Positions 1 to 64,000 of a stretch of 64,000 bases of DNA are shown piece after piece. Under the pieces are notes generated by a model, which did not search any database, was not told the origin of the DNA, and worked only from the letters and a program-made list of their open reading frames with translations. Source of the DNA: Bifidobacterium sp. ESL0704 (GTDB lineage: Bacteria; Actinomycetota; Actinomycetes; Actinomycetales; Bifidobacteriaceae). The position numbers were made by a program, and so were the translations under genes. Position 1 is the first letter of the stretch, and each line of letters starts with the position of its first letter. Where the stretch lies: positions 2,232,001-2,296,000 of the forward strand of contig NZ_CP113929.1 of the NCBI RefSeq assembly GCF_029392075.1, written 5' to 3'.

Positions 1-3000
1 GAGCAAGACCTCATCACGGCCGACCAATATCGGTGGGAAGAAAATCATTCCCTTTACGGATTGAGCCTCGAGGCTTCGACAGTCACCGATGACTTCACAA
101 TGGAATCAATAGCCTCATTCCGGAACCTGGCGCAGCTCAATATCAATGCGCTGCAAAGGCAACGCGACTATAGCGTCCCACCCTCACAGCAGCAACCCAT
201 CGATCTTACCCCACTCGGACAATTGAAAAATCTCAAAGCGTTGAGTGCAATGCTCCTGTTCAAAGATCCTAGCATAAGCAACCCCGACAATCCCAGCGAC
301 AATAAAAAGCCCTTGGAACTCAGCTTCATCGCCCACCTCAACCAGCTTATTTGGCTCGATCTTTCCGGCACAAACATCAAAGACATCACGCCACTGAGCT
401 CGCTCACGCACCTTGTATACCTTGATCTGAGAGGGAACGCAATCGATGACATCACGCCTCTGGCAAGCCTCACCAATCTAGGCAATCGCAACGGCCTCTC
501 TTCCGATGACCAACAAAAGATACTCGGTGGCATCGGTGGCTGCATACACCATGACCCGGACGAAATCGCCCTCAACCTGTCTTATAACAAAATCAGCAAC
601 ATGGATGCGTTGAAAGACTTGCCCAGTCTCGACAAGATCGATTTGTCGTACAATAACTTCACTAAGACGACCATTCACGTCCCGCCTCACCTTGAGAATC
701 TTGATTTGTCAAACAACAACATCACCAAGGTGACATTTACCGACCAATCCCTACCTGATGTATCGCTCAATAGCAATAAATTGACCAGCATCCCCACGTT
801 TGCCGCATCAACAAAAATCAGCAGACTGGATTTGAGCAACAACAGCATTGACAATCTGAAAGGGATCGAACAGATTACCGGCATAGATAGCCTGATCTTG
901 CGTAACAACCGCATCAGCGACCTGACCCCGTTGACCGGTCTTTTCCCAACTCTCACCAAGACCTCGCTGTCCAGCCTCAATTTAGACGGCAATAACATCA
1001 CCGACATCTCGCCTCTTAGCGGACTACCAGAATATCAGTGCGCAGCATGGTGGTGCCACACCGATCGTCAGGTTTCCGTCAACAGCCAGAATATCAAGCT
1101 CAAAGACGTTGGCTCCGTAGACCGCATTGCCATCAAGACGGCAAAAGGAATCAACAGCGAATACCTTCAACCCGAAAGACTACGCCCAGCATCCACCAGC
1201 CACTACGACACCGACACCGGCACCGCGACCTGGGGGTCGCTGGCCGGCACCGACACCGCGAGATTGGACTTCGTTAGCAGCCCGCCCACCTTCAGACACA
1301 ACGGCATCAGCTTCAGTGGCACGATATCGCAACGGGTTCTCGACTCGTACCAGGTCTCCTTCACGGACACCTATGACAGTTTCTCATCATATCCCACACA
1401 ACACATAATCAAAGGCCAAAAGGCCGCGCGCCCATCCAAAGACCCTACGCGCTACGGCTACAAGTTCATAGGCTGGCAGGTCCAAGAGGAAGACGGCTCG
1501 TGGTCTAATTACGACTTCAGCTCACCCGTCACCAGCGACATCACGCTGCGCGCCGCATGGAAACGCGTCTACACCGTCAGTTTCGACTCCAACGGGGGCA
1601 GCAAGGTCGAGAACGTTCAGGTTCCCGATGGCGACTCGCTGTGGTCCGTCGGCTATGACGTTCCGAAACTCACCGGCTACAAGTTCGCCCACTGGCAGAT
1701 ACAGAAAAACGGCCAATGGGTCGACTTCGATTACAACTCACCAATTACCGACAACATCACGCTCAAGGCCAGATGGAAGGCCCTGTATAAAGTCACCTTC
1801 GACACTGGCGAGGGCGGCACCGCCATCGATCCCCAATACACTGCAGGCTGGGTGGTCCACGTCACCCCTCCGACCCGCACCGGCTATGTGTTCGTCGGCT
1901 GGCAATACGACAAGGACGGCAACGGCAAACTCGTCGACGCCGATCTCACCTCAGGCGTCAGCATCAACCGTGACACCACTTTCATAGCACAATGGATAGC
2001 AGGCACCAATGGGTGCTCAATCGGCGTGAGCAAAATCGCCAACTGCTTCCCCGATCTCACCTTTGCCGGCCAAATCGCCAAGGCGTTGAACGCCGACGTC
2101 ACCTCGACCTTCACACAAAAGATGGTCGACACCACGAAGATCCTGAATCTCAGCGACAGCAGTGCCACATCCATCGAGGGAATCCAGTATTTCACCAATC
2201 TGACCTCGCTCAATCTCTCCGGAATGCGGCGAATTCAATCCATCGAACCCGCAGGCACACTCACCAAACTCACCTATCTGAGGCTCAACCAAACGGGCGT
2301 TTACGACCTTGCGCCGGTCGCCAAGTTCAAGAACCTCACACAGCTGGAATCCTCCGGAGTCGCGCTCAGCGACATCTCAGCAATCAAGGGACTCACCAAG
2401 CTCACCGATCTCACCATCAACGGCAGGACAGGAAGCACCAACGGCATCCAAGACATCTCTGCGATCAAGGGACTTACCAACCTGACCTCGCTCAACCTGG
2501 CTTGGAATGCGGTCAGTGACTTCGGGCCGATCCTCGGTCTGCAAGACCTGCACTATCTCAACCTTTCCGGCAACGCCATCACCAAGCTTCCGTCGGCAGA
2601 GCAAATAGCCAAGCTCGACGAGCTTACCGAAATCCACCTCGACAGAAACTCCCTGACCGACCTCAAGCCGCTCACGGCGCTTCCGGAACTCACGACGGTC
2701 TCGTTCGCCAACCAGTTCGTCAGGGCTCCGAAATCGGCGACTTGGACCAACGCCACCATCAAGACCCCCAAGTTGCCCGATGGGTCGTTCCTCACCTCCC
2801 CGAGCCTGAACCCGGCATCCGGCACTTACGACCAATCTACCGGCGTCGCCACATGGGCCAAACCGGAGGACGCGGATCAGGTGTCCGTGTCGTTCAACCA
2901 GAGCGTCAGCATCAACGACGCGGCGAGCGCCCTGTTCTCGGGCACCATCACCAGCGCCCTGCCCGCCCGCAGCAAGTTCTACGTCAACTTCAACACCGGC

Positions 3001-6000
3001 TGCGGCATCACCGTTCCCATGCAGACCGTCTACGAGGGCAACACCGCCCAGGAGCCGCCGGCGCCGACCCGACAGGGATACGAATTCAAGGGCTGGCAGT
3101 ATCAGGATGGCAACGTATGGACGGACTATGATTTCAGCAAGCCCGTCACCAAAGACATCACTCTTACCGCCCAATGGAAACGCATCACCCACAAGGTCAC
3201 CTTCGACACCGGCAAGGGCGCGTCCACCATCACCCCGGTGAACGTCGGCGAGGGCGACACGCTCACGCTGCCCCAAACCCCAATCCGCGAAGGCTACAAT
3301 TTCGTCAACTGGCAATACAAGGATGGCAACGGCCAGCTGGCCGATTTCAACCCCAACCAGCCTATCAACAGCGACCTCACCCTGTACGCCAAGTGGGCGC
3401 GCATCATATACAAGGTAAGCTTCGACACCGGAGAAGGCGCGAGCACTGTGGAAGCGCGGAATATTCCATATGGAGAGCCGATCGGCTCCGTCGCAAAGCC
3501 AACCTTCATCGGCCATACCTTCAAAGGCTGGCAGATACGCGGCAAGGACGGCAAGCTCACCGACTGCGACCCCGCCACAACAATCGTCACCAGCGATCTG
3601 ACACTCATCGCCAAGTGGGAGCGAACCGTCTACACGGTCCTTTTCAGAACCGACGGCAGCCCTGTCAACATGCAAAAAGTCGCTTACGGCGACAAGGCGA
3701 ACAAACCGGCCACCGACCCAACGCGCACCGGCTACACCTTCGCTGGCTGGCAGATATATGACGACGAAGACGGCAAGATCGTCGATTATGACTTCGACAC
3801 CCCCGTCACCAGCAACATCACCATCATCGCCAAGTGGACCCCCATCCCCTACACCGTCACCTTCGACACCGGCAAGGGCAGCAAGGTCCCTCCGCAGACA
3901 GTGAATTACGGGGAAAAGGCGCACAAGCCCGCCGACGAACCGACCTATGAGGGCTACACCTTCATGGGCTGGCAGATACGCGGCGAGGACGGCAAACTCA
4001 CCGACTACGACTTCGACACCTCGATCACCGGCGACACCACCCTCATCGCTCATTGGACGCTGACGCCCTACACCGTCACCTTCGTAACGAACGGCGGAAC
4101 CCCGGTACCCGAGCAACGCGTCGCTCCCGGAGACCCCGTCAAGCAGCCCGAGAACCCGACGCATAGCAGGTATGCGTTCGCTGGATGGAAGACCAACCTC
4201 GCCCTGACCGGCAAGAACTACGATTTCTCGACACCGGTGACACACGACCTCACGCTCTACGCCAAGTGGGTCATCTACGGCACCTGCATCATCGGGCAGA
4301 ACTCCATCGCCGATTGCGTACGCGACCCGAATCTTGCCGAAGCCATCGCCGAACAAGTGGGCAACGCCGACCCGACATCGGTGCTCACCCAGGAGATGGT
4401 GGACTCCATGACCACACTCGACGCCGCGGACAGGGGAATCAGAAGCCTCTCCGGATTGGAGAACTTCACCAACCTCACCACCCTCGACCTCTCCGACAAT
4501 GGCCTCACCAATATCTACACCCTGAGTAAGCTCACCAGCCTCACCGACGTGAATCTCAGCGGCAATTACCTGGAAGACACCGAGACACTGGCCACGCTTC
4601 CCGCTTTACGCACGTTTGACTTGACAAATCAGACACTGCAATACAAGATGCGATCCCTGTCGCCCGCAACCTATGACACGCCAGGAATGAGCACCATCAG
4701 CTCGCTGGACGCCACATGCGACCCGACCGGCTGCCAAATCCTCTCCGGCCAAAACCTCATCAACCGCCGTATCACCGTCTATGCTCCGGTGGGAGTGAAC
4801 CTAGTCATCGCTCACGTAAAGCAACAAGGCACGTTGAACCACGCTTCGGGAACCTTCAGCGCCAATGTGACGCTCTTCACCCAGCCACCGAACGGCGATG
4901 GCGATGGCGACCCCTCATCCCCCGGAGGCAGCTTGCCCCCAGACGGCGGAAACGGGAGTTCGAAAGGCGGAAGCCTCACCGTCACCTACGCCGCGTTCTT
5001 CAGATCCGAAGGCGGCAGCAAGGTCAAGACCCAGACCGGCCTGCACGATGGCGACACCGTGACCAAGCCGAAGGACCCCACACGCGCCGGTTACACGTTC
5101 GGCTGCTGGCAAGTTCGCAAGAACGGCAACGGCGAGCTCGTCGACTATGATTTCTCGACGCCAGTGACCAGCAACCTCACCTTGCACGCCACGTGGACGC
5201 AGGGCGACCCCGAACCCCCGTCACCGCCAACATCCGGGACCCACACGGTCACCTTCGACACCGGCGAGGGCGGCAGCACCATCAACCCCATGCAGGTCAA
5301 AGATGGGCAACCTGTCGGGACGGTGGCCGACCCCACACGCAACGGGTACACGTTCAAGGGCTGGCAGATCGACAACGGCAGCGGCACGCTGGTCGACTAC
5401 AACACCGCCACCACACCGGTCAAGTCGGATATCACCCTCGTGGCCAAATGGGAGGCGAAGCCTGGTACGCCTGGCAATCCCGGCAACCCCAATCCCGGCA
5501 ACCCCGGTAACCCCGGTCAGCCTGGTAACCCCGGCAATCCCGGCAAGCCCAATCCCGGCAAGCCCAATCCCGGTAATCCCGGCAATCCCGGTAATCCCGG
5601 CAATCCCGGCAATCCCGGTAATCCCGGTAATCCCGGCAATCCCGGTAACCCCGGTAACCCCGGCAATCCCGGCAATCCCGGCAACCCCGGTAACCCCGGC
5701 AATCCCGGCAACCCCGGTAACCCCGGCAACCCCGGCAACCCCGGCAACCCCGGCAATCCCAATCCCGGTACGCCCGGCAAGCCCAATCCCGGCAACCCCG
5801 GCACACCCAGCAATCCGAATCCCAGTAACCCTACACCCGGCAACCCTAGTAACCCCGGTAATCCCAGCAATCCGGGTCATCCTGGTACGCCCAGCAAACC
5901 TGGTACCCCCGGAACGTCGGGAACACCGAGCAACTCCGGCAAGCCCACGTCCCCGAGTAATCCGCATCAGACGGGACAGAGCGACAGCAACAAGCGTCCG

Positions 6001-6162
6001 GGCGCAGCAAGCACCACGGACCCCGCCAAAGGCAAGTCGAACCGCAGAATCGCCGTAACCGGTGCTTCCGTCGTCGCAGTTGCGCTTATCGCGGCCGCCG
6101 CACTCGCCCTTGCCGCAGGCATCAAACTGTTCGGAAAGAGCAAAGGCCGCCATAGGGGCTAA
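1..6162 (+). CDS. Giant internalin-like LRR / B-repeat surface protein (5' end outside window)
   Basis: The frame is open from base 1, so the start and signal peptide lie upstream; 2053 residues are visible. It is a modular surface adhesin with three blocks. Block 1 has 22-residue LRRs (bases about 100-1040) and three InlB-type B repeats (about 1340-1990). Block 2 opens with a two-cysteine cap ([16 protein letters not shown], about 2011), then LRRs and six B repeats (about 2980-4270). Block 3 has a degenerate cap ([13 protein letters not shown]), short LRRs and two B repeats (about 4980-5455). A collagen-like Gly-Asn-Pro tract (5460-5900) and a Ser/Pro linker follow. The C-terminus has an IAVTG sorting-like motif, a hydrophobic helix and a basic tail (KSKGRHRG). 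B repeats follow the Flg_new pattern TVTFDTGxG...GYTFxGWQ...AKW. By analogy with internalins it probably binds host or matrix ligands; the ligand is unknown. Confidence 0.9.
5460..5900 (+). repeat. 9-bp coding repeat giving a collagen-like Gly-Asn-Pro tract
   Basis: Long run of AATCCCGGC / AACCCCGGT units inside the LRR gene, encoding tandem G-N-P triplets with occasional G-K-P and N-P variants. Units differ only at synonymous positions. Such a tract should change length by slippage or recombination in 9-bp steps without breaking the frame, altering the length of the cell-wall stalk. Confidence 0.9.
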
Positions 6163-6181
6163 CGCCACCGGCAATATCTAG

Positions 6182-6234
6182 ACGCGTGGGCGCTACGCCA
6201 TATATTTCATGCGTAGCGCCCACGCGTTTGTATT
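6182..6234. terminator. Bidirectional terminator, 17-bp perfect stem
   Basis: Arms 6182-6198 and 6211-6227 are perfectly complementary (ACGCGTGGGCGCTACGC and its complement), with a 12-nt AT-rich loop and TTGTATT after the stem. It sits between the end of the LRR gene and the stop of the convergent CMD-family gene at 6233, so it can serve both. Confidence 0.85.
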
Positions 6235-6586
6235 ATCTACCATCTTGGCCATACGTGTCGTACGCACTCAGCGCGTAGCTGGCGTAGCCATACTGCGGGG
6301 CACCGCCGAAGACGATGGCCATATTGAGCCCCTCGATCAATTCATCTCGAGAGACTCTCGCATCGGCCGCCGCACGCACATGCGTCATGATGCACCGTTC
6401 GCTGCCACGCGCCACACCCATCAATACGGCGATCAGCGCCTTGGTCTTGCCGTCAAGCGCCCCCGGCTTCAAGGCGTCGCGCTTCAAGGCCAGAAAGTCG
6501 CCGACCACCTGCGGGCTGGCTTCCTTATACGCGTCGCGCGCAGCAACAAAACGGTCTGTTTCCTGGGTGATGGCTTCGTCAATCAT
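6233..6586 (-). CDS. Carboxymuconolactone decarboxylase (AhpD-like) family protein
   Basis: 117 residues, normal for a small CMD-family protein. The core reads ALIAVLMGVARGSERC then IMTHVRAAADARVSRDELIE, followed by NMAIVFGGAPQYGYAS. The family CxxC...H site is represented by E-R-C-I-M-T-H, with one cysteine plus the histidine, so an AhpD-type disulfide peroxidase mechanism is not assured. A good ribosome site (AGAGGT) precedes the ATG. It is divergent from an ArsR regulator whose likely operator lies between them, suggesting control by that regulator. Substrate unknown; a redox or aromatic-detoxification role is an inference from the family. Confidence 0.85.
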   Translation of the reverse strand: MIDEAITQETDRFVAARDAYKEASPQVVGDFLALKRDALKPGALDGKTKALIAVLMGVARGSERCIMTHVRAAADARVSRDELIEGLNMAIVFGGAPQYGYASYALSAYDTYGQDGR

Positions 6587-6611
6587 TGCTGACCTCTTTT
6601 ATCGTTCATCG

Positions 6612-6629
6612 GTTCAATATTTATTGAAC
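6612..6629. promoter_or_regulatory. Palindromic operator between CMD gene and arsR-like gene
   Basis: GTTCAATA-TT-TATTGAAC: two 8-bp arms with a 2-bp spacer, centred in the divergent intergenic region. Size and AT content fit an ArsR/SmtB-type operator. Binding by the neighbouring regulator is inferred. Confidence 0.6.
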
Positions 6630-6655
6630 TAGTTTGACTATCGTATCATGGAAAC

Positions 6656-6976
6656 ATGAACGACCAGCTGCACACCGACCCCAAAGACGTCACCCTGCCA
6701 CAAGCGATGTTCGCTTTGAGCGACCCGCTTCGACTCCGCATCGTTGCGCTGCTCGACGCCAACGGAGAGATGCATTGCGGCGACATCTACCGTGCGCTGG
6801 GCATCACCAAAACCGCGGCCTCCCACCATTTCAAGGTGCTTCGAGAATCAGGCCTGGTCTGGCGCGACCACCACGGAGTCCAGCAGAGCGCCCGTCTCCG
6901 CCGCCCCGAATTCGACGCGGTCTTCCCCGGCCTGCTCGACGCCGTGCTCAGCAATTTCGACAAGCGCACTGCCTGA
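6656..6976 (+). CDS. ArsR/SmtB-family winged-helix regulator
   Basis: 106 residues. A typical ArsR core starts at LSDPLRLRIVALL and runs through the recognition helix ALGITKTAASHHFKVLRESGL and the wing WRDHHGVQQS. Only one cysteine is seen (MHCGD), so a metal-thiolate sensor site is unlikely; it resembles the non-metal ArsR proteins paired with small enzymes. The ATG at 6656 has GGAAAC just upstream. It is divergent from the CMD-family gene and probably represses it and itself through the 6612-6629 palindrome. Confidence 0.85.
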   Translation: MNDQLHTDPKDVTLPQAMFALSDPLRLRIVALLDANGEMHCGDIYRALGITKTAASHHFKVLRESGLVWRDHHGVQQSARLRRPEFDAVFPGLLDAVLSNFDKRTA

Positions 6977-7002
6977 TTGCTTCGGAAAATTTCGCAACCC
7001 CT

Positions 7003-7036
7003 AAAACAAAAAGGCACCGCCGAACGACGGTACCTT
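7003..7036 (-). terminator. Terminator next to displaced tRNA-Lys 3' fragment
   Basis: Read on the minus strand, a 9-bp stem (AAGGTACCG/CGGTGCCTT, one G-T pair) is followed by TTTGTTTT. It lies immediately downstream of the tRNA-Lys 3' half at 7042-7088, so it is probably the original tRNA terminator, now separated from the intact tRNA. It could also end the toxin-antitoxin transcript. Confidence 0.7.
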
Positions 7037-7041
7037 GCTTG

Positions 7042-7088
7042 TGCCCCCGTGAGACTCGAACCCACAACCCACGACTTAAAAGGACGCT
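7042..7088 (-). other. Displaced 3' half of tRNA-Lys (att-site footprint)
   Basis: 47 bp match the 3' part (anticodon arm, variable region, T arm, 3' acceptor) of the intact tRNA-Lys at 10228-10300, with one missing C in the acceptor run and one G-to-A change. There is no 5' half, so it is not a functional tRNA. This is the footprint left when an element integrates in a tRNA 3' end and rebuilds the gene at the other junction. Confidence 0.85.
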
Positions 7089-7132
7089 CAACAGAAAAAA
7101 TTCTGGCGAGCATCCCTTCTCTGGAACAAAAA

Positions 7133-7435
7133 TCAGGCGGTCTGCAGCGGGCCTTGAAGCAGGTGACGCAACCACTCGGAACGATTGGTACCATGCTTTT
7201 GCGCCTGCCGGTCAGCATTCTTGCTCCACGACTCAGGCACCAGCACCTGAAGCCTCACCGTACGCTCCTTCTTCTGCCCCGCGCGCGGACGGCCGAGCAT
7301 AACGGCCTGCGCGTCATCGACATTGTCCATGCCGGTCATTTCCATCAGCATGGCCGCGGCCTCACGGCTCGCCTGCTCTCCTGTCGATTCGACGGCCTTT
7401 GAATCGTCCCATTCCCAGTGCTCGAGATCGCTCAT
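7133..7435 (-). CDS. Putative antitoxin with C-terminal ribbon-helix-helix-like segment
   Basis: 100 residues. The N-terminal half is acidic (DLEHWEWDDSKAVES). The C-terminal half, VRLQVLVPESWSKNADRQA then HGTNRSEWLRHLL, looks like a short strand followed by two helices, as in ribbon-helix-helix antitoxins. It starts 13 bp downstream of the toxin-like gene on the same strand, the toxin-first order of BrnT/BrnA-like modules. It lies inside the tRNA-Lys island. Family assignment is by pattern only. Confidence 0.6.
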   Translation of the reverse strand: MSDLEHWEWDDSKAVESTGEQASREAAAMLMEMTGMDNVDDAQAVMLGRPRAGQKKERTVRLQVLVPESWSKNADRQAQKHGTNRSEWLRHLLQGPLQTA

Positions 7436-7448
7436 AATGCCTTTCCTT

Positions 7449-7706
7449 TCAGTCCTTGTTCCAGAAGTTGCCCTGTTCGGCGTTTACATGGAAGACCACC
7501 AGCCTGCCGCCGGCCTTCTTCATCATCACCTCGATAGTGGGCACCAACGCGTCGCCACGGTACTTTCCCGTAAATTTGAAGTACGTTTCCCCGTGCGAGA
7601 CGAAGGTCAGCCTGCGAGTCTCATGGAGGAACGCGTACAACACGTCCTCCACCGTGTAGCCGTGCCGTTCAGCCGACTTCGCGAAAATAACCCCATCAGA
7701 ACTCAT
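7449..7706 (-). CDS. Putative type II toxin (BrnT/RelE-like small protein)
   Basis: 85 residues. It begins VIFAKSAERHGYTVEDVLYA, resembling the SA-x-KHG...D...A start of small BrnT-like actinobacterial toxins, then a basic beta-rich core (KFTGKYRGDALVPTIEV) and VVFHVNAEQGNF near the end. That layout suits a ribosome-dependent or RNA-cleaving RelE-fold toxin, but catalytic residues cannot be fixed by eye. It is the upstream gene of a two-gene unit with the antitoxin-like ORF. An ordinary DNA stabilisation module of the island is the simplest role. Confidence 0.55.
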   Translation of the reverse strand: MSSDGVIFAKSAERHGYTVEDVLYAFLHETRRLTFVSHGETYFKFTGKYRGDALVPTIEVMMKKAGGRLVVFHVNAEQGNFWNKD

Positions 7707-7989
7707 GAATTAATTATACTCTAAAAGTATACTCTAGCCAAAACGATTAAACACACCTTATCTTTTAAATTACGCACACTGTGTCCCAGATACAAGTACC
7801 CAACTATGCTGTATAACAACAATGACAGGCGGGATGAAGATAGTGTATCACAAAGAGCATTGCGAGCGAACTAAAAACTTTCGCAACTTCCGCAAAACAA
7901 AAGAAAAGATAACTGACACCTATAACGCCAAACGCATACGAAGAAAACGATTGTGACAATGCGTCTTCACCATATCCACTACTTTAATT

Positions 7990-9426
7990 TTGACAATCTG
8001 GCTCTGCAAGAAACCGCTCTTTTCTACTTACGGAAAATTCTCAATACTGCTATATTTCTTAGCCGGCTTCGAAATCGCATACTGTATATTGGTATCCAAC
8101 TTTGCGTACCGTTTCTACATCAGATTGCTCAACCCTGTATCAAGGGCGATTTTCGCGTCCAGCTCGATATGTTTCTTCTTTTTGCCTCTATTCTTGTGCG
8201 GGTTATTACGCAACCCAAATAACCGACAACTATTACGCTACTTGCTCTTATTCTGTTCAGCTATCATCACCTGCATGGCGATAGCTTGGTTCATGGATTT
8301 CATATTCGACTTTACACAATACTTTTTAAGACGAGACACTAAAACCAAACAGCCACAATCAATCGCTTACAAACCTGTATTCGCTACCTGATCCTCCTTA
8401 AATAGCGCTGCCTGCACTATTTTTCTTGGTGCCGGATCGCTTACTCTTGGCGCAACCATACAAATAATCTTCAACGCAACAGCCGTATATTACGTTCTGT
8501 ACTGGATCAGCGCGGGAATTCTCTTCTTCTTATTCGCCCTATGCATTGTGAGCTTTATATATATCCCAGCTCAGTTTTCATCTTTACCTGATATTCCACA
8601 ACGGAAAAGCGCCATCTTGCAACGTATCGTGGCAATGTTCCTCATTCTTATATTGCTCGCAATATTGATATTGCTTATCTGGCGTCTTATAGAAATCATC
8701 CTAGAAGATACGACAATCGCTTGGGAAATAGTACCGATCATTTTGATATTATGGCTATGGTTATATCTAGGCGCTGCCACACGCAAAGGAAACATCAATT
8801 TCGTATACCGAGCAAAAATCTTCTGGAGCAAAATCGGAATCACTGCCTATTCGCTTTTCTTGACATTTCTTTTTCTTACCGTCATTGAAGCACATCTATT
8901 TACCGATAGCGATTGCCTCATCATTCTTATACCAATCCTTTTAGCTATGATTGTCCAGTGTTTTGTTGTGATTCTCGCTTTGAACGATGCACGTCATAGT
9001 AGAAACCTAAAATGGGTTGCCGACACATTCCCTTATCAGGTCGCGGGAATATTGTTCTGCGGCTTGGCAACAACCCTATTCATTTTCGAATTACTTAGAC
9101 TCAACGCTCTTTTACCTGAACTACATAAATTAGAAGTACTAGCATTGAACGACCCCAGCAAAAATCAGCTGGTTGCAACATTGCAAATATTGCGCGGAAA
9201 AGATGGCTTTCCAACCACAACAGCAACCATTATTAAAGAAATGATGACCACTAATGAAGTCGGTATCGCCACCATTCGTAATTTGCTTTCTGCAATGAGC
9301 ACATTCATCACATTTACTTTTATCACCGAATTATGGAAAATGCGCGCTTTTGAGAATCCGACCAAAACTCCTTGGGAACGAATACAAGAAATACCGTCTT
9401 GGTTTATTCAAAAAAGTGTCAGCTGA
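7990..9426 (+). pseudogene. AT-rich multi-pass membrane protein gene interrupted by one in-frame TGA
   Basis: Two stretches in the same frame (7990-8391 and 8392-9426) are separated only by a TGA at 8389-8391. Both are strongly hydrophobic with repeated membrane segments (e.g. FFLPLFLCGLL; AGILFFLFALCIVSF; IAMFLILILLAILILLIW in the second part). No ATG, GTG or TTG occurs in frame between the TGA and the GTG at 8548, and that GTG has no ribosome site and lies inside a membrane helix. One gene of about 478 codons broken by a nonsense mutation is therefore the best reading. The 5' end is also unclear (TTG at 7990). No family recognised. Codon use is much more AT-rich than neighbouring chromosomal genes, supporting horizontal origin. 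Confidence 0.55.
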
Positions 9427-9495
9427 GACAAACACTCAATCATGTCCGTCAAAGGAAACAGCCAGATAAAAGCAAACGAAATGACTAAGAAAGGG

Positions 9496-9522
9496 CCTGC
9501 CCGAACAAGCCGGGCAGGTTTT
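9496..9522 (+). terminator. Terminator after the membrane gene
   Basis: CCTGCCCG and CGGGCAGG form a perfect 8-bp stem with a 7-nt loop, followed directly by TTTT. It is 70 bp after the stop at 9426. Confidence 0.85.
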
Positions 9523-9527
9523 ACCGA

Positions 9528-9698
9528 TCAGCGATTGCGCCTATCCTCATAGTCCATCACCAGCAGATAGCCAGTAACGGCTATCAACATAACGTCCACG
9601 ACGAAACTATCCGTCTTCGCAATGAAAACGGCAAGCAGCGCCGTTATGAACTCCTGCAGATGATTGCTCTCGCTCGGTCCTTTCTGTTCGTTGGGCAT
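9528..9698 (-). CDS. Small membrane protein (hypothetical)
   Basis: 56 residues from the internal ATG at 9698 (MPNEQKGPSESNHLQEF). A longer open frame exists upstream, but it is low-complexity and basic, so I prefer the internal start. One or two hydrophobic stretches (ITALLAVFIAKTDSFVVDV and LIAVTGYLLVMDY) suggest a small membrane peptide with a charged tail (EDRRNR). No family recognised. It lies inside the tRNA-Lys island. Confidence 0.4.
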   Translation of the reverse strand: MPNEQKGPSESNHLQEFITALLAVFIAKTDSFVVDVMLIAVTGYLLVMDYEDRRNR

Positions 9699-10227
9699 GA
9701 CGATGCCTATTCCTTGTACAGTGCCGCGCCACGTCGGACGCGGCAGCGGCGCACAGGCCGGGCAGCCCGCGCGATCACTTCCACCCACACCATATGGGCT
9801 TCCGCGACGGATACAGCATATCTGAAAGGCTGAATCTTGAGGGGCGGTTATACTAGGGGTATTGGTTGACTCACCATTCGTTCGCACTGATAAAGTCGGG
9901 CAAAAAAGCTTTAGCGGACGACGCCAATCAATAAGGTGTTTTCAGCGCCTTTTGTACAGTGCCGCAGGTCGGTATTCAATTCTTTGGATGCCGACCCAAC
10001 GGTTTCCATATCACAATCAATTGATTTCACTCACCGGTTCTGCTATGATTTCCGCCTGCAACTTTCAATCATCCTATTACCCGGGTTATTTGTGTAAGAT
10101 CGCGGAGCAAAATGCCATCACGGGCGGCAACGACTATATAGCAAAAAACAAAACCACAATTCCAAAGTATCCCGGAATAGCCTATAACTCGAAAAAAGTC
10201 GCCAGAAACAAGCCCGGCGACCGAAAG
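9699..10227. other. Gene-poor 3' end of the tRNA-Lys island
   Basis: No convincing gene. A direct repeat TTGTACAGTGCCGC-like occurs near 9714 and 9952. Open frames here run into the tRNA or lack start signals. This is the stretch immediately downstream of the intact tRNA-Lys on its strand, where an integrase gene might be expected; none is present. Confidence 0.5.
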
Positions 10228-10300
10228 TGCCCCCCGTGGGACTCGAACCCACAACCCACGACTTAAAAGGACGCTGCTCTAACCATTGAGCCAGAGGGGC
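10228..10300 (-). tRNA. tRNA-Lys (anticodon TTT)
   Basis: Minus-strand cloverleaf: acceptor GCCCCTC pairs with GGGGGGC, the D arm is GCTC..GAGC, the anticodon loop CTTTTAA gives anticodon TTT, and the T arm is GTGGG-TTCGAGT-CCCAC. The discriminator base is A and no CCA is encoded. One U-U mismatch is seen in the anticodon stem. It is the intact copy rebuilt at one edge of the island; a displaced 3' half lies at 7042-7088. Confidence 0.95.
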
Positions 10301-10311
10301 AACAGAACACT

Positions 10312-10343
10312 ATTATACAGCCACTTCTCGATTTGCGTGTCAA
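10312..10343 (-). promoter_or_regulatory. Promoter of tRNA-Lys
   Basis: On the minus strand TTGACA (10338-10343) and TATAAT (10312-10317) both match consensus, about 12 bp before the tRNA 5' end. The spacer is 20 bp, longer than the usual 17, so the true -35 may be different; a GACACGCAAA direct repeat overlaps it. Confidence 0.6.
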
Positions 10344-10560
10344 GTTTTGCGTGTCGCAATAATCTTCGCACTGATTCCATTCAAATCGGCATGTCCAAAC
10401 CGCTTCTGCCATAAAAATGCCACTCAGACACCGCCAGCAGCCCCTTGATGGCATTCATCAATAAGTCCTGAAGTCCTGCCTAAAAGTACCGCTGAATATC
10501 AGCAACCGGCTTGTTTATGGCGGAACCAAAACCACAGGGCCGCAGGGCTACAGGAACAAC

Positions 10561-10941
10561 TCATTTCTGCCGCGCCGATCCAACATCTCCACGATGTTTG
10601 CCGCGCGCAAGCCACAGGCCAAGCACAAAAACCACGACGCCGAATACCAGCGGCATCCACAGCGTCTGCAGCGGCGCAGCGCCACGAAGCCGATGCGCGA
10701 AAGCGACCTCGCACATCCCGATAAGCCCAATCGCCGCAACGATTTTGACGATGGTCGCCGGCCAATTGGCTCGCCACGCGTGCACGAGCGTCGGCACGGC
10801 GCTGATCATCAGCACGACGTAACAGACCCGCGCCACCGTCGCCCAACCCTCGACCATGCCGACCGGTCCAAGCACACCGACCACCAGCGCGAGCAGCACC
10901 AATACCCCCGCGACAATATGCATCCAACGCCAAACAGCCAT
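10561..10941 (-). CDS. DUF1516/YisL-like four-helix membrane protein
   Basis: 126 residues from the ATG at 10941 (MAVWRWMHIVAGVLVLL). A longer start exists, but this one aligns with the paralogue at 11402-11761. Four hydrophobic helices; the shared motif is WATVARVCYVVLMISAVPTL here and WAMIARVCYILIILSGVVLI in the paralogue. The W-x-W-M-H opening and the ARVCY segment resemble the small DUF1516 family of Firmicutes and bifidobacteria. Function unknown; it acts in the membrane. Confidence 0.75.
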   Translation of the reverse strand: MAVWRWMHIVAGVLVLLALVVGVLGPVGMVEGWATVARVCYVVLMISAVPTLVHAWRANWPATIVKIVAAIGLIGMCEVAFAHRLRGAAPLQTLWMPLVFGVVVFVLGLWLARGKHRGDVGSARQK

Positions 10942-11270
10942 AACAGCCCCGATTCGTTCTCTCATCCCGCTCACATTGTCGAATCGAATTGGATACCGCA
11001 ATAATGCGATCAGCAACGATCAGTCGGCAATGTCTTATAAAGGAGAGGATATACGAAAACAGTCGCCGTTACCGGTTTTTAGATACATTTTCACCAAATC
11101 CGTCGCAAAAATCAGGTAGATAATCCGCCAGCTCGTAAGATGGGCAGGCAATCAGACAACCAAACAGACAATCAGATGGGCAAGCAAACAGACACAGGCG
11201 GGCAGGCGAGCAGTCATTCGGTCAGACAAACCGACAATCAGACAGACAACCAAGCAGTCAACCAGACAAA
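10942..11270. repeat. Gap with degenerate CAATCAGACA-type repeats
   Basis: No gene seen. From about 11150 to 11268 the sequence is made of imperfect copies of CAATCAGACA / CAAACAGACA / GGGCAGGC. It is low-complexity and G-poor, with no fixed period. Confidence 0.5.
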
Positions 11271-11303
11271 CAAAAACGAGGCTCCAACTTAATGAAGCCT
11301 CGT
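11271..11303 (-). terminator. Terminator of the second DUF1516-like gene
   Basis: Arms 11276-11283 and 11296-11303 (ACGAGGCT/AGCCTCGT) form a perfect 8-bp stem. On the minus strand it is followed by TTTTTG. Confidence 0.8.
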
Positions 11304-11401
11304 CCGATCAACGTTCCAGCTCTTATATACCTTCACACAGCCGCATTCGCATTCGCATCAGCATCGAGTAGTAAGGCGCACAGCCGGAACCGCCGCGTCC
11401 T

Positions 11402-11761
11402 TTACAGCATAACGAGCGGGAAACCGTGGGAGACGACGAGGCCGGCCACCGTGACGACGACTACCAGCACAATCGGCACCCAGATGGCCACAGCCGATGC
11501 CGTATCCTTGCTTTTCTTCGCAAACCCGATTTCCGCCAGCGCGATCAACGCGAGCGCAAGCACAATCTTCACCACCAGCAGCACGCTGATATGCGGCCAG
11601 GCGTGAACAATCAGCACGACGCCGCTCAAAATAATGAGGATATAGCAGACTCGGGCAATCATCGCCCAGATCTTCGTCATTTTCGCCGGCCCCAGCAGCC
11701 CCACGGCCACCGCGACGATCAGCACCACGCCGACAACCAGATGCATCCAAGCCCAAAGCAT
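11402..11761 (-). CDS. DUF1516/YisL-like four-helix membrane protein (paralogue)
   Basis: 119 residues starting MLWAWMHLVVGVVLIVAV, with four membrane helices and the ARVCYILIILSGV segment in helix 2-3. It aligns along its length with the 10561-10941 product, so the two are tandem paralogues on the same strand. A GGGGA ribosome site precedes the ATG. Each gene seems to be its own transcription unit because a terminator lies between them. Function unknown. Confidence 0.78.
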   Translation of the reverse strand: MLWAWMHLVVGVVLIVAVAVGLLGPAKMTKIWAMIARVCYILIILSGVVLIVHAWPHISVLLVVKIVLALALIALAEIGFAKKSKDTASAVAIWVPIVLVVVVTVAGLVVSHGFPLVML

Positions 11762-11880
11762 ACCAATTCCCCACTTTCACAAACAACTCAATACCAATAC
11801 TTCAAATCATAGAGCGCCTGACCGCTACTATCAACATCGCTCGTTGCAAGCGTAGCAATTCCGACACCACACAAGTGCTG

Positions 11881-11929
11881 AAAAACAACGAATGGCGAGA
11901 CACCCGCTTGGGGCATCCCGCCATTCGTT
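11881..11929 (-). terminator. Terminator of the alcohol dehydrogenase gene
   Basis: AACGAATGGCG (11887-11897) and CGCCATTCGTT (11919-11929) form an 11-bp perfect stem. On the minus strand it is followed by GTTTTT. It lies 53 bp past the adh stop. Confidence 0.85.
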
Positions 11930-11982
11930 CAATTAAATCCAGTCAGGACCGATTAACTCACAATATTTGCTTTCGCTGCCAC

Positions 11983-13032
11983 TCACTCACCCATGTGAGG
12001 CACCACGACGGCGCGCTTGGAGAGCTTGCCATCGACCAGCTTGTGGTAGGCGTCGAGCGCGTTGTCCATCGAATAGGTCTCGATTTCGGGGGTGATCAGG
12101 CCCTCGCGATAGAGCGCGGCGACCTCGTGCAGCTCAGGCATGGAGCCCCAGTAGACGCTGGTGAGCTCCTGCTGCCACGGGTTGCTGTACCAGTCGTAGG
12201 AGGCCTTGCCACCGGCGATGCCCACGATGGTCACGCGGGAATCGATGGCGGAAGCGGCCTGCGCGGCGGCGATGGTCGGCGCGATGCCCACGAAATCGAA
12301 GGCGGCGTCAACGCCGTGGCCTCCGGTGATCTTGCGGATGTTCTCGACCTCGTGCTCATCGCCCTTGACGGTGATGGCGCCCTTTTCCTCGGCCTTGGCC
12401 ATGGCTTCCGGCTTCATATCGGTGGCGATGATGGTGGCACCGGTGATGGCTTTCAGAATCTGGATGGCAATCTGGCCCAGGCCGCCCAAGCCGATGACCA
12501 GAGCGTACTTGCCGCCACCCTGCAGGTGAGGCAGCGCAGCCTTGATCGCATGATACGGAGTCAGCGCGGCATCGGCGAGCGGGGCCGCGGCGATCGGGTC
12601 GGCGTCGCCCAGCGGCACGAGGTTGCGTGCGGGGACGACCATGTACTCGGCCATGCCGCCGTCGCGTCCGAGGCCGATGGCCAGCGACTTGTTGGTGGCC
12701 ATGTTCTCGCAGTAGTTCTCTTCACCCGCGACACAGCGCTTGCAGTGGCCGCAGCCGGTGGGGCCGTAGACCAGGTAGGCATCGCCCTTGTTGAAACCGG
12801 TGACGCCGGTGCCGACCTCTTCGATCCAGCCGGAGGTCTCATGGCCGAGGATGAACGACGGCTTGGTCTGCGCGCCGGTGACCTCGTCATAGTCGCGGAA
12901 CACCGAAACATCGGAATGGCAGCAGCCTGCGCCGGCGACCTTCAGCAGCACCTCGCCCGGCCCTGGGGTCGGCTTGTCCACTTCTTCAAGTGAGGGGAAC
13001 GTCTTATACGCTTTAAATACAACGGCTTTCAT
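11983..13032 (-). CDS. Zinc-dependent alcohol dehydrogenase (NAD-linked, MDR family)
   Basis: 349 residues from the ATG at 13032, chosen because AAAGGA lies 7 bp upstream; an upstream extension lacks this. Medium-chain dehydrogenase: catalytic-zinc segment CCHSDVSVF and GHETSGWIEEVG, structural-zinc cysteines in CGHCKRCVAGEENYC, Rossmann motif VIGLGGLGQIAIQIL. Likely role: NAD-dependent interconversion of aldehydes or ketones and alcohols, possibly acetaldehyde to ethanol in fermentation. Substrate cannot be fixed from sequence. Monocistronic with its own terminator. Confidence 0.9.
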   Translation of the reverse strand: MKAVVFKAYKTFPSLEEVDKPTPGPGEVLLKVAGAGCCHSDVSVFRDYDEVTGAQTKPSFILGHETSGWIEEVGTGVTGFNKGDAYLVYGPTGCGHCKRCVAGEENYCENMATNKSLAIGLGRDGGMAEYMVVPARNLVPLGDADPIAAAPLADAALTPYHAIKAALPHLQGGGKYALVIGLGGLGQIAIQILKAITGATIIATDMKPEAMAKAEEKGAITVKGDEHEVENIRKITGGHGVDAAFDFVGIAPTIAAAQAASAIDSRVTIVGIAGGKASYDWYSNPWQQELTSVYWGSMPELHEVAALYREGLITPEIETYSMDNALDAYHKLVDGKLSKRAVVVPHMGE

Positions 13033-13403
13033 AGCTGTCCTTTCGTTTTCGGGGATTGTGGTCACACAACACAACCATGGCAACCATGGACGTGGACTTG
13101 CGCAACCCCAATACTGTATCGCTTCTCTTCCTGCTTTGGAAGCGAAATCGATATCTACAATCATACAGTTTCAAAAGACTTTAAACACCAGAATATCAAT
13201 GTTTCTGCAGTTTTGTATAGAATGTCACAAAATCAAGGCAAGCTTTTGCCTTTCGTGTTGACGCAGAAATTCGTCAAACGTTTTACATATTCACTCACTA
13301 AGCGTCCCGTGCACCTCCACCCCGCATACCGCAGGACGCTCAGATACGATGCCATTTGACGATTGATGGCTCGAGCGCAAAACCGTCATGAATCACATTT
13401 CGC
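13033..13403. other. Intergenic region upstream of adh
   Basis: No gene seen. AT-rich promoter region for the minus-strand adh gene with an AAGGCAA-GCTT-TTGCCTT hairpin at 13235-13252, a possible operator. A weak inverted pair AGCGTCC/GGACGCT near 13300-13350 could end the nuclease transcript. Confidence 0.4.
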
Positions 13404-14534
13404 CTATTCGCAGGCGACGCCGTCATGGTCCCGATCCAAAGCGGCACGGTACCCAGGCTGGCCCGAATACAACGGCGCCTTGCCTGCGGCACGCACAGCG
13501 GCGCAATTCCGGTAATAGGCATCACCGCCGTCTTGCGGTGCGATGGGCGCAGGCGCGACAGGCGCAGGAGAAGCGGGAGCAGGCGCAGGCTGGGCGGAAC
13601 CCGTGTCGCCGCTATTCCCCGACTGGGAACTTCTGGAGCCTCCGACAGCGCTACCGGCCGACGCGCCAGATTGGGACGCCGCCGCGTTCCGGGCAAACGG
13701 ACCGTTATCGACCGGCACCGTCTGCGTCGGGCACGAAGCGAGCACGCGTTGCATCGCGGCTTTCTCCGCCTTGGTAACCCACAGGCCATACTTGTGTTTC
13801 ACGCCGATCTGGCGTGAAACATAGGAGCAACGGTAAGACTTCTTCTTCGGCAGCCAAGTCGCGGCGTCACCGTCGCTTTTCTGCTGGTTGCTCGGCCCGT
13901 CGACGGCCAGCAGATTATACGGGTCGTTGGCCATCTGCTTGCGCTGGCCAGCACTGATCTGCTGCGCCCCGGTCTGCCAGGCGTTGGAGAGCGCAACGAC
14001 ATGGTCGATCTGCACCTTGGACGAGGTCTTTTTGCCCTGCTTGAACCGAATCGTCTTGCCGGTATACGGGTCCTGCAACGTACCCGACATCACCTTGCAA
14101 TTCTTGGTCCTGGCCTTGAACTTCTTGTCTTTGAGGTCGCGCCCCAAAATGTCGTTGCGGGTGTCGCAACCGTTGCGATCCACATCGGCCCAGGCCCGTC
14201 CGAATTGGGCTCGCTTATAGCCCGTTTTGGGCGCGCGTCCCTTGAGCGGCAACGATTCCAGCACGCTCGTGGCGCTCTCGCCCTCACCGGTTGTGTCGGA
14301 CACGGCGACTGCATCGCCCGCCTCGTTGGTGTTGGCCGAAGCCCAGTCGGGAGTGAAGGTGACGGAAAGCACCGGAACCAACAGCACCGCTGTCAGCATG
14401 GCTATGACCGACTTCAATGATCTTGTTATCGTATTGCCGATATTATTCGTCATCGTTTTATTCGTTATCGTATTATTCGCCGTTTTCGTCGTCATCCTGT
14501 TCGCGTGATCGTGATTCATAACGTAGTCAGTCAT
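13404..14534 (-). CDS. Secreted HNH (DUF1524) nuclease with C-terminal Excalibur domain
   Basis: 376 residues from the ATG at 14534; several later ATGs make the start uncertain. A signal peptide precedes TPDWASA. The DUF1524/GmrSD-C type HNH core contains KVQIDHVVALSNAW, ending AAWLPKK-like and YGLWVTKAEKAAM. A Ser/Pro/Ala linker leads to a C-terminal Excalibur calcium-binding motif, DRDHDGVACE. The family is known for extracellular nucleases, so the role is probably nucleic acid degradation outside the cell (nutrient scavenging or competition). Confidence 0.85.
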   Translation of the reverse strand: MTDYVMNHDHANRMTTKTANNTITNKTMTNNIGNTITRSLKSVIAMLTAVLLVPVLSVTFTPDWASANTNEAGDAVAVSDTTGEGESATSVLESLPLKGRAPKTGYKRAQFGRAWADVDRNGCDTRNDILGRDLKDKKFKARTKNCKVMSGTLQDPYTGKTIRFKQGKKTSSKVQIDHVVALSNAWQTGAQQISAGQRKQMANDPYNLLAVDGPSNQQKSDGDAATWLPKKKSYRCSYVSRQIGVKHKYGLWVTKAEKAAMQRVLASCPTQTVPVDNGPFARNAAASQSGASAGSAVGGSRSSQSGNSGDTGSAQPAPAPASPAPVAPAPIAPQDGGDAYYRNCAAVRAAGKAPLYSGQPGYRAALDRDHDGVACE

Positions 14535-15084
14535 CAATGGTTTTATCTGTGTCCTCAAATACCTATCTATCAACTGCGCTCAATCCGCAGCATCTCATCG
14601 CTTCCAATTCTAAATCACCGAACCTACGTAGATGCGTATTGTGAAATCATCATGCGCCGAACGCCGCCATCCGCAGCCGGCCGATGTCAACGACCGCGCA
14701 AGACGATGCGGTATTCGACCGTCCTCTCACGACCGAATACCGCAGACCGATCGCCTCAAACCCTCGCCGCCGGACCAACGTATCCAACCCTGTCGCCTCG
14801 AACCCATCGCCGCAGACCACATCAGCAGGACCATCGTCTCCGAACCCATCGCCGTAGGCTCCTTCACCTCAGCCCCAACGCCGCAAGCCCCAACAACCGG
14901 CACGGCAACGGACTTCAGCAAATGGATGCAACAACGTCAGCGGGAATACGGAATCATCGTAATATGATAAATACATGCTGAAACGAACATCGCCGCCGAC
15001 CCCTTGCGCCCCCGCCGAAATTCGGCGAACAACATAAGAGTCAGGCTATCTGCGCAATCTCGCGCTGGGAGTATATAAGTAACC
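14535..15084. other. Intergenic region with a hairpin
   Basis: No supported gene. A 10-bp inverted repeat GCGGTATTCG...CGAATACCGC (14708-14743) with a 16-nt loop is the only clear structure. The rest contains GACCGATCGCC-like short repeats. The last 40 bp carry TATATAAG, a plausible -10 for the LacI-family gene. Confidence 0.45.
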
Positions 15085-16170
15085 ATGACCACGATCAAAG
15101 AGGTAGCCAAAGAGGCGGGAGCATCGGTGACCGCTGTCTCAATGGCGCTGAACCACCGGGAGAACGGGCACGTCAAGAAAGAACTTGCCAAGCATATCCG
15201 CAAAATCGCCAAGGAAATGGGATATCGCCCCAATCCCCTCGCCCGCTCCCTGCGTACCAGCCACACGCGCACCATCGGTTTCATCAGCGAGGAAATCGCC
15301 ACCACCCCGTACGCCGGAGAGATGATTTTGGGCGCTCAGGACGCCACGAGCGAGCTGGGATACATGATGCTTTTGGTCAACGCGGACGACGAAGGCGACG
15401 AAGCCGGCGAGATCGACGCGCTCAGACGATACGGCGTGGACGGCTATCTTTACGCCAAAATGTACGACAGAATATCGAGCATCCCCAAGCCTCTTTCCCA
15501 CGAAAAAACCGTCCTCATCGACGCGACGTCATCGGACGAAAGCGTGCCGTACATTGTCCCCGACGAAGTCGCCATGGGCTACGATGCCACCACATACCTC
15601 ATCGAATCAGGCGCCAGGCGCATCGCCTACATCGGCTGCTGCGAAAATCTCCTTGCCGAACCGCTGCGCCTGAGAGGCTACCGAAAGGCCCTCAGAGAAG
15701 CGGGACTGCCCTTCGACCCGGAACTCATCGCGAGCGTGGCCAACAACGGCGTCGCGCTCAAGGCCGTCTCCGAGCTGTTCGATCGCGCGCACCCCGACGC
15801 CTTCTTCTGCTTCAACGATGCCCGCACTTGGTACGTCTACCAGTGCGCCGCGCAACGCGGGCTTGAGATTGGCCGCGACATCTCCGTGGTCGGTATCGAC
15901 AACAACCGCATCATCAAGGAGACCTTCGAGCCGCGACCGACCACCATCGCGCTGCCCCATTACGAAATGGGTTATTGGGGCGCACGCAAGCTGATCTCGA
16001 TGATTGAGGACCGCGATCTGCGCCCGACCGACAACAAGAAAACCGTCGCCGCAATCCCGGCACTCGACGCACCGAATCCAGTACGCATCCGCTGCACGTT
16101 GCTCGAACGTGGGTCCGTGGCCAATAGGGGTTCCGCAATCAATACGAGCTCCGCAGCCAAAAACAGGTAA
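15085..16170 (+). CDS. LacI-family transcriptional regulator of the sucrose/fructoside locus
   Basis: 361 residues. The N-terminal HTH is TIKEVAKEAGASVTAVSMAL, with the hinge NPLARSLRTSHTRTIGFI. The rest is a periplasmic-binding-protein-like effector domain (residues about 60-340, including DISVVGIDNN and the dimerisation segment). It lies directly upstream of a LacY-type symporter and a GH32 hydrolase, so it most likely represses them and is induced by sucrose or a fructo-oligosaccharide. A strong palindrome overlapping the symporter promoter (16659-16690) is the likely operator. The C-terminal tail (about 20 residues after CTLLERG) is low-complexity. Confidence 0.9.
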   Translation: MTTIKEVAKEAGASVTAVSMALNHRENGHVKKELAKHIRKIAKEMGYRPNPLARSLRTSHTRTIGFISEEIATTPYAGEMILGAQDATSELGYMMLLVNADDEGDEAGEIDALRRYGVDGYLYAKMYDRISSIPKPLSHEKTVLIDATSSDESVPYIVPDEVAMGYDATTYLIESGARRIAYIGCCENLLAEPLRLRGYRKALREAGLPFDPELIASVANNGVALKAVSELFDRAHPDAFFCFNDARTWYVYQCAAQRGLEIGRDISVVGIDNNRIIKETFEPRPTTIALPHYEMGYWGARKLISMIEDRDLRPTDNKKTVAAIPALDAPNPVRIRCTLLERGSVANRGSAINTSSAAKNR

Positions 16171-16658
16171 GCATTCGGGCGCTCGTCTGCGTCCCCGGCC
16201 GGCGCTTGATGGCACATCGACAGACATTTGCCGGCACATCGGCAGACACCTATCTATATTCCGGTAAACGCTTAGCGGTATTCCGACAGACGCCTGCCGA
16301 CATTCCGATAGACGTCTGCCGACATTCTGTCTGTTCTACCGACAGATACTTGGCGGAATCCCACTCGTCATACCTGCATAGAACACCACCGGGCTCTCCG
16401 CCCACCCGCCCGGATATACGACAGTTGCGACGATAGGAACACACAAACGTCGCGCCTAACGTACCAGGGCCGAGGCAAGTCATACGGCAACTACGCCGGA
16501 AACAGCATATCGGCGTCACATTGGCCGCGCATTTACCCGAGCATGCGGCGAGCTCGGCACCAACGCTTCAAGCCGATTGACCAAGGCGATACCGTGATTA
16601 TTAGATACATGCATACCAATAATCCAAATATATGGTTCCTCTTTATCCGAAAACGCCG
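16171..16658. other. Intergenic region with 22-bp iterons, then unique sequence
   Basis: No gene seen. Holds the 22-bp iteron array (16219-16328) and then about 330 bp without clear features before the symporter promoter. Open frames here are short and unlike any family. Confidence 0.5.
16219..16328. repeat. Five tandem 22-bp imperfect repeats
   Basis: Units begin at 16219, 16241, 16263, 16285 and 16307 (e.g. GACAGACGCCTGCCGACATT CC), with the shared pattern G-rich start, AGAC-x-C, then TGCCG-x-CATTCC. Exact 22-bp spacing puts each unit on nearly the same DNA face. Role unknown. Confidence 0.7.
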
Positions 16659-16702
16659 GAAACGATTTACAATTTGACGTAAATCGTTTCTCGCCGTATA
16701 TT
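16659..16702 (+). promoter_or_regulatory. Promoter of the symporter gene overlapped by a LacI-type operator
   Basis: Two perfect 12-bp arms, GAAACGATTTAC (16659-16670) and GTAAATCGTTTC (16679-16690), with an 8-bp spacer. The -35 TTGACG (16674-16679) lies between the arms and the -10 TATATT (16697-16702) follows at a 17-bp spacer. A dimer or tetramer bound here would block RNA polymerase. Binding by the upstream LacI protein is inferred from context. Confidence 0.8.
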
Positions 16703-16800
16703 TTTACCAGTTTCTTGCCCAGGGCAATGCCGCAGAATTCGGCAAGGACGACAGTAAAAAGGCATCGCGTGGCAGCAATGCCGAAAAGAAAGGTGATGAA

Positions 16801-18162
16801 ATGGCAATTAAAGGCGCCAAGACGTACCGAAACCCCTCGTATCTTCAGAGCTCCACCGGTATCTTCATGTTCTTCTGCTCGTGGGGTATCTGGTGGTCCT
16901 TCTTCTCGATCTGGCTGACCAGCCCGGCTCCCAAAGGCATGGGCATGACCGCCGCCCAGCAAGGCGACATCTACTCCGTTAACTCACTGGTGACACTGTT
17001 CATCATGTTCTTCTATGGCATCATCCAAGACAACCTCGGCATCAAGCGCCGCCTGGTAATCGTCGTCTCGTGCATCGCCGCATGCGTCGGCCCCTTCGCA
17101 CAGTTCGTCTACAAGCCCCTGCTTTTGGCTGGCGGCACCACCAAGTTCATCGGCGTTCTGCTCGGCTCGATCGTCCTCTCCGCCGGCTTCATGGCCGGTT
17201 GCTCGCTGATCGAGGCCATCACCGAACGCTACAGCCGTCACTTCGGCTTCGAATACGGCCAGTCCCGCGCTTGGGGCTCCTTCGGCTACGCCATCGTAGC
17301 GCTCATCGCCGGCCCGCTTTTCAACATCGACATGAAGTGGAACTTCTGGCTGGGCTCGCTCTTCGGCGTAGGCATGCTGTGCGTCTATCTGTTCTGGCGC
17401 CCGGCCGAGCAGCAGGAAGAGCTGAAGAAGGAAGCCGACCCGAACGCCCCGCGCACCAACCCGACGGCCAAGGAAATGATCTCCGTGCTCGGCATGGGCT
17501 CGCTGTGGGCACTGATCATCTTCATGCTTTTCACCAACACCTTCTACACGGTTTTCGACCAGCAGATGTTCCCGAGCTACTACAAGAGCCTCTTCGCCAC
17601 CCCGGCCCAGGGCGCGGAATGGTACTCGATCCTGAACGCCGCCGAGGTGTTCTGCGAATCCGCGATGATGGGTGTCGTCCCGGTGATCATGGATCATATC
17701 GGCGTGCGCAACTCGTTGCTGCTCGGCGCGGTGACGATGTTCCTGCGCATCGGCCTGTGCGGCGTCTTCCACGACCCGGTGATGATCTCCGTGGTCAAGA
17801 TGTTCCACGCCATCGAAACCCCGCTCTTCTGCCTGCCGGCCTTCCGTTACTTCACCTTGCATTACGATACGAAACTTTCGGCGACGCTCTACATGGTCGG
17901 CTTCCAGATCGCTTCCCAGGTCGGGCAGGTCATCATGTCGCACCCGCTTGGCTCGCTGCGTGACGCCCTCGGCCCGCAGAAGACCTTCTTCACCATCTCC
18001 GGCATCGTCCTGCTCGCTTTGATCTACGGGTTCTTCGTGATCAAGAAGGATGACCAACAGGTGGGCGGCGACCCGTTCATTCGTGTGCGCGACCGCAAAA
18101 AGGCCGAGGCTCAGGGCGAGGCCATCCAGGCCGATGAGGCGGCGGACCAGCTTCCGGCCTAG
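16801..18162 (+). CDS. cscB: Sucrose/fructo-oligosaccharide:H+ symporter (MFS, LacY/CscB type)
   Basis: 453 residues with 12 membrane helices. Belongs to the oligosaccharide:H+ symporter (LacY) family: NPSYLQSSTGIFMFFCSWGI at the N-terminus (WGIWWSFFSIWL follows) and RHFGFEYGQSRAWGSFGYA in helices 4-5 match the LacY pattern. The ribosome site AGAAAGGTGA lies 4 bp before the ATG. It sits between a LacI regulator and a GH32 hydrolase, so it probably imports sucrose or short fructans intact for cytoplasmic cleavage. The symbol is by homology. A 7-unit hairpin array separates it from the hydrolase. Confidence 0.88.
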   Translation: MAIKGAKTYRNPSYLQSSTGIFMFFCSWGIWWSFFSIWLTSPAPKGMGMTAAQQGDIYSVNSLVTLFIMFFYGIIQDNLGIKRRLVIVVSCIAACVGPFAQFVYKPLLLAGGTTKFIGVLLGSIVLSAGFMAGCSLIEAITERYSRHFGFEYGQSRAWGSFGYAIVALIAGPLFNIDMKWNFWLGSLFGVGMLCVYLFWRPAEQQEELKKEADPNAPRTNPTAKEMISVLGMGSLWALIIFMLFTNTFYTVFDQQMFPSYYKSLFATPAQGAEWYSILNAAEVFCESAMMGVVPVIMDHIGVRNSLLLGAVTMFLRIGLCGVFHDPVMISVVKMFHAIETPLFCLPAFRYFTLHYDTKLSATLYMVGFQIASQVGQVIMSHPLGSLRDALGPQKTFFTISGIVLLALIYGFFVIKKDDQQVGGDPFIRVRDRKKAEAQGEAIQADEAADQLPA

Positions 18163-18187
18163 CGAGACCTTCCCACCCGGCGCTGCT

Positions 18188-18605
18188 GGAGGTTTCACGA
18201 CGCATTCGGACCGATTAGCGTCGTGAAACCTCCAGCACCCGACACTACCGGAGGATTCACGACGCATACGCATCAATTAGCGACACGAAACCTCCAACAT
18301 CACACCCAACCAGAGGATTTACGACGCATACGCATCAATTAGCGTCACAAATCCTCCAACACACGACACTACCGGAGGATTCACGACACATCCGAAGCAA
18401 CCAGCGACGTGAATCCTCCAGTATCCCACTCAGCCGGAGGATTCACGACGCCCAGACGATGATTAGCGACACGAAACCTCCAACATCACACTCAGCCGGA
18501 GGACTTGCGACGCATCAGCATCAATTAGCGTCACAAATCCTCCAACACCCGACGCCACCGGAGGATTTACGACGCATCAGTACCGATTAGCGTCGTGAAA
18601 CCTCC
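18188..18605. repeat. Array A: seven 62-bp palindromic units
   Basis: Seven units at exactly 62-bp spacing fill the space between symporter and hydrolase genes. Each has a left arm like GGAGGTTTCACGACGC, a 14-nt centre ending in ATTA or similar, a right arm like GCGTCGTGAAACCTCC, then a 16-nt linker (AxCACCCGACACTACC-like). Unit 1 has 16 perfectly paired bases; others vary in both arms. The same unit type forms array B at 54404-54941. Possible roles: mRNA stabiliser or attenuator, or protein-binding array. Confidence 0.9.
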
Positions 18606-18640
18606 ACTGCATTCCATCACCGACAAGAAAGGCATCAAAG

Positions 18641-20188
18641 ATGACTACCGAATATCCTGTTTACACCCCGATCCGCGACCATGACGAGGAACTCGCCAAA
18701 GCCGAAGCCGGTGTCGAGACGCTCGCCCTCGAACGCGAGGATCGTTGGTATCCCAAGTTCCACATCGCTTCCAACGGCGGCTGGATCAACGACCCGAACG
18801 GTCTGTGCTACTACAAGGGCCGCTGGCACGTCTATTACCAGCTGCACCCCTACGGCACCCAGTGGGGCCCGATGCACTGGGGCCACGTCTCCAGCGTCGA
18901 CATGGTCTCTTGGCGCCGCGAGCCCATCGCCATGGCCCCCAGCCTCGAACAGGAAAAGGACGGCGTCTTCTCCGGCTCGGCGGTCATCGATGACAACGGC
19001 AAACTCAAGTTCTATTACACCGGCCACCGCTGGACCAACGGCAAGGACGATACCGACGGCCAGTGGCAGGTCCAGATGCTCGCCGAGGCCGAGGACGACG
19101 AGGCCACCAAGCTCAACAAGCGCGGCATGGTCATCGATTGCCCGCGCGAGCGCGTCGATTCCCACTTCCGCGACCCGAAGGTCTTCAAGCTCGATGGCGT
19201 CTGGCACCTGATTCACGGCGTCTCCACCGCCGACCACCGCGGCCAGATCTGGGCCTACACCAGCGACGATATGATCAACTGGAAATTCCAGAACGCGCTC
19301 TACGATGACCCGGACCCGGACGTCTTCATGCTCGAGTGCCCCGACTTCTTCCCCTTGAAGGACAAGGACGGCAATACCAAGTGGGTCATCGTCTTCTCCG
19401 CCATGGGCTCGAAAGCCAAGGGCTACATGAACCGCAACGAAAACAACGCCGGCTACATGATCGGCACCTGGAAGCCGGGTGAGGCCTTCAAACCTGAGAC
19501 CGAATTCCGCCTGCTCGATTGCGGCGCGAATTACTACGCGCCCCAGTCCTTCGAGGCCGACGGCCGCCGCATCATGTACGGCTGGATGAGCCCGTTCAGC
19601 GAAAGCGCGCCCATGCAGTCCGACGGTTGGTGCGGCCAGATGACCCTGCCGCGCGAATGCTATCTCGGCGAGGACGGCGACCTGCACACCGTGCCTGTCA
19701 CGGAAATCGACAAGCTGCGCATCAACACTTTCGACCACGTCGCCCGCCCCATCGAGGCCAATGAGGAAATGCTGATCGACGAGGATGCCGAGGCCGTGGA
19801 GATCGAGCTGGACATCAACCTGAAAGACACCACCGCCGAGCGCGCGGGCCTCAAGGTGCACGCCACTTCCGACGGCTCCTATACCTATGTCGCCTATGAC
19901 GCACAGGCCGGCACCGTGGTCGTCGACCGTCAGGCCGCGGCCCGTGGCGATCGCGGCTACCGCGCCGCCAAGCTGACCGACGCCGAACTGGCCGCCGACG
20001 AGCTCAAGCTGCGCGTCTACGTCGACCGCGGATCCGTCGAGGTCTATGTCAACGACGGCCGCCACGTGCTGAGCTCCTACAGCTACCCGTCCGAAGGCAA
20101 GCGCGCGGTCAAGCTTTCCGCCGAATCCGGCGTCCTCGCCGTCGACCGGCTCACTGTCCACGACCTCAAGAGCATCGGACTGGAGTAG
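18641..20188 (+). CDS. cscA: Beta-fructofuranosidase / sucrose-6-phosphate hydrolase (GH32)
   Basis: 515 residues, normal for bacterial GH32. Five-bladed propeller with the three signature motifs: GWINDPNG (nucleophile D51), FRDPK (transition-state stabiliser D178) and ECPD (acid/base E232). A C-terminal beta-sandwich follows from about residue 370. No signal peptide, so it acts in the cytoplasm on imported sucrose or short fructans, releasing fructose. A good ribosome site (GAAAGG) precedes the ATG. Downstream partner of the symporter; probably co-regulated by the LacI protein, although the hairpin array between them may uncouple expression. Confidence 0.93.
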   Translation: MTTEYPVYTPIRDHDEELAKAEAGVETLALEREDRWYPKFHIASNGGWINDPNGLCYYKGRWHVYYQLHPYGTQWGPMHWGHVSSVDMVSWRREPIAMAPSLEQEKDGVFSGSAVIDDNGKLKFYYTGHRWTNGKDDTDGQWQVQMLAEAEDDEATKLNKRGMVIDCPRERVDSHFRDPKVFKLDGVWHLIHGVSTADHRGQIWAYTSDDMINWKFQNALYDDPDPDVFMLECPDFFPLKDKDGNTKWVIVFSAMGSKAKGYMNRNENNAGYMIGTWKPGEAFKPETEFRLLDCGANYYAPQSFEADGRRIMYGWMSPFSESAPMQSDGWCGQMTLPRECYLGEDGDLHTVPVTEIDKLRINTFDHVARPIEANEEMLIDEDAEAVEIELDINLKDTTAERAGLKVHATSDGSYTYVAYDAQAGTVVVDRQAAARGDRGYRAAKLTDAELAADELKLRVYVDRGSVEVYVNDGRHVLSSYSYPSEGKRAVKLSAESGVLAVDRLTVHDLKSIGLE

Positions 20189-20219
20189 TCGGCACCGATA
20201 GCCAAAATCCCCATATCAT

Positions 20220-20266
20220 ATTGAGCCTGTCATCGACAACTCACGTTGATGACAGGCTCAATTTAT
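20220..20266 (+). terminator. Terminator of the GH32 gene
   Basis: Perfect 15-bp arms ATTGAGCCTGTCATC (20220-20234) and GATGACAGGCTCAAT (20248-20262), 13-nt centre, followed by TTTATC. Confidence 0.85.
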
Positions 20267-20323
20267 CGGTTCAGACGGGTTTAACGACTCCATTCAGCAA
20301 CCATAAAAAGCGCAATTAAACGA

Positions 20324-20415
20324 ATTTTCACCATCGCTACCTTGCGATTTTCACCGGCCCTACTATAGGATTTTCACCAACCCTACCTTGCGATTTTCAC
20401 CGGCTCGCATTATTG
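20324..20415. repeat. Four 23-bp iterons upstream of nrdF
   Basis: ATTTTCACC begins at 20324, 20347, 20370 and 20393, an exact 23-bp period; the intervening 14 bp also repeat (CCCTACCTTGCG-like). Located about 100 bp upstream of the NrdR boxes. Could be a regulator-binding array; no known factor is assigned. Confidence 0.75.
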
Positions 20416-20511
20416 AATAGTCATTGAACCGGCATGCAACCGACAACCGTCTCTGTTAGCTACATCACAGCGATATCCCGCGTGCCGTCCTGCGAAGCCA
20501 TGTCCTACCGA

Positions 20512-20558
20512 CTACTATATTTAGCGGTATCGCATTGCCCAATCACTAGATGTAGTGT
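20512..20558 (+). promoter_or_regulatory. Tandem NrdR boxes upstream of nrdF
   Basis: Box 1 at 20512-20527 (CTACTATATTTAGCGG) and box 2 at 20543-20558 (TCACTAGATGTAGTGT) match the known NrdR consensus ACACTATATATAGTGT at about 11 and 13 of 16 positions. They are exactly 31 bp apart, the three-turn spacing typical of NrdR box pairs. They imply repression of nrdF by NrdR when dATP is plentiful. Confidence 0.75.
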
Positions 20559-20702
20559 TGCCGGTGTTGGAAACCAATCGCTCTATGTCAATGGAATACG
20601 GGAGAATGAAACGTCTCAAACGTATTCGCGAGCAGCTTGCCCAAGCGCAACGCGGGTACCGGAAAACTCGAATACAGAACGGCATAAAAGTAAGGAACAC
20701 TC

Positions 20703-21755
20703 ATGACAAACGAGGTCAAACTCGCCGATGACAAGATGATGGCCGATTCGCTGACACCTCCGCAGTGGTCGACGGCCTTCGCCAAGGGCGCGGATCCGAA
20801 CTCCATGCGCATCCGCCCGGTCAACTGGAACAACATCCAGGACGACAAGGACCTCGAGGTGTGGAACCGCCTCATTGCCAACTTCTGGCTGCCCGAAAAG
20901 GTGCCGCTCTCGAACGACATCCCGACCTGGCGCTCCATGACCGAGCACGAACGCACCACCACGGTCCGCGTCTTCGCCGGCCTCACCACGCTCGACACCG
21001 AACAGGCCACCGTCGGCGAACTCGTCCAGATCCCCGACGCGCTGACCGAGCACGAGCAGGCCATCTACACCAACATCGCCTTCATGCAGTCGGTGCACGC
21101 CCGCTCCTACTCCTCCATCTTCTCCACGCTGTGCTCCTCCGAGCAGATCGACGAAGCCTACCGCTGGGCCGTGGGCAACGACCTCGTGCAGGAGCGCGTG
21201 CGCATCGTCATGGAGCAGTACCAGTCCGAGGACCCGCTGAAGCGCAAGGTCGCGGCGGTTATGCTCTCCTCGCTGCTGCTGTACGCGGGCTTCTACCTGC
21301 CGCTCTACTTCTCCAGCCGCGCCAAGCTGATGAACACCGCCGACATGATCCGCCTGATCCTGCGCGACAAGGCCATCCACGGCTACTATTCCGGCTACAA
21401 GTACCAGCGCCACCTCGAGCACCGCACCGCGGCCGACCAGGAAATGCTCAAGAAGTACACCGACGATCTCTTGAACCAGCTTTACGACCTCGAGGTCAAG
21501 TACTCCGACCAGGTCTACGAAGGCTTCGATTTCATCGACGACGTGCAGGCATTCGTTCGCTACAACGCCAACAAGACGCTGATGAACCTCGGTTACGAGG
21601 CCAAGTTCAGCGCCGCCGAGACCAAGGTAAGCCCCGAGATCATCGCCGCGCTCTCGCCGTCCGCCGACGAGAACCACGACTTCTTCTCCGGCTCCGGCTC
21701 CTCCTACGTCATCGGCAACGCCGAGGCCACTGACGATGAGGACTGGGACTTCTAA
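20703..21755 (+). CDS. nrdF: Ribonucleotide reductase radical subunit NrdF, class Ie (QSK variant, metal-free type)
   Basis: 350 residues, full-length class Ib-like R2. The three glutamates that bind the dinuclear metal site in ordinary NrdF are all replaced: FMQSVHARSY has Q129 (normally E), VMLSSLLLYAGFY has S189 (normally E), and ILRDKAIHGYY has K223 (normally E). D98, H132 and H226 and the radical tyrosine position Y136 remain. This Q-S-K set defines the class Ie subunits known to use a metal-free DOPA radical made with NrdI and superoxide. It would supply the radical to NrdE for making deoxyribonucleotides. The ribosome site AAGGAAC precedes the ATG. No nrdE, nrdH or nrdI is adjacent. 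Two NrdR boxes lie upstream. Confidence 0.95.
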   Translation: MTNEVKLADDKMMADSLTPPQWSTAFAKGADPNSMRIRPVNWNNIQDDKDLEVWNRLIANFWLPEKVPLSNDIPTWRSMTEHERTTTVRVFAGLTTLDTEQATVGELVQIPDALTEHEQAIYTNIAFMQSVHARSYSSIFSTLCSSEQIDEAYRWAVGNDLVQERVRIVMEQYQSEDPLKRKVAAVMLSSLLLYAGFYLPLYFSSRAKLMNTADMIRLILRDKAIHGYYSGYKYQRHLEHRTAADQEMLKKYTDDLLNQLYDLEVKYSDQVYEGFDFIDDVQAFVRYNANKTLMNLGYEAKFSAAETKVSPEIIAALSPSADENHDFFSGSGSSYVIGNAEATDDEDWDF

Positions 21756-21771
21756 GTAAAGATTCCGGTTG

Positions 21772-21840
21772 CAAAAGTCGACAGATAGAAGAATTGAATG
21801 GCGGATTATCGCCAAACCGTTCTCTATCTGTCGACTTTTG
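21772..21840. repeat. Large hairpin after nrdF (66-bp hairpin family)
   Basis: Perfect 18-bp outer arms CAAAAGTCGACAGATAGA and its complement at 21823-21840, with an inner GGCG...CGCC stem. The outer right arm ends in TTTTG, so it may end the nrdF transcript. It is a diverged relative of the 66-bp hairpins at 21879 and 39248. Confidence 0.75.
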
Positions 21841-21878
21841 TAACTGCGGTTTCCATCCACCCGACTTCAGACGCGCAT

Positions 21879-21944
21879 AGGTCGGCAGATACAATACAGG
21901 AATCGGCGGAAAATAGCCGTTCTTGATTTTGCATCTGCCGACCT
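21879..21944. repeat. 66-bp hairpin element
   Basis: Perfect 12-bp outer arms AGGTCGGCAGAT / ATCTGCCGACCT with an inner CGGC...GCCG stem. Same length and alignable with 39248-39313, 17 kb away. Confidence 0.75.
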
Positions 21945-22043
21945 TTGCGCATCGTAAGGCGCCCATATGTCCGTCCATGAGACTCAGCGCACCTTGGCGC
22001 TGTCGGCTCTTTCCGCCCGTCCGCCCGTCCGCCCTGCCAACCG

Positions 22044-22195
22044 GTTCTGGTACAAAGTGGTCAAGTTCTGGTACAAAGTGGTCAATCATACGATTTTGTG
22101 GTCATTAACACCGCCGAAAATGACCACTCTGTCGCAGTATTGACCACTTTATTGCAGTACCGACCACTCTGTCGCAGCAGTGACCACTTTTACCA
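22044..22195. repeat. Block of seven GTGGTCA sites in direct and inverted order
   Basis: A 21-bp sequence (GTTCTGGTACAAAGTGGTCA A) is repeated exactly at 22044 and 22065. A third GTGGTCA follows at about 22099, then four TGACCAC/CGACCAC copies in inverted order up to 22192, two of them preceded by CTGTCGCAG-type spacers. Direct and inverted halves could pair into one large hairpin or hold several protein dimers. Confidence 0.7.
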
Positions 22196-22351
22196 GCAGA
22201 GTTGCGAATCCCAATAATCGCAGTCCGCCAAGCACCGTTTTGTTTCCCATTACCCGGCATATCGGCTATAATGGAAGGTAATAGGGTACATACATCGGTG
22301 TGCATGCAGTGAATTGGGCATAACCCTTCAGTTTGTACCAATACTAGGATT

Positions 22352-23794
22352 ATGAAAGTACACATGTTGAAGACGTCAAAGGCAACCAAGGCAACCAGGC
22401 GAGGCACGATACCGGCCGCATTCGCGGCAGTGGTGCTGATGCTGGCTTCGCTGCTGCTGCCACAGACCGCGACGTTCGCCACCTCGGCCTCGCCGCAAGA
22501 CGACACATGCGTCATCGGCGCCAGCACTATCGCCGAATGCTTCCCCGATTCCCTGCTGGCCTCTTCAGTGGCAAACGCGGCCAGCGATGGCGGGCATAAC
22601 GTCACCACCTCCAGCCCTTTCACAGCAGACATCGTCAAGCGCGTCGTCAACCTCGACATCGCCTTCAACGGCTTGACGAGCCTCTCGGGAATCGAGCATC
22701 TCACCAATCTGACCTCGCTGTTCATACCCTCAAGCCAGCTTCGGGACCTGACCCCTCTCAAGGGCTTGCACAAACTCGCCAATCTCACCATCGACAACAG
22801 CCCCAACATCCGCCTTGCCGACATTGCCGGCCTCTACCCCGTGGAAACGCTCAGCCTTTCCAACGACAATATCGACAGCGACTCGAGGGCGCTGCCGAAT
22901 CTTTCCCAATTATTCAATCTCTATAGCTTGGATCTCAGCAACAACGCCATCAGCGACATCACCCCGCTGAGTGGGCTCAGGCAGTTGATGACGCTGAATA
23001 TGGCCGATAACGACCTCAGCGACATCAGCGTGCTGAGCGGCCTCAAGCAGCTGTACCGTATGAATCTTTCCAACGACGATGCTGTAGCAAACGGTCACGG
23101 CAACGCCATCAGCGACCTCACCCCGCTGGGTGACCTCCCTCTGTTAGTGGAGTTCAGCATCATCAACCAGCGCGCCGCTACTACCAGCAACACTGCCGGC
23201 ACCGTGAGCCTGCCGACGGCCAAATCGACGGACGGCACTTTCATCGCGCCGCAGGCCGGCAGCATACAGCCCAATACCGGCTCTTACAATCCGTCTACCG
23301 GGCAGGTGACATGGGCCGGGCTGAAGCTCGGAGACAAAGCGTCGTTCTCGGTGTTCGCCAAGGATTTCCCTAACTGCCCCAAGGGCTGCACGGTCTACAG
23401 CGGCACGATTTCCACGACCATCACCCAGCCTACCGAAACCGAAAGCCTGGCCCCCAACCTGAACAAAAAGGCCATTGACCCGGTTCCCGACCCCGAGAAG
23501 CCGAAAGAGCCGCACCGTCCTTCCCACAAGCCGACCACGCCGACGGACCCTACACCGGATCCGGATCCAGATCCCGACCCCACTCCAGTGCCCACGGATA
23601 ATTCTTCGCAATCAGACACGTCGAAGCAATCTCGAAAAAGGAACGGCCGGACCCGTGCAGCGTCCGAGCAGCAACGTCCACGCGGCTCGATATCGAAGAC
23701 CGGGGCCGCAGTAGCGACGGTGGCCATAGCAGCGATTGCGCTTGCAGGTCTCGGCATTGCCGCCTATACCTTGGCCCGACGCCACAGACATTGA
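22352..23794 (+). CDS. Internalin-like LRR surface protein without B repeats
   Basis: 480 residues. Signal peptide (about 1-45; AAVVLMLASLLLPQTATFA), then the two-cysteine cap [16 protein letters not shown] (about 52-67), about seven 22-residue LRRs (e.g. LYSLDLSNNAISDITPLSG), and a C-cap domain with the TGSYNPSTGQVTWAGLKLGD pattern shared with its paralogues. A Pro/Asp-rich wall-spanning linker (DPTPDPDPDPDPTPVP) leads to ISKTG, a hydrophobic helix and the tail ARRHRH. Likely covalently attached to the wall and involved in adhesion. It is the shortest family member here and has no B repeats. Confidence 0.88.
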   Translation: MKVHMLKTSKATKATRRGTIPAAFAAVVLMLASLLLPQTATFATSASPQDDTCVIGASTIAECFPDSLLASSVANAASDGGHNVTTSSPFTADIVKRVVNLDIAFNGLTSLSGIEHLTNLTSLFIPSSQLRDLTPLKGLHKLANLTIDNSPNIRLADIAGLYPVETLSLSNDNIDSDSRALPNLSQLFNLYSLDLSNNAISDITPLSGLRQLMTLNMADNDLSDISVLSGLKQLYRMNLSNDDAVANGHGNAISDLTPLGDLPLLVEFSIINQRAATTSNTAGTVSLPTAKSTDGTFIAPQAGSIQPNTGSYNPSTGQVTWAGLKLGDKASFSVFAKDFPNCPKGCTVYSGTISTTITQPTETESLAPNLNKKAIDPVPDPEKPKEPHRPSHKPTTPTDPTPDPDPDPDPTPVPTDNSSQSDTSKQSRKRNGRTRAASEQQRPRGSISKTGAAVATVAIAAIALAGLGIAAYTLARRHRH

Positions 23795-24147
23795 ATGCAG
23801 TAGTGTCTGTTGCCGGTTTGCTGCAGCGTTAGCAAGCATCGTTGGCTGGCATCGTAAGCAAGTATCATTAACCGGCGCCGTTAAACCGGCACCGTTGGCA
23901 GGTACCTTGAGGTGGCATCATTAGTCGGCATCATTGCCGCGTATTCGGCGTCTTCGATACCGTCTTCGGCATTGTCACGTATTAAATATCTTTGCCATCA
24001 GCTTCGGCATCATTGCCCGTACTCGGTATCATCTTCGATATCGCCTTCAGTACCATCTTCGGCGCAACGTCGCATCGACCGAATTCGTCACAGGTATGCC
24101 TGACAGCACTGATAACGCCTATTCACCAGTGCAACCAAGCAACAGCG
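23795..24147. repeat. Degenerate GGCATCATT / CTTCGGC repeats between convergent genes
   Basis: No gene. The stretch is composed of imperfect GGCATCATTG, CACCGTTGGC and CTTCGGCATC units at 10-20 bp intervals, between the LRR gene and the convergent pilus operon. Confidence 0.5.
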
Positions 24148-25185
24148 TCAACGCCCGGCCCTAATGCCGTGCGAACCTTGCTTTACCTGGCGTGCACGAT
24201 GATTTTTGACGATGGCAGCGGACGCCAGCCCCATGACCGTCAGAGCCAATCCCGTCGCAACCCCGGCAATGGTGCCCATAACGTGCTTGCCGAAATCATC
24301 CGGATAGGAGGTATCCAACGAATAATCCCTCACTCCGGAAACTAGCAAACGGTGATCGTTGACCCCGTAGGGGGTGCAGGTCATCAGCGTGACCCTGTCG
24401 ACGCCGGGCTCGATTTTGAGCTTGCTTTCGTCATCTGGCTTGATGACATTGATGCGGTCGACCCTATAGCCCATCTTTCTGCCGGCTACGTTGAGGTAAA
24501 ACACGTCTTTTTTGTTCATCTCGTCAAGTCGGGTGAACATCATCGCCGTGGTCATGCCAGTGTGCGCGGCAATGACGGCATGGGTCGAGGGACCGCCCAC
24601 GGGCAGGGAGCTACCATACAGATGCCCTGCACCGATATCAAGAGTGCTCATTGCAGTGCCGTGATAGATACGTAAATCAACGTGGATTTTGGGGACAATG
24701 ACCGTGCCCATGATGCCGCTATCATAATGCAACAGACTCATATAACGCTTGTCGCCCATTGCGACCGAGTCTTCTTTGGCCTGCTTGCGCGCCACCGCCG
24801 GATCGCTGGAAGTATCCGGATCAAGGGAACCCATCACCGGCTGACCGTAGGTGGCAAGGTCACGATTGTATTGTTCGGCCTGCGCCAAAATCTCGCGGCC
24901 ATGCGGGTCTTTGGCCATGTGCCGAGAAAGCTCATCACTGGCTTTCGCCTGTTGAAATGACGTCACGCCTCGCGCGGCGAACGGATAGCCGACAATGACG
25001 ACACCGACCAGCAGCAACAGCACCGCGATCGTTTTCATGCCAGCAAGCAGCCAATCCACCGATTTCGAACCGTTGCCTTGCGGCTGGGCGTTCCCCCGAA
25101 TCAACGAGGAAAAAGACGAGGCCATGCCTCCTCGATCGACATTGCCAACCCTACCATTCAGTTGGTTATCGACCTTCGGACGCAT
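24148..25185 (-). CDS. srtC: Class C sortase (pilus polymerase)
   Basis: 345 residues. N-terminal membrane helix (about 52-70), catalytic domain with H208 (AAHTG), C270 (TLMTCTPYG) and R279 (DHRLLVSG), and a C-terminal membrane helix (about 303-323), the usual topology of class C sortases. A DP-containing segment before the core (LDPDTSSDP, about 121-129) may be the lid. It links pilin subunits through their LPxTG motif. It is the last gene of the pilus operon, 44 bp after the pilin. The start is not certain: GGAG lies about 13 bp upstream, and MASS at residue 21 is an alternative. Confidence 0.92.
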   Translation of the reverse strand: MRPKVDNQLNGRVGNVDRGGMASSFSSLIRGNAQPQGNGSKSVDWLLAGMKTIAVLLLLVGVVIVGYPFAARGVTSFQQAKASDELSRHMAKDPHGREILAQAEQYNRDLATYGQPVMGSLDPDTSSDPAVARKQAKEDSVAMGDKRYMSLLHYDSGIMGTVIVPKIHVDLRIYHGTAMSTLDIGAGHLYGSSLPVGGPSTHAVIAAHTGMTTAMMFTRLDEMNKKDVFYLNVAGRKMGYRVDRINVIKPDDESKLKIEPGVDRVTLMTCTPYGVNDHRLLVSGVRDYSLDTSYPDDFGKHVMGTIAGVATGLALTVMGLASAAIVKNHRARQVKQGSHGIRAGR

Positions 25186-25229
25186 GGCCTCATATCTCCA
25201 ATTAATTCATTAATTGTGGTCAGTACACG

Positions 25230-27221
25230 TTACCGTGCCATCGTACCTTGCGCACGCGAACGCTGGACATGACGGATGCCGAAGTACAGCGCCAACGCGA
25301 TAGCGATCAGCAAAGCACCCAACACCACGCGCATCACGATGCCCACCATACCAGTTGCCGGCAGCTCGGTAAGTGACTTGATATTCAGCACGTGAAGCTT
25401 ATTGGAATTATTATCTACAGCGCCAGGCGTGGTCACCAATCCGTAGTCATCGCCAGTCACTGTATAGGTGTACTTAGCCTGATCAGGGTGATTGTCCTTA
25501 TCAGGAACCGTGTGTTTCACCTCAACAGTGAACTTGAAACCAGCAGGAATCATGTATCCTTTAGGAGTTTCCCTCTCGACAAAGGTATATTTCCCATCGG
25601 CAAGACCATTAATCACGAATGATTTGCCGTCAGAAGTAACGATATTATCAACTCCTGTTTTGCCACCAAGCAATGGCTCATGATAATAATCCGTTGTACC
25701 GTTGCTTTTGCCAGTGTCTTTAACGAATAACAACGCGTTGCCCTGTTCTGTGTCGCCTTTATAAACTTGGAACTTGACACCGCCCAGCTGCGCACCGATA
25801 TCATTCGATATCTTGTCCACTTTAATGGAACCCGAGAAGAAATAAACATGGTTACGAGGAGTGCGAACCCAGTTGCAGCAGTCTCCAGTTCCATACATAC
25901 TGTAAACCGTGTTTTTATTGCCATTTCCATCCAGTTCGGCATCTTCATTGAGCACTACTGAGTAATCGATTGTGACTGTCTTCCCGCCTGCTGACCAATC
26001 CTTCTGAGCGATTTTGTTGTTGATATATTTCGACAAATCAAAGACGAGCGTTGCCTGCTTTATTGGATCGCCAGTAAAATCCGTCGAAGTCGGGCTAACA
26101 TCATCACCACAAATCTTTGGCTCATTAGGCTCGGTGTCTCCCTGTTGTGCAGAACAGCTAGCAGATTTGTTGGAATTAGAAGCCTGGCTGGCAGAGCTGG
26201 CCGAGGCGGCAGGGCTAGCGGGGGTGGAGGAGGTGGGGGAGGAAGGTTTATATGCCTTCAACAAGTAGTCCGCACCTGGACCTTCCTGAAGAGGGACGCC
26301 TCCGACTTTCACAGTGAACTTAGAAGCGTCAGGATAATAAGTCAAACTAGGAGACAGAATATCCACAATCCAGAAATGGAAAGAGTCGGGAGCACCTGTA
26401 TAACCTGTATAAATAGGTATCTCACTACTAATAGTGTAATGGACATAATCGCCAATATTGTAGCTTGTTTGTTCCACTTTCTTATCGGTCTTAATGTCGG
26501 GAGCCTTGACATTAATCTCCGATGAACCGGAACCCGGAATTCCCTTCACCTCAGTACTAACAAGCATAGGAATAGACTCCGGCTTCTTCTCTACATTTGA
26601 AGTATCTACTCCATCAGCGGTAGTAGTTACATCGAGGATTAGATAAATACCGTTGGGAATATTGAACGTTACATCTGTGGCCTGGTCGCCTCCAACCACT
26701 TGAATGGTCTTTGGATCTGTATCTAACTCACTCTTTATCACCTTGTCAAGAGTTACAGCATTCTGGCCATCCGGCGGAACCTTCGTATTGAGAAGTTCCG
26801 TCACGAAATCACGCACTTCTCCGGTATATTGCCCTGTCAGTTCCTTACCTTTGTCTGAAGCCAGCCCCCACTGCGTGGCAAGCCACGCCATAGGATCAGC
26901 CTCATTCACGGTTTTGCCCGGAGCGGCTGTTGCCTTCGCTGCCGAGACAATAGCCGCTTTGAGATCAGCATTATCGCGAATGGTAGAAACGCCATATTTG
27001 CCCTCCGCGCTATTCACCCCGACATAGTCAGCGAGTTTCAAAGCCCTAAACTTGTGACCACCAATCGCCTCTTTTTTGCCCTTAAGTTTGAGAGCCACAA
27101 TCGGCTGAGGCCCTGGCAGTTCAGTCGCCGAAGCGCTCACGGCACCGGCGGCCATGGTGGCGACGCCGACCACGCATGCAATCGCAGAAGCGAACAATCG
27201 CCTCATCTTTGTTTTTTTCAT
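25230..27221 (-). CDS. fimA: Major pilin (FimA-like shaft subunit)
   Basis: 663 residues. Signal peptide (RLFASAIACVVGVATMAAGA), several Ig-like CnaB-type domains expected to carry isopeptide bonds, the E-box YTFVERETPKGY near the C-terminus, then LPATG, a membrane helix and a basic tail (RHVQRSRAQ). A typical pilin-motif YPK lysine is not obvious. A Ser/Ala-rich insert (about 26130-26270; ASPAASASSASQASNSNKSA) with nearby cysteines interrupts one domain. The central part (25400-26900) is visibly more AT-rich than the flanks. Ribosome site AAAGGGA. Polymerised by the adjacent sortase into the pilus shaft. Confidence 0.9.
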   Translation of the reverse strand: MKKTKMRRLFASAIACVVGVATMAAGAVSASATELPGPQPIVALKLKGKKEAIGGHKFRALKLADYVGVNSAEGKYGVSTIRDNADLKAAIVSAAKATAAPGKTVNEADPMAWLATQWGLASDKGKELTGQYTGEVRDFVTELLNTKVPPDGQNAVTLDKVIKSELDTDPKTIQVVGGDQATDVTFNIPNGIYLILDVTTTADGVDTSNVEKKPESIPMLVSTEVKGIPGSGSSEINVKAPDIKTDKKVEQTSYNIGDYVHYTISSEIPIYTGYTGAPDSFHFWIVDILSPSLTYYPDASKFTVKVGGVPLQEGPGADYLLKAYKPSSPTSSTPASPAASASSASQASNSNKSASCSAQQGDTEPNEPKICGDDVSPTSTDFTGDPIKQATLVFDLSKYINNKIAQKDWSAGGKTVTIDYSVVLNEDAELDGNGNKNTVYSMYGTGDCCNWVRTPRNHVYFFSGSIKVDKISNDIGAQLGGVKFQVYKGDTEQGNALLFVKDTGKSNGTTDYYHEPLLGGKTGVDNIVTSDGKSFVINGLADGKYTFVERETPKGYMIPAGFKFTVEVKHTVPDKDNHPDQAKYTYTVTGDDYGLVTTPGAVDNNSNKLHVLNIKSLTELPATGMVGIVMRVVLGALLIAIALALYFGIRHVQRSRAQGTMAR

Positions 27222-27393
27222 TGTGTTTCCCTTTCATATCTCTTATTTGAGAGTTTTGGAAATATTGTTTTACGAGGCCGAAACCGGGCACGCGTTCCAT
27301 TGCGCACCGAGGTCCGAGCCGTTCATGAACGTTTACGGCACAGCGGCCTGTCCATGGATACAAGCGATTAGTTTCCGAACGTTTACCAACATC

Positions 27394-30300
27394 TCACTCA
27401 TCCCCCCGCCTATGCTGCGCGGTCACGCGGGAACCAGCCAGTACACGTTCCCTGATCGCAATCACGCTCAAAACTACGGCGCCCGCAAGCAGCACCATGA
27501 GCCACCACCATGTGGTGACGGCGGAAGACAAACGCGAAGTGGAGCTCGCAGCACTGTCAACGTTGTCGCAATACGGCAACGCCTCACTGCGCGTACCGAA
27601 CCAGGCCGACTGCTGCGCCATGTTCAATACCGTTCCGTCACGAGACAGGCACTTTGGCTTCTGCTCATGACTCCGCGAACTGCCATCAGCGCGACGATCA
27701 CCCTGCTGAGATGTACCGTTGCTTCCGTTCGCCGAGCGACCGGAGTTTGCCTGCGACCCGTTCTGCGAATTTCCCGACGTACGCGGCGAGGAAGCCTGGC
27801 CGCGAGACGAGGAGTGAGCCAACGCGTCAAGGTCGATCACGCCGTCATCCACGACGTTTCCGGAGTCGGCGGTCGTTGACGAATGGTCGACGCCGACCTT
27901 CTGCCAGCGCGCATACAGCGTATTGACACCGGGACGCATATTGAGACGCACACCCGGCTTGTACACGCCATCGGCGTCCCGGCTCTTGGCCCAGCCTTCG
28001 AATGTATAGCCGGATACCTTGTAGCCGTTGGACTTCAGGGCACGCTTGCTGTATTGGAAGCCGCTATTCGCCGGCACCTTTGCGCTGAACACGTCATCGG
28101 ACACGGAACCGGTGGCCGCCGCTCCCTCAGGGGTATTGGCGTCATAGCGCACGACATACTGGGCATCGACCGAAGGACCATGGCTGCTGCCGGACCCGGT
28201 GCGAACCCACTGGGCGTACAGTACGACTTTCTCGCCGCGACTGACCGAAATCGAGTCGCCGGAAGCGTAGGCGTGGCCCGGGTTGCCGGCCGAGTCCCGT
28301 CCGCCATCCCAAACCGTGTTCCAACCGGCGAAACGGTAGCCCGCGATCGCGGGATTCGACGCAGGAATCGTCTGCGGCATACCTGCGACATCGGCGCCGC
28401 TGACCGTGATGTCATCGGGCAAGCTACCACTCAGTTCACCGGAGGCATCGTCGGGAAGGTTCGGATCGAAACTGATCGTCCCCTGCTCCTGCCACACATA
28501 GGTCTGGGCGGGATCGCCGCTTGCTCCCGTACCCGGGGCGCGGGCGGCGAGCTGCGCATTGGCGCTGGAGTCACTGGTGTCGTTGCTGGTCCACGCGTTG
28601 TCGCTGCTGGTCCACCGACCGGTATATCCCTTGCTCTTCAAGGGCTCGGCGCCGAAGAACTCAGGGGTAAGCCTCGTCTTGGGGCCCACCACGATCTTGT
28701 TCAGGTATTCCGGCAGCACGCGGCAGGTGCCGCTGTCCGATCCTACCGTCCCTGCGGCGCACGCGGCCACGTCGGCGGCATTGCTCGCTTTGGCCACGAC
28801 ATGCGTGGTGTCCCAAGTCGAAAGGTCCAAGGAAGTGATCGAAGTGCCCTGGAACATATAGGTCATGCTCGTCACCTTGGAGGTGTCCCAGCCGGTGACG
28901 TCGATCTTCTTCAGATTGTCGTCGCCACCGAACATATCCCACATCGCGGTGACATTGCCGGTCTTCCAGTGTTCGACGTCATTGAGATCGGTGCGTTTGC
29001 GGTTGCGCTGGAACATTCCCGCCATGGATTCGACCTTGGAGGTATCCCAAGAGTCCATGCCGCTGATACCGCTCAATGCCGTGTCATAGCGGAACATACC
29101 CTCCATATTGCGCACCTCTCCGGTGTTCCAACCGGAAAGATCGCCATTGCCAAGGGAGGTCAGCGCGCCATCCAAGTAGAACATATAGGAGACATCGGTC
29201 ACACCGGCGGTGTTCCAATTCGGGTTCGTGCCGTCCAACCCCCTAACCCGGCCAAGCGACCTGTCGCCGGCGAACATCGCACGCATCGACGTGGCCGAGT
29301 CGGTCTTCCATTGCGACAGATCAAGCGAGGTAAGCCCGTCTAGTCCCATAAACATACGGTCGAATGCCTTGACCTGGCTTACATCCCATTTGCCAACATG
29401 GTCGAAAACGGTATTGTCCATGCCAATCGGCGCGGCTGCCGCACCTTGTTCCGCGTCATCGCGTACCGGCAGCGAAGACACCTTGTCGTACATGGAGAAC
29501 ATGCTTTCCATATTCTCCACCTTGCCGGTGTCCCAACCCGTAGCGGGATCCATGCCATCAATCGTCGTCAATTTCCTGTCTTCGGCGAACATCTGCGACA
29601 TATCGGTCACCTTGCCGGTGTTCCAACCCGAAAGATTCAGGTCCTGCAACGCGCTGTCCCCGGCGAACATACCGGACATGTCGGCGACGTCGCCGGTTTT
29701 CCAAGCCGACAGATCCAGATGCTCCAATGCGGCCGCGCCACGGAACATCGATTTCATCGAAACGCCCTCGGCCCCGGCAGCCACAGGTTTCAGACCTTCC
29801 AGCCCCTTGATTTCCGTCAATGTCGAATCGCCTTCAAACACGCTCGACATGTCGGCGACGGCGGAAGCCTCCCAACCGGAACAATCAACGGAGCGCAACG
29901 CCTTGTCTCCGGCGAACATATGGGCCATATCGGTCAAAGCGCCGACGTTCCATCCGGCAAGAACCACACCGGTCAAGGCGGTATCGCCAGCGAACATCAT
30001 GGACGTCTTTTTCGCCGCGACGCCGGTCCAACCGGAACAATCAACGGTCGTAAGCTTCGGGTCATTACGGAACATCTGCGAGAAATCACCGTCGGTCCCG
30101 CTCAAGTCAAAGTTACCCGGGTTGTCCATTTGCAAGGACTCAAGATTGGGCAACGCCGAGAACAGCCCGGCAACATTGCCGGTCAGACGGGTTTGGCCAT
30201 CCGCATTCGCTATATGGATTTCGACAATCTGGCCGCGCAATGGGCTTCCCTGCGCCCAAGGAACGACGGCGGAACCGTTGACCAGCCCGGCACTCACCGT

Positions 30301-30726
30301 GACGACGCAACCAGAGCCACTATCAGCCGACGACCATGAAGCCGAGCCCGACGATGAATCCCATTGCCCGGAATCGCCGCAGGTCGAGTTCACACCTTGA
30401 GTATGGACGGCCGGGGCCGGTGTGGTTGCGGCATTCGCATGGTTTTGTGAGTCTTGGGAATCCTGAGAATCCTGAGCGGTAGTGCTCCCATCCCGATTAT
30501 CCTCATCACCGCTTGAAGCAACACTGTCATCATCGGCATTCGGCTGCGAAGCGGCATCGGTCTGACCGGAAACGGAAACCCCCTGCCCATCAGAGGCATC
30601 CGATGTGTTCGAACTTTGGGCGGCGGACACGCTCCCATCAGTCTCATCCGCGTAAGCGAGACCAGGGCATACGAACAGGGCAAGCGCGGTGGCCGCGCCC
30701 ACCAGTGCTCTCCGCCACTGCCTCAT
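27394..30726 (-). CDS. Pilus-operon surface adhesin with BspA-type LRRs (possible tip subunit)
   Basis: 1110 residues. Signal peptide to about residue 27 (CPGLAYA), then an acidic Ser/Gln-rich linker. A long DUF285/BspA-like repeat array (about 185-640) has units such as MFAGDTALTGVVLAGWNVGA and MSGMFAGDSALQDLNLSGWN. Two InlB-like beta modules follow (GYRFAGWN...VLYAQW; GYTFEGWA...LYARW), then a Ser/Asn/Gly-rich spacer and a C-terminal membrane helix with RERVLAG. There is no clear LPxTG before the helix, unusual for a pilus subunit, so it may be membrane-anchored or use a diverged signal. First gene of the operon; ribosome site AAAGGGCGAG. BspA repeats are known in fibronectin- and matrix-binding proteins. 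Confidence 0.85.
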   Translation of the reverse strand: MRQWRRALVGAATALALFVCPGLAYADETDGSVSAAQSSNTSDASDGQGVSVSGQTDAASQPNADDDSVASSGDEDNRDGSTTAQDSQDSQDSQNHANAATTPAPAVHTQGVNSTCGDSGQWDSSSGSASWSSADSGSGCVVTVSAGLVNGSAVVPWAQGSPLRGQIVEIHIANADGQTRLTGNVAGLFSALPNLESLQMDNPGNFDLSGTDGDFSQMFRNDPKLTTVDCSGWTGVAAKKTSMMFAGDTALTGVVLAGWNVGALTDMAHMFAGDKALRSVDCSGWEASAVADMSSVFEGDSTLTEIKGLEGLKPVAAGAEGVSMKSMFRGAAALEHLDLSAWKTGDVADMSGMFAGDSALQDLNLSGWNTGKVTDMSQMFAEDRKLTTIDGMDPATGWDTGKVENMESMFSMYDKVSSLPVRDDAEQGAAAAPIGMDNTVFDHVGKWDVSQVKAFDRMFMGLDGLTSLDLSQWKTDSATSMRAMFAGDRSLGRVRGLDGTNPNWNTAGVTDVSYMFYLDGALTSLGNGDLSGWNTGEVRNMEGMFRYDTALSGISGMDSWDTSKVESMAGMFQRNRKRTDLNDVEHWKTGNVTAMWDMFGGDDNLKKIDVTGWDTSKVTSMTYMFQGTSITSLDLSTWDTTHVVAKASNAADVAACAAGTVGSDSGTCRVLPEYLNKIVVGPKTRLTPEFFGAEPLKSKGYTGRWTSSDNAWTSNDTSDSSANAQLAARAPGTGASGDPAQTYVWQEQGTISFDPNLPDDASGELSGSLPDDITVSGADVAGMPQTIPASNPAIAGYRFAGWNTVWDGGRDSAGNPGHAYASGDSISVSRGEKVVLYAQWVRTGSGSSHGPSVDAQYVVRYDANTPEGAAATGSVSDDVFSAKVPANSGFQYSKRALKSNGYKVSGYTFEGWAKSRDADGVYKPGVRLNMRPGVNTLYARWQKVGVDHSSTTADSGNVVDDGVIDLDALAHSSSRGQASSPRTSGNSQNGSQANSGRSANGSNGTSQQGDRRADGSSRSHEQKPKCLSRDGTVLNMAQQSAWFGTRSEALPYCDNVDSAASSTSRLSSAVTTWWWLMVLLAGAVVLSVIAIRERVLAGSRVTAQHRRGDE

Positions 30727-31611
30727 TCTCGCCCTTTCTCAAATTCAAAAGCCGTATGCCGCCGTTGCCACGAAATCAAGTTGTCACAATCAATTCACGA
30801 CAAACATAAAACCTTTTTCATTTGTGTTCAAAACACATCGCGTGCTTCTATTTTGATTATAATCACATCATTCAATAATGTAATATCCAGTTATTCACTT
30901 TTGATAAGTCTTTACATTTAAGAAAAAAACTGTGACCGCCTCCACATTGTACGCAAACAGTGCTTCGCCGAGACAACACCTTTGCCTTCTTCAATAACAA
31001 TAGCGTAAAACGCTGTCATAGAGCCGTTTTGTGCATACATAAAAGACCGAAAACCGGGCAAGACATCGACTTCGGCAAAAGAAACAGTGGCTCTTTTGTC
31101 GGTAAATACCACCATTGCCCTTCGTTTACCCAAGACTATATATCTCAAAAAATGCCGCCAATATGTGATGACAATCACACTCAAATAATCGAATTGCAAA
31201 AAACGTTGAACGAATATTTGTAAAACGATTACAAATCAACGATTTTCAAAACAGCTCTCTAGCGCAGACGCACATTCCCGCGGCAAGACGGAGAAGTGCG
31301 ATAGCCTTGCACCTTAAAATAACGCCTCCCGAGCCGCACTTCTCACTTTCAGCTTCTGCCGTGGGCACCGACGCCCGTCCGAATAACTCGTCGGCCCCGC
31401 CAACGCCACCGGCATCGCCGCACTGCGAATACATCCACGGAAACATATTATAGAAGAGTAATTTTTATCACATTTGTTCATACATTCCGATATTCTTATC
31501 TGTTGTTTGCTCTGAAGTTATGCGTGGTCGGCATAGTTGTGATCGCGCTCCTTACAGACCACGCCGCAGCTGTAAGCGGCTCCTTCTAAAGAAAGAAGCG
31601 TAGGAATCGCC
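30727..31611. other. AT-rich divergent region between pilus operon and LRR gene
   Basis: No convincing gene in 885 bp; short frames at 30918-31199 and 30960-31223 lack start signals and family resemblance. A near-palindrome TGTGTTCAAAACACA (about 30824) could be a regulator site for the pilus operon. A larger interrupted stem, GAGAAGTGCG (31291-31300) with CGCACTTCTC (31335-31344) flanked by CGGCA/TGCCG, lies toward the LRR gene. The low GC suggests regulatory or horizontally acquired DNA. Confidence 0.5.
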
Positions 31612-34600
31612 ATGAAACGGAACACCCATAAGACGCTATTGCGCAGATCGCTCATCACCGGCATTGCGGTGGCATTAAGCGCAGCGATGCTCGCGCCAAC
31701 GGCCTCAGCGGCCAACCAATCAGCGATGTTCAGCACCGGTCAACCTCCGGGTCAGACCGCAAGCACCGCATCATCGCAGCAACCGAACCAAACGAAACCT
31801 TCAGCGTCAGACCAACAAACGCAGTCAAACGACTCCTCCGTCCAAACACCGTCATCCGCATCGGCAACGAAGCCGAATTCAGCCACCACGGACGTGCAAG
31901 GCAATTCTTCAGCCCCCGCAGCACAACAATCAGAGCATCCGGCAAAGCAGACAACGCCGTCCAAGCAAACCACGACGCAGAACGTATCGAAGCAAGCCGA
32001 TTCACAGCAAACAGCCACACCTGAAAACGCACCCCAAGCCGGCAACTGCGCCATCGGCCAGAGCACCATCGCCCAGTGCTTCCCCGACCCGAACCTCGCC
32101 AAGGCCATCGCCGCACAGGAAAAGGCCCGAACCACTTCCACATTCACCCAGTACATGGTCGACCACACCACCAAGCTTGACCTGAAGGGCAAATCCATCA
32201 GCTCGATCGAGGGCCTGCAGCTCTTCACCAACCTCGGTCACGGCATCAAGCCAAAGGCACAGACCATAGTCCGAGGCGGCTCCACCGGAGATATCAACCC
32301 GGCTGCCACCGAACTCGATCTCAGCGGCAACGACCTCACCGACGTCAGCTCTCTTGCCGGCCTCACCAATCTTCAAACACTTAATCTGAGCAACAACCGA
32401 ATCAGCGACATCGCACCGCTCGCCGGACTGACCAACCTCACATTGCTGGGCCTGAGCCACAACCAGCTCATCGACCGACCTCTCGACAACGGCTTCAACA
32501 ATAACGATTCGGCGAACAGGCTCGACCCCTTGGCCCACCTCACCAAGCTGGAAAGCCTCGACCTGAGCTTTAACAAATTGACGGCCATGCCTTTCGTCGA
32601 TAACAGCAACCACTTCATCAGCGCTTTCGCGCCGCTCAGTCATCTCCCTCTCAACCGGCTGAACCTCAGCCACAACCAAATCAACGAACCCGGCACGGAA
32701 TCCTCCACCGATTCCAACGCCAATCCCTTCTCCTCCATGCGAAACCTGGGGTACCTTGACCTCAGCCAAAACCGCATCGGACGCATCGAATTCCTGAACG
32801 CGCTCGGCGGCTCAGAAGGCAATCCACCACTCTACTACCTCAACCTCAACCACAATCGCCTGCAAGACGAGCCAAACGACAACTGGGCCCCGGCAGTACT
32901 TGCCCCGCTCACTCACCTCACCAATCTGTCAGAACTGGGACTTGGCTTCAACCGCACATACGACCTAAGCCCGCTGGCCAAATTGACCGATCTTCACGAG
33001 CTCAATCTCACGGGGACCCAATCCGAAGACCTCACCGCGCTGGCCGGACTCACACAACTGAACCAGCTGTATCTCGGAACCGGTGACCTCACCAACAATC
33101 ATCGCAGCAATTACATCAATCCAAATACTCCAGGAGGGTTCTACTGGGGAAGCGTCTATGACGACGGAACATGGGACGGCTTTAACTCCTGCTCGAACAC
33201 AGGTGATTGCACGTCCTTCCAATCCCAACCGTTGAGTGATATCACCCCACTGAAAAACCTTACGAATCTTGGAACGCTTTACCTGAATAACAGCGCCGTC
33301 ACCGATCTGACAGCACTGGCAGGACTCAACGGCCTCTGCCAGCTCGACCTCAGCAGCGACCTCCAAAACGGCGAGAACGTCGGAAAACTCGTCGATGTCA
33401 CGCCGCTCGGCACGCTCAACAATCTCGGAGACCTCAATCTGTACGGCAACCACATCACCGACATCACCGCGCTGTCGCACCTTCAGAACCTACGAAACAT
33501 CGACGCGTCCTATAACGAGATCCGCACCTTGCCGTCACTGGAAAAGATGGGCTCTGCCTATACCGATTTCTATTTCGCATACAACCAAATCAACCATATT
33601 GCGACACCTTCAACTACTGTCCGCTCCTTGGGAAGCCTGAACTTGGCGCACAACCAAATCCGGGATATTACGCCGCTCGCACAATATAGCGGTTTCCGAA
33701 TCCTGGATCTGAGCTTGAACCAAATCAGCAACGTCGAAGGACTCGCGCGCCCCAAGATCTCCGACGAACTCAGACTCAACAACAACCGCATCTTCGACAT
33801 ATCTCCCATGCCAAGCAATATCGGCATCAGAACGTTGAGGCTTGCCAACAACCACATCAGAGACATCGCAGCACTACGCGCCATGCCCAATCTCACTTTC
33901 GTCAGTCTTGCCAACAACCAAATCAGCGACATCACACCGCTCGCATCGACTAAGCAACTGACATCGCTGGATTTGACGAGCAACGTCGTTCACGACATCA
34001 CACCGCTCAAGGGTCTGACCGAACTGCATGATTTGAAGCTTTCCAGCAATTGCATCAGCGACACCACGCCACTTGCCGGACTCAGCAAAGTGGGATTGGT
34101 GGACCTCGAGAACCAGAAAATCTCATTGCCGGACGCGGTTGCCACGGCGACCATGACCCTTGAATCGGCCAAAGGCCCGGATGGCACACATCTGCAGCCC
34201 ACAACGATCACACCCGCCTCAGGCGTCTATGACGCGACCACTGGGCTGGTGAGCTGGACACAGCTCGACGGGGTCAAGAGCATCGGTCTTGAGTTCAGCC
34301 AGATGATACCAGTAGGCAACTTCGCAAGCACCTTCAGCGGCACCATCTCACAGAAAATCGACAATTCCGGCAACGGAAATTCAGGCAGCACCACGCCATC
34401 GACCCACACCGTCACGTTCGACTCGACCGGTGGCAGCGCCATAAATCAGGAAACCATCAACGACGGCGGCAAAGCCACCGAGCCGAACAAGCCGACACGA
34501 GACGGCTTTGTCTTCGATTGCTGGCAGATCAAGATCAACGGCAAGCTGGTCGACTACGACTTCAGCAAACCGGTCACAGGTGACATCACGCTCTACGCCA

Positions 34601-36255
34601 AGTGGACGCGTACCTACACCGTCACCTTTGACACAGACGGCGGCACGTCGATAGACCCGCAAACCATCGTCTCCGGGAAAAACGCCACCGCTCCCAAAGA
34701 GCCGACACGTAACGGATACCTGTTCCAGAAGTGGCAGATCGATCAAGACGGCAAGCTCGTCGACTACGACTTCAATACGCCGGTGACCGGCAACATCACG
34801 TTGCACGCGCTTTGGACCAAGCTGCAGGGCTGCGTCATCGATCACACCAGCATCGCCGAATGCTTCCCTGACCGCCGACTGGCCGGTGCCGTCGCAAAAG
34901 CCCAAGGGAATCGCGCTATCACCGTCGCTTCGACGTTCACGCAGACGATGATCGACAAGACGACGGCGCTCAGTTTCATCGGCGACCCCGACCACCATAT
35001 CGGAATCAAAGACCTGACCGGTCTGGATCGGCTTGTCAATCTGACGCACCTCAATCTTGACACCAACCTGATCACCGACATCACATCCGTCGGCAACCTG
35101 CACAAACTGGCATGGCTGAACCTCTCCAACAACCGCATCAGCGACATCACACCCATCGGCAACCTGCACAAACTGGCATGGCTGAACCTCTCGCGCAACC
35201 GCATCAGCGACATCTCGCCGCTGGCCAACCTCGGCACCGGAAACTCTGCTGCAAGAACGTTGGCAAGGCGAGCGACGGCTTTGACTCTCGGAACCCAATC
35301 GCCGGCCATGCCATCACTGCCGATCATCGGTTCACAGGCCGATGAAGAGCCTCAGCTTGGCGAGCTCAATCTGGCCGATAATGAAATTGTGGATGCAACC
35401 GCACTTTCCGGCTTGACCTCGCTGACCACGTTGGACCTCTCCGGTAATCAGATCAGCGATATCAGCCCGCTCAGCGATCTGCAAAATCTGACCAAGCTGA
35501 ATATTGCTAATAACAAGGTCACCGATATCAGCCCACTCTCCGGCCTGTCCAAGCTCACCTCGCTCAACATCGACGACAACCAGATCGAGAACGTCAAACC
35601 GCTCGCCGCATTGAACGGGTTGACCAATCTGAGCCTAAGCGGAAACCACATCGACGACACCAAGCCGCTGACCGGACTGTCTGGTCTCACGACGTTCGAT
35701 CTGAAGAACCAGAGCCTGAGCGTCACGGTGGAATCCCTGTCGCCGGCGACCATCGACCTGCCGACCATGAACAGGGTCGACTCCGCCAACGCCACCTGCG
35801 CGCCCACCGGATGCTCGGTCTCCGTCGCCGCGATGCAAAAATCCAGCGGATACCGTGCGGTGGTGAACTATCCGAAGAATATTAAGGAAGGAACGCTCAG
35901 CTTCGACGAAACCGGAGCGCTGGGGAGCGCGACCGGCGTCATCAGCGGCATCATCACGCTGAAGCTCTCCAAATCCGGAGAGGCCGACGGGTCCAAGCCC
36001 ACGCAACCGGGCACAGGCCAGCCGGGCCAACAGCCCCAGAAACCGGAGTCTCACCCATCAGCACCCGACAGGCACAACGACGGCACCCATTCGCAGCAGG
36101 ACAAGGGGCATGCAGCCCAAGGCATCGCCTCCACGGGAAGCACGGTGGCAGCCATGGCGATAGCGGCCGCAACGTTGTTCGTCGCGGGACTGTCGCTGAC
36201 GATCGTGCGGCACCGTTACACCCCACGGCACAAACCGATGACGCTCGGTAGATAA
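31612..36255 (+). CDS. Large internalin-like LRR / B-repeat surface protein with two LRR blocks
   Basis: 1547 residues. Signal peptide to about 34, then a Ser/Gln/Thr-rich linker (35-140). The cap GNCAIGQSTIAQCFPD (about 143) is followed by a long LRR block (about 225-835, typically NNRISDIAPLAGLTNLTLLG), a C-cap, two B repeats (about 931-1071), a second cap GCVIDHTSIAECFPD (about 1074), a second LRR block (about 1120-1370), a C-terminal domain with cysteines (ATCAPTGCSV), a Pro/Gln linker, IASTG, a helix and a basic tail. Likely wall-anchored adhesin. The AAAGAAAG stretch upstream acts as the ribosome site. Confidence 0.9.
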   Translation: MKRNTHKTLLRRSLITGIAVALSAAMLAPTASAANQSAMFSTGQPPGQTASTASSQQPNQTKPSASDQQTQSNDSSVQTPSSASATKPNSATTDVQGNSSAPAAQQSEHPAKQTTPSKQTTTQNVSKQADSQQTATPENAPQAGNCAIGQSTIAQCFPDPNLAKAIAAQEKARTTSTFTQYMVDHTTKLDLKGKSISSIEGLQLFTNLGHGIKPKAQTIVRGGSTGDINPAATELDLSGNDLTDVSSLAGLTNLQTLNLSNNRISDIAPLAGLTNLTLLGLSHNQLIDRPLDNGFNNNDSANRLDPLAHLTKLESLDLSFNKLTAMPFVDNSNHFISAFAPLSHLPLNRLNLSHNQINEPGTESSTDSNANPFSSMRNLGYLDLSQNRIGRIEFLNALGGSEGNPPLYYLNLNHNRLQDEPNDNWAPAVLAPLTHLTNLSELGLGFNRTYDLSPLAKLTDLHELNLTGTQSEDLTALAGLTQLNQLYLGTGDLTNNHRSNYINPNTPGGFYWGSVYDDGTWDGFNSCSNTGDCTSFQSQPLSDITPLKNLTNLGTLYLNNSAVTDLTALAGLNGLCQLDLSSDLQNGENVGKLVDVTPLGTLNNLGDLNLYGNHITDITALSHLQNLRNIDASYNEIRTLPSLEKMGSAYTDFYFAYNQINHIATPSTTVRSLGSLNLAHNQIRDITPLAQYSGFRILDLSLNQISNVEGLARPKISDELRLNNNRIFDISPMPSNIGIRTLRLANNHIRDIAALRAMPNLTFVSLANNQISDITPLASTKQLTSLDLTSNVVHDITPLKGLTELHDLKLSSNCISDTTPLAGLSKVGLVDLENQKISLPDAVATATMTLESAKGPDGTHLQPTTITPASGVYDATTGLVSWTQLDGVKSIGLEFSQMIPVGNFASTFSGTISQKIDNSGNGNSGSTTPSTHTVTFDSTGGSAINQETINDGGKATEPNKPTRDGFVFDCWQIKINGKLVDYDFSKPVTGDITLYAKWTRTYTVTFDTDGGTSIDPQTIVSGKNATAPKEPTRNGYLFQKWQIDQDGKLVDYDFNTPVTGNITLHALWTKLQGCVIDHTSIAECFPDRRLAGAVAKAQGNRAITVASTFTQTMIDKTTALSFIGDPDHHIGIKDLTGLDRLVNLTHLNLDTNLITDITSVGNLHKLAWLNLSNNRISDITPIGNLHKLAWLNLSRNRISDISPLANLGTGNSAARTLARRATALTLGTQSPAMPSLPIIGSQADEEPQLGELNLADNEIVDATALSGLTSLTTLDLSGNQISDISPLSDLQNLTKLNIANNKVTDISPLSGLSKLTSLNIDDNQIENVKPLAALNGLTNLSLSGNHIDDTKPLTGLSGLTTFDLKNQSLSVTVESLSPATIDLPTMNRVDSANATCAPTGCSVSVAAMQKSSGYRAVVNYPKNIKEGTLSFDETGALGSATGVISGIITLKLSKSGEADGSKPTQPGTGQPGQQPQKPESHPSAPDRHNDGTHSQQDKGHAAQGIASTGSTVAAMAIAAATLFVAGLSLTIVRHRYTPRHKPMTLGR

Positions 36256-36651
36256 CCGGACGATTGGCCTATTCCGGCCAAATACCTCGGAGACGAAGGC
36301 AATCCCACCCATTTATCGCTTTCGTTTCCGGGGTTTAACCCCGTTCCGCAGACCTACCCCGCGAACCCAGGCCACCAACAACGCCACCAACAACGCCACC
36401 AACAATAGGGAGGAGAGCCATATCCAGCAGCGAACCGCAAGACTTCACAACCCATGCGCTTTCCCGCCATATCGGCCTTCCGACCGGGCAAAGCACGAAG
36501 ATATCTCCAACCGATCACCGAGACATCGTTTGATGCACAATCACCGATAACTCAATAATCAGATACCATCCAATATTCGGTAGTTGAGCCACGTAGACGT
36601 GGACTCCGTAACCGAACTCAAAGAAGACAACAGAAGAGCAAAGAGGACACC
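36256..36651. other. Intergenic region between two LRR genes
   Basis: No gene. Contains CGGGG-TTTAA-CCCCG (36329-36343), three copies of CCACCAACAACG (about 36371-36405) and a CCACGT-AG-ACGTGG palindrome about 60 bp before the next gene. The ribosome site AGAGGA precedes the ATG at 36652. Confidence 0.5.
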
Positions 36652-39168
36652 ATGGACGCCAGACACGCCACCAGAAAACCGCATTCCCACAAAATCGTCA
36701 TCGCAGCGATAGCCGCCATAACCGGCCTGGCCATGCTCATCCCGACCGGGGCGCAGGCCATGCAGCCACAGGCCGTGCCGCAGACGCCGCAGGCCGAGCA
36801 GACCACGCAGGTCCGGTCCCAAGCGAAAGCACCCGTCCAGGCCCGAAAGACGCAGAACACGGCGGCATTGAAACGGACCCCCACCCCGTTGGATTACAAC
36901 TGCACCATCGGCACCAGCACCATCGCCGAATGCTTCCCCGACCCAGTACTCGCGGCTGACATCGCCCAAAAAGAATCAACCACCATCAGCGCAGCATTCA
37001 CCCAAGCTATGATCGACCATACCACCCAACTAAATCTTGGTCATCGGCTCGTTTCACCAACCATCAGCAATCTTCAAGGCATCGAAGAGTTCACCAACCT
37101 CACCGAGCTCGACCTCGCGTACAACAAGGTCAGCGACCTCACACCAGTGAAAGGACTCACCAACCTCACCAAGCTCTACCTCTCAAACGACAAGGTCAGC
37201 GACCTCACACCAGTGAAAGGACTCACCAACCTCACCGAGCTCGACCTTGCCGGCAACAAGGTCAGCGACCTCACACCAGTGAAAGGACTCACCAACCTCA
37301 CCAAGCTCTACCTCACAGATGACAAGGTCAGTGACCTCACACCACTCGCCAACCTCACCAACCTCACCAAGCTCTACCTAACCGGTAACCAAGTAAGCGA
37401 CCTCACCCCACTCAAAGGTCTCATCAACCTCACCTACCTCGACCTCTCATTCAGCCAGGTCCGCGATCTCACACCACTCGCCAACCTCACCAACCTCACC
37501 AACCTCGACCTTACATATATCGAGGTCAGTGACCTCACGCCACTCGCCAACCTCACCAACCTCACCAAACTCGTCCTCGATATGGATCAGGTCAGTGACC
37601 TCACGCCACTCACCAACCTCACCAACCTCACCAGACTCGGCCTCAACTACAATCAGGTCAGTGACCTCACGCCACTCACCAACCTCACCAACCTCACCAA
37701 CCTCGACCTTAGGAACCAGAAGTTAGAACTTCAGCAGGCGACCTCATGGCCGATGACGATCGAGACCGCGAAGGCGGCCGACGGCAGCCACATCACCCCC
37801 ACGCTGAATCCCGCAGCCGGAACATACAACTCTTCCACGGGCATAGCTTCATGGACGCAGCAGCAGATGAATGGCAAGGACACCGCTAAACTCACTTTCA
37901 GCCAAAATGTCACCATCGGCACAAAGACAACCCTGTTCTCCGGCCAAATCACCCGTAAGCCGGCAGCACCGCAAGTGACCCACACGGTCACCTTCGACCC
38001 CAACAACGGCAACGCCGCCACCACGACCGAGGTTAACGACGGCGACCCTGTAGCCAAGCCGACAACCGACCCGACACGAGCACACTACACATTCAAGGGA
38101 TGGCAAATTACCCGTGACGGCACAACCACCGACTACGACTTCGACGCCCCGGTCACCGCCGACCTCACCCTCACCGCCAAGTGGGAGCAAATCACCCACA
38201 CCGTCACCTTCGACCCTAACGACGGCGAGACCGCCACCACGGCCGAGGTGAACGACGGCGAGACCGTAGCCAAGCCGACAACCGACCCGACACGGGCACA
38301 CTACACGTTCAAGGGATGGCAAATTACCCGTGACGGCACAACCACCGACTACGACTTCGACGCCCCGGTCACCGCCGACCTCACCCTCACCGCCAAGTGG
38401 GAGCAAATCACCCACACCGTCACCTTCGACCCTAACGACGGCGAGACCGCCACCACGGCCGAGGTGAACGACGGCGAGACCGTAGCCAAGCCGACAACCG
38501 ACCCGACACGGGCACACTACACGTTCAAGGGATGGCAAATTACCCGTGACGGCACAGCCACCGACTACGACTTCGACGCCCCCGTCACCGCAGACCTCAC
38601 CCTCACCGCCAAGTGGGAGCAAATCACCCACACGGTCACCTTCGATACCGGCACGGACGCCAGCACCCTCGACCCGATGACCGTCAACGACGGCGACCCC
38701 GTCGGCACGGTCACGAACCCGACCCGCGAGCACTACACGTTCAAGGGATGGCAGACCAAGACGGGCGAGACCTACACCGACTACGACCTCAATACCCCGG
38801 TCACCGGCGACCTCACCCTCTACGCCAAGTGGGAACGCGACCCGGATCCGACGCCAGATCCAACGCCGACGCCAGACCCGACTCCAACTCCAACTCCTGA
38901 TCCGGCACCGACGCCGACCCCTGCGCCAACGCCCGACCCTACGCCAACTCCTACGCCTACTCCGACACCAGCACCCAAGCCAGAGCAGCACAAGAAGGAC
39001 CACCCGAAGACCGATTCGAAGCCAAAGACCGAGACTGCCACGAAACCCCAGTCCGTTCTGGCCCGCACCGGTAACGTCGTGATTCCTGCCGTTCTGACGG
39101 CCGTAGCCCTCCTGCTCCCGGGATTGGCAATCGCCGTCACCGCCCGCACCAAGAAGCGGAGCGAGTAA
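36652..39168 (+). CDS. Internalin-like LRR / B-repeat surface protein
   Basis: 838 residues. Signal peptide to about 40 ([13 protein letters not shown]). The cap [16 protein letters not shown] (82-97) is followed by about ten very regular 22-residue LRRs (137-356; [20 protein letters not shown] type), a C-cap ([19 protein letters not shown]), four B repeats (about 442-728), a Pro/Thr/Asp-rich wall linker, LARTG, a helix and the tail TKKRSE. The LARTG motif fits the LAxTG signal known for class E sortases. Adhesin role inferred from architecture. Confidence 0.9.
37975..38838 (+). repeat. 216-bp coding repeats (B repeats) in the LRR gene
   Basis: Four 72-residue B repeats start at 37975, 38191, 38407 and 38623, exactly 216 bp apart. 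The first three are nearly identical in DNA (copies 2 and 3 almost perfectly), while copy 4 is diverged. That points to recent duplication or gene conversion, so repeat number is likely to vary between strains. Confidence 0.9.
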
Positions 39169-39247
39169 TCCTAGTAAGTCCCCGCTCTCGCCGTCACGCT
39201 GCGTCACTTCGATGACGAGGTCGGAGACTTCAGCACGTATCAGCATA

Positions 39248-39326
39248 AGGTCGGCGGATACGGAACAGAGATCAGCAGTAAACAGCTATTCTCAGTCCCG
39301 CAGCTGCCGACCTATATTTTTTTCCA
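39248..39326 (+). terminator. 66-bp hairpin with T run after the LRR gene
   Basis: Outer arms AGGTCGGC and GCCGACCT close a 66-bp element (39248-39313) followed by ATATTTTTTT. It has the same length and organisation as 21879-21944. Here the T run makes it a good terminator for the LRR gene upstream. Confidence 0.7.
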
Positions 39327-39496
39327 TCAACCTTCACGGACGTATGGTCATACCGCTACCGTGAACGCTAACATTCTTATATACCGCCAATTCTGCCCAC
39401 AATAATGTGACGCAGGACACATTTTTTCGTCCGAAATCCCTACAATGAAATAGTGAGCATTCGGGGCATCGGCCCGCGAAACCGAAAGGAATGACT

Positions 39497-40561
39497 ATGA
39501 AAGCTGTTCGTATTTATGGCAAAGAAGACGTACGCGTCGAAGACATCGACATCGCCGATCCGAAGCCGAACCAAGTGCAAATCAAGGTGAAGGACTGCGG
39601 CATCTGCGGTTCCGACCTTCACGCCTATTCGGTGGCCTGGGGCCTGCCCACGCAGCCGCACCCGCTGACCGGCAAGACCGTACCGATCACGCTGGGACAT
39701 GAGTTCTCCGGCGAGGTCGTCAAGGTCGGCAGCGCGGTTACCGATTTCAAGGTCGGCGACGGCATCGCCGTAGAGCCGCTGATCGCATGCGGCAAATGCG
39801 CCAACTGCCGCTCGGGCAACTACAACTTCTGCGACAAGGTCGTGGCAGAAGACGGCGCCGGCAACTTCCTCGGCTTCTCCGAAGACGGCGGCATGGCGGA
39901 ATATGCCAATATCGATGACGTTTTCGCACATCACCTGCCCGAAGGCCTGGATTACGAGCTGGGCGCTATTTGCGAGCCCACCTCCGTCTCCTTCGAAGGC
40001 ATCAAGCGCTCCGGACTGCGCGTCGGCCAGACCGTCGCAGTGCTCGGCGCAGGCCCGATCGGCCTGACCACCGCTATCTTGGCCCGCATCGCCGGCGCAC
40101 CCCGCGTCTACATCTCCGACGTCTCCGACGTGCGTCTGGACATGGCCCGCAAGCTCGGCTTCACCGACGTGCTGAACCCGACCAAGGACGACGTCAACGC
40201 CGTCATCCGCAAGGATTGCCCCGACGGAGTGGACGTTTCCTTCGAGTGCGGCGGCGTGCAGGCCACGTTCGACACCGCTTTGCAGGTCACCCGCCGCAAC
40301 GGCACCGTGCAGCTCGTCGCGCTCGGCAAGCCGCTGAACGTCAACTTCACCGATGACGTGATCATGCAGGGCTTCACCATCACCACGACGCTTGCCTACG
40401 AGAACTGCTTCGACACGGTACTCGGCATCATCGCCGCCAACAAGGAGCAGTTCAAGCCGCTCATCACCAAGAAGCTCGGCCTCGATGACGCCATCGAAGG
40501 CATCAAGGCCCTGGCCACCGACAAGAGCCAGGTCAAGGTGATGATCGACCCGGCGCTCTGA
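39497..40561 (+). CDS. Zinc-dependent dehydrogenase (2,3-butanediol / sorbitol dehydrogenase type)
   Basis: 354 residues from the ATG at 39497; an ATG two codons earlier is too close to the AAAGGA ribosome site (39485-39490). Medium-chain zinc dehydrogenase: CGICGSDLHAY and GHEFSGEVV (catalytic zinc), CGKCANCRSGNYNFC (structural zinc), VLGAGPIGLTTA (NAD site). ICEPTSVSFEGIKRSG resembles butanediol dehydrogenases. Probable role: NAD(P)-linked oxidation or reduction of a diol or polyol; exact substrate unknown. Monocistronic with a strong terminator at 40640. Confidence 0.9.
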   Translation: MKAVRIYGKEDVRVEDIDIADPKPNQVQIKVKDCGICGSDLHAYSVAWGLPTQPHPLTGKTVPITLGHEFSGEVVKVGSAVTDFKVGDGIAVEPLIACGKCANCRSGNYNFCDKVVAEDGAGNFLGFSEDGGMAEYANIDDVFAHHLPEGLDYELGAICEPTSVSFEGIKRSGLRVGQTVAVLGAGPIGLTTAILARIAGAPRVYISDVSDVRLDMARKLGFTDVLNPTKDDVNAVIRKDCPDGVDVSFECGGVQATFDTALQVTRRNGTVQLVALGKPLNVNFTDDVIMQGFTITTTLAYENCFDTVLGIIAANKEQFKPLITKKLGLDDAIEGIKALATDKSQVKVMIDPAL

Positions 40562-40639
40562 AGCCCGCCAGCCACCGGTTTGGATGAGTAAGTCATATAG
40601 CATTCCTCGCCTCACCGTCCAAACCGGCTTGCAACCCAT

Positions 40640-40695
40640 CGCGGCGGCCTGCGTCTCCTTATTTATAACTATGGGAAACGCAGACCGCCGCTTTT
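40640..40695 (+). terminator. Terminator of the dehydrogenase gene
   Basis: Long stem GCGGCGGCCTGCGTCTCC / GGAAACGCAGACCGCCGC (16 of 18 paired, plus wobble), loop TTATTTATAACTATG-like, then TTTTGTAT. A second inverted repeat (CCGGTTTGGA/TCCAAACCGG) lies just upstream. Confidence 0.85.
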
Positions 40696-40798
40696 GTATA
40701 TTCGGGTACAGCAGTACAGCAACAGGCGACCTCACCAACATCCTTGCCGTCGGTTTGCAGCCACAACCGCATCCAAGTGCATAGCGAGAAGTAAAATT

Positions 40799-40854
40799 GT
40801 TAATTATAATGCTCAATCCATATCTGAGATTGCCGAACGAGCACTGTAATTAAC
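40799..40854. promoter_or_regulatory. Inverted repeat upstream of the RelB/DinJ-like ORF
   Basis: GTTAATTATAATGCTC (40799-40814) and GAGCACTGTAATTAAC (40839-40854) match at 14 of 16 positions, just before the small ORF. It could be the operator of an autoregulated antitoxin gene or the end of a lost element. Confidence 0.5.
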
Positions 40855-40857
40855 AAA

Positions 40858-41112
40858 ATGAAGAACAGCGTCTCTGCCTATGACAATCAAGGCATCTTAC
40901 CTACTGTTGGTTTGAACGGACTCGGCAGCATCGGTCTCGATACAAGCGGAGCCATCAACATTTTTCTCCGTCAGGTCATCGGTGACCAAGGTCTGTCCTT
41001 CCGCCCCAAGCGCGACGCAGTAAACGCACGTGCCCGGTACGAAGCTGAACACCATATCGGCAAGACCTTCAACTCCGCAAACGCGCCTACGCAAGAACTC
41101 GACAACGCTTAA
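40858..41112 (+). pseudogene. Orphan RelB/DinJ-like antitoxin remnant
   Basis: 84 residues. The middle LGSIGLDTSGAINIFLRQVI then GDQGLSFRPK matches the C-terminal half of the DinJ/RelB ribbon-helix-helix domain. The expected N-terminal DNA-binding strand (MxxxTVxVRVDxxLK) is absent and the first 22 residues look unrelated. No toxin gene follows. It is probably a decayed or truncated antitoxin; a functional orphan is possible because an inverted repeat lies upstream. Confidence 0.5.
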
Positions 41113-41273
41113 AGCAATTGCGATTGATGTATCTGCAACATTCACGAAATTTATTTTATATTTATCAATATAAGACTTGGAACCACAGTCACATTATCGT
41201 ACAAACAGAGCAAAACGAAGAGTCGTACGGCTTGTTGTAAAATTGAATTCGTTAAGATGAGGACGTGAGGCTA

Positions 41274-42482
41274 ATGGACAGCATAGGCGCTTTGCATTTA
41301 ACCATATTGGTACTGCTCCTGCTCCTTGCATATTTTATGGCTCTCGCCGCACACAATAAACATTCGAACACATTTTTAAACGACACCCCGAAAACTGACT
41401 TCAAACTTCAAAGCATGGCTCCACATTATGATTCCAATAAGCCCCTGCAGAAGATATACGTAGATTATCTCGACGACGCATTAAGTAATACCAGAAATCA
41501 CAACATTGCCCTTTCCGGCCCCTACGGATCAGGCAAAAGCAGTATTCTTGACGGTTTAAAGCAGCAGCCCAAATATGAAGGGCATATACTTACCGTCTCA
41601 TTGCTTACCTTTGTTCCGCCGAAAGACAGCAATGCTAATTCTTCAGATTTTGTTGGAGCACACGCGCTGATTACCACGCCCGCCAATGATTCAACAAAAG
41701 AACCCGAGACAACGACTCATCGTTTGCAAAGAGCCATTGTCGAACAGCTTCTCTTTACCAGCACACCTGACAAATTAAGAAAATCAAAATTCAAGTTAGC
41801 TCATAAAACAAGTCTCAAAACCGCTGTCTTTCAAGGGCTTTGCGCTGAAATCGTCATTGCGTTTATTTTGGCTTTTTTGGTTGCTACCGACGATAAAAAG
41901 GGTGATATTTTTAGCAAGATACCAACCCTTATACAGCACCATCTTGTATTCGTTTCTATATGCCTGGCCCTGTCACTTGCACTACTATCACTTTTCTTTT
42001 ACTACATATTCCCGCGTTTGCGCTTTTCAATGATCAACACAGGTAGCGCATCATTCCAATTCAGCGATATTAAAACCACCTATTTCGACGATTACCTTGA
42101 CGAAATCGTGTACTTTTTCGAAGCCAACTATCAATACAATATCGTTGTTTTCGAAGACTTGGACCGTTTTGACGATATGGGAATATTCCTGGATCTCAGA
42201 GAGCTCAATACAATCATCAACAAAAGGCGACATGGCAGTGTCCGATTTATCTACGCCGTAAGAGACAGTCTTTTTGGCGATTCCAATACGAGCAAAAGCG
42301 CAACATATGACACCACAAACGCAGATGCCAGCAACAGCACATCACCATGGGACTCACGAGCCAAGTTCTTCGATAGCATCATCTCCGTCATCCCATTCAA
42401 CTCATCGATTGCCGCAGCGGATCTTCTGATGCAGACCTTCCAAGACGAATTTACCGACGCAAACGAAGAAGGCGCCCAATGA
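41274..42482 (+). CDS. YobI/KAP-like P-loop NTPase, part 1 (ATPase domain)
   Basis: 402 residues from the ATG at 41274 (a GTG three codons earlier is possible); GAGGACGTGAGG upstream supports it. N-terminal membrane helix (LTILVLLLLLAYFMAL), Walker A GPYGSGKSS (about 82-90), Walker B IVVFEDLDRF (about 290-299), and two more helices inserted between them (about 193-205 and 224-245), the topology of KAP-type membrane NTPases. The sequence resembles the N-terminal third of YobI-like proteins, normally one chain of about 1200 residues. It overlaps the next ORF by ATGA. AT-rich compared with neighbours. Confidence 0.7.
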   Translation: MDSIGALHLTILVLLLLLAYFMALAAHNKHSNTFLNDTPKTDFKLQSMAPHYDSNKPLQKIYVDYLDDALSNTRNHNIALSGPYGSGKSSILDGLKQQPKYEGHILTVSLLTFVPPKDSNANSSDFVGAHALITTPANDSTKEPETTTHRLQRAIVEQLLFTSTPDKLRKSKFKLAHKTSLKTAVFQGLCAEIVIAFILAFLVATDDKKGDIFSKIPTLIQHHLVFVSICLALSLALLSLFFYYIFPRLRFSMINTGSASFQFSDIKTTYFDDYLDEIVYFFEANYQYNIVVFEDLDRFDDMGIFLDLRELNTIINKRRHGSVRFIYAVRDSLFGDSNTSKSATYDTTNADASNSTSPWDSRAKFFDSIISVIPFNSSIAAADLLMQTFQDEFTDANEEGAQ

Positions 42483-43276
42483 CAGACAACCAAAGAAGTT
42501 CCCTATCTCAGCATGCGGAGTTCAACCGATTGTTCGCTATTGTCAGCCCGTACATTACAGACAAACGTTTAATGATTACGATCAGAAACGACTATGTCAT
42601 CTATCACGAGGCTCTTAAAAATACTTTTTCAGATCCCAGCAATATTGAACGAATGACAAGCAGGCGCTACTCATGGGAAACCAGACTACTTGCCATGACC
42701 ATATACCGCAATATCTACATTGGTGACGCCGAAAAAATTCCGAGTGGCGATAGCCTGTTAAATGACATCTACGATATCTATGTGGCAATTCTGAACAGGA
42801 TTTCCGCCCATACGACGATGCAGGATCTACTTGCCGATACACAAGAATACGGCAACAACGTTGACCGCAAATTCGTAGGTTTCCCAAACGACAACATCAT
42901 CCACAAAACGTTGCGTTGCGGATTGTCAACTGACCTCATAGCAAACAAAGAATTCCCGGCTATTATCGATTACTTATGCGAGCATGTGTTTCAAGATCCG
43001 GTTCGCCAAAATCTCATCAGGATTTTATTGTCACAAGGTTACATAGACGAAGATTTTATGCTTTTTACTATATCTTTGCCTGAGAACGCCACTATTAATC
43101 AAGTTCTTTTTGAAATGCACTGCATTAAAGGGCGAAATCCTAATTATAACTATCCACTGTCCGATGAGGATATTCGCACGCTCATTGAAAGACATCCCCT
43201 CGAAATTACGCAACCCTATAGTTTCAATATCTATATTCTTATATTTCTTTTAAATCACAGCGATGAATATCTCTAA
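42479..43276 (+). CDS. YobI-like protein, part 2
   Basis: 265 residues in the +2 frame relative to part 1, with its start overlapping the previous stop (ATGA), an arrangement compatible with translational coupling. The text FNRLFAIVSPYITDKRLMIT then IRNDYVIYHEAL continues what is expected right after the ATPase domain in YobI-like proteins. The rest is helical with no recognised catalytic motif. It has no independent ribosome site, so it is either coupled to part 1 or the result of a frameshift in one long gene. Confidence 0.6.
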   Translation: MTDNQRSSLSQHAEFNRLFAIVSPYITDKRLMITIRNDYVIYHEALKNTFSDPSNIERMTSRRYSWETRLLAMTIYRNIYIGDAEKIPSGDSLLNDIYDIYVAILNRISAHTTMQDLLADTQEYGNNVDRKFVGFPNDNIIHKTLRCGLSTDLIANKEFPAIIDYLCEHVFQDPVRQNLIRILLSQGYIDEDFMLFTISLPENATINQVLFEMHCIKGRNPNYNYPLSDEDIRTLIERHPLEITQPYSFNIYILIFLLNHSDEYL

Positions 43277-43278
43277 AG

Positions 43279-44889
43279 ATGGAGGATACCTTTACATTGC
43301 AAAAAGAACGCTACGTAGATTACGCCAGAGCAATTTTCCGGGAAATGAATAAATCTGCTGTAAACAACAATGATGGCTATCAGTTTCTTAGCTCTTTTCT
43401 TACCAGTGAGCAAACCAAAAACGAAATTAATCCAGGGATAAGATATAAGGCCATTGACCTTTTCACCAAGGAATCGTCTACAGCTTTCGATGTCATTCTT
43501 AATGATTTGACAATCAGCGATGATGATAGACTCCGTTTTTTGGAACGCGCAATCCAAAAAAGCGAAACAAGCCATAGAGCATACCCATATGGAATTCCCC
43601 AATTATTGATGTTCATCATCGACAAATCGAGCGAAAACAACCCCGGCAGACCGTTCATGCCCAAAGCTGACAAGCAAACCCTCGATGAACGGGTCGGGCA
43701 GATCGCCAATCTTTGCGTAGATTATGTGAGCTTGAGAAATATGGATCCCAACGGTAATGGGCTTGCCGTTTACGACACTGTACCCAATCTTCAAGCAGTT
43801 CCTGCCCGTCTACGCCATGCTTTTGGAGAACACGGCATATTCAAACTCAATCGGGACAACCTGATCGAAGCTATTCGACAAATACGCAATAGCAATTCAT
43901 CAGATACCAAACTAACGCCAGGCAATCCCGAACTTACCTTGGATTATTTACGTCAGCTTTCGAATATCCCCGGATACGAGGGAAATGTGTCTGATGTGGA
44001 TAAAACCCTGTATGGGTCGATTCTCGTTCGGTTAGATGAGTACCTCGACATCTTGAATGCCGATGAAGTGGCGATTACCGACACAGCAGACGAAGATACT
44101 ATAGCGAAAATCTTCAGAGACATCGCCATTTTTGACCCTGAAACAGAGCTGGCAGAAGATGACGTAAACGATTTTGAGCGTCATATCAACGATATCTTCA
44201 AAAAAATGAAGAAGCATACCTATGTTCTTTCTTCATTCATACCCCAATTTACTAAGGGCTTCCAGATTTATCAGCATTCAATAAATCTGAAGGCGCCCGA
44301 ATCGACGTACACTTATGTTTTAATGTCATCGCTGGCAGAACAATCTTTGTTCTCGCTCAACCTTGCCAATATCAGTTTTTATCTTGATCACACCAAAATC
44401 GACTTCATTCCGGAAACTACCGCACCACCATCTGCTCATAAAGAGCGCTACATTGTAGATTCAAGTCTAGCAACGATGCTTCAGAAAGCCTGCCCTCGCC
44501 CTTTTATTGGCTTTCCTAGCTACTCCAGCGCGGATTCGCTCCAAAAGCAGCAGCTGCGAAATATACGGGACGCAATCGTGAGCGGAACCATTGCCGGATG
44601 CTTTACCTCTTTGAAGGATTCAGATTCCGTATCTAGCACTAAGCAAGCCGTCGAGCAATCGCTCGACATACCGGTTGCTCTTATCAAACAGTTGGGAACG
44701 CCGCCCGTCACCAATGTCACTCCTCTCATCCCATCCTTCGAAACTCAGCCAGATTACGATGAGTCCGATTCTTACCACTGGCCGGATCCAGATCCTATCT
44801 CTGGTTATACCGGAATGATCCTGCAACGTTTTAAGAAAGAAGGCATCATTCTCGCCATTCCTGAAAATTACCAGGAATCAGATGAATAG
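43279..44889 (+). CDS. YobI-like protein, part 3
   Basis: 536 residues, starting 2 bp after the stop of part 2 and in a third frame. No ribosome site precedes the ATG; the frame opens only at 43267, so a single-base indel near 43270-43278 would fuse it to part 2. Mostly helical, ending in an acidic segment (ENYQESDE), without known catalytic motifs. Together the three parts give about 1200 residues, the size of intact YobI-like proteins. Function is unknown; other large membrane P-loop NTPases of this kind are suspected stress or defence factors. Confidence 0.6.
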   Translation: MEDTFTLQKERYVDYARAIFREMNKSAVNNNDGYQFLSSFLTSEQTKNEINPGIRYKAIDLFTKESSTAFDVILNDLTISDDDRLRFLERAIQKSETSHRAYPYGIPQLLMFIIDKSSENNPGRPFMPKADKQTLDERVGQIANLCVDYVSLRNMDPNGNGLAVYDTVPNLQAVPARLRHAFGEHGIFKLNRDNLIEAIRQIRNSNSSDTKLTPGNPELTLDYLRQLSNIPGYEGNVSDVDKTLYGSILVRLDEYLDILNADEVAITDTADEDTIAKIFRDIAIFDPETELAEDDVNDFERHINDIFKKMKKHTYVLSSFIPQFTKGFQIYQHSINLKAPESTYTYVLMSSLAEQSLFSLNLANISFYLDHTKIDFIPETTAPPSAHKERYIVDSSLATMLQKACPRPFIGFPSYSSADSLQKQQLRNIRDAIVSGTIAGCFTSLKDSDSVSSTKQAVEQSLDIPVALIKQLGTPPVTNVTPLIPSFETQPDYDESDSYHWPDPDPISGYTGMILQRFKKEGIILAIPENYQESDE

Positions 44890-45023
44890 TTCAGACATGA
44901 ACTCACTGCAAATCTTTAAATCGCACGAACCCATCAACGTCCAATTGTGATTCAAGCGACAGTAACGTCCACCGAATTCGTTTTACGCCGGGCGATATAG
45001 GAGTTGGCACTACACTGGAAAAT

Positions 45024-46562
45024 ATGAGTGAACAACAAACTTGGGTGAACCCTCTGCGTGACCCGCGAGACCTGCGGCTGCCACGCATTGCCGGACCCTG
45101 TAGCCTAGTGATTTTCGGCGTCACCGGTGATTTGTCGAAGAAAAAACTGCTGCCGGCCATCTACGATCTGGCCAACCGCGGACTGCTGCCGCCGAGCTTC
45201 GGGCTGATCGGATTCGGCCGCCGCGAATGGAGCAACGAGGAGTTCGCCAATTTCGTGGAAGGCTGTGTCAAAGAGCGTTGCCGCACACCGTTCCGCGAAT
45301 CGACCTGGGCCAACCTCGCCAAAGGCATGCGCTTCGTCACCGGCACCTTCGACGACAAAGCCGCTTTCGAACGCCTGAGCCAGACGGTCAAGGAGCTCGA
45401 CCGCGACCGCGGCACCCGCGGCAACCACGCCTTCTACATGTCCGTGCCGCCGAGCGCTTTCCCCATCGTCTCCCAGCAACTGGCCGATTCCGGGCTCGCG
45501 CGCTCCAACGACGACGCATGGCGCAGGGTCATCATCGAGAAGCCGTTCGGCCACGACCTTGAAAGCGCGAAGGAGCTCGACCGCGTGGTCTCCGAGGTCT
45601 TCGACCCGAGCTCGGTCTTCCGTATCGACCACTACCTCGGTAAGGAAACCGTGCAGAACATGCTGGCGCTGCGCTTCGCCAACTCCATGTTCGAGCCGAT
45701 CTGGAACTCCAATTACGTCGACCACGTGCAGATCACGATGGCCGAGGATATCGGCATCGGCGGCCGCGCCGGATACTACGACGGCATCGGCGCCGCGCGT
45801 GACGTCATCCAGAACCACCTGCTGCAGCTGATGGCTTTGACCGCGATGGAGGAACCGGTGAGCTTCGCCGCCAGCGACCTCACCGCCGAAAAGACGAAGG
45901 TACTTTCCGCCGTTCGCCTGCCAAAAGATCTCGGCGCGTACACCGCCCGTGGCCAGTATTCCGCCGGATGGCAGGGTTCGCAGGAGGTCTGCGGCTACCT
46001 CGACGAAAAGGGCATCGACAAGTCCAGCACCACCGAGACCTACGCCGCCATCACCCTCGACGTCGACACACGCCGCTGGGCCGGGGTGCCGTTCTACCTG
46101 CGAACCGGCAAGCGCCTGGGCAAGCGCGTCACCGAAATCGCCGTGGTCTTCAAGCGCGCCCCGCACCTGCCCTTCGAGCAGACCGCCGTGCGCGAGCTTG
46201 GCAACAACGCCATCGTCATCCGCGTACAGCCCAACGAAGGCGTCACCATGCGTTTCGGCGCGAAGGTGCCGGGAGCCACCGCCATGGAGGTGCGCGACGT
46301 ATCGATGGACTTCAGCTACGGGCGTTCGTTCACCGAGAATTCGCCGGAAGCTTACGAGCGCTTGATTTTGGACGTGCTGCTCGGAGACCCGCCGCTCTTC
46401 CCGACCACCGCCGAGGTCGACCTGAGTTGGAAGATCCTCGATCCGATCGAAGAATATTGGTCCACGCTCGGCCAGCCGCAGCCTTATCGCGCTGGCACTT
46501 GGGGCCCACAAGAAGCTGACGAAATGCTCGCACGCGATGGACGCCATTGGAGGATGCCATGA
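45024..46562 (+). CDS. zwf: Glucose-6-phosphate dehydrogenase
   Basis: 512 residues, full length. NADP-binding FGVTGDLSKKKLLPA (31-45), IEKPFGHD (171-178) and the active-site signature RIDHYLGKE (200-208). Oxidises glucose 6-phosphate to 6-phosphogluconolactone with NADPH formation. In bifidobacteria, which use the fructose-6-phosphate shunt for sugar breakdown, this branch mainly supplies NADPH and pentoses. It overlaps opcA by ATGA, so the two are translationally coupled. Confidence 0.96.
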   Translation: MSEQQTWVNPLRDPRDLRLPRIAGPCSLVIFGVTGDLSKKKLLPAIYDLANRGLLPPSFGLIGFGRREWSNEEFANFVEGCVKERCRTPFRESTWANLAKGMRFVTGTFDDKAAFERLSQTVKELDRDRGTRGNHAFYMSVPPSAFPIVSQQLADSGLARSNDDAWRRVIIEKPFGHDLESAKELDRVVSEVFDPSSVFRIDHYLGKETVQNMLALRFANSMFEPIWNSNYVDHVQITMAEDIGIGGRAGYYDGIGAARDVIQNHLLQLMALTAMEEPVSFAASDLTAEKTKVLSAVRLPKDLGAYTARGQYSAGWQGSQEVCGYLDEKGIDKSSTTETYAAITLDVDTRRWAGVPFYLRTGKRLGKRVTEIAVVFKRAPHLPFEQTAVRELGNNAIVIRVQPNEGVTMRFGAKVPGATAMEVRDVSMDFSYGRSFTENSPEAYERLILDVLLGDPPLFPTTAEVDLSWKILDPIEEYWSTLGQPQPYRAGTWGPQEADEMLARDGRHWRMP

Positions 46563-47533
46563 TCATCAAAATGCCGAATACCCAGACCAACGCCGTTGCG
46601 CGCAAAATCGAGGAGCTTCATCAAGAGCGCGGCGAGGCCGGCAACGACCGTGTGCTGACGCTGATCATTTCAACCGATGAGGGCGAGCTTGAGAACGCGC
46701 TGAAAATCGCCAATTCCGCGGGGCGTGAGCACCCCTGCCGCGTCATCGCCATCGTGCCGAACAGCAAGGAGCTGCCGTTCTGCGACGTCGACAAGGAGCC
46801 GGACTGCTATGTCACCGATTCCGGCGACGTCGAGACCGACCTTGATGCGCAGGTTCGCTTCGGCGCGGACGCCGGTGCAGGCGAAGTCATTATCCTACGT
46901 CCGCGCGGCGGGCTGTGCCAGCATACCGATACGTTGGTCATGCCGCTGCTGGTGCCCGATACACCGGTCGTCACCTGGTGGCCAACCAATCCGCCGGCGA
47001 ACCCTTCTAAGGACCCGCTCGGCGCGATGGCCGGAAGCCGCATCACCGACGCCTTGCGTTCGGACGATCCCGACAAGACCTTTGACACGCTCCGCGCCAA
47101 CTGGGAGCCCAAGGACGTCGACTTCTCCTGGACGCGCCTGACCGTCTGGCGCGCGATGCTGGCCACCACCATCGACCAGCCGCCGCATCTGCCGATCGAG
47201 TCCGTCAAGGTCACCGGCCAGCCTGACTACCTGCCGTTGAAACTGCTCGCCGCGTGGCTTGCGCTGAAGCTCAACGTGCCGGTCGAGCTCGGTTACGTCA
47301 CTGGTACCGAAGCCATTACCGGCGTCTATCTGAACCGTTCCGACGGGACGATTGCGTTGGAACGCCCAGATTCGCGCGAGGCCGTCATCAGCCAGCCGGG
47401 GCAGACGCCGCAACGTGTCGCCATGCCGCTGCGTTCGCTCGAGGACTGCTTGAGTGAGGAACTGCGCCGCATCGACCCAGACGAGGTCTACGCCGACGTC
47501 ATCACCAAGGGCTGGAGCAAGGTCAAAGGCTGA
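46559..47533 (+). CDS. opcA: OpcA, glucose-6-phosphate dehydrogenase assembly protein
   Basis: 324 residues from the ATG at 46559, chosen for GGAGG 5 bp upstream and the ATGA overlap with zwf. Matches the OpcA/G6PD assembly family of actinobacteria (EVIILRPRGGLCQHTDTLVM; PVVTWWPTNPPANP; DFSWTRLTVWRAMLA). It promotes oligomer assembly and activity of G6PDH. Coupled expression with zwf fits a protein made in proportion to its partner. Confidence 0.93.
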   Translation: MIIKMPNTQTNAVARKIEELHQERGEAGNDRVLTLIISTDEGELENALKIANSAGREHPCRVIAIVPNSKELPFCDVDKEPDCYVTDSGDVETDLDAQVRFGADAGAGEVIILRPRGGLCQHTDTLVMPLLVPDTPVVTWWPTNPPANPSKDPLGAMAGSRITDALRSDDPDKTFDTLRANWEPKDVDFSWTRLTVWRAMLATTIDQPPHLPIESVKVTGQPDYLPLKLLAAWLALKLNVPVELGYVTGTEAITGVYLNRSDGTIALERPDSREAVISQPGQTPQRVAMPLRSLEDCLSEELRRIDPDEVYADVITKGWSKVKG

Positions 47534-47572
47534 GCCCAAGCATTGCTGATGCCTCGCCCAAGGCGTTGCTGT

Positions 47573-48215
47573 GTGAAAGGTGCATTTTGGCGCTGCTAAG
47601 TTGCACCTTTCCCACAGCACCGTCAGAAACATACACGTCCGGGTCGCCAAAGCGGACCTCCCGCACACCAGCGTCAAAAAGATGCACGTTCCAGTTACTA
47701 AGGTGCATCTTCCACACGCCAGCGTCAAAAAAGTGCATCTTAACGGTGCCAAAACGCACATTCCAAACAGCACCGTCAGAAAAATGCACATCCGGGTCAC
47801 TAGGCACCCTTCACACAGTGGTGTCAGAAACATGCACATTCGGGTCGCCAAAGCGCAACTCTCGCACACCAGCGTCAAAAAAGTACACCTTAGCGGTGTC
47901 AAAGCGCACATTCCACACGGTACCGTCAGAAAAGTGCATATCCGGGTTACTAGCGTGCACATTCCGAACAGCAGCATCAGAAAAATGCACCCTAGCCAAT
48001 GCCAAGCACCTTCCATACAACAGCGTCAAAAAGATGCACATCCGGGCTACTAAGGTGCATCTTTTACACAGCAACGTCAAAAAAGTGCATCTTAACGGTG
48101 CCAAAGTGCACATTCCGAACAGTACTGTCAGAAACATGCATGCTGGCGTTGCCAAAGCGCACCTTTTACACAGCAGCGTCAGAAACGTGCATGTAGCATG
48201 CTGCAAATAGCACTT
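47573..48215. repeat. Array of about twelve 51-bp hairpin repeats
   Basis: The anchor GTCA(G/A)AAA occurs at 47622, 47673, 47724, 47775, 47823, 47874, 47925, 47976, 48025, 48076, 48127 and 48178: a 51-bp period with two deviations (48 and 49). Within units, halves pair, e.g. AAGATGCAC...GTGCATCTT around a 15-nt loop. The first half-unit has GAAAGGTGCA...TGCACCTTTC. Because 51 is divisible by 3, spurious long open frames appear on both strands. It fills the space between opcA and the LRR gene. Confidence 0.9.
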
Positions 48216-48492
48216 TCCCGTGCCTATACCCGATCCTCACCGCAAGCCATTCATTGATGCATGGCGAATGATGATCCCCTGATATCGCCGTCATTCCAAC
48301 GTTTCTCATTATCCAATTACGATATTCTCGCTATCGGCATTGCCTAATTATTTACTACGAACAAGCAACGGAAGGCTCATTCCAAACGCATGGCCTATAC
48401 CAAAAACTAGACGATTGCAACGGTTTTGCATTCCTGATAACAACAATATACACTGAACAACGTTACGGGATATGTAATAGAGAAGAGTAATT
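48216..48492. other. Upstream region of the LRR gene after the 51-bp array
   Basis: AT-rich stretch without a gene. It presumably holds the LRR promoter; no confident -35/-10 pair assigned. AGAAGAG precedes the ATG at 48493. Confidence 0.4.
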
Positions 48493-50634
48493 ATGCGAGA
48501 AATCATTCGCCCCACTCGAAACATCTCAAAACGACTGCTGGCTGCCATCGCCACCTTGAGTATGCTGGCATTGCCGGCAGCAGCCAATGGTGCCGAGCCC
48601 CGGCAAGGATGCGACTTGGGCCGGAGCACCATCGCCCAGTGCTTCCCAGATCACGACATCGCGCAAAACGTCGTGGAACATATGTCGACCACTTTTCACG
48701 CCACGACCAACAGCGTTCTCACCCAGCAAATGGCCGATTCTGTAGATAAAATCGACCTTCAAAACTCAACGGGGAACATGAAAAACCTTGAGGGTCTACA
48801 GTATCTCCGCAACCTTGACGGCGTAACGGTCATCAACAATGGGGTTCAATCTCTCGAGCCGCTCAGAAACCTCAACAATCTGACGTCGGTCTCCATTGAA
48901 GATTTGGATAATGGCGACATCACACCCATCACCAGCGCCAACCACATCGACAAGATGTTTGACATCGACATCGAAAACAGCCCGAGCTTGCACGACATCT
49001 CGTCAATGGCAAACTACAAGACCTCCACAGCCCTGCGCTACGTCGATCTCAACTCAAATAGCATCAGCGACATCACGGCTTTCAAGGGGTTCACCCACCT
49101 CTCGAGCCTTCGACTCGAAGATCAGCACATCATCGAACCCGACGCAACATCCTGGCCGGTGAGCGTCCAAGCACCAAAAGATGAGGACGGACATTACCTT
49201 TCTTCTACGCAAACCTCTCCGGCCGCAGGATCGTATAACGCCACGACAGGCAAGCACACATGGAGCAAAACGGACGGCGGCACCTCGAAAACCATGGAAT
49301 ACACTTTCGACATCTCACTGCTCTCCTCTGCCATGCCCGTCTGCGGTAGCAGTCCAGGATCCGATATGTGTTCCTACAGCGGCTCAGTACGCAGAGACGT
49401 CAAGCACAAAGTCACCTTTGCCACCGGTGAAGGCGCCAGCACCGTAAACCCGCAAACCATTTACAACGGCGAAACCGTCTCAATCCCCTACCGAGATCCT
49501 TCGCGCCCGCACTACGATTTCGTGGAATGGCAATATAAACCGGACGGCACCACCCTCACCACATATCCTGAAGATACGCAAGTCACCGATGACATGACTT
49601 TGTATGCAAAGTGGGCGCAAATCACCCATCAGGTCACGTTCGACACCGGAGACGACGGCAGCGCGATCAGCGACCAAACAGTCAACGACGGCGACCCCAT
49701 CCGCGTACCGCAAGCGCCCACACGCCCCGGCTATACCTTCGTCAAATGGCAGTACAGCCCGAACCATGACGGCAACCTCGTCGACTACAACAGCGCCGCC
49801 CCCGTCACCGACAACCTTTATCTCGTTGCCGAATGGAAGATCTACACGCATAAGGTCACCTTCGTCACCGGCGAAGACGCCAGCACCATCGATCCGATCG
49901 ACGTGCAAGACGGGCAGTCCATCTCCATCGCCCACCATCCCTCCCGCCGCGGTTATACTTTCGACGGCTGGAAATACCAGCCAGACGGCACCACCTGGAC
50001 AGACTATGACGACGAAGCGCCTGTCACCACCGACCTCACGCTTACTGCCAAGTGGAAACGCAACATCCACCACGTCAGCTTCGACACGGGCGGAGAGGGC
50101 AGCAGCATTCCCGATAAAAACGTCACCGATGGCGACACCCTTGGCGAGGTGGAAACCCCGACGCGTACCGGCTATACCTTCGACGGCTGGCAATACTACG
50201 ATTCAGCCACCGATGGCCTAGTCGACTTTGACGTCAACACGCCTATCGACTATCGCTTCGACGAATATATGACGCTCTTCGCGAAGTGGAAGCCCGTCAC
50301 GCCGACGCCGGGCACACCGACGCCTACTCCAGGCACGCCGACACCGACACCGACGCCGACACCGACGCCGACACCAACACCCACACCCACACCCACACCA
50401 ACACCCACACCCACACCCACACCCACACCGAAGCCGAAGCCGGTTCCTACGCCTACGCCCAGCGCGCCCACGCCCAATGCCGACAAACACAATGCCAAGC
50501 AGCCAACTCCCGCACAGCCGACACTCAGCGCCACCGGCTCCTCCGTTAGCGGCATTGCGCTTATCGCAACGTTATGTGCCGTATTCGCAGGGATCCTGAC
50601 ACTGGCGATCGGCTCTCACAAACATCGCGCGTAG
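48493..50634 (+). CDS. Internalin-like LRR / B-repeat protein placed inside the pentose-phosphate cluster
   Basis: 713 residues. Signal peptide to about 34, cap QGCDLGRSTIAQCFPD (38-53), a short degenerate LRR block (about 95-215; e.g. LRYVDLNSNSISDITAFKGF), a C-cap, four B repeats (about 304-600; HKVTFATGEGAST and relatives), a (PT)n wall linker, LSATG, a hydrophobic helix and the tail GSHKHRA. It lies between opcA and pgl, normally adjacent in actinobacteria, and has hairpin repeat arrays on both sides, so it looks like an insertion into a metabolic operon. Adhesin role inferred. Confidence 0.9.
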   Translation: MREIIRPTRNISKRLLAAIATLSMLALPAAANGAEPRQGCDLGRSTIAQCFPDHDIAQNVVEHMSTTFHATTNSVLTQQMADSVDKIDLQNSTGNMKNLEGLQYLRNLDGVTVINNGVQSLEPLRNLNNLTSVSIEDLDNGDITPITSANHIDKMFDIDIENSPSLHDISSMANYKTSTALRYVDLNSNSISDITAFKGFTHLSSLRLEDQHIIEPDATSWPVSVQAPKDEDGHYLSSTQTSPAAGSYNATTGKHTWSKTDGGTSKTMEYTFDISLLSSAMPVCGSSPGSDMCSYSGSVRRDVKHKVTFATGEGASTVNPQTIYNGETVSIPYRDPSRPHYDFVEWQYKPDGTTLTTYPEDTQVTDDMTLYAKWAQITHQVTFDTGDDGSAISDQTVNDGDPIRVPQAPTRPGYTFVKWQYSPNHDGNLVDYNSAAPVTDNLYLVAEWKIYTHKVTFVTGEDASTIDPIDVQDGQSISIAHHPSRRGYTFDGWKYQPDGTTWTDYDDEAPVTTDLTLTAKWKRNIHHVSFDTGGEGSSIPDKNVTDGDTLGEVETPTRTGYTFDGWQYYDSATDGLVDFDVNTPIDYRFDEYMTLFAKWKPVTPTPGTPTPTPGTPTPTPTPTPTPTPTPTPTPTPTPTPTPTPTPKPKPVPTPTPSAPTPNADKHNAKQPTPAQPTLSATGSSVSGIALIATLCAVFAGILTLAIGSHKHRA
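50296..50442 (+). repeat. Pro-Thr coding tract
   Basis: Hexanucleotide CCGACA/CCCACA repeats encode PTPTPT... as the wall-spanning stalk of the LRR protein. Likely length-variable in 6-bp steps, keeping the frame. Confidence 0.85.
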
Positions 50635-50678
50635 GCATCACCCCGTCAGCGATTCCGCTTGACAAGTCATCCATCTCG

Positions 50679-50722
50679 ATTCCGCTTGATAGGTTTATCC
50701 GCCTCATCAAGCGGAATTGTTA
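50679..50722 (+). terminator. Hairpin after the LRR gene
   Basis: Perfect 12-bp arms ATTCCGCTTGAT (50679-50690) and ATCAAGCGGAAT (50706-50717), then TGTTAT. A second partial copy of the left arm lies at about 50652. The T run is weak. Confidence 0.6.
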
Positions 50723-50768
50723 TCAGTCGTTGCCGCCATGCGAACAGCATCCCTTGCATATACCTAAG

Positions 50769-50885
50769 CTGGCATGTGTAAAAAGTGCGTTGAAGAGGTA
50801 CTCATTCGCACTTTTTGTGCACCCGACCAACTGGCATGTGCGAAAGGTGCCATTTATAGTTGTGAGTTAGCACTTTTACACAGGC
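50769..50885. repeat. Two hairpin units, 62-bp spacing, upstream of pgl
   Basis: CTGGCATGTG begins at 50769 and 50831. Unit 1 has perfect 10-bp arms AAAAAGTGCG/CGCACTTTTT; unit 2 has AAAGGTGC/GCACTTTT. The sequence resembles the first half-unit of the 51-bp array on the other side of the LRR gene (TGTG-GAAAGGTGC...GCACxTTT). Confidence 0.7.
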
Positions 50886-50904
50886 ACTTGAGGAAGGCTC
50901 GCAT

Positions 50905-52122
50905 ATGGTACAGCGAAAACTGGAAGTATATAAGGACCCGGAAACCGTGGCTTTAGCCGCGGCGCAACGCACGTTGCTCGCCATTCTGGACGCGCTGAAC
51001 GAATGTGACGAATCCGGCAAACCGCTTCGCAGCCGCTACGATGTGGCGCTGACCGGCGGATCCGACATCCTGCGGGCGCTGAGCTATATGGCTTCAAATC
51101 CGCTGGCCGAAGCCATCGATTGGACACGCGTGCACTTCTGGTGGGGCGATGACCGCTTCGTGGCGGCGACCGACGAGGACCGCAGCTCCTGGCAGGCACG
51201 GCAACGCTTCCTCGGCAAACTGGTCGCCGACGGTCTGCTCCCCGAATCCAACATCCACGAGATGGCCACGGACACCCGTACGCCCGATGCAATCGCGGCC
51301 GCCAGCGACGAGGAAAACAAAGCTCTGGTCGACAAAGCCGCAGCGGATTACGAAGCCGAACTCTTCGAAGAATTGGGCGGACAACCCCAACATTCAGCAA
51401 ATGAAACCGTCAAAGATTTTTGCAATATAAATGGTGATGGCGAGAATGCTGTAGACAACAGTAGCAACCAGGCAACCGCGCTACCGGCAATGGACCTGCT
51501 GATTCTCGGCATGGGCCCCGACGGGCACTTTGCCTCGCTCTTCCCCGGCCACAACGAGATCAAGATCGGCACCTCCGACGCTCAAGCGGCCAAAGCTTGC
51601 TATACAGGCAACGTCAACGATCCCGCTGCTACCGATACCGGAGCCACCGCTTCCGCCGAAACCCCAGCCACCGCTTCCGCCGAAACCCCGGCCGACACTT
51701 CCGCCGAAACCCCAGCCGACACTTCCGCCGAAACCCCAGCCGACACTTCCGCCGAAACCCCAGCCGACACTTCCGATAATGGTAACGTTAATTCTTCCAT
51801 AGAAGCCGGCAACCCGTCTCTCGTCGATGCCAATGTCAGAAACGGCGTTCCCACGAAAACCGCCGTAGCTGATTCGCCCGCATACCCGCTGGCCGTAGGC
51901 GTGACCCACTCTCCCAAGATGCCACCGCTGCGCGTCTCGATGACCGCACCGATGCTCGCCCGCAGCCGCCGCACCTGGATGCTCACATGCGGGGCCGGCA
52001 AGGCCGATGCCACCGCCGCCGTCTTCGCGCAGCCCAACAACCCCGACTACCCGGCCAGCTTCGCCACCGGCACCGAGGAATTCGTCTGGTTCACCACCCC
52101 CGACGCAATCGCAAAACTATAG
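50905..52122 (+). CDS. pgl: 6-phosphogluconolactonase with low-complexity insertion
   Basis: 405 residues against about 250 for the family. Conserved parts are present: VALTGGSDILRAL, HFWWGDDRFV and MDLLILGMGPDGHFASLFPG, then PLRVSMTAPMLARSR. Two insertions explain the extra length: about 30 residues near 163-193 (NINGDGENAVDNSSN) and about 85 residues after the FPGH motif, including tandem SAETPADT octapeptides. Hydrolyses 6-phosphogluconolactone to 6-phosphogluconate between Zwf and Gnd. Ribosome site GAGGAAGG. Whether the enlarged loop impairs activity is unknown; the core looks intact. Confidence 0.92.
   Translation: MVQRKLEVYKDPETVALAAAQRTLLAILDALNECDESGKPLRSRYDVALTGGSDILRALSYMASNPLAEAIDWTRVHFWWGDDRFVAATDEDRSSWQARQRFLGKLVADGLLPESNIHEMATDTRTPDAIAAASDEENKALVDKAAADYEAELFEELGGQPQHSANETVKDFCNINGDGENAVDNSSNQATALPAMDLLILGMGPDGHFASLFPGHNEIKIGTSDAQAAKACYTGNVNDPAATDTGATASAETPATASAETPADTSAETPADTSAETPADTSAETPADTSDNGNVNSSIEAGNPSLVDANVRNGVPTKTAVADSPAYPLAVGVTHSPKMPPLRVSMTAPMLARSRRTWMLTCGAGKADATAAVFAQPNNPDYPASFATGTEEFVWFTTPDAIAKL
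51649..51776 (+). repeat. 24-bp coding tandem repeat inside pgl
   Basis: About five near-identical 24-bp units (TCCGCCGAAACCCCAGCCGA CACT) encode SAETPADT. They sit in a surface loop region after the lactonase GPDGHxASLFPxH motif. Confidence 0.88.
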
Positions 52123-52701
52123 CATTCGTCAACGTGGTCGGTTTCAAAAAATATCTCTGGACCCGACCACGCCATCGTTGTTGGCGAACGATATTTATTT
52201 CAACGATTTCAAGATTTCGTCAGTTTTATCAAGGTCCTCACGATTTCAGTGCTGGCAAACCGCACATAACCAACCGCCAAAGTCCGCTTACCAGCACAAC
52301 CAAGGTCCTCACGATTTCAGTGCTGGCAAACTGCACATAAGCACTCACCAAAGTCCGTTCACCAGCACAACCAAGACCCCCCACCGTTCCCAATGCTGGC
52401 AAACCGCACGTCACAAACCGCCAAAGTCCGTTCACCAGCACAACCAAGACCCCCACCGCTCCCAATGCCGGCAAACCGCACATAACCAACCACCAAAGTC
52501 CGCTTACCAGCACTAACCGCTATATTTGCGCCATTGCGCCCGTAAACGAAGCAAACATACCCTTCAAATACAGAACCGTCCTCCGCCAGATACCGAAACT
52601 ATCAGCATCCGACAGAGGACGGAATAATTCAGATTCTCGCAGCTGACCACATACTCATTCAGCCACGAAAATCAGACGATCAAACGTCGACAGCCAACCA
52701 A
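52123..52701. other. Convergent gap between pgl and gnd
   Basis: No gene. About half is the 71-bp repeat array at 52230-52515; the rest is unique AT-richer sequence with no clear terminator. Confidence 0.55.
52230..52515. repeat. Four 71-73-bp tandem repeats
   Basis: Units start at 52230, 52301, 52372 and 52445 (CAAGGTCCTCACGATTTCAG type). Each contains a TGCTGG...CCAGCA inverted pair about 47 bp across and the core CCGCCAAAGTCCG. Copies 1-2 and 3-4 form two subtypes. Confidence 0.88.
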
Positions 52702-54162
52702 TCAGTCGCTCATCTTTTCTTCCGGGCGACCAGGCTCGGCCCACAAGGTGTGGAAGACGCCGGGCTCATCGACGCGGCCGTAGGTGTGCGCGCCGAAGAG
52801 ATCACGCTGGGCCTGGATGATGGTGGCGGGCAGACGCTTGGAGCGCAGGCCGTCATAGTAGGAAAGCGAGGTCGAGAAGACCGGTGCGGGGATGCCGCAG
52901 CTCGCGGCCTTGCCGACGACGCGACGCCAGGAAGCCTGTGCCTTCTCGATGGCGTTCTTGAAGTACGGGGCGAAGAGCAGCGAGACATTGGCCTCGCCGG
53001 ACTCGAACGCGTCGGAAACGACGTTGAGGAACTGGGCACGAATGATGCAGCCGCCGCGCCAGATGCGAGCAACCGCGGCCAGATCGATCTTCCAGTCGTA
53101 CTGCTTGGCTCCGTCGCTGATCTCCTGGAAGCCCTGGGCGTAGGAGACGATCTTGGAAGCGTAGAGCGCCTGACGGATGTCTTCAATGAAGGCCTTGCGC
53201 TCGTCGTCGTTTGCGAACGTAATCTTGCCGTCAGGGCCGGTCAGGTTCTGCTTGGCGGCGCCTTCACGCAGTTCGGTCTGGTCGGAAAGGCCACGGGCGA
53301 ACACGCCTTCCGCAATCGCGGTGACCGGGGTGCCGATCTCGAGGGCGGTCTGGACCGTCCAAGTGCCGGTGCCCTTCATGCCGGCCTGGTCGACGATGAT
53401 GTCAACCAGCGGCTTGCCGGTCTTCTTGTCCTTCTCGTGCAGCAGGTCGGCGGTAATCTCGATGAGGTAGGAATTGAGCTCGGTCTTGTCCCAAGACTCG
53501 AACACGTCGCCGATCTCGTCGGGAGTCATGCCCATGCCGCGACGCATCAGGTCGTAGCTTTCGGCGATGAGCTGCATGTCGGCGTACTCGATGCCATTGT
53601 GCACCATCTTGACGAAGTGGCCGGCGCCGTTCTCGCCGATGTGGGTGACGCAGGGCTCGCCTTCCGCCTTGGCCGCGATGGACTTGAGGATCGGGCCGAG
53701 GGTCTTCCAGGATTCATCAGTGCCGCCGGGCATCATGGACGGGCCGTTCAGCGCGCCTTCCTCGCCACCGGAAACGCCGCAGCCGACGAAGTGCAGACCG
53801 CGGGCGCGGATTTCCTTCTCACGGCGGATGGTGTCTTTGAAGTAGGCGTTGCCGCCGTCGACGATGATGTCGCCCGGATCCATGGCATCGGCGAGCGCCT
53901 CGATCATCGCGTCGGTCGGCGCGCCGGCCTTGACCAGGATGATGGCCGTACGCGGCTTGGTCAGGGAGGCCACGAACTCGTCAATGGTCTTAGCGGGAAC
54001 GAACTTGCCTTCGTCGCCATGATCCTTCATAAGCTTTTCGGTACGCTCATAATGGCGGTTGTAAAGCGCCACGGTGTTGCCATGATGCGCGAGATTCCTT
54101 GCGAGGTTCGAACCCATTGCCGCCAGACCGACGACTCCGATATTTGCTACAGCTTCCGTCAT
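52702..54162 (-). CDS. gnd: 6-phosphogluconate dehydrogenase (decarboxylating)
   Basis: 486 residues from the ATG at 54162, preceded by GAAAGG; a longer open frame adds an unlikely leader. NADP-binding GVVGLAAMGSNLARN at the N-terminus, substrate-site GCGVSGGEEGA and KMVHNGIEYADMQLIAE, and the C-terminal helical domain ending in the expected AHTYGRVD region. Produces ribulose 5-phosphate, CO2 and NADPH; third step after Zwf and Pgl. It is convergent to pgl, not in the same transcript. Confidence 0.96.
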   Translation of the reverse strand: MTEAVANIGVVGLAAMGSNLARNLAHHGNTVALYNRHYERTEKLMKDHGDEGKFVPAKTIDEFVASLTKPRTAIILVKAGAPTDAMIEALADAMDPGDIIVDGGNAYFKDTIRREKEIRARGLHFVGCGVSGGEEGALNGPSMMPGGTDESWKTLGPILKSIAAKAEGEPCVTHIGENGAGHFVKMVHNGIEYADMQLIAESYDLMRRGMGMTPDEIGDVFESWDKTELNSYLIEITADLLHEKDKKTGKPLVDIIVDQAGMKGTGTWTVQTALEIGTPVTAIAEGVFARGLSDQTELREGAAKQNLTGPDGKITFANDDERKAFIEDIRQALYASKIVSYAQGFQEISDGAKQYDWKIDLAAVARIWRGGCIIRAQFLNVVSDAFESGEANVSLLFAPYFKNAIEKAQASWRRVVGKAASCGIPAPVFSTSLSYYDGLRSKRLPATIIQAQRDLFGAHTYGRVDEPGVFHTLWAEPGRPEEKMSD

Positions 54163-54248
54163 TGTTAGCCTTTCAACTTGACTTTTCTTCAGCGGCGTGA
54201 CGGCCGAAACCGTTCTGTCGGCTTGCCATATCATCCGCCCAAGCTTTA

Positions 54249-54279
54249 ATGTTTCCGGACTTTACCAGGCCCGAAACAT
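54249..54279. promoter_or_regulatory. Inverted repeat upstream of gnd
   Basis: ATGTTTCCGG (54249-54258) and CCCGAAACAT (54270-54279), 9 of 10 paired, about 90 bp before the gnd start. Possible operator; no regulator assigned. Confidence 0.45.
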
Positions 54280-54403
54280 ACTCCCTTAGTCTATCTCCAT
54301 CCAAGCCTATATGCATTCCCGGAAAGTGGAATATGCCACATTACAATATGTCACCGGCAGCAAATCCTGGCAACACACCGCAATCAGGCTTACCCAGCTT
54401 CCA

Positions 54404-54941
54404 GCGTCGCAAAGCCGCCACCACTCGGCGCGTCGCAAAAGCGCCACTACAAGGACCTACCAGAGGATTTGCGACGCTTATCAGCCACTTAACGTCACAA
54501 AAGCGCCGGCAGAAATAGCTAACGGAGGAATCACGACGCAAAACAACCAGATTGCGTCGCAAAAGCGCCAACACAAGGACCTACCGGAGGATTCGCGACG
54601 CCCAGCAGCCACTTTAGCGTCGCAAAAGCGCCACAAGAGGCACCAACCGGAAAAACACGACACTAGACAATCCTCAAGCGTCACAAAAACGCCAACACAG
54701 ACGCCTACCGGAGGATTCGTGACGCAAAACAACCAGATTGCGTCACAAAAACGCCAACACAGACGCCTACCGGAGGAAACACGACGCCTACCGACCAACT
54801 AGCGTCACAAATCCGCCACCACAAGGACCTACCGGTGGATTCGCGACGCTCAACAGCCACTTAACGTCACAAAAGCGCCGGCAGAAATAGCTAACGGAGG
54901 ATTTGCGACGCTCAACAGCCAATTAGCGTCGTAAATCCTCC
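54404..54941. repeat. Array B: eight 62-bp units of the same family as array A
   Basis: Left arms begin at 54462, 54524, 54587, 54649, 54710, 54772, 54834 and 54896 (61-63 bp apart), preceded by a partial unit. The last unit, GGAGGATTTGCGACGC ... GCGTCGTAAATCCTCC, pairs perfectly and matches array A units at most arm positions. Others have a right arm ending in AAAAGCGCC that no longer pairs with the left arm. A separate perfect palindrome CCGTCGGC-AT-GCCGACGG follows at 54964-54981. Confidence 0.9.
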
Positions 54942-54988
54942 GCTTACAGCACTGAGAAGGCCGCCGTCGGCATGCCGACGGAATCCGC

Positions 54989-55834
54989 CTATTCCACGAA
55001 CAACGCGCGCAAGCCGGTCACTTCGTCCGCGCTCATGCCGTTTTGCAGGCAATATTGCTCCACGTCTCCGTATTCGCTCTTGATGCCGGCGAGCACGCCA
55101 CGCATCAGCTCCGGCGGCGAGGCGAGCATCGCGGTCTGAGCAGCCGTGATCTGGCCGACGCCCTTTTCATCGCTGGTCAGGCCGCTCAGCACGGCTTTCT
55201 TGAATGCGTCGCCGAGATTCGCTCCGGACTGGGCATAGCAGGAAACCACCATGTCGTCGCTCACGCCGAGCAAGCTCATCAGGATGCCCGCGGTGATGCC
55301 GGTGCGGTCCTTGCCAGCGGTGCAATGGATGAGCATCGGATGACCGTCATCCTTCAGTAGCTTGCGCAGGATAAGCACAATCTGCTCGGCCGAGCCGAAG
55401 ACGATATCGTGGTACATCTCGGCCATATCGATGCCTTTGGCCATGTTCTTCATGCCGCCGTTCTCGGTCATGGTGGTCTTCAGCAGCGGGACGCGGTCAA
55501 CGTGGATGTCATCGGGAAGCGTATACGGCCATTGCTCAATTTCAAGCGGATCGCGCAAATCCACCACTTCCTTGACATTCAGCCGGTGCAAATCAGCGAT
55601 ACCGTGCTCACCCAAAAAATTGAGGCCAGCGGTCCGGAAGAACAGCCCGCCGCGCAACTTGTGCCCGTCCGCCGTCGGGTAGCCGCCGATGCCACGAGAG
55701 TTCGGAACGCCATCGATCTCGACGCCGGCTCCGTCGCCGACAGGCCGGTAGCCGAGATAGGCTGTGCCCTCTGCAACTCCGTCGGAAACCACGCCCGTAA
55801 TATCGCCGGCATCATCCGCTTTCAGATTCGTCAT
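54989..55834 (-). CDS. Tyrosine/serine protein phosphatase (PTP, Y_phosphatase3 type)
   Basis: 281 residues. P-loop signature HCTAGKDRTG (catalytic Cys and Arg) in MLIHCTAGKDRTGITAGIL. The N-terminal NSRGIGGYPTADG...LFFRTAGL is the usual start of this bacterial family, and EVVDLRDPLEIEQWP is the expected acid-loop region. The ribosome site AGGAG is 5 bp before the ATG. Removes phosphate from protein tyrosine/serine or possibly phosphoinositide-like substrates; the target is unknown. No signal peptide, so cytoplasmic. Confidence 0.88.
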   Translation of the reverse strand: MTNLKADDAGDITGVVSDGVAEGTAYLGYRPVGDGAGVEIDGVPNSRGIGGYPTADGHKLRGGLFFRTAGLNFLGEHGIADLHRLNVKEVVDLRDPLEIEQWPYTLPDDIHVDRVPLLKTTMTENGGMKNMAKGIDMAEMYHDIVFGSAEQIVLILRKLLKDDGHPMLIHCTAGKDRTGITAGILMSLLGVSDDMVVSCYAQSGANLGDAFKKAVLSGLTSDEKGVGQITAAQTAMLASPPELMRGVLAGIKSEYGDVEQYCLQNGMSADEVTGLRALFVE

Positions 55835-56894
55835 AACACTCCTGCTTTCGTGGGCCCGGGCCCAATCAATCTGTCAATCTGTCATTAATACAATGAAACA
55901 AGTTTATCGACAAACCTCAGCGTTACCTGAATGTTGTCATAATATGAAGCAAGGGCGGCGCAATTCGCAATGCACAATACGACATCGCTGTTCGCACCAG
56001 TCATGTCGCTTCGTGTCGTCACTACATTATTCTTTTCTGAGCTCACGCACATTCCAACCGCATCCCTGCCATATCCCGCCGCATCCCGCCATATCCTGCC
56101 ATATCCCGCCATATCCCTGCCATATCCCGCCGCATCCCGCCATATCCTGCCATATCCTGCCATATCCTGCCATATCCCGCCATATCCCTGCCATATCCCG
56201 CTGCATCCCTGCTGCATCCCTGCTGCATCCCGCCATATCCCGCCATATCCAGCCATGTCCAGCCATGTCCAGCCACGTCCAGCCACGTCCAGCCACGTCC
56301 AGCCACGTCCAGCCACGTCCAGCCGCATCCCGCCGCATCCCATCCGCATCCCATCCACGTCCAGCCACGTCCAGCCGCATCCAGCCGCATCCAGCCGCAT
56401 CCAGCCGCACCCAGCCGCATCCAGCCGCATCCAGCCGCATCCAGCCGCATCCAGCCGCATCCAGCCGCACCCAGCCGCATCCAGCCGCATCCAGCCGCAT
56501 CCAGCCGCACCCAGCCGCACCCCTACCGCATCTCCGCCGCATCTCCGCCGCATCCAGCGACATCCCGGCCAACCGCCAACCGCCAACCGCAGACAGCCAA
56601 CCGCAGACAACCAACAACCAACCGCCAACCGCCAACAACCGAGACGTCAGAAACCCGGCCACCAGAAACCCCGGCCACCGGAAACCTGGACCTACGAAGA
56701 AAGCGGCGTATCAGGAAAACGTAAGCAACGTAGCGAAAACAATGGGAATTACCTATCGAAAACACACAATAGCGCATCGAACAATGATTGCGTTACCTTT
56801 TTAACCTTTGACATACGACAACCGCGATGGCGGCAATTTGCTGCGTCGAATAATACGTATTGCATAAAAGTACTGAAATAAAGCTGTTTCGAAG
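55835..56894. other. Long gene-free region upstream of the GH30 gene
   Basis: About 1 kb with no supported gene. The centre is the 10-bp repeat tract (56040-56530). It is followed by low-complexity CCAACCGCCAAC sequence to about 56700 and then ordinary AT-richer sequence leading to the GH30 promoter. Several long frames on both strands are products of the repeats. Confidence 0.6.
56040..56530. repeat. C-rich short tandem repeats (about 10 bp)
   Basis: Roughly 490 bp of CCATATCCCG, CAGCCACGTC and CAGCCGCATC units, period mostly 10 bp. The + strand is almost free of G apart from the repeat itself; the minus strand carries regularly spaced GG pairs. Blocks of one variant (ATATCC, then ACGTC, then GCATC) suggest successive local expansions. 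Confidence 0.88.
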
Positions 56895-56954
56895 ATGACA
56901 AATATCATTATTTTTTCTATAATGGTTCTTACTTTTAATGTTTACGCAAACATT
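56895..56954 (+). promoter_or_regulatory. Promoter and LacI-type operator of the GH30 gene
   Basis: -35 ATGACA (56895-56900), 17-bp spacer, -10 TATAAT (56918-56923), followed by the palindrome AATGTTT-ACGC-AAACATT (56937-56954) just after the expected start point. This has the central CG and arm sequence of LacI/GalR-family operators. It implies repression of arabinogalactan genes by a LacI-type regulator not seen in the window. It also rules out a translation start at 56895. Confidence 0.8.
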
Positions 56955-56999
56955 GAAACGGCTAATCCAACGAAGGAATTAGAGAAAGAAGACAAATCC

Positions 57000-59900
57000 A
57001 TGAAAGGCAAAGTAGCCGCAGCCGTGGCCAGCCTGACGTTGATTGCGGGCAGTATCCTGCCGACAACCGCGATGGCCTCCACGAGCGTAACGACAAGGGA
57101 CGGCGAGGCGATAACCTCGCTGACGCCTAATCCATGGTTCGCCAATGGCCCGTTTGAGGGTTGGGGGACATCATTGGCCTGGCTGGCAAACGCCACCGGC
57201 AACTACGGTGAGCCGGGATCAATCAAACATTCCAGCGGCGACGCTGCGAAGGACGCCCAGGCGCTGCAATATGGCAAGGACCTGCGCGAACAGTTCTATC
57301 AGAGCATTTTCGGCCGTGACGGACTCGACCTGAACATGGCCCGTTACAACATCGGCGGCGGCAACGCCTCGGATGTCGCCTACGGCTACCCGTTCATGCG
57401 CCAGGGCGCCGCGGTGCCCGGTTACTGGGCCCAGGACCCCGACGGCTCCCTCGGCCTGTACGGCGGCACCGGCACCAAGCAGGCGGACAAGAATGCGCTC
57501 GACTCGAAGTACGACGCCAACAGCGACGATTCCTACGTCTGGGGCGCCAAGAGCAAGGATTCACAGGACGCGAAGAACGTGCAGGCCCAGGAATGGTGGC
57601 TCAAGCGCGGCGCGCAGAACGGCGACATCACCGACGTGGAGGCCTTCGCCAATTCCGCGCCGTGGTTCATGACCGAAAGCGGTTACGCCACCGGCGGGCA
57701 GAACTCCTCGAGCAACAACCTCAAGGACCCCCAGAAATTCGCCCAGTACATGGCCAAGGTCGTGCAGCATCTGAACACGCTGCAAGCCGAGAACGGCAAC
57801 AAGGTCAAGGTCAACACCGTCGAGCCGCTCAACGAGTCGGAAACCGGCTATTGGGGCACCCCAAGCGATATGGCGAGCGCCCATTCCGCCGGAACCAGCG
57901 CCGACGCCCAGCTCATCCAGCGCTATTGGAACCGCTACTACGCGGCCGCGGGCAAGGACCAGAGCAAGACCCCGTACTCCACCGCGGTGAAGAAGCCGCA
58001 GGAAGGCATGCACGTCGACAACGACGTCGCCCAGACCACCATGCTCGCCCTCGCCTCGGCGCTTAAGGCCGACGGTCAGAAGGACGTCAAAGTCTCGGCC
58101 ACGGACGCCACCGATTCCGGTCAATTCGTGGATTCGTACAACCAGTATTCGCAGGACGTACGCAACGCCATCGGCCAGTACAACACCCATTCCTACGGCA
58201 CCAACCGGCAGCGTGTGGCCCGCGACATCGCGCAGAGCGACAGCAAGCGCCTGTCGATGAGCGAGGTTGACGGCTCCTGGCAGGGCGGCGGCTTCAACCC
58301 GTACGGCTTCGACAACGGCCTGGGCATGGCCGGCAAGATCAACAACGACATCTACGCGCTGCAATCCGACGACTTCACCTTCTGGCAGGTCGTGGAGGAC
58401 CTCTACAACATGTCGACCGGCGACACGGACATCAACGGCCACACCGCCAACCCCAAGGGCGAGAACACCAATTGGGGCACCGTGCTGATCGACTTCGACT
58501 GCAACGTGGCCGGCCCCGACGGCAAGCTCTACTCCGAGCGCGACGTGGACAACAACGGCGGCAGCACCAACGGCATCAAGGCCTGCTCGGTGGTCGTGAA
58601 CTCCAAGTACAACGCCGTGCGCGCCTACACCAAGTTCATCCACCGCGGCGACCAGATCATCGCCAACAACGCCACCGCGAACAACCTGACCGCCACCTCG
58701 GCCGACGGCAAGACGCAGACCGTGATCCACCGCAACAACGGCTCGAACGACGAGAAGCTCGTCATCGACCTGTCCAAGTATGGCGACATCGCAGCCAATG
58801 CCTCCGGCAAGCTCTTCCTGACCACGGCTCCCGCCTCCAAGGATGACAAGTACGCCGCCACGCTGGACTACATGAACCAGTACAGCAACGTGGCCCAATC
58901 CGCCGACGCGGTGAGCATCGACCGCAACGCGAAGACCGCGACGGTGACCATCCCCGCGAAGTCCATCGCCTCGATCCAGCTCAACGGCGTCACCGGCGTC
59001 GCCAAGAACGTGGCGCTGAACGACGGGCAGTCCTACCAGCTGGTGGGCCAAGGCTCCAACCGCAACCTGCAGGCCGCAGACAACGGCTCGCTGACCATCG
59101 AGGACGCTGCGGACACCACCGCCAAGGCGAAGGCGCAGATCTTCGCGTTCCACGAGGTCGCCGCCGATCCGGCACGTCCGACGCTGCACCGTTACGTCAT
59201 CTCCTCCGCCGACGGCACCAAGATCCTCAAGAACGACGGCAAGTTCGCCGCAGGGAATGTGGCATCAGCCAAGAGCGACAAGAACGCCATCTGGACACTC
59301 AACACCGAGGACGGCGAGCACTACAGCCTCGTGAACGCCGGGGCGCAACAGGCGCTTGAAGTCGGCGGGCAGAAGACGGCCGCGGGCTCATCGGTCGGCA
59401 CGTACATCTCCAACGGCGGCACCAACCAGGCCTGGTCGATCCGCGACGTCGTCGCCACCGGCATCAAGCCCGTCAAGGTGCAGACGCCAGTCGGCACCAT
59501 GCCGACCATGCCGGCCACCGTCACCCCGTACTACACCTGGGGCACCGGCCAACCGGCGAGCGCCACGTGGGACACCTCGTCGCTGGCTGGTCAGGTCGCA
59601 AAGGCGGGTACCTACTCCGTCAACGGACAGGCCACCGACATCTACGGCAACACCCTGGCGGTGAAAGCCACGGTCTACGTGGGCAAGTTCACGGTCACCG
59701 ATCCGGCATCCATCACCGTCGTCAAGGGCAGCACGCTCGCTGACGTCAAGGCGAAGGCCCCGGCAACCGTGAACGCGCACGTCGGCGACTCCCCCGAATT
59801 CGCCACGGCCGCGCAATGGCAATGGGGCAGCCTGGCCGACAGCGATTTCACCGCCATCGGTACGAAGCATGTGACCGGCACCGCGAGTGACGGCGCACAG

Positions 59901-61124
59901 GCGACGATCCCCGCCGTGCTGACCATCTACGTCACCGCACCGCAGAACACGAACGGCGACAACCTAGCCGCCAAGTTCTGCACCAACGCCCAAGCCTCGT
60001 CGACAGAAGGATCATATTCGGTGTCCAACACCTGCGACGGCAAGACCGATGATCACGCATGGTCGAATTGGAAGCAGCCGGCCACCGACACCGATCCGTG
60101 GCTGAGCTACACCTTCGACACCGCGCGGCAGTTGAACTCTCTGGAATTCGTCTCCTTCGGCGAGGCGACACCAAAGAGCTTCAGCGTGCAGTACCGCAAC
60201 GCCGCCAATGACGCGTGGGTCGATTCCAGCATCACCGCGCAGACCAACGGCAACAACCGCGGCGACACCACCAAGGTGGACATCAGCTCACTGCCCGCGA
60301 CCGCAGGCATCCGCCTGAAGCTCAACTACCGCGACGACGCCAACTACTACGCCAAGGTCTCGGAGGTGCGCATCTTCGAGAAGAAGGTGGTCGCCTCCCC
60401 GTCCAGCGACGCGACGCTCGGCGACCTGCGCCTCGATGGCAAGCAGATCGACGGCTTCAGCCCCTCGAAGACCGCCTACGAGGTCAGGCTTCCGTTCGAC
60501 ACTGAAGGCAACCCGACGCTGCAGGCCTACGCCACAGACAACGACGCGGAGCTTTCGGTGAAGTGGGAGCAGGCCCAGGATGCGCAAAACGCGAGCCTGG
60601 GCGGCAAGGCGGTCATCACCACCGTCGCCGCCGACGGCACGACCACCCAGAACACCACCGTCACGTTCACCCCGACGGCGCAACTGAGCAGCCTTCGCGT
60701 GACCGCCCCCACCAAGACGCAGTACCGCATCGGCGAGCAGTTCGACACGACCGGCATGACCGTCATGGCGGTCTACACCGACCTCGAGCGCAGCGAGCAC
60801 ACCAAGGCCATCGCGCTTGACGACCCGCAGCTGTCCATCACCGGATTCGATTCGGCAAGCGCCGGCGACAAGTCGGTCACCGTCTCCTACCGCGGCGTGA
60901 GCAGCGCGTTCACGGTCCATGTGAAGGCGAACCCCGCCAACGCAGGCACACCCGGCACTTCCGGCAAGCCTGGCAAGCCCGGCACCACGGCGCAAAACGG
61001 CAAGAACAAGGGCAAGGCCGAACTGAGCAAGACCGGTGCCGCCATCGTGGCCCCCACGGTCCTCGCCTTGGTCGCGCTTGCCGCCGGTGCGCTGGCGATG
61101 GCGTTGCGTCGCCGCCAAGCCTGA
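57000..61124 (+). CDS. Cell-wall-anchored GH30 endo-beta-1,6-galactanase-like enzyme
   Basis: 1374 residues from the ATG at 57000; the longer frame upstream covers the promoter. Signal peptide to about 26 (ILPTTAMAS). GH30 catalytic domain (about 40-560) with acid/base E279 in VEPLNES and nucleophile E422 in SMSEVDGSW; the layout resembles subfamily 5 galactanases of bifidobacteria. Then a ricin-like domain (about 690-830), Ig-like domains, a discoidin/CBM32-like domain (about 980-1130), cadherin-like and Big_3 domains, LSKTG, a helix and the tail RRRQA. Likely cleaves beta-1,6-galactan side chains of type II arabinogalactan at the cell surface. Probably works with the GH43 enzyme downstream. 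Confidence 0.88.
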   Translation: MKGKVAAAVASLTLIAGSILPTTAMASTSVTTRDGEAITSLTPNPWFANGPFEGWGTSLAWLANATGNYGEPGSIKHSSGDAAKDAQALQYGKDLREQFYQSIFGRDGLDLNMARYNIGGGNASDVAYGYPFMRQGAAVPGYWAQDPDGSLGLYGGTGTKQADKNALDSKYDANSDDSYVWGAKSKDSQDAKNVQAQEWWLKRGAQNGDITDVEAFANSAPWFMTESGYATGGQNSSSNNLKDPQKFAQYMAKVVQHLNTLQAENGNKVKVNTVEPLNESETGYWGTPSDMASAHSAGTSADAQLIQRYWNRYYAAAGKDQSKTPYSTAVKKPQEGMHVDNDVAQTTMLALASALKADGQKDVKVSATDATDSGQFVDSYNQYSQDVRNAIGQYNTHSYGTNRQRVARDIAQSDSKRLSMSEVDGSWQGGGFNPYGFDNGLGMAGKINNDIYALQSDDFTFWQVVEDLYNMSTGDTDINGHTANPKGENTNWGTVLIDFDCNVAGPDGKLYSERDVDNNGGSTNGIKACSVVVNSKYNAVRAYTKFIHRGDQIIANNATANNLTATSADGKTQTVIHRNNGSNDEKLVIDLSKYGDIAANASGKLFLTTAPASKDDKYAATLDYMNQYSNVAQSADAVSIDRNAKTATVTIPAKSIASIQLNGVTGVAKNVALNDGQSYQLVGQGSNRNLQAADNGSLTIEDAADTTAKAKAQIFAFHEVAADPARPTLHRYVISSADGTKILKNDGKFAAGNVASAKSDKNAIWTLNTEDGEHYSLVNAGAQQALEVGGQKTAAGSSVGTYISNGGTNQAWSIRDVVATGIKPVKVQTPVGTMPTMPATVTPYYTWGTGQPASATWDTSSLAGQVAKAGTYSVNGQATDIYGNTLAVKATVYVGKFTVTDPASITVVKGSTLADVKAKAPATVNAHVGDSPEFATAAQWQWGSLADSDFTAIGTKHVTGTASDGAQATIPAVLTIYVTAPQNTNGDNLAAKFCTNAQASSTEGSYSVSNTCDGKTDDHAWSNWKQPATDTDPWLSYTFDTARQLNSLEFVSFGEATPKSFSVQYRNAANDAWVDSSITAQTNGNNRGDTTKVDISSLPATAGIRLKLNYRDDANYYAKVSEVRIFEKKVVASPSSDATLGDLRLDGKQIDGFSPSKTAYEVRLPFDTEGNPTLQAYATDNDAELSVKWEQAQDAQNASLGGKAVITTVAADGTTTQNTTVTFTPTAQLSSLRVTAPTKTQYRIGEQFDTTGMTVMAVYTDLERSEHTKAIALDDPQLSITGFDSASAGDKSVTVSYRGVSSAFTVHVKANPANAGTPGTSGKPGKPGTTAQNGKNKGKAELSKTGAAIVAPTVLALVALAAGALAMALRRRQA

Positions 61125-61241
61125 CCACCATATGGCCGTGTCGATCTGACTGACACGTCGACCGGCACGACCATCCTTTCGAGACTCACGTCTTTTTGCA
61201 ATTTCGCTTCACCCACACCGGCGCGGGTCTCGGTTATTCAT

Positions 61242-61284
61242 GGACGGCTCCCTAAATTGGGCGGCCGTCCTCTCTATCGTTTTT
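61242..61284 (+). terminator. Hairpin between GH30 and GH43 genes
   Basis: GGACGGC (61242-61248) and GCCGTCC (61264-61270) with an inner CCC/GGG stem, followed 8 bp later by GTTTTTG. It may attenuate rather than fully stop transcription, because the GH43 start is only 20 bp on. Confidence 0.65.
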
Positions 61285-61303
61285 GAACCATTAAGGAATC
61301 GAT

Positions 61304-64000
61304 ATGAAATTCCATTCCACAGTTTTCATTGGCGCGCTGGCGACAACGGCGCTCTGCGGTTCGCTGATACTGCCAGCGGCATCGGCCGCCGAACCGCAGA
61401 CGGCGCAACCGCCCACGATATCGCCCGCAGCCACCTCATCCTCAGCAGCCGTTCCACAACCGTCGGCCGCCCAGCAAGGGCAGCAGAGCACGGCCAATAG
61501 CCCAGTCTTGGCTGCAGGCACCTCAACATCGGCAAACGCTGACGCCTCTTCCGTCACTTCGGCACAGCCGGCCGCCACAGCGGGCAAGACCACTTCGTCC
61601 GCTGCAAAAACACAATCATCCACATCACCGGCATCGTCGGCCAAGCCACAATCCGTCACGACCAAAGCAGTGACGGACAAGTCCGGCCTCACCGCGTTGC
61701 TGGCGGCGACCACCAAGGAAAAGCTGCAACCGCTGACTTCGGGAGGTCATGCGAGCAACAGCACGGCTCTCTACGACAAGGCCACACCCAATGCCAGCGA
61801 CGTGAACAAGCTCAACGCCGCCCGCACCTCCGCCCAGCAGGTGATCGACAACGCGAGCGCCACCCAGAATGACATCACGCAAGCGGCGACCGCGTTGCAG
61901 AACGCCTTCGATGCCGTGCGCTTCATCTACCATTACACCGGCGTCACCGGCACGAACGGCGCCCGTATCTTCGACAACAACGGCTCGCTCATCCAGGCCC
62001 ACGGCACCGGCATCCAGAGGGTGAAGACCTCGCTGCTGGCCCCGGCGGACCGGTCGATCGATGCCAACGGCGACGGCAGCGTCTACGTGATGTGCGGCGA
62101 GGACAAGACGGACCGACTGGTGGCCCACGGCGTGCGCATCTACTATTCCGACGACCTCTACAACTGGGTCGACAAAGGCTTGGGCTTCCAGACCTATCTG
62201 GGTGACGCCGACCTGGCGAACAAGAAGAACGGCGCGGACGCGACCTACCAGCGTTATTACAACGTCGCAAACATGGAAAGCGACCCCGACTACACCAACA
62301 TCTACGGCTCCGACTTCTCGGCCTTCGCCAACGACGCCTCCAACTACAACATCTCCAACGCCCAGCAGGCGCTCGACAAGCTGCTGTGGGACTTGAAGGC
62401 GCTCAAGGGCACCGGCACCAACCCCACCCAGACGAGCGCGGTGTTCGAGCGGCCGAAGATGGCGTATAACCAGGCCACCGGCCGCTGGGTCATCTGGTTC
62501 CACTCCGACGGGCCGAAGTACGGCAACGAGGATACGGCCACCTACTCCAAGGCCAAGGCGGGCGTCGCCATCTCGACGACCTCCAACCCCGCAGGGCCTT
62601 ACAAGTACCTCGGTTCCTTCCGCATGAGCCCGGGCAACAACGCCGGCAACCCCGGCATGGCCCGCGATATGAACCTCTACATCGACAAGGGCAAGGACCT
62701 CAACCATGACGGGGCCGACGACGCCTACCTCATCTACTCCAGCAACGAGAACCGCGACCTGACGATCTCGCTGCTCGACAAGACCTACACCAAGCTGGCC
62801 AAGCCCGTCGCCCAGCAGCAGAAGGGCACCGACGTCGCCGCCGGCGACACCTACAACATCGCGGCCACGAACAGCAAGGAGTCCCCCGCACCGTTCAAGT
62901 GGAACGGCAAGTACTACATCATCTATTCGGAGACCACCGGTTGGGCGCCCAACGAGAACAAGTACACCGTCAGCTCCGGCGACAACATCCTCGGGCCCTA
63001 CCACGAGGCGGGCACCCCGTTCATCGACGGCAGCGGCTACGAGCAGAGCCATACGAACTCGTTCTACACGCAGTCGAGCTCGGTGATCCCCTACGACGAA
63101 TCCAAGGGCATCTTCCTTTACTGGGGCGATCGTTGGTTCAACCCGGACACCGGCGCCGACATCAGCCAATCGCGCTATGTGATGACCCCCATGCGTATGG
63201 TCAACGGCAAAGTGCAGGTATTGCCCGCGGCGGACTGGAAGACCAGCGAGCTGCCCAACTATCAGGCAGTCGACGTGCAGACCCAACTGCCGACGAGCAC
63301 CGGATCGATGAGCGAGCTGATGAGCGGCCTGCCCAACACGCTCGACGTCAAACTGGGTGGTAGCGAGACCACGACCAACACACCAGTGGCCTGGGATCCG
63401 TATTTCGGCCCTGACCAGCCCACCGGCGCGGTGACCGTGACCGGCAAGCTTACGAGCCTCAACAACGCACGGATCAGCTTCACCGTCTCCGTGTACCCCA
63501 AGAGCACCGTGCTCTTCATGGACGCCGGCAGCGACCCGAGCCATGAATCCGCGTACTACACCGAACTGAAACGGCACGCGACGCTTCTAGGCACCAACGC
63601 GCAGCACAGCGACCAGGCCTATTCGGCCGGCGGCTGGGGCATCTCCAGTTCCGTGGGATCCGGCAACGGCACGGACGTCGACAAATACGAGACTGACAGC
63701 ACCGATATCTACGCGACCGGTTACTGGGCCAAGGCCGGCAAGACGATCGACTACAAGGCCGACCTGCCCGCCGGCACCTACACCGCCCAGGCAGGCTACA
63801 AGGAATGGTGGAGCAACAAGCGCCAGACGGTCTTCACCGTCTCCGATGCCACCGCCAACAAGCAGCTGGCCCAGACCACGATCGTGCCGACCGGCAGCGG
63901 CAACGCCACCGACGCGCAGCAATTCACGCTCAGCGAGGCGGCCACCGTACTCTTCTCGACCAAGTCGACCGGAGGCGGAGACCCGGTGCTCAGCTGGATC
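61304..64000 (+). CDS. Secreted GH43-family exo-beta-1,3-galactanase-like enzyme (3' end outside window)
   Basis: Starts with ATG at 61304 (AAGGAA upstream) and stays open for 899 codons to the window end. Signal peptide to about 28 (LILPAASAAEP), then a Ser/Ala/Thr linker and a FIVAR-like helical segment (about 140-205; LNAARTSAQQVIDNASATQN). A five-bladed-propeller domain follows with ERPKMAYNQATGRWVIWFHS, ESPAPFKWNGKYYIIYSETT and TQSSSVIPYDESKGIFLYWG, fitting the GH43 beta-1,3-galactanase branch. Beta-sandwich domains start at about 720. Placed right after the GH30 gene, as in the known bifidobacterial arabinogalactan pair, it would trim the beta-1,3-galactan backbone. Domains after the window end are unknown. 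Confidence 0.85.
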   Translation, partial: MKFHSTVFIGALATTALCGSLILPAASAAEPQTAQPPTISPAATSSSAAVPQPSAAQQGQQSTANSPVLAAGTSTSANADASSVTSAQPAATAGKTTSSAAKTQSSTSPASSAKPQSVTTKAVTDKSGLTALLAATTKEKLQPLTSGGHASNSTALYDKATPNASDVNKLNAARTSAQQVIDNASATQNDITQAATALQNAFDAVRFIYHYTGVTGTNGARIFDNNGSLIQAHGTGIQRVKTSLLAPADRSIDANGDGSVYVMCGEDKTDRLVAHGVRIYYSDDLYNWVDKGLGFQTYLGDADLANKKNGADATYQRYYNVANMESDPDYTNIYGSDFSAFANDASNYNISNAQQALDKLLWDLKALKGTGTNPTQTSAVFERPKMAYNQATGRWVIWFHSDGPKYGNEDTATYSKAKAGVAISTTSNPAGPYKYLGSFRMSPGNNAGNPGMARDMNLYIDKGKDLNHDGADDAYLIYSSNENRDLTISLLDKTYTKLAKPVAQQQKGTDVAAGDTYNIAATNSKESPAPFKWNGKYYIIYSETTGWAPNENKYTVSSGDNILGPYHEAGTPFIDGSGYEQSHTNSFYTQSSSVIPYDESKGIFLYWGDRWFNPDTGADISQSRYVMTPMRMVNGKVQVLPAADWKTSELPNYQAVDVQTQLPTSTGSMSELMSGLPNTLDVKLGGSETTTNTPVAWDPYFGPDQPTGAVTVTGKLTSLNNARISFTVSVYPKSTVLFMDAGSDPSHESAYYTELKRHATLLGTNAQHSDQAYSAGGWGISSSVGSGNGTDVDKYETDSTDIYATGYWAKAGKTIDYKADLPAGTYTAQAGYKEWWSNKRQTVFTVSDATANKQLAQTTIVPTGSGNATDAQQFTLSEAATVLFSTKSTGGGDPVLSWI

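Follow-up and report, generated by a model that had tools for sequence, protein, structure and literature searches.

The nrdF gene at this locus of Bifidobacterium sp. ESL0704 encodes a small subunit (R2) of ribonucleotide reductase (RNR) for which an earlier note had claimed glutamine, serine and lysine (QSK) in place of the three metal-binding glutamates of class Ib NrdF, and this raises the question of whether the protein belongs to the metal-free class Ie and, if so, whether it serves under iron and manganese starvation, as the note suggested, or as the regular aerobic R2 of the organism. The window, i.e. the whole stretch of DNA that was analysed, comprises 64,000 nucleotides (positions 2,232,001-2,296,000) of a genome that consists of one contig of 2,415,815 bases, and its relevant features are listed in Table 1 along with those of the locus carrying the second R2 gene (L005). 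The reading favoured here, to which a probability of roughly 88% is assigned, is that the gene encodes a class Ie R2 of the QSK subtype that would operate without metal through a DOPA radical made by NrdI, that it is probably the sole aerobic R2, that it has an NrdR-type box in common with nrdHIE, and that it is accompanied by a degenerate paralogue.

Table 1. Positions of the features discussed, in the window or, where prefixed, in locus L005
Feature	Position	Strand	Remarks
nrdF, class Ie, QSK subtype	20703..21755	+	350 aa; residue reading, alignments, family models, tree
Residues of the window NrdF			W62, D98, Q129, H132, Y136, S189, D222, K223, H226, tail Y335, C-terminal DDEDWDF
AAGGAA, probable ribosome-binding site	20692..20697	+	5 bases upstream of the nrdF ATG; inferred from sequence
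Palindrome CACTAGATGTAGTG (14 bp), probable NrdR box	20544..20557	.	place, symmetry, presence of nrdR
TACTATATTTAG, possible second, weaker box	20513..20524	.	centre 32 bp from the first; read from alignment
Leucine-rich-repeat (LRR) surface protein	22352-23794	+	membrane segment at C-terminus
Sortase and pilin-like surface protein	24148-27221	-	SpaA and pilin backbone domains
Degenerate R2 gene	L005:2442-3665	-	407 aa; downstream of nrdE behind five genes
Five-gene block between nrdE and degenerate R2	L005:3918-9129		amidohydrolase, SDR, enolase family, HpaI-type aldolase, IclR regulator

Translation of the ORF confirmed that D98, Q129, H132, Y136, S189, K223 and H226 occupy the positions given in the earlier note, and Q129, S189 and K223 align with the three glutamate ligand columns of class Ib both in HMMER comparisons with solved structures and in alignments of 24 and 192 rows. 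Ten columns were inspected in the 192-row alignment (W62, D98, 129, 132, 136, 189, D222, 223, 226 and Y335); these read W-D-Q-H-Y-S-D-K-H-Y in 34 sequences (the window protein plus 33 relatives from Bifidobacterium) as against W-D-E-H-Y-E-D-E-H-Y in 135 rows, while the QSK protein of genome G085 agrees in all columns except the tail, owing to a frame-shifted C-terminus. Additionally, the D-Q-H-Y-S-K-H set and the tail tyrosine are present in all of the best 120 of 7996 scored homologues of the window protein, whose own cluster in the protein database is P0121. Since the same set is kept across relatives and best homologues, the substitutions are not attributable to chance.

Pfam places the protein among the R2 small subunits and NCBIfam assigns it to class 1b NrdF at 435.6 bits (cut-off 355); as a QSK protein thereby passes the class 1b cut-off, family models alone cannot tell the classes apart. 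At the level of residues, the three glutamate ligands of class Ib are missing and Q, S and K stand where the VPK subtype has V, P and K, while the features of the QSK subtype are all present, namely the Q, S and K columns together with the retained aspartate, two histidines, radical tyrosine, tail tyrosine and NrdE-binding C-terminus. The 29 QSK rows of a tree built from 70 selected R2 rows form one clade (100/100). The class Ie assignment proposed previously is thus supported by homology, through the same substitutions, the QSK clade and 75% identity to the protein of Gardnerella vaginalis, and by the presence of NrdI, NrdE and NrdH in the genome; by these measures the ORF is a member of the already known QSK subtype of class Ie R2.

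The best solved relatives of the window NrdF are indeed structures 8RAG and 8RAH of the Gardnerella vaginalis class Ie R2 (578 bits by HMMER, including an extended N-terminus), followed at 451 bits by a structure with glutamate at all three columns. Window numbering equals that of Gardnerella minus 14 (Gardnerella Q143, S203, K237, Y150, D112, H146 and H240), such that Y136 is the counterpart of Y150. In the accessible part of its published description (PMC11846895), the Gardnerella R2e is reported to contain Fe and Mn at trace level only, to acquire DOPA at Y150 only upon co-expression with NrdI, to require both DOPA and reduced NrdI for CDP reduction, to have a lysine ammonium group and a water in the two metal places, and to display lower activity than the VPK enzyme. 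From this close homology, the window R2 may be expected to be metal-free, to carry DOPA and to depend on NrdI.

It was also considered that the protein might be a class Ib NrdF that still holds Mn or Fe, with other residues replacing the three glutamates, as its score above the NCBIfam cut-off and its retention of D98, H132 and H226 would allow. However, no glutamate takes over the three places in the alignments, nor does any aspartate shift onto these columns, and lysine and water lie at the two metal places in the 75% identical Gardnerella structure; this explanation was rejected on the basis of the alignments and is hardly credible. A separate candidate for an extant intermediate linking class Ib to class Ie, the NrdF of genome G103 with E-S-E at the ligand columns, was rejected as a likely local frame scramble: this class Ib nrdF (L081:3113-4105) contains a stretch that is out of frame relative to its relatives across the second glutamate column, and the stretch around the serine aligns with no relative's protein.

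The class Ie protein of the window resembles that of Gardnerella vaginalis (8RAG, 8RAH; PMC11846895) in the Q-S-K set, the retained aspartate, histidines and tyrosine and the extended N-terminus, and the Gardnerella genome likewise encodes NrdI, NrdH and NrdE with a class III RNR as companion. Unlike in Gardnerella, where the gene order is nrdHIEF, the window nrdF is solitary and distant from nrdHIE, and the genome also contains a degenerate R2. The VPK subtype (Mesoplasma florum, 6GP2/8BT3; Aerococcus urinae, 6EBO) has its metal-site glutamates replaced as well, with lysine in the third place, but carries valine and proline rather than glutamine and serine, forms a separate clade and has another gene order; its structures match the window NrdF at 408 and 397 bits in HMMER as against the 578 for Gardnerella. 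Class Ib NrdF (Corynebacterium ammoniagenes, 1KGN; M. tuberculosis NrdF2, 8J4X) shares the fold and the partners NrdI, NrdE and NrdH, and differs in its three glutamate ligands and its Mn or Fe centre.

To place the gene in its cellular context, the remainder of the genome was searched, as the earlier note had advised, for nrdI, nrdE and a second, canonical nrdF. The first two, along with nrdH, adjoin one another at 202-206 kb (approximately 0.37 Mb from the window nrdF if the contig is circular), while the search for the third was negative, the genome containing only two R2 homologues of which the other is degenerate. One copy each of NrdE (the sole PF02867 protein), NrdI, NrdR and class III NrdD is encoded, and the PF02867 search, finding NrdE only, gave no match to a class II RNR in the genome; the presence of a class II enzyme or of a further nrdF of canonical type was thus rejected by the R2 and PF02867 searches and by alignment. 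Judged by its residues, the QSK protein is the only R2 in the genome with an intact radical path, and for this reason it is probably the sole source of dNTPs under aerobic conditions, beside the anaerobic NrdD. As no canonical second nrdF accompanies it, the QSK protein probably serves not as a spare for metal starvation beside a metal-dependent R2 but as the one aerobic R2 that works. In the proposed mechanism, NrdI, encoded elsewhere beside NrdH and NrdE, would provide an oxidant derived from O2, Y136 would be converted to DOPA, the DOPA radical would travel via W62 and the tail residue Y335 to NrdE, and NrdE would reduce ribonucleotides with an R2 that contains no metal.

The distribution of these genes was surveyed in 112 Bifidobacterium genomes, 96 of which contain an R2. 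QSK is present in 35 (the sequences of all 35 were inspected), lying next to nrdE in 16 and apart from it in 19; in this context, apart signifies a distance of about 11 kb from nrdH in G002 and the absence of nrdE from the stretch fetched in the other 18. Twelve of these 19 genomes harbour a degenerate R2, three a class Ib nrdF (G002, G075 and G095) and four no second R2 (G012, G013, G085 and G088). Across all 112 genomes the degenerate R2 occurs only in those 12, always with QSK (12/12) and never with a class Ib match (0/12). The group stems mainly from bees and bumblebees. The QSK nrdF of G075 (L053) has in the tree an origin separate from that of other Bifidobacterium QSK genes, and a full class Ib operon is present elsewhere in that genome. 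In G085 (L174, L052), the matches to nrdE and nrdI are broken into pieces that lie in different frames, and the reading frame of the QSK tail is shifted; either the class I RNR is decaying or the assembly contains sequencing errors.

A palindrome upstream of the window nrdF (Table 1) is probably an NrdR box common to this gene and nrdHIE; this putative role was deduced from its place, its symmetry and the presence of an nrdR gene in the genome. NrdR boxes are typically paired, about three helical turns apart. A search of the genome for CACTAKATVTAGTG allowing one mismatch gave two loci, 205,688 (104 bp before nrdH) and 2,252,544 (before the window nrdF). As a reversed control pattern has as many matches in the genome as the box pattern, and the pattern was not found before nrdD in this genome, the count weakens the case for the box, which leans on position and on conservation in relatives: the palindrome precedes 17 of the 19 QSK genes that lie apart from nrdE (the exceptions being G013 and G095) and nrdH in all 19 loci that contain its upstream region. 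It precedes none of the 12 degenerate genes. For B. longum, the available portion of one report describes putative NrdR sites before nrdH and nrdD and rapid induction of nrdHIEF by oxygen (PMC6244367). In the strain studied here, the NrdR-type box would probably link the window nrdF to nrdHIE.

These data also bear on the notion that the QSK gene is inactive and that dNTPs are instead obtained from class III NrdD or by salvage. NrdD is encoded in the genome, nrdE and the QSK tail are damaged in the relative G085, and 15 of the 112 Bifidobacterium genomes have no PF02867 match whatever. Set against this, nrdHIE is complete and has the palindrome in common with the QSK nrdF, the Gardnerella homologue is active, and the QSK genes are under purifying selection (median NG86 dN/dS of 0.067 for 55 pairs from 11 genomes), so that inactivity of the gene is very unlikely. 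The QSK R2 is thus retained as the probable working aerobic subunit.

The second R2 homologue of the genome also departs from class Ib, its aspartate ligand being replaced by glutamate, the third glutamate by isoleucine and the second histidine by serine, with glutamate retained at the first and second glutamate columns. Across the family, the columns of D98, 129, 132, 136, 189, 223 and 226 hold Glu; Glu, Gly or Ser; His; Tyr; Glu or Gln; Ile or Leu; and Ser, respectively (18/18 full rows of the 192-row alignment), and the W62 and D222 columns are likewise retained. The tail tyrosine is absent from all 11 open copies and from the C-terminal piece of the twelfth, while one paper states, in the part available, that this residue (Y356 of E. 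coli) is essential and conserved in every characterised class I RNR (PMC8463856). Accordingly, the protein lacks both the tail tyrosine of class I R2 proteins and the full set of six class Ib ligands (Asp, three Glu and two His), and it scores 200.4 bits, below the NCBIfam class 1b cut-off of 355. From the lost metal site and tail tyrosine, the paralogue is presumed to be inactive. Its C-terminus is of the class Ib type (e.g. EETSDDDWDF), such that the NrdE-binding tail is kept, and an AlphaFold2 model displays an R2 fold (mean pLDDT 77.9; 224 of 407 residues at 90 or above) closest to class Ib NrdF structures. Long variable inserts are apparent in the alignments of the family. In a database search that scored only the 7997 candidates with most words in common, P0001-P0020 were members of the family among the matches listed (P0020 being a 236-aa piece), with identity falling from 54% at P0019 to 33% at P0021 among the best 120 of 614 matches; copy P0010 is named from B. 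asteroides, and the family is labelled RNR beta subunit in databases.

The degenerate gene lies directly behind nrdE in four of the 12 genomes (L037, L039, L040 and L045) and is separated from it by approximately 1 to 17 kb of other DNA in the remaining eight. The five genes that intervene in this genome (Table 1) are found at the same place in L038, L043 and L044, and in L042 and L046 just the SDR gene is present there, indicating a changing insertion place. Where nrdE and the degenerate gene adjoin, a strong inverted repeat lies between them (e.g. GTGCCCGCCA...TGGCGGGCAC in L037), which is possibly a terminator parting the degenerate gene from nrdHIE. In G012 and G088, nrdE is directly followed by the gene that elsewhere comes after the degenerate R2.

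Regarding its origin, the 14 degenerate rows form one clade (100/100) with a very long stem in the tree of 70 R2 rows. In the free tree they group with the class Ib sequences of Bifidobacterium (87/92, not starred); this placement, together with the position behind nrdHIE, favours, short of proof, an origin in the former class Ib gene. A union of the degenerate R2 with Bifidobacterium QSK (G075 excluded) was rejected (p 0.012), whereas one with the QSK group as a whole was not (4.55 log units, p 0.32), which weakens the case for class Ib descent. In a NrdE tree of 24 rows, G088, which has no second R2, is sister to G083 (95/90), whose degenerate gene contains one TGA, as if loss of the gene were under way.

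To assess selection on the degenerate gene, NG86 comparisons were made for the 11 genomes (55 pairs) with G083 excluded. The median dN/dS was 0.193 (0.094-0.425) as against the 0.067 of QSK; values for nrdE and nrdI were 0.078 and 0.089 (28 pairs from the eight genomes with both genes in the stretch), and median pS was higher for the degenerate gene (0.505) than for QSK (0.272). By region, dN/dS was 0.18 in the N-core, 0.25 in the loops, 0.14 in the C-core, 0.65 in the linker and 0.09 in the last 15 residues, and amino-acid sites change at about seven times the rate seen in QSK (median ratio 6.9). These values indicate that the degenerate R2 is not drifting freely; by this measure it evolves fast yet under purifying selection, the NrdE-binding tail being best kept.

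It is quite possible, at a little short of even odds, that the degenerate R2 is functional and modulates the enzyme by binding NrdE, either on its own or paired with the QSK R2 in a heterodimer. Such a role would agree with the open state of 11 of the 12 copies, the low overall dN/dS with its minimum in the tail and maximum in the linker, the confidently predicted R2 fold and the presence of QSK alongside all 12 copies, but less well with the in-frame TGA in one of the 12, the lack of a preceding palindrome, the sevenfold faster amino-acid change and the absence of the gene from four of the 16 genomes that lack class Ib and have QSK away from nrdE (one of the four, G085, having a damaged class I system). 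That the gene is instead a dying relic without present function, left behind after a QSK takeover, is rather unlikely: loss of the ligands and the tail tyrosine, fast change, the one stop, the empty slot in four genomes and the long variable inserts would suit a relic, but dN/dS is clearly below 1 in four hand-picked pairs (bootstrap intervals of 0.116-0.279, 0.139-0.258, 0.134-0.274 and 0.325-0.584, i.e. upper bounds of 0.26-0.58) and the NrdE-binding tail is nearly unchanged.

Yeast Rnr4 is an R2 homologue that has lost its metal ligands and shares the cell with an intact R2. The degenerate R2 is similar in that it has lost ligands and coexists with an intact R2 (all 12 genomes also carry QSK), but it occurs in bacteria, probably descends from class Ib and is missing from some close relatives, and its pairing with the intact R2 is hypothetical. 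We tentatively propose, while regarding it as somewhat doubtful, that this Bifidobacterium clade swapped its metal-dependent aerobic RNR for a metal-free one and that the old R2 became a radical-dead, NrdE-binding modulator, either an independently arisen counterpart of Rnr4 or a brake. The open-licence literature yielded no description of an R2 pseudoenzyme or of an NrdF paralogue without metal ligands, no bacterial counterpart of Rnr4 and, regarding the RNR of B. asteroides, work on B. longum only; the family is thus a candidate bacterial R2 pseudoenzyme that is undescribed as far as this literature shows.

While the QSK subtype itself is known, the genomic setting of a solitary QSK nrdF, a remote nrdHIE and a degenerate second R2 is new. 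In the part of one paper that was available, class Ie is discussed chiefly as an escape of pathogens from metal limitation by the host (PMC8463856); the genome studied here, which lies outside that setting, seems to retain no metal-loading R2, and consequently genomes credited with a further class I R2 may lack any functional one. Furthermore, several states coexist within one genus, namely QSK away from nrdE accompanied by class Ib (three genomes), by the degenerate R2 (12) or by neither (four), and QSK behind nrdE (16), which renders the change from a metal-dependent to a metal-free enzyme testable. In the window itself, the solitary nrdF is flanked by a glycoside hydrolase 32 gene on one side and by the LRR, sortase and pilin region (Table 1) on the other.
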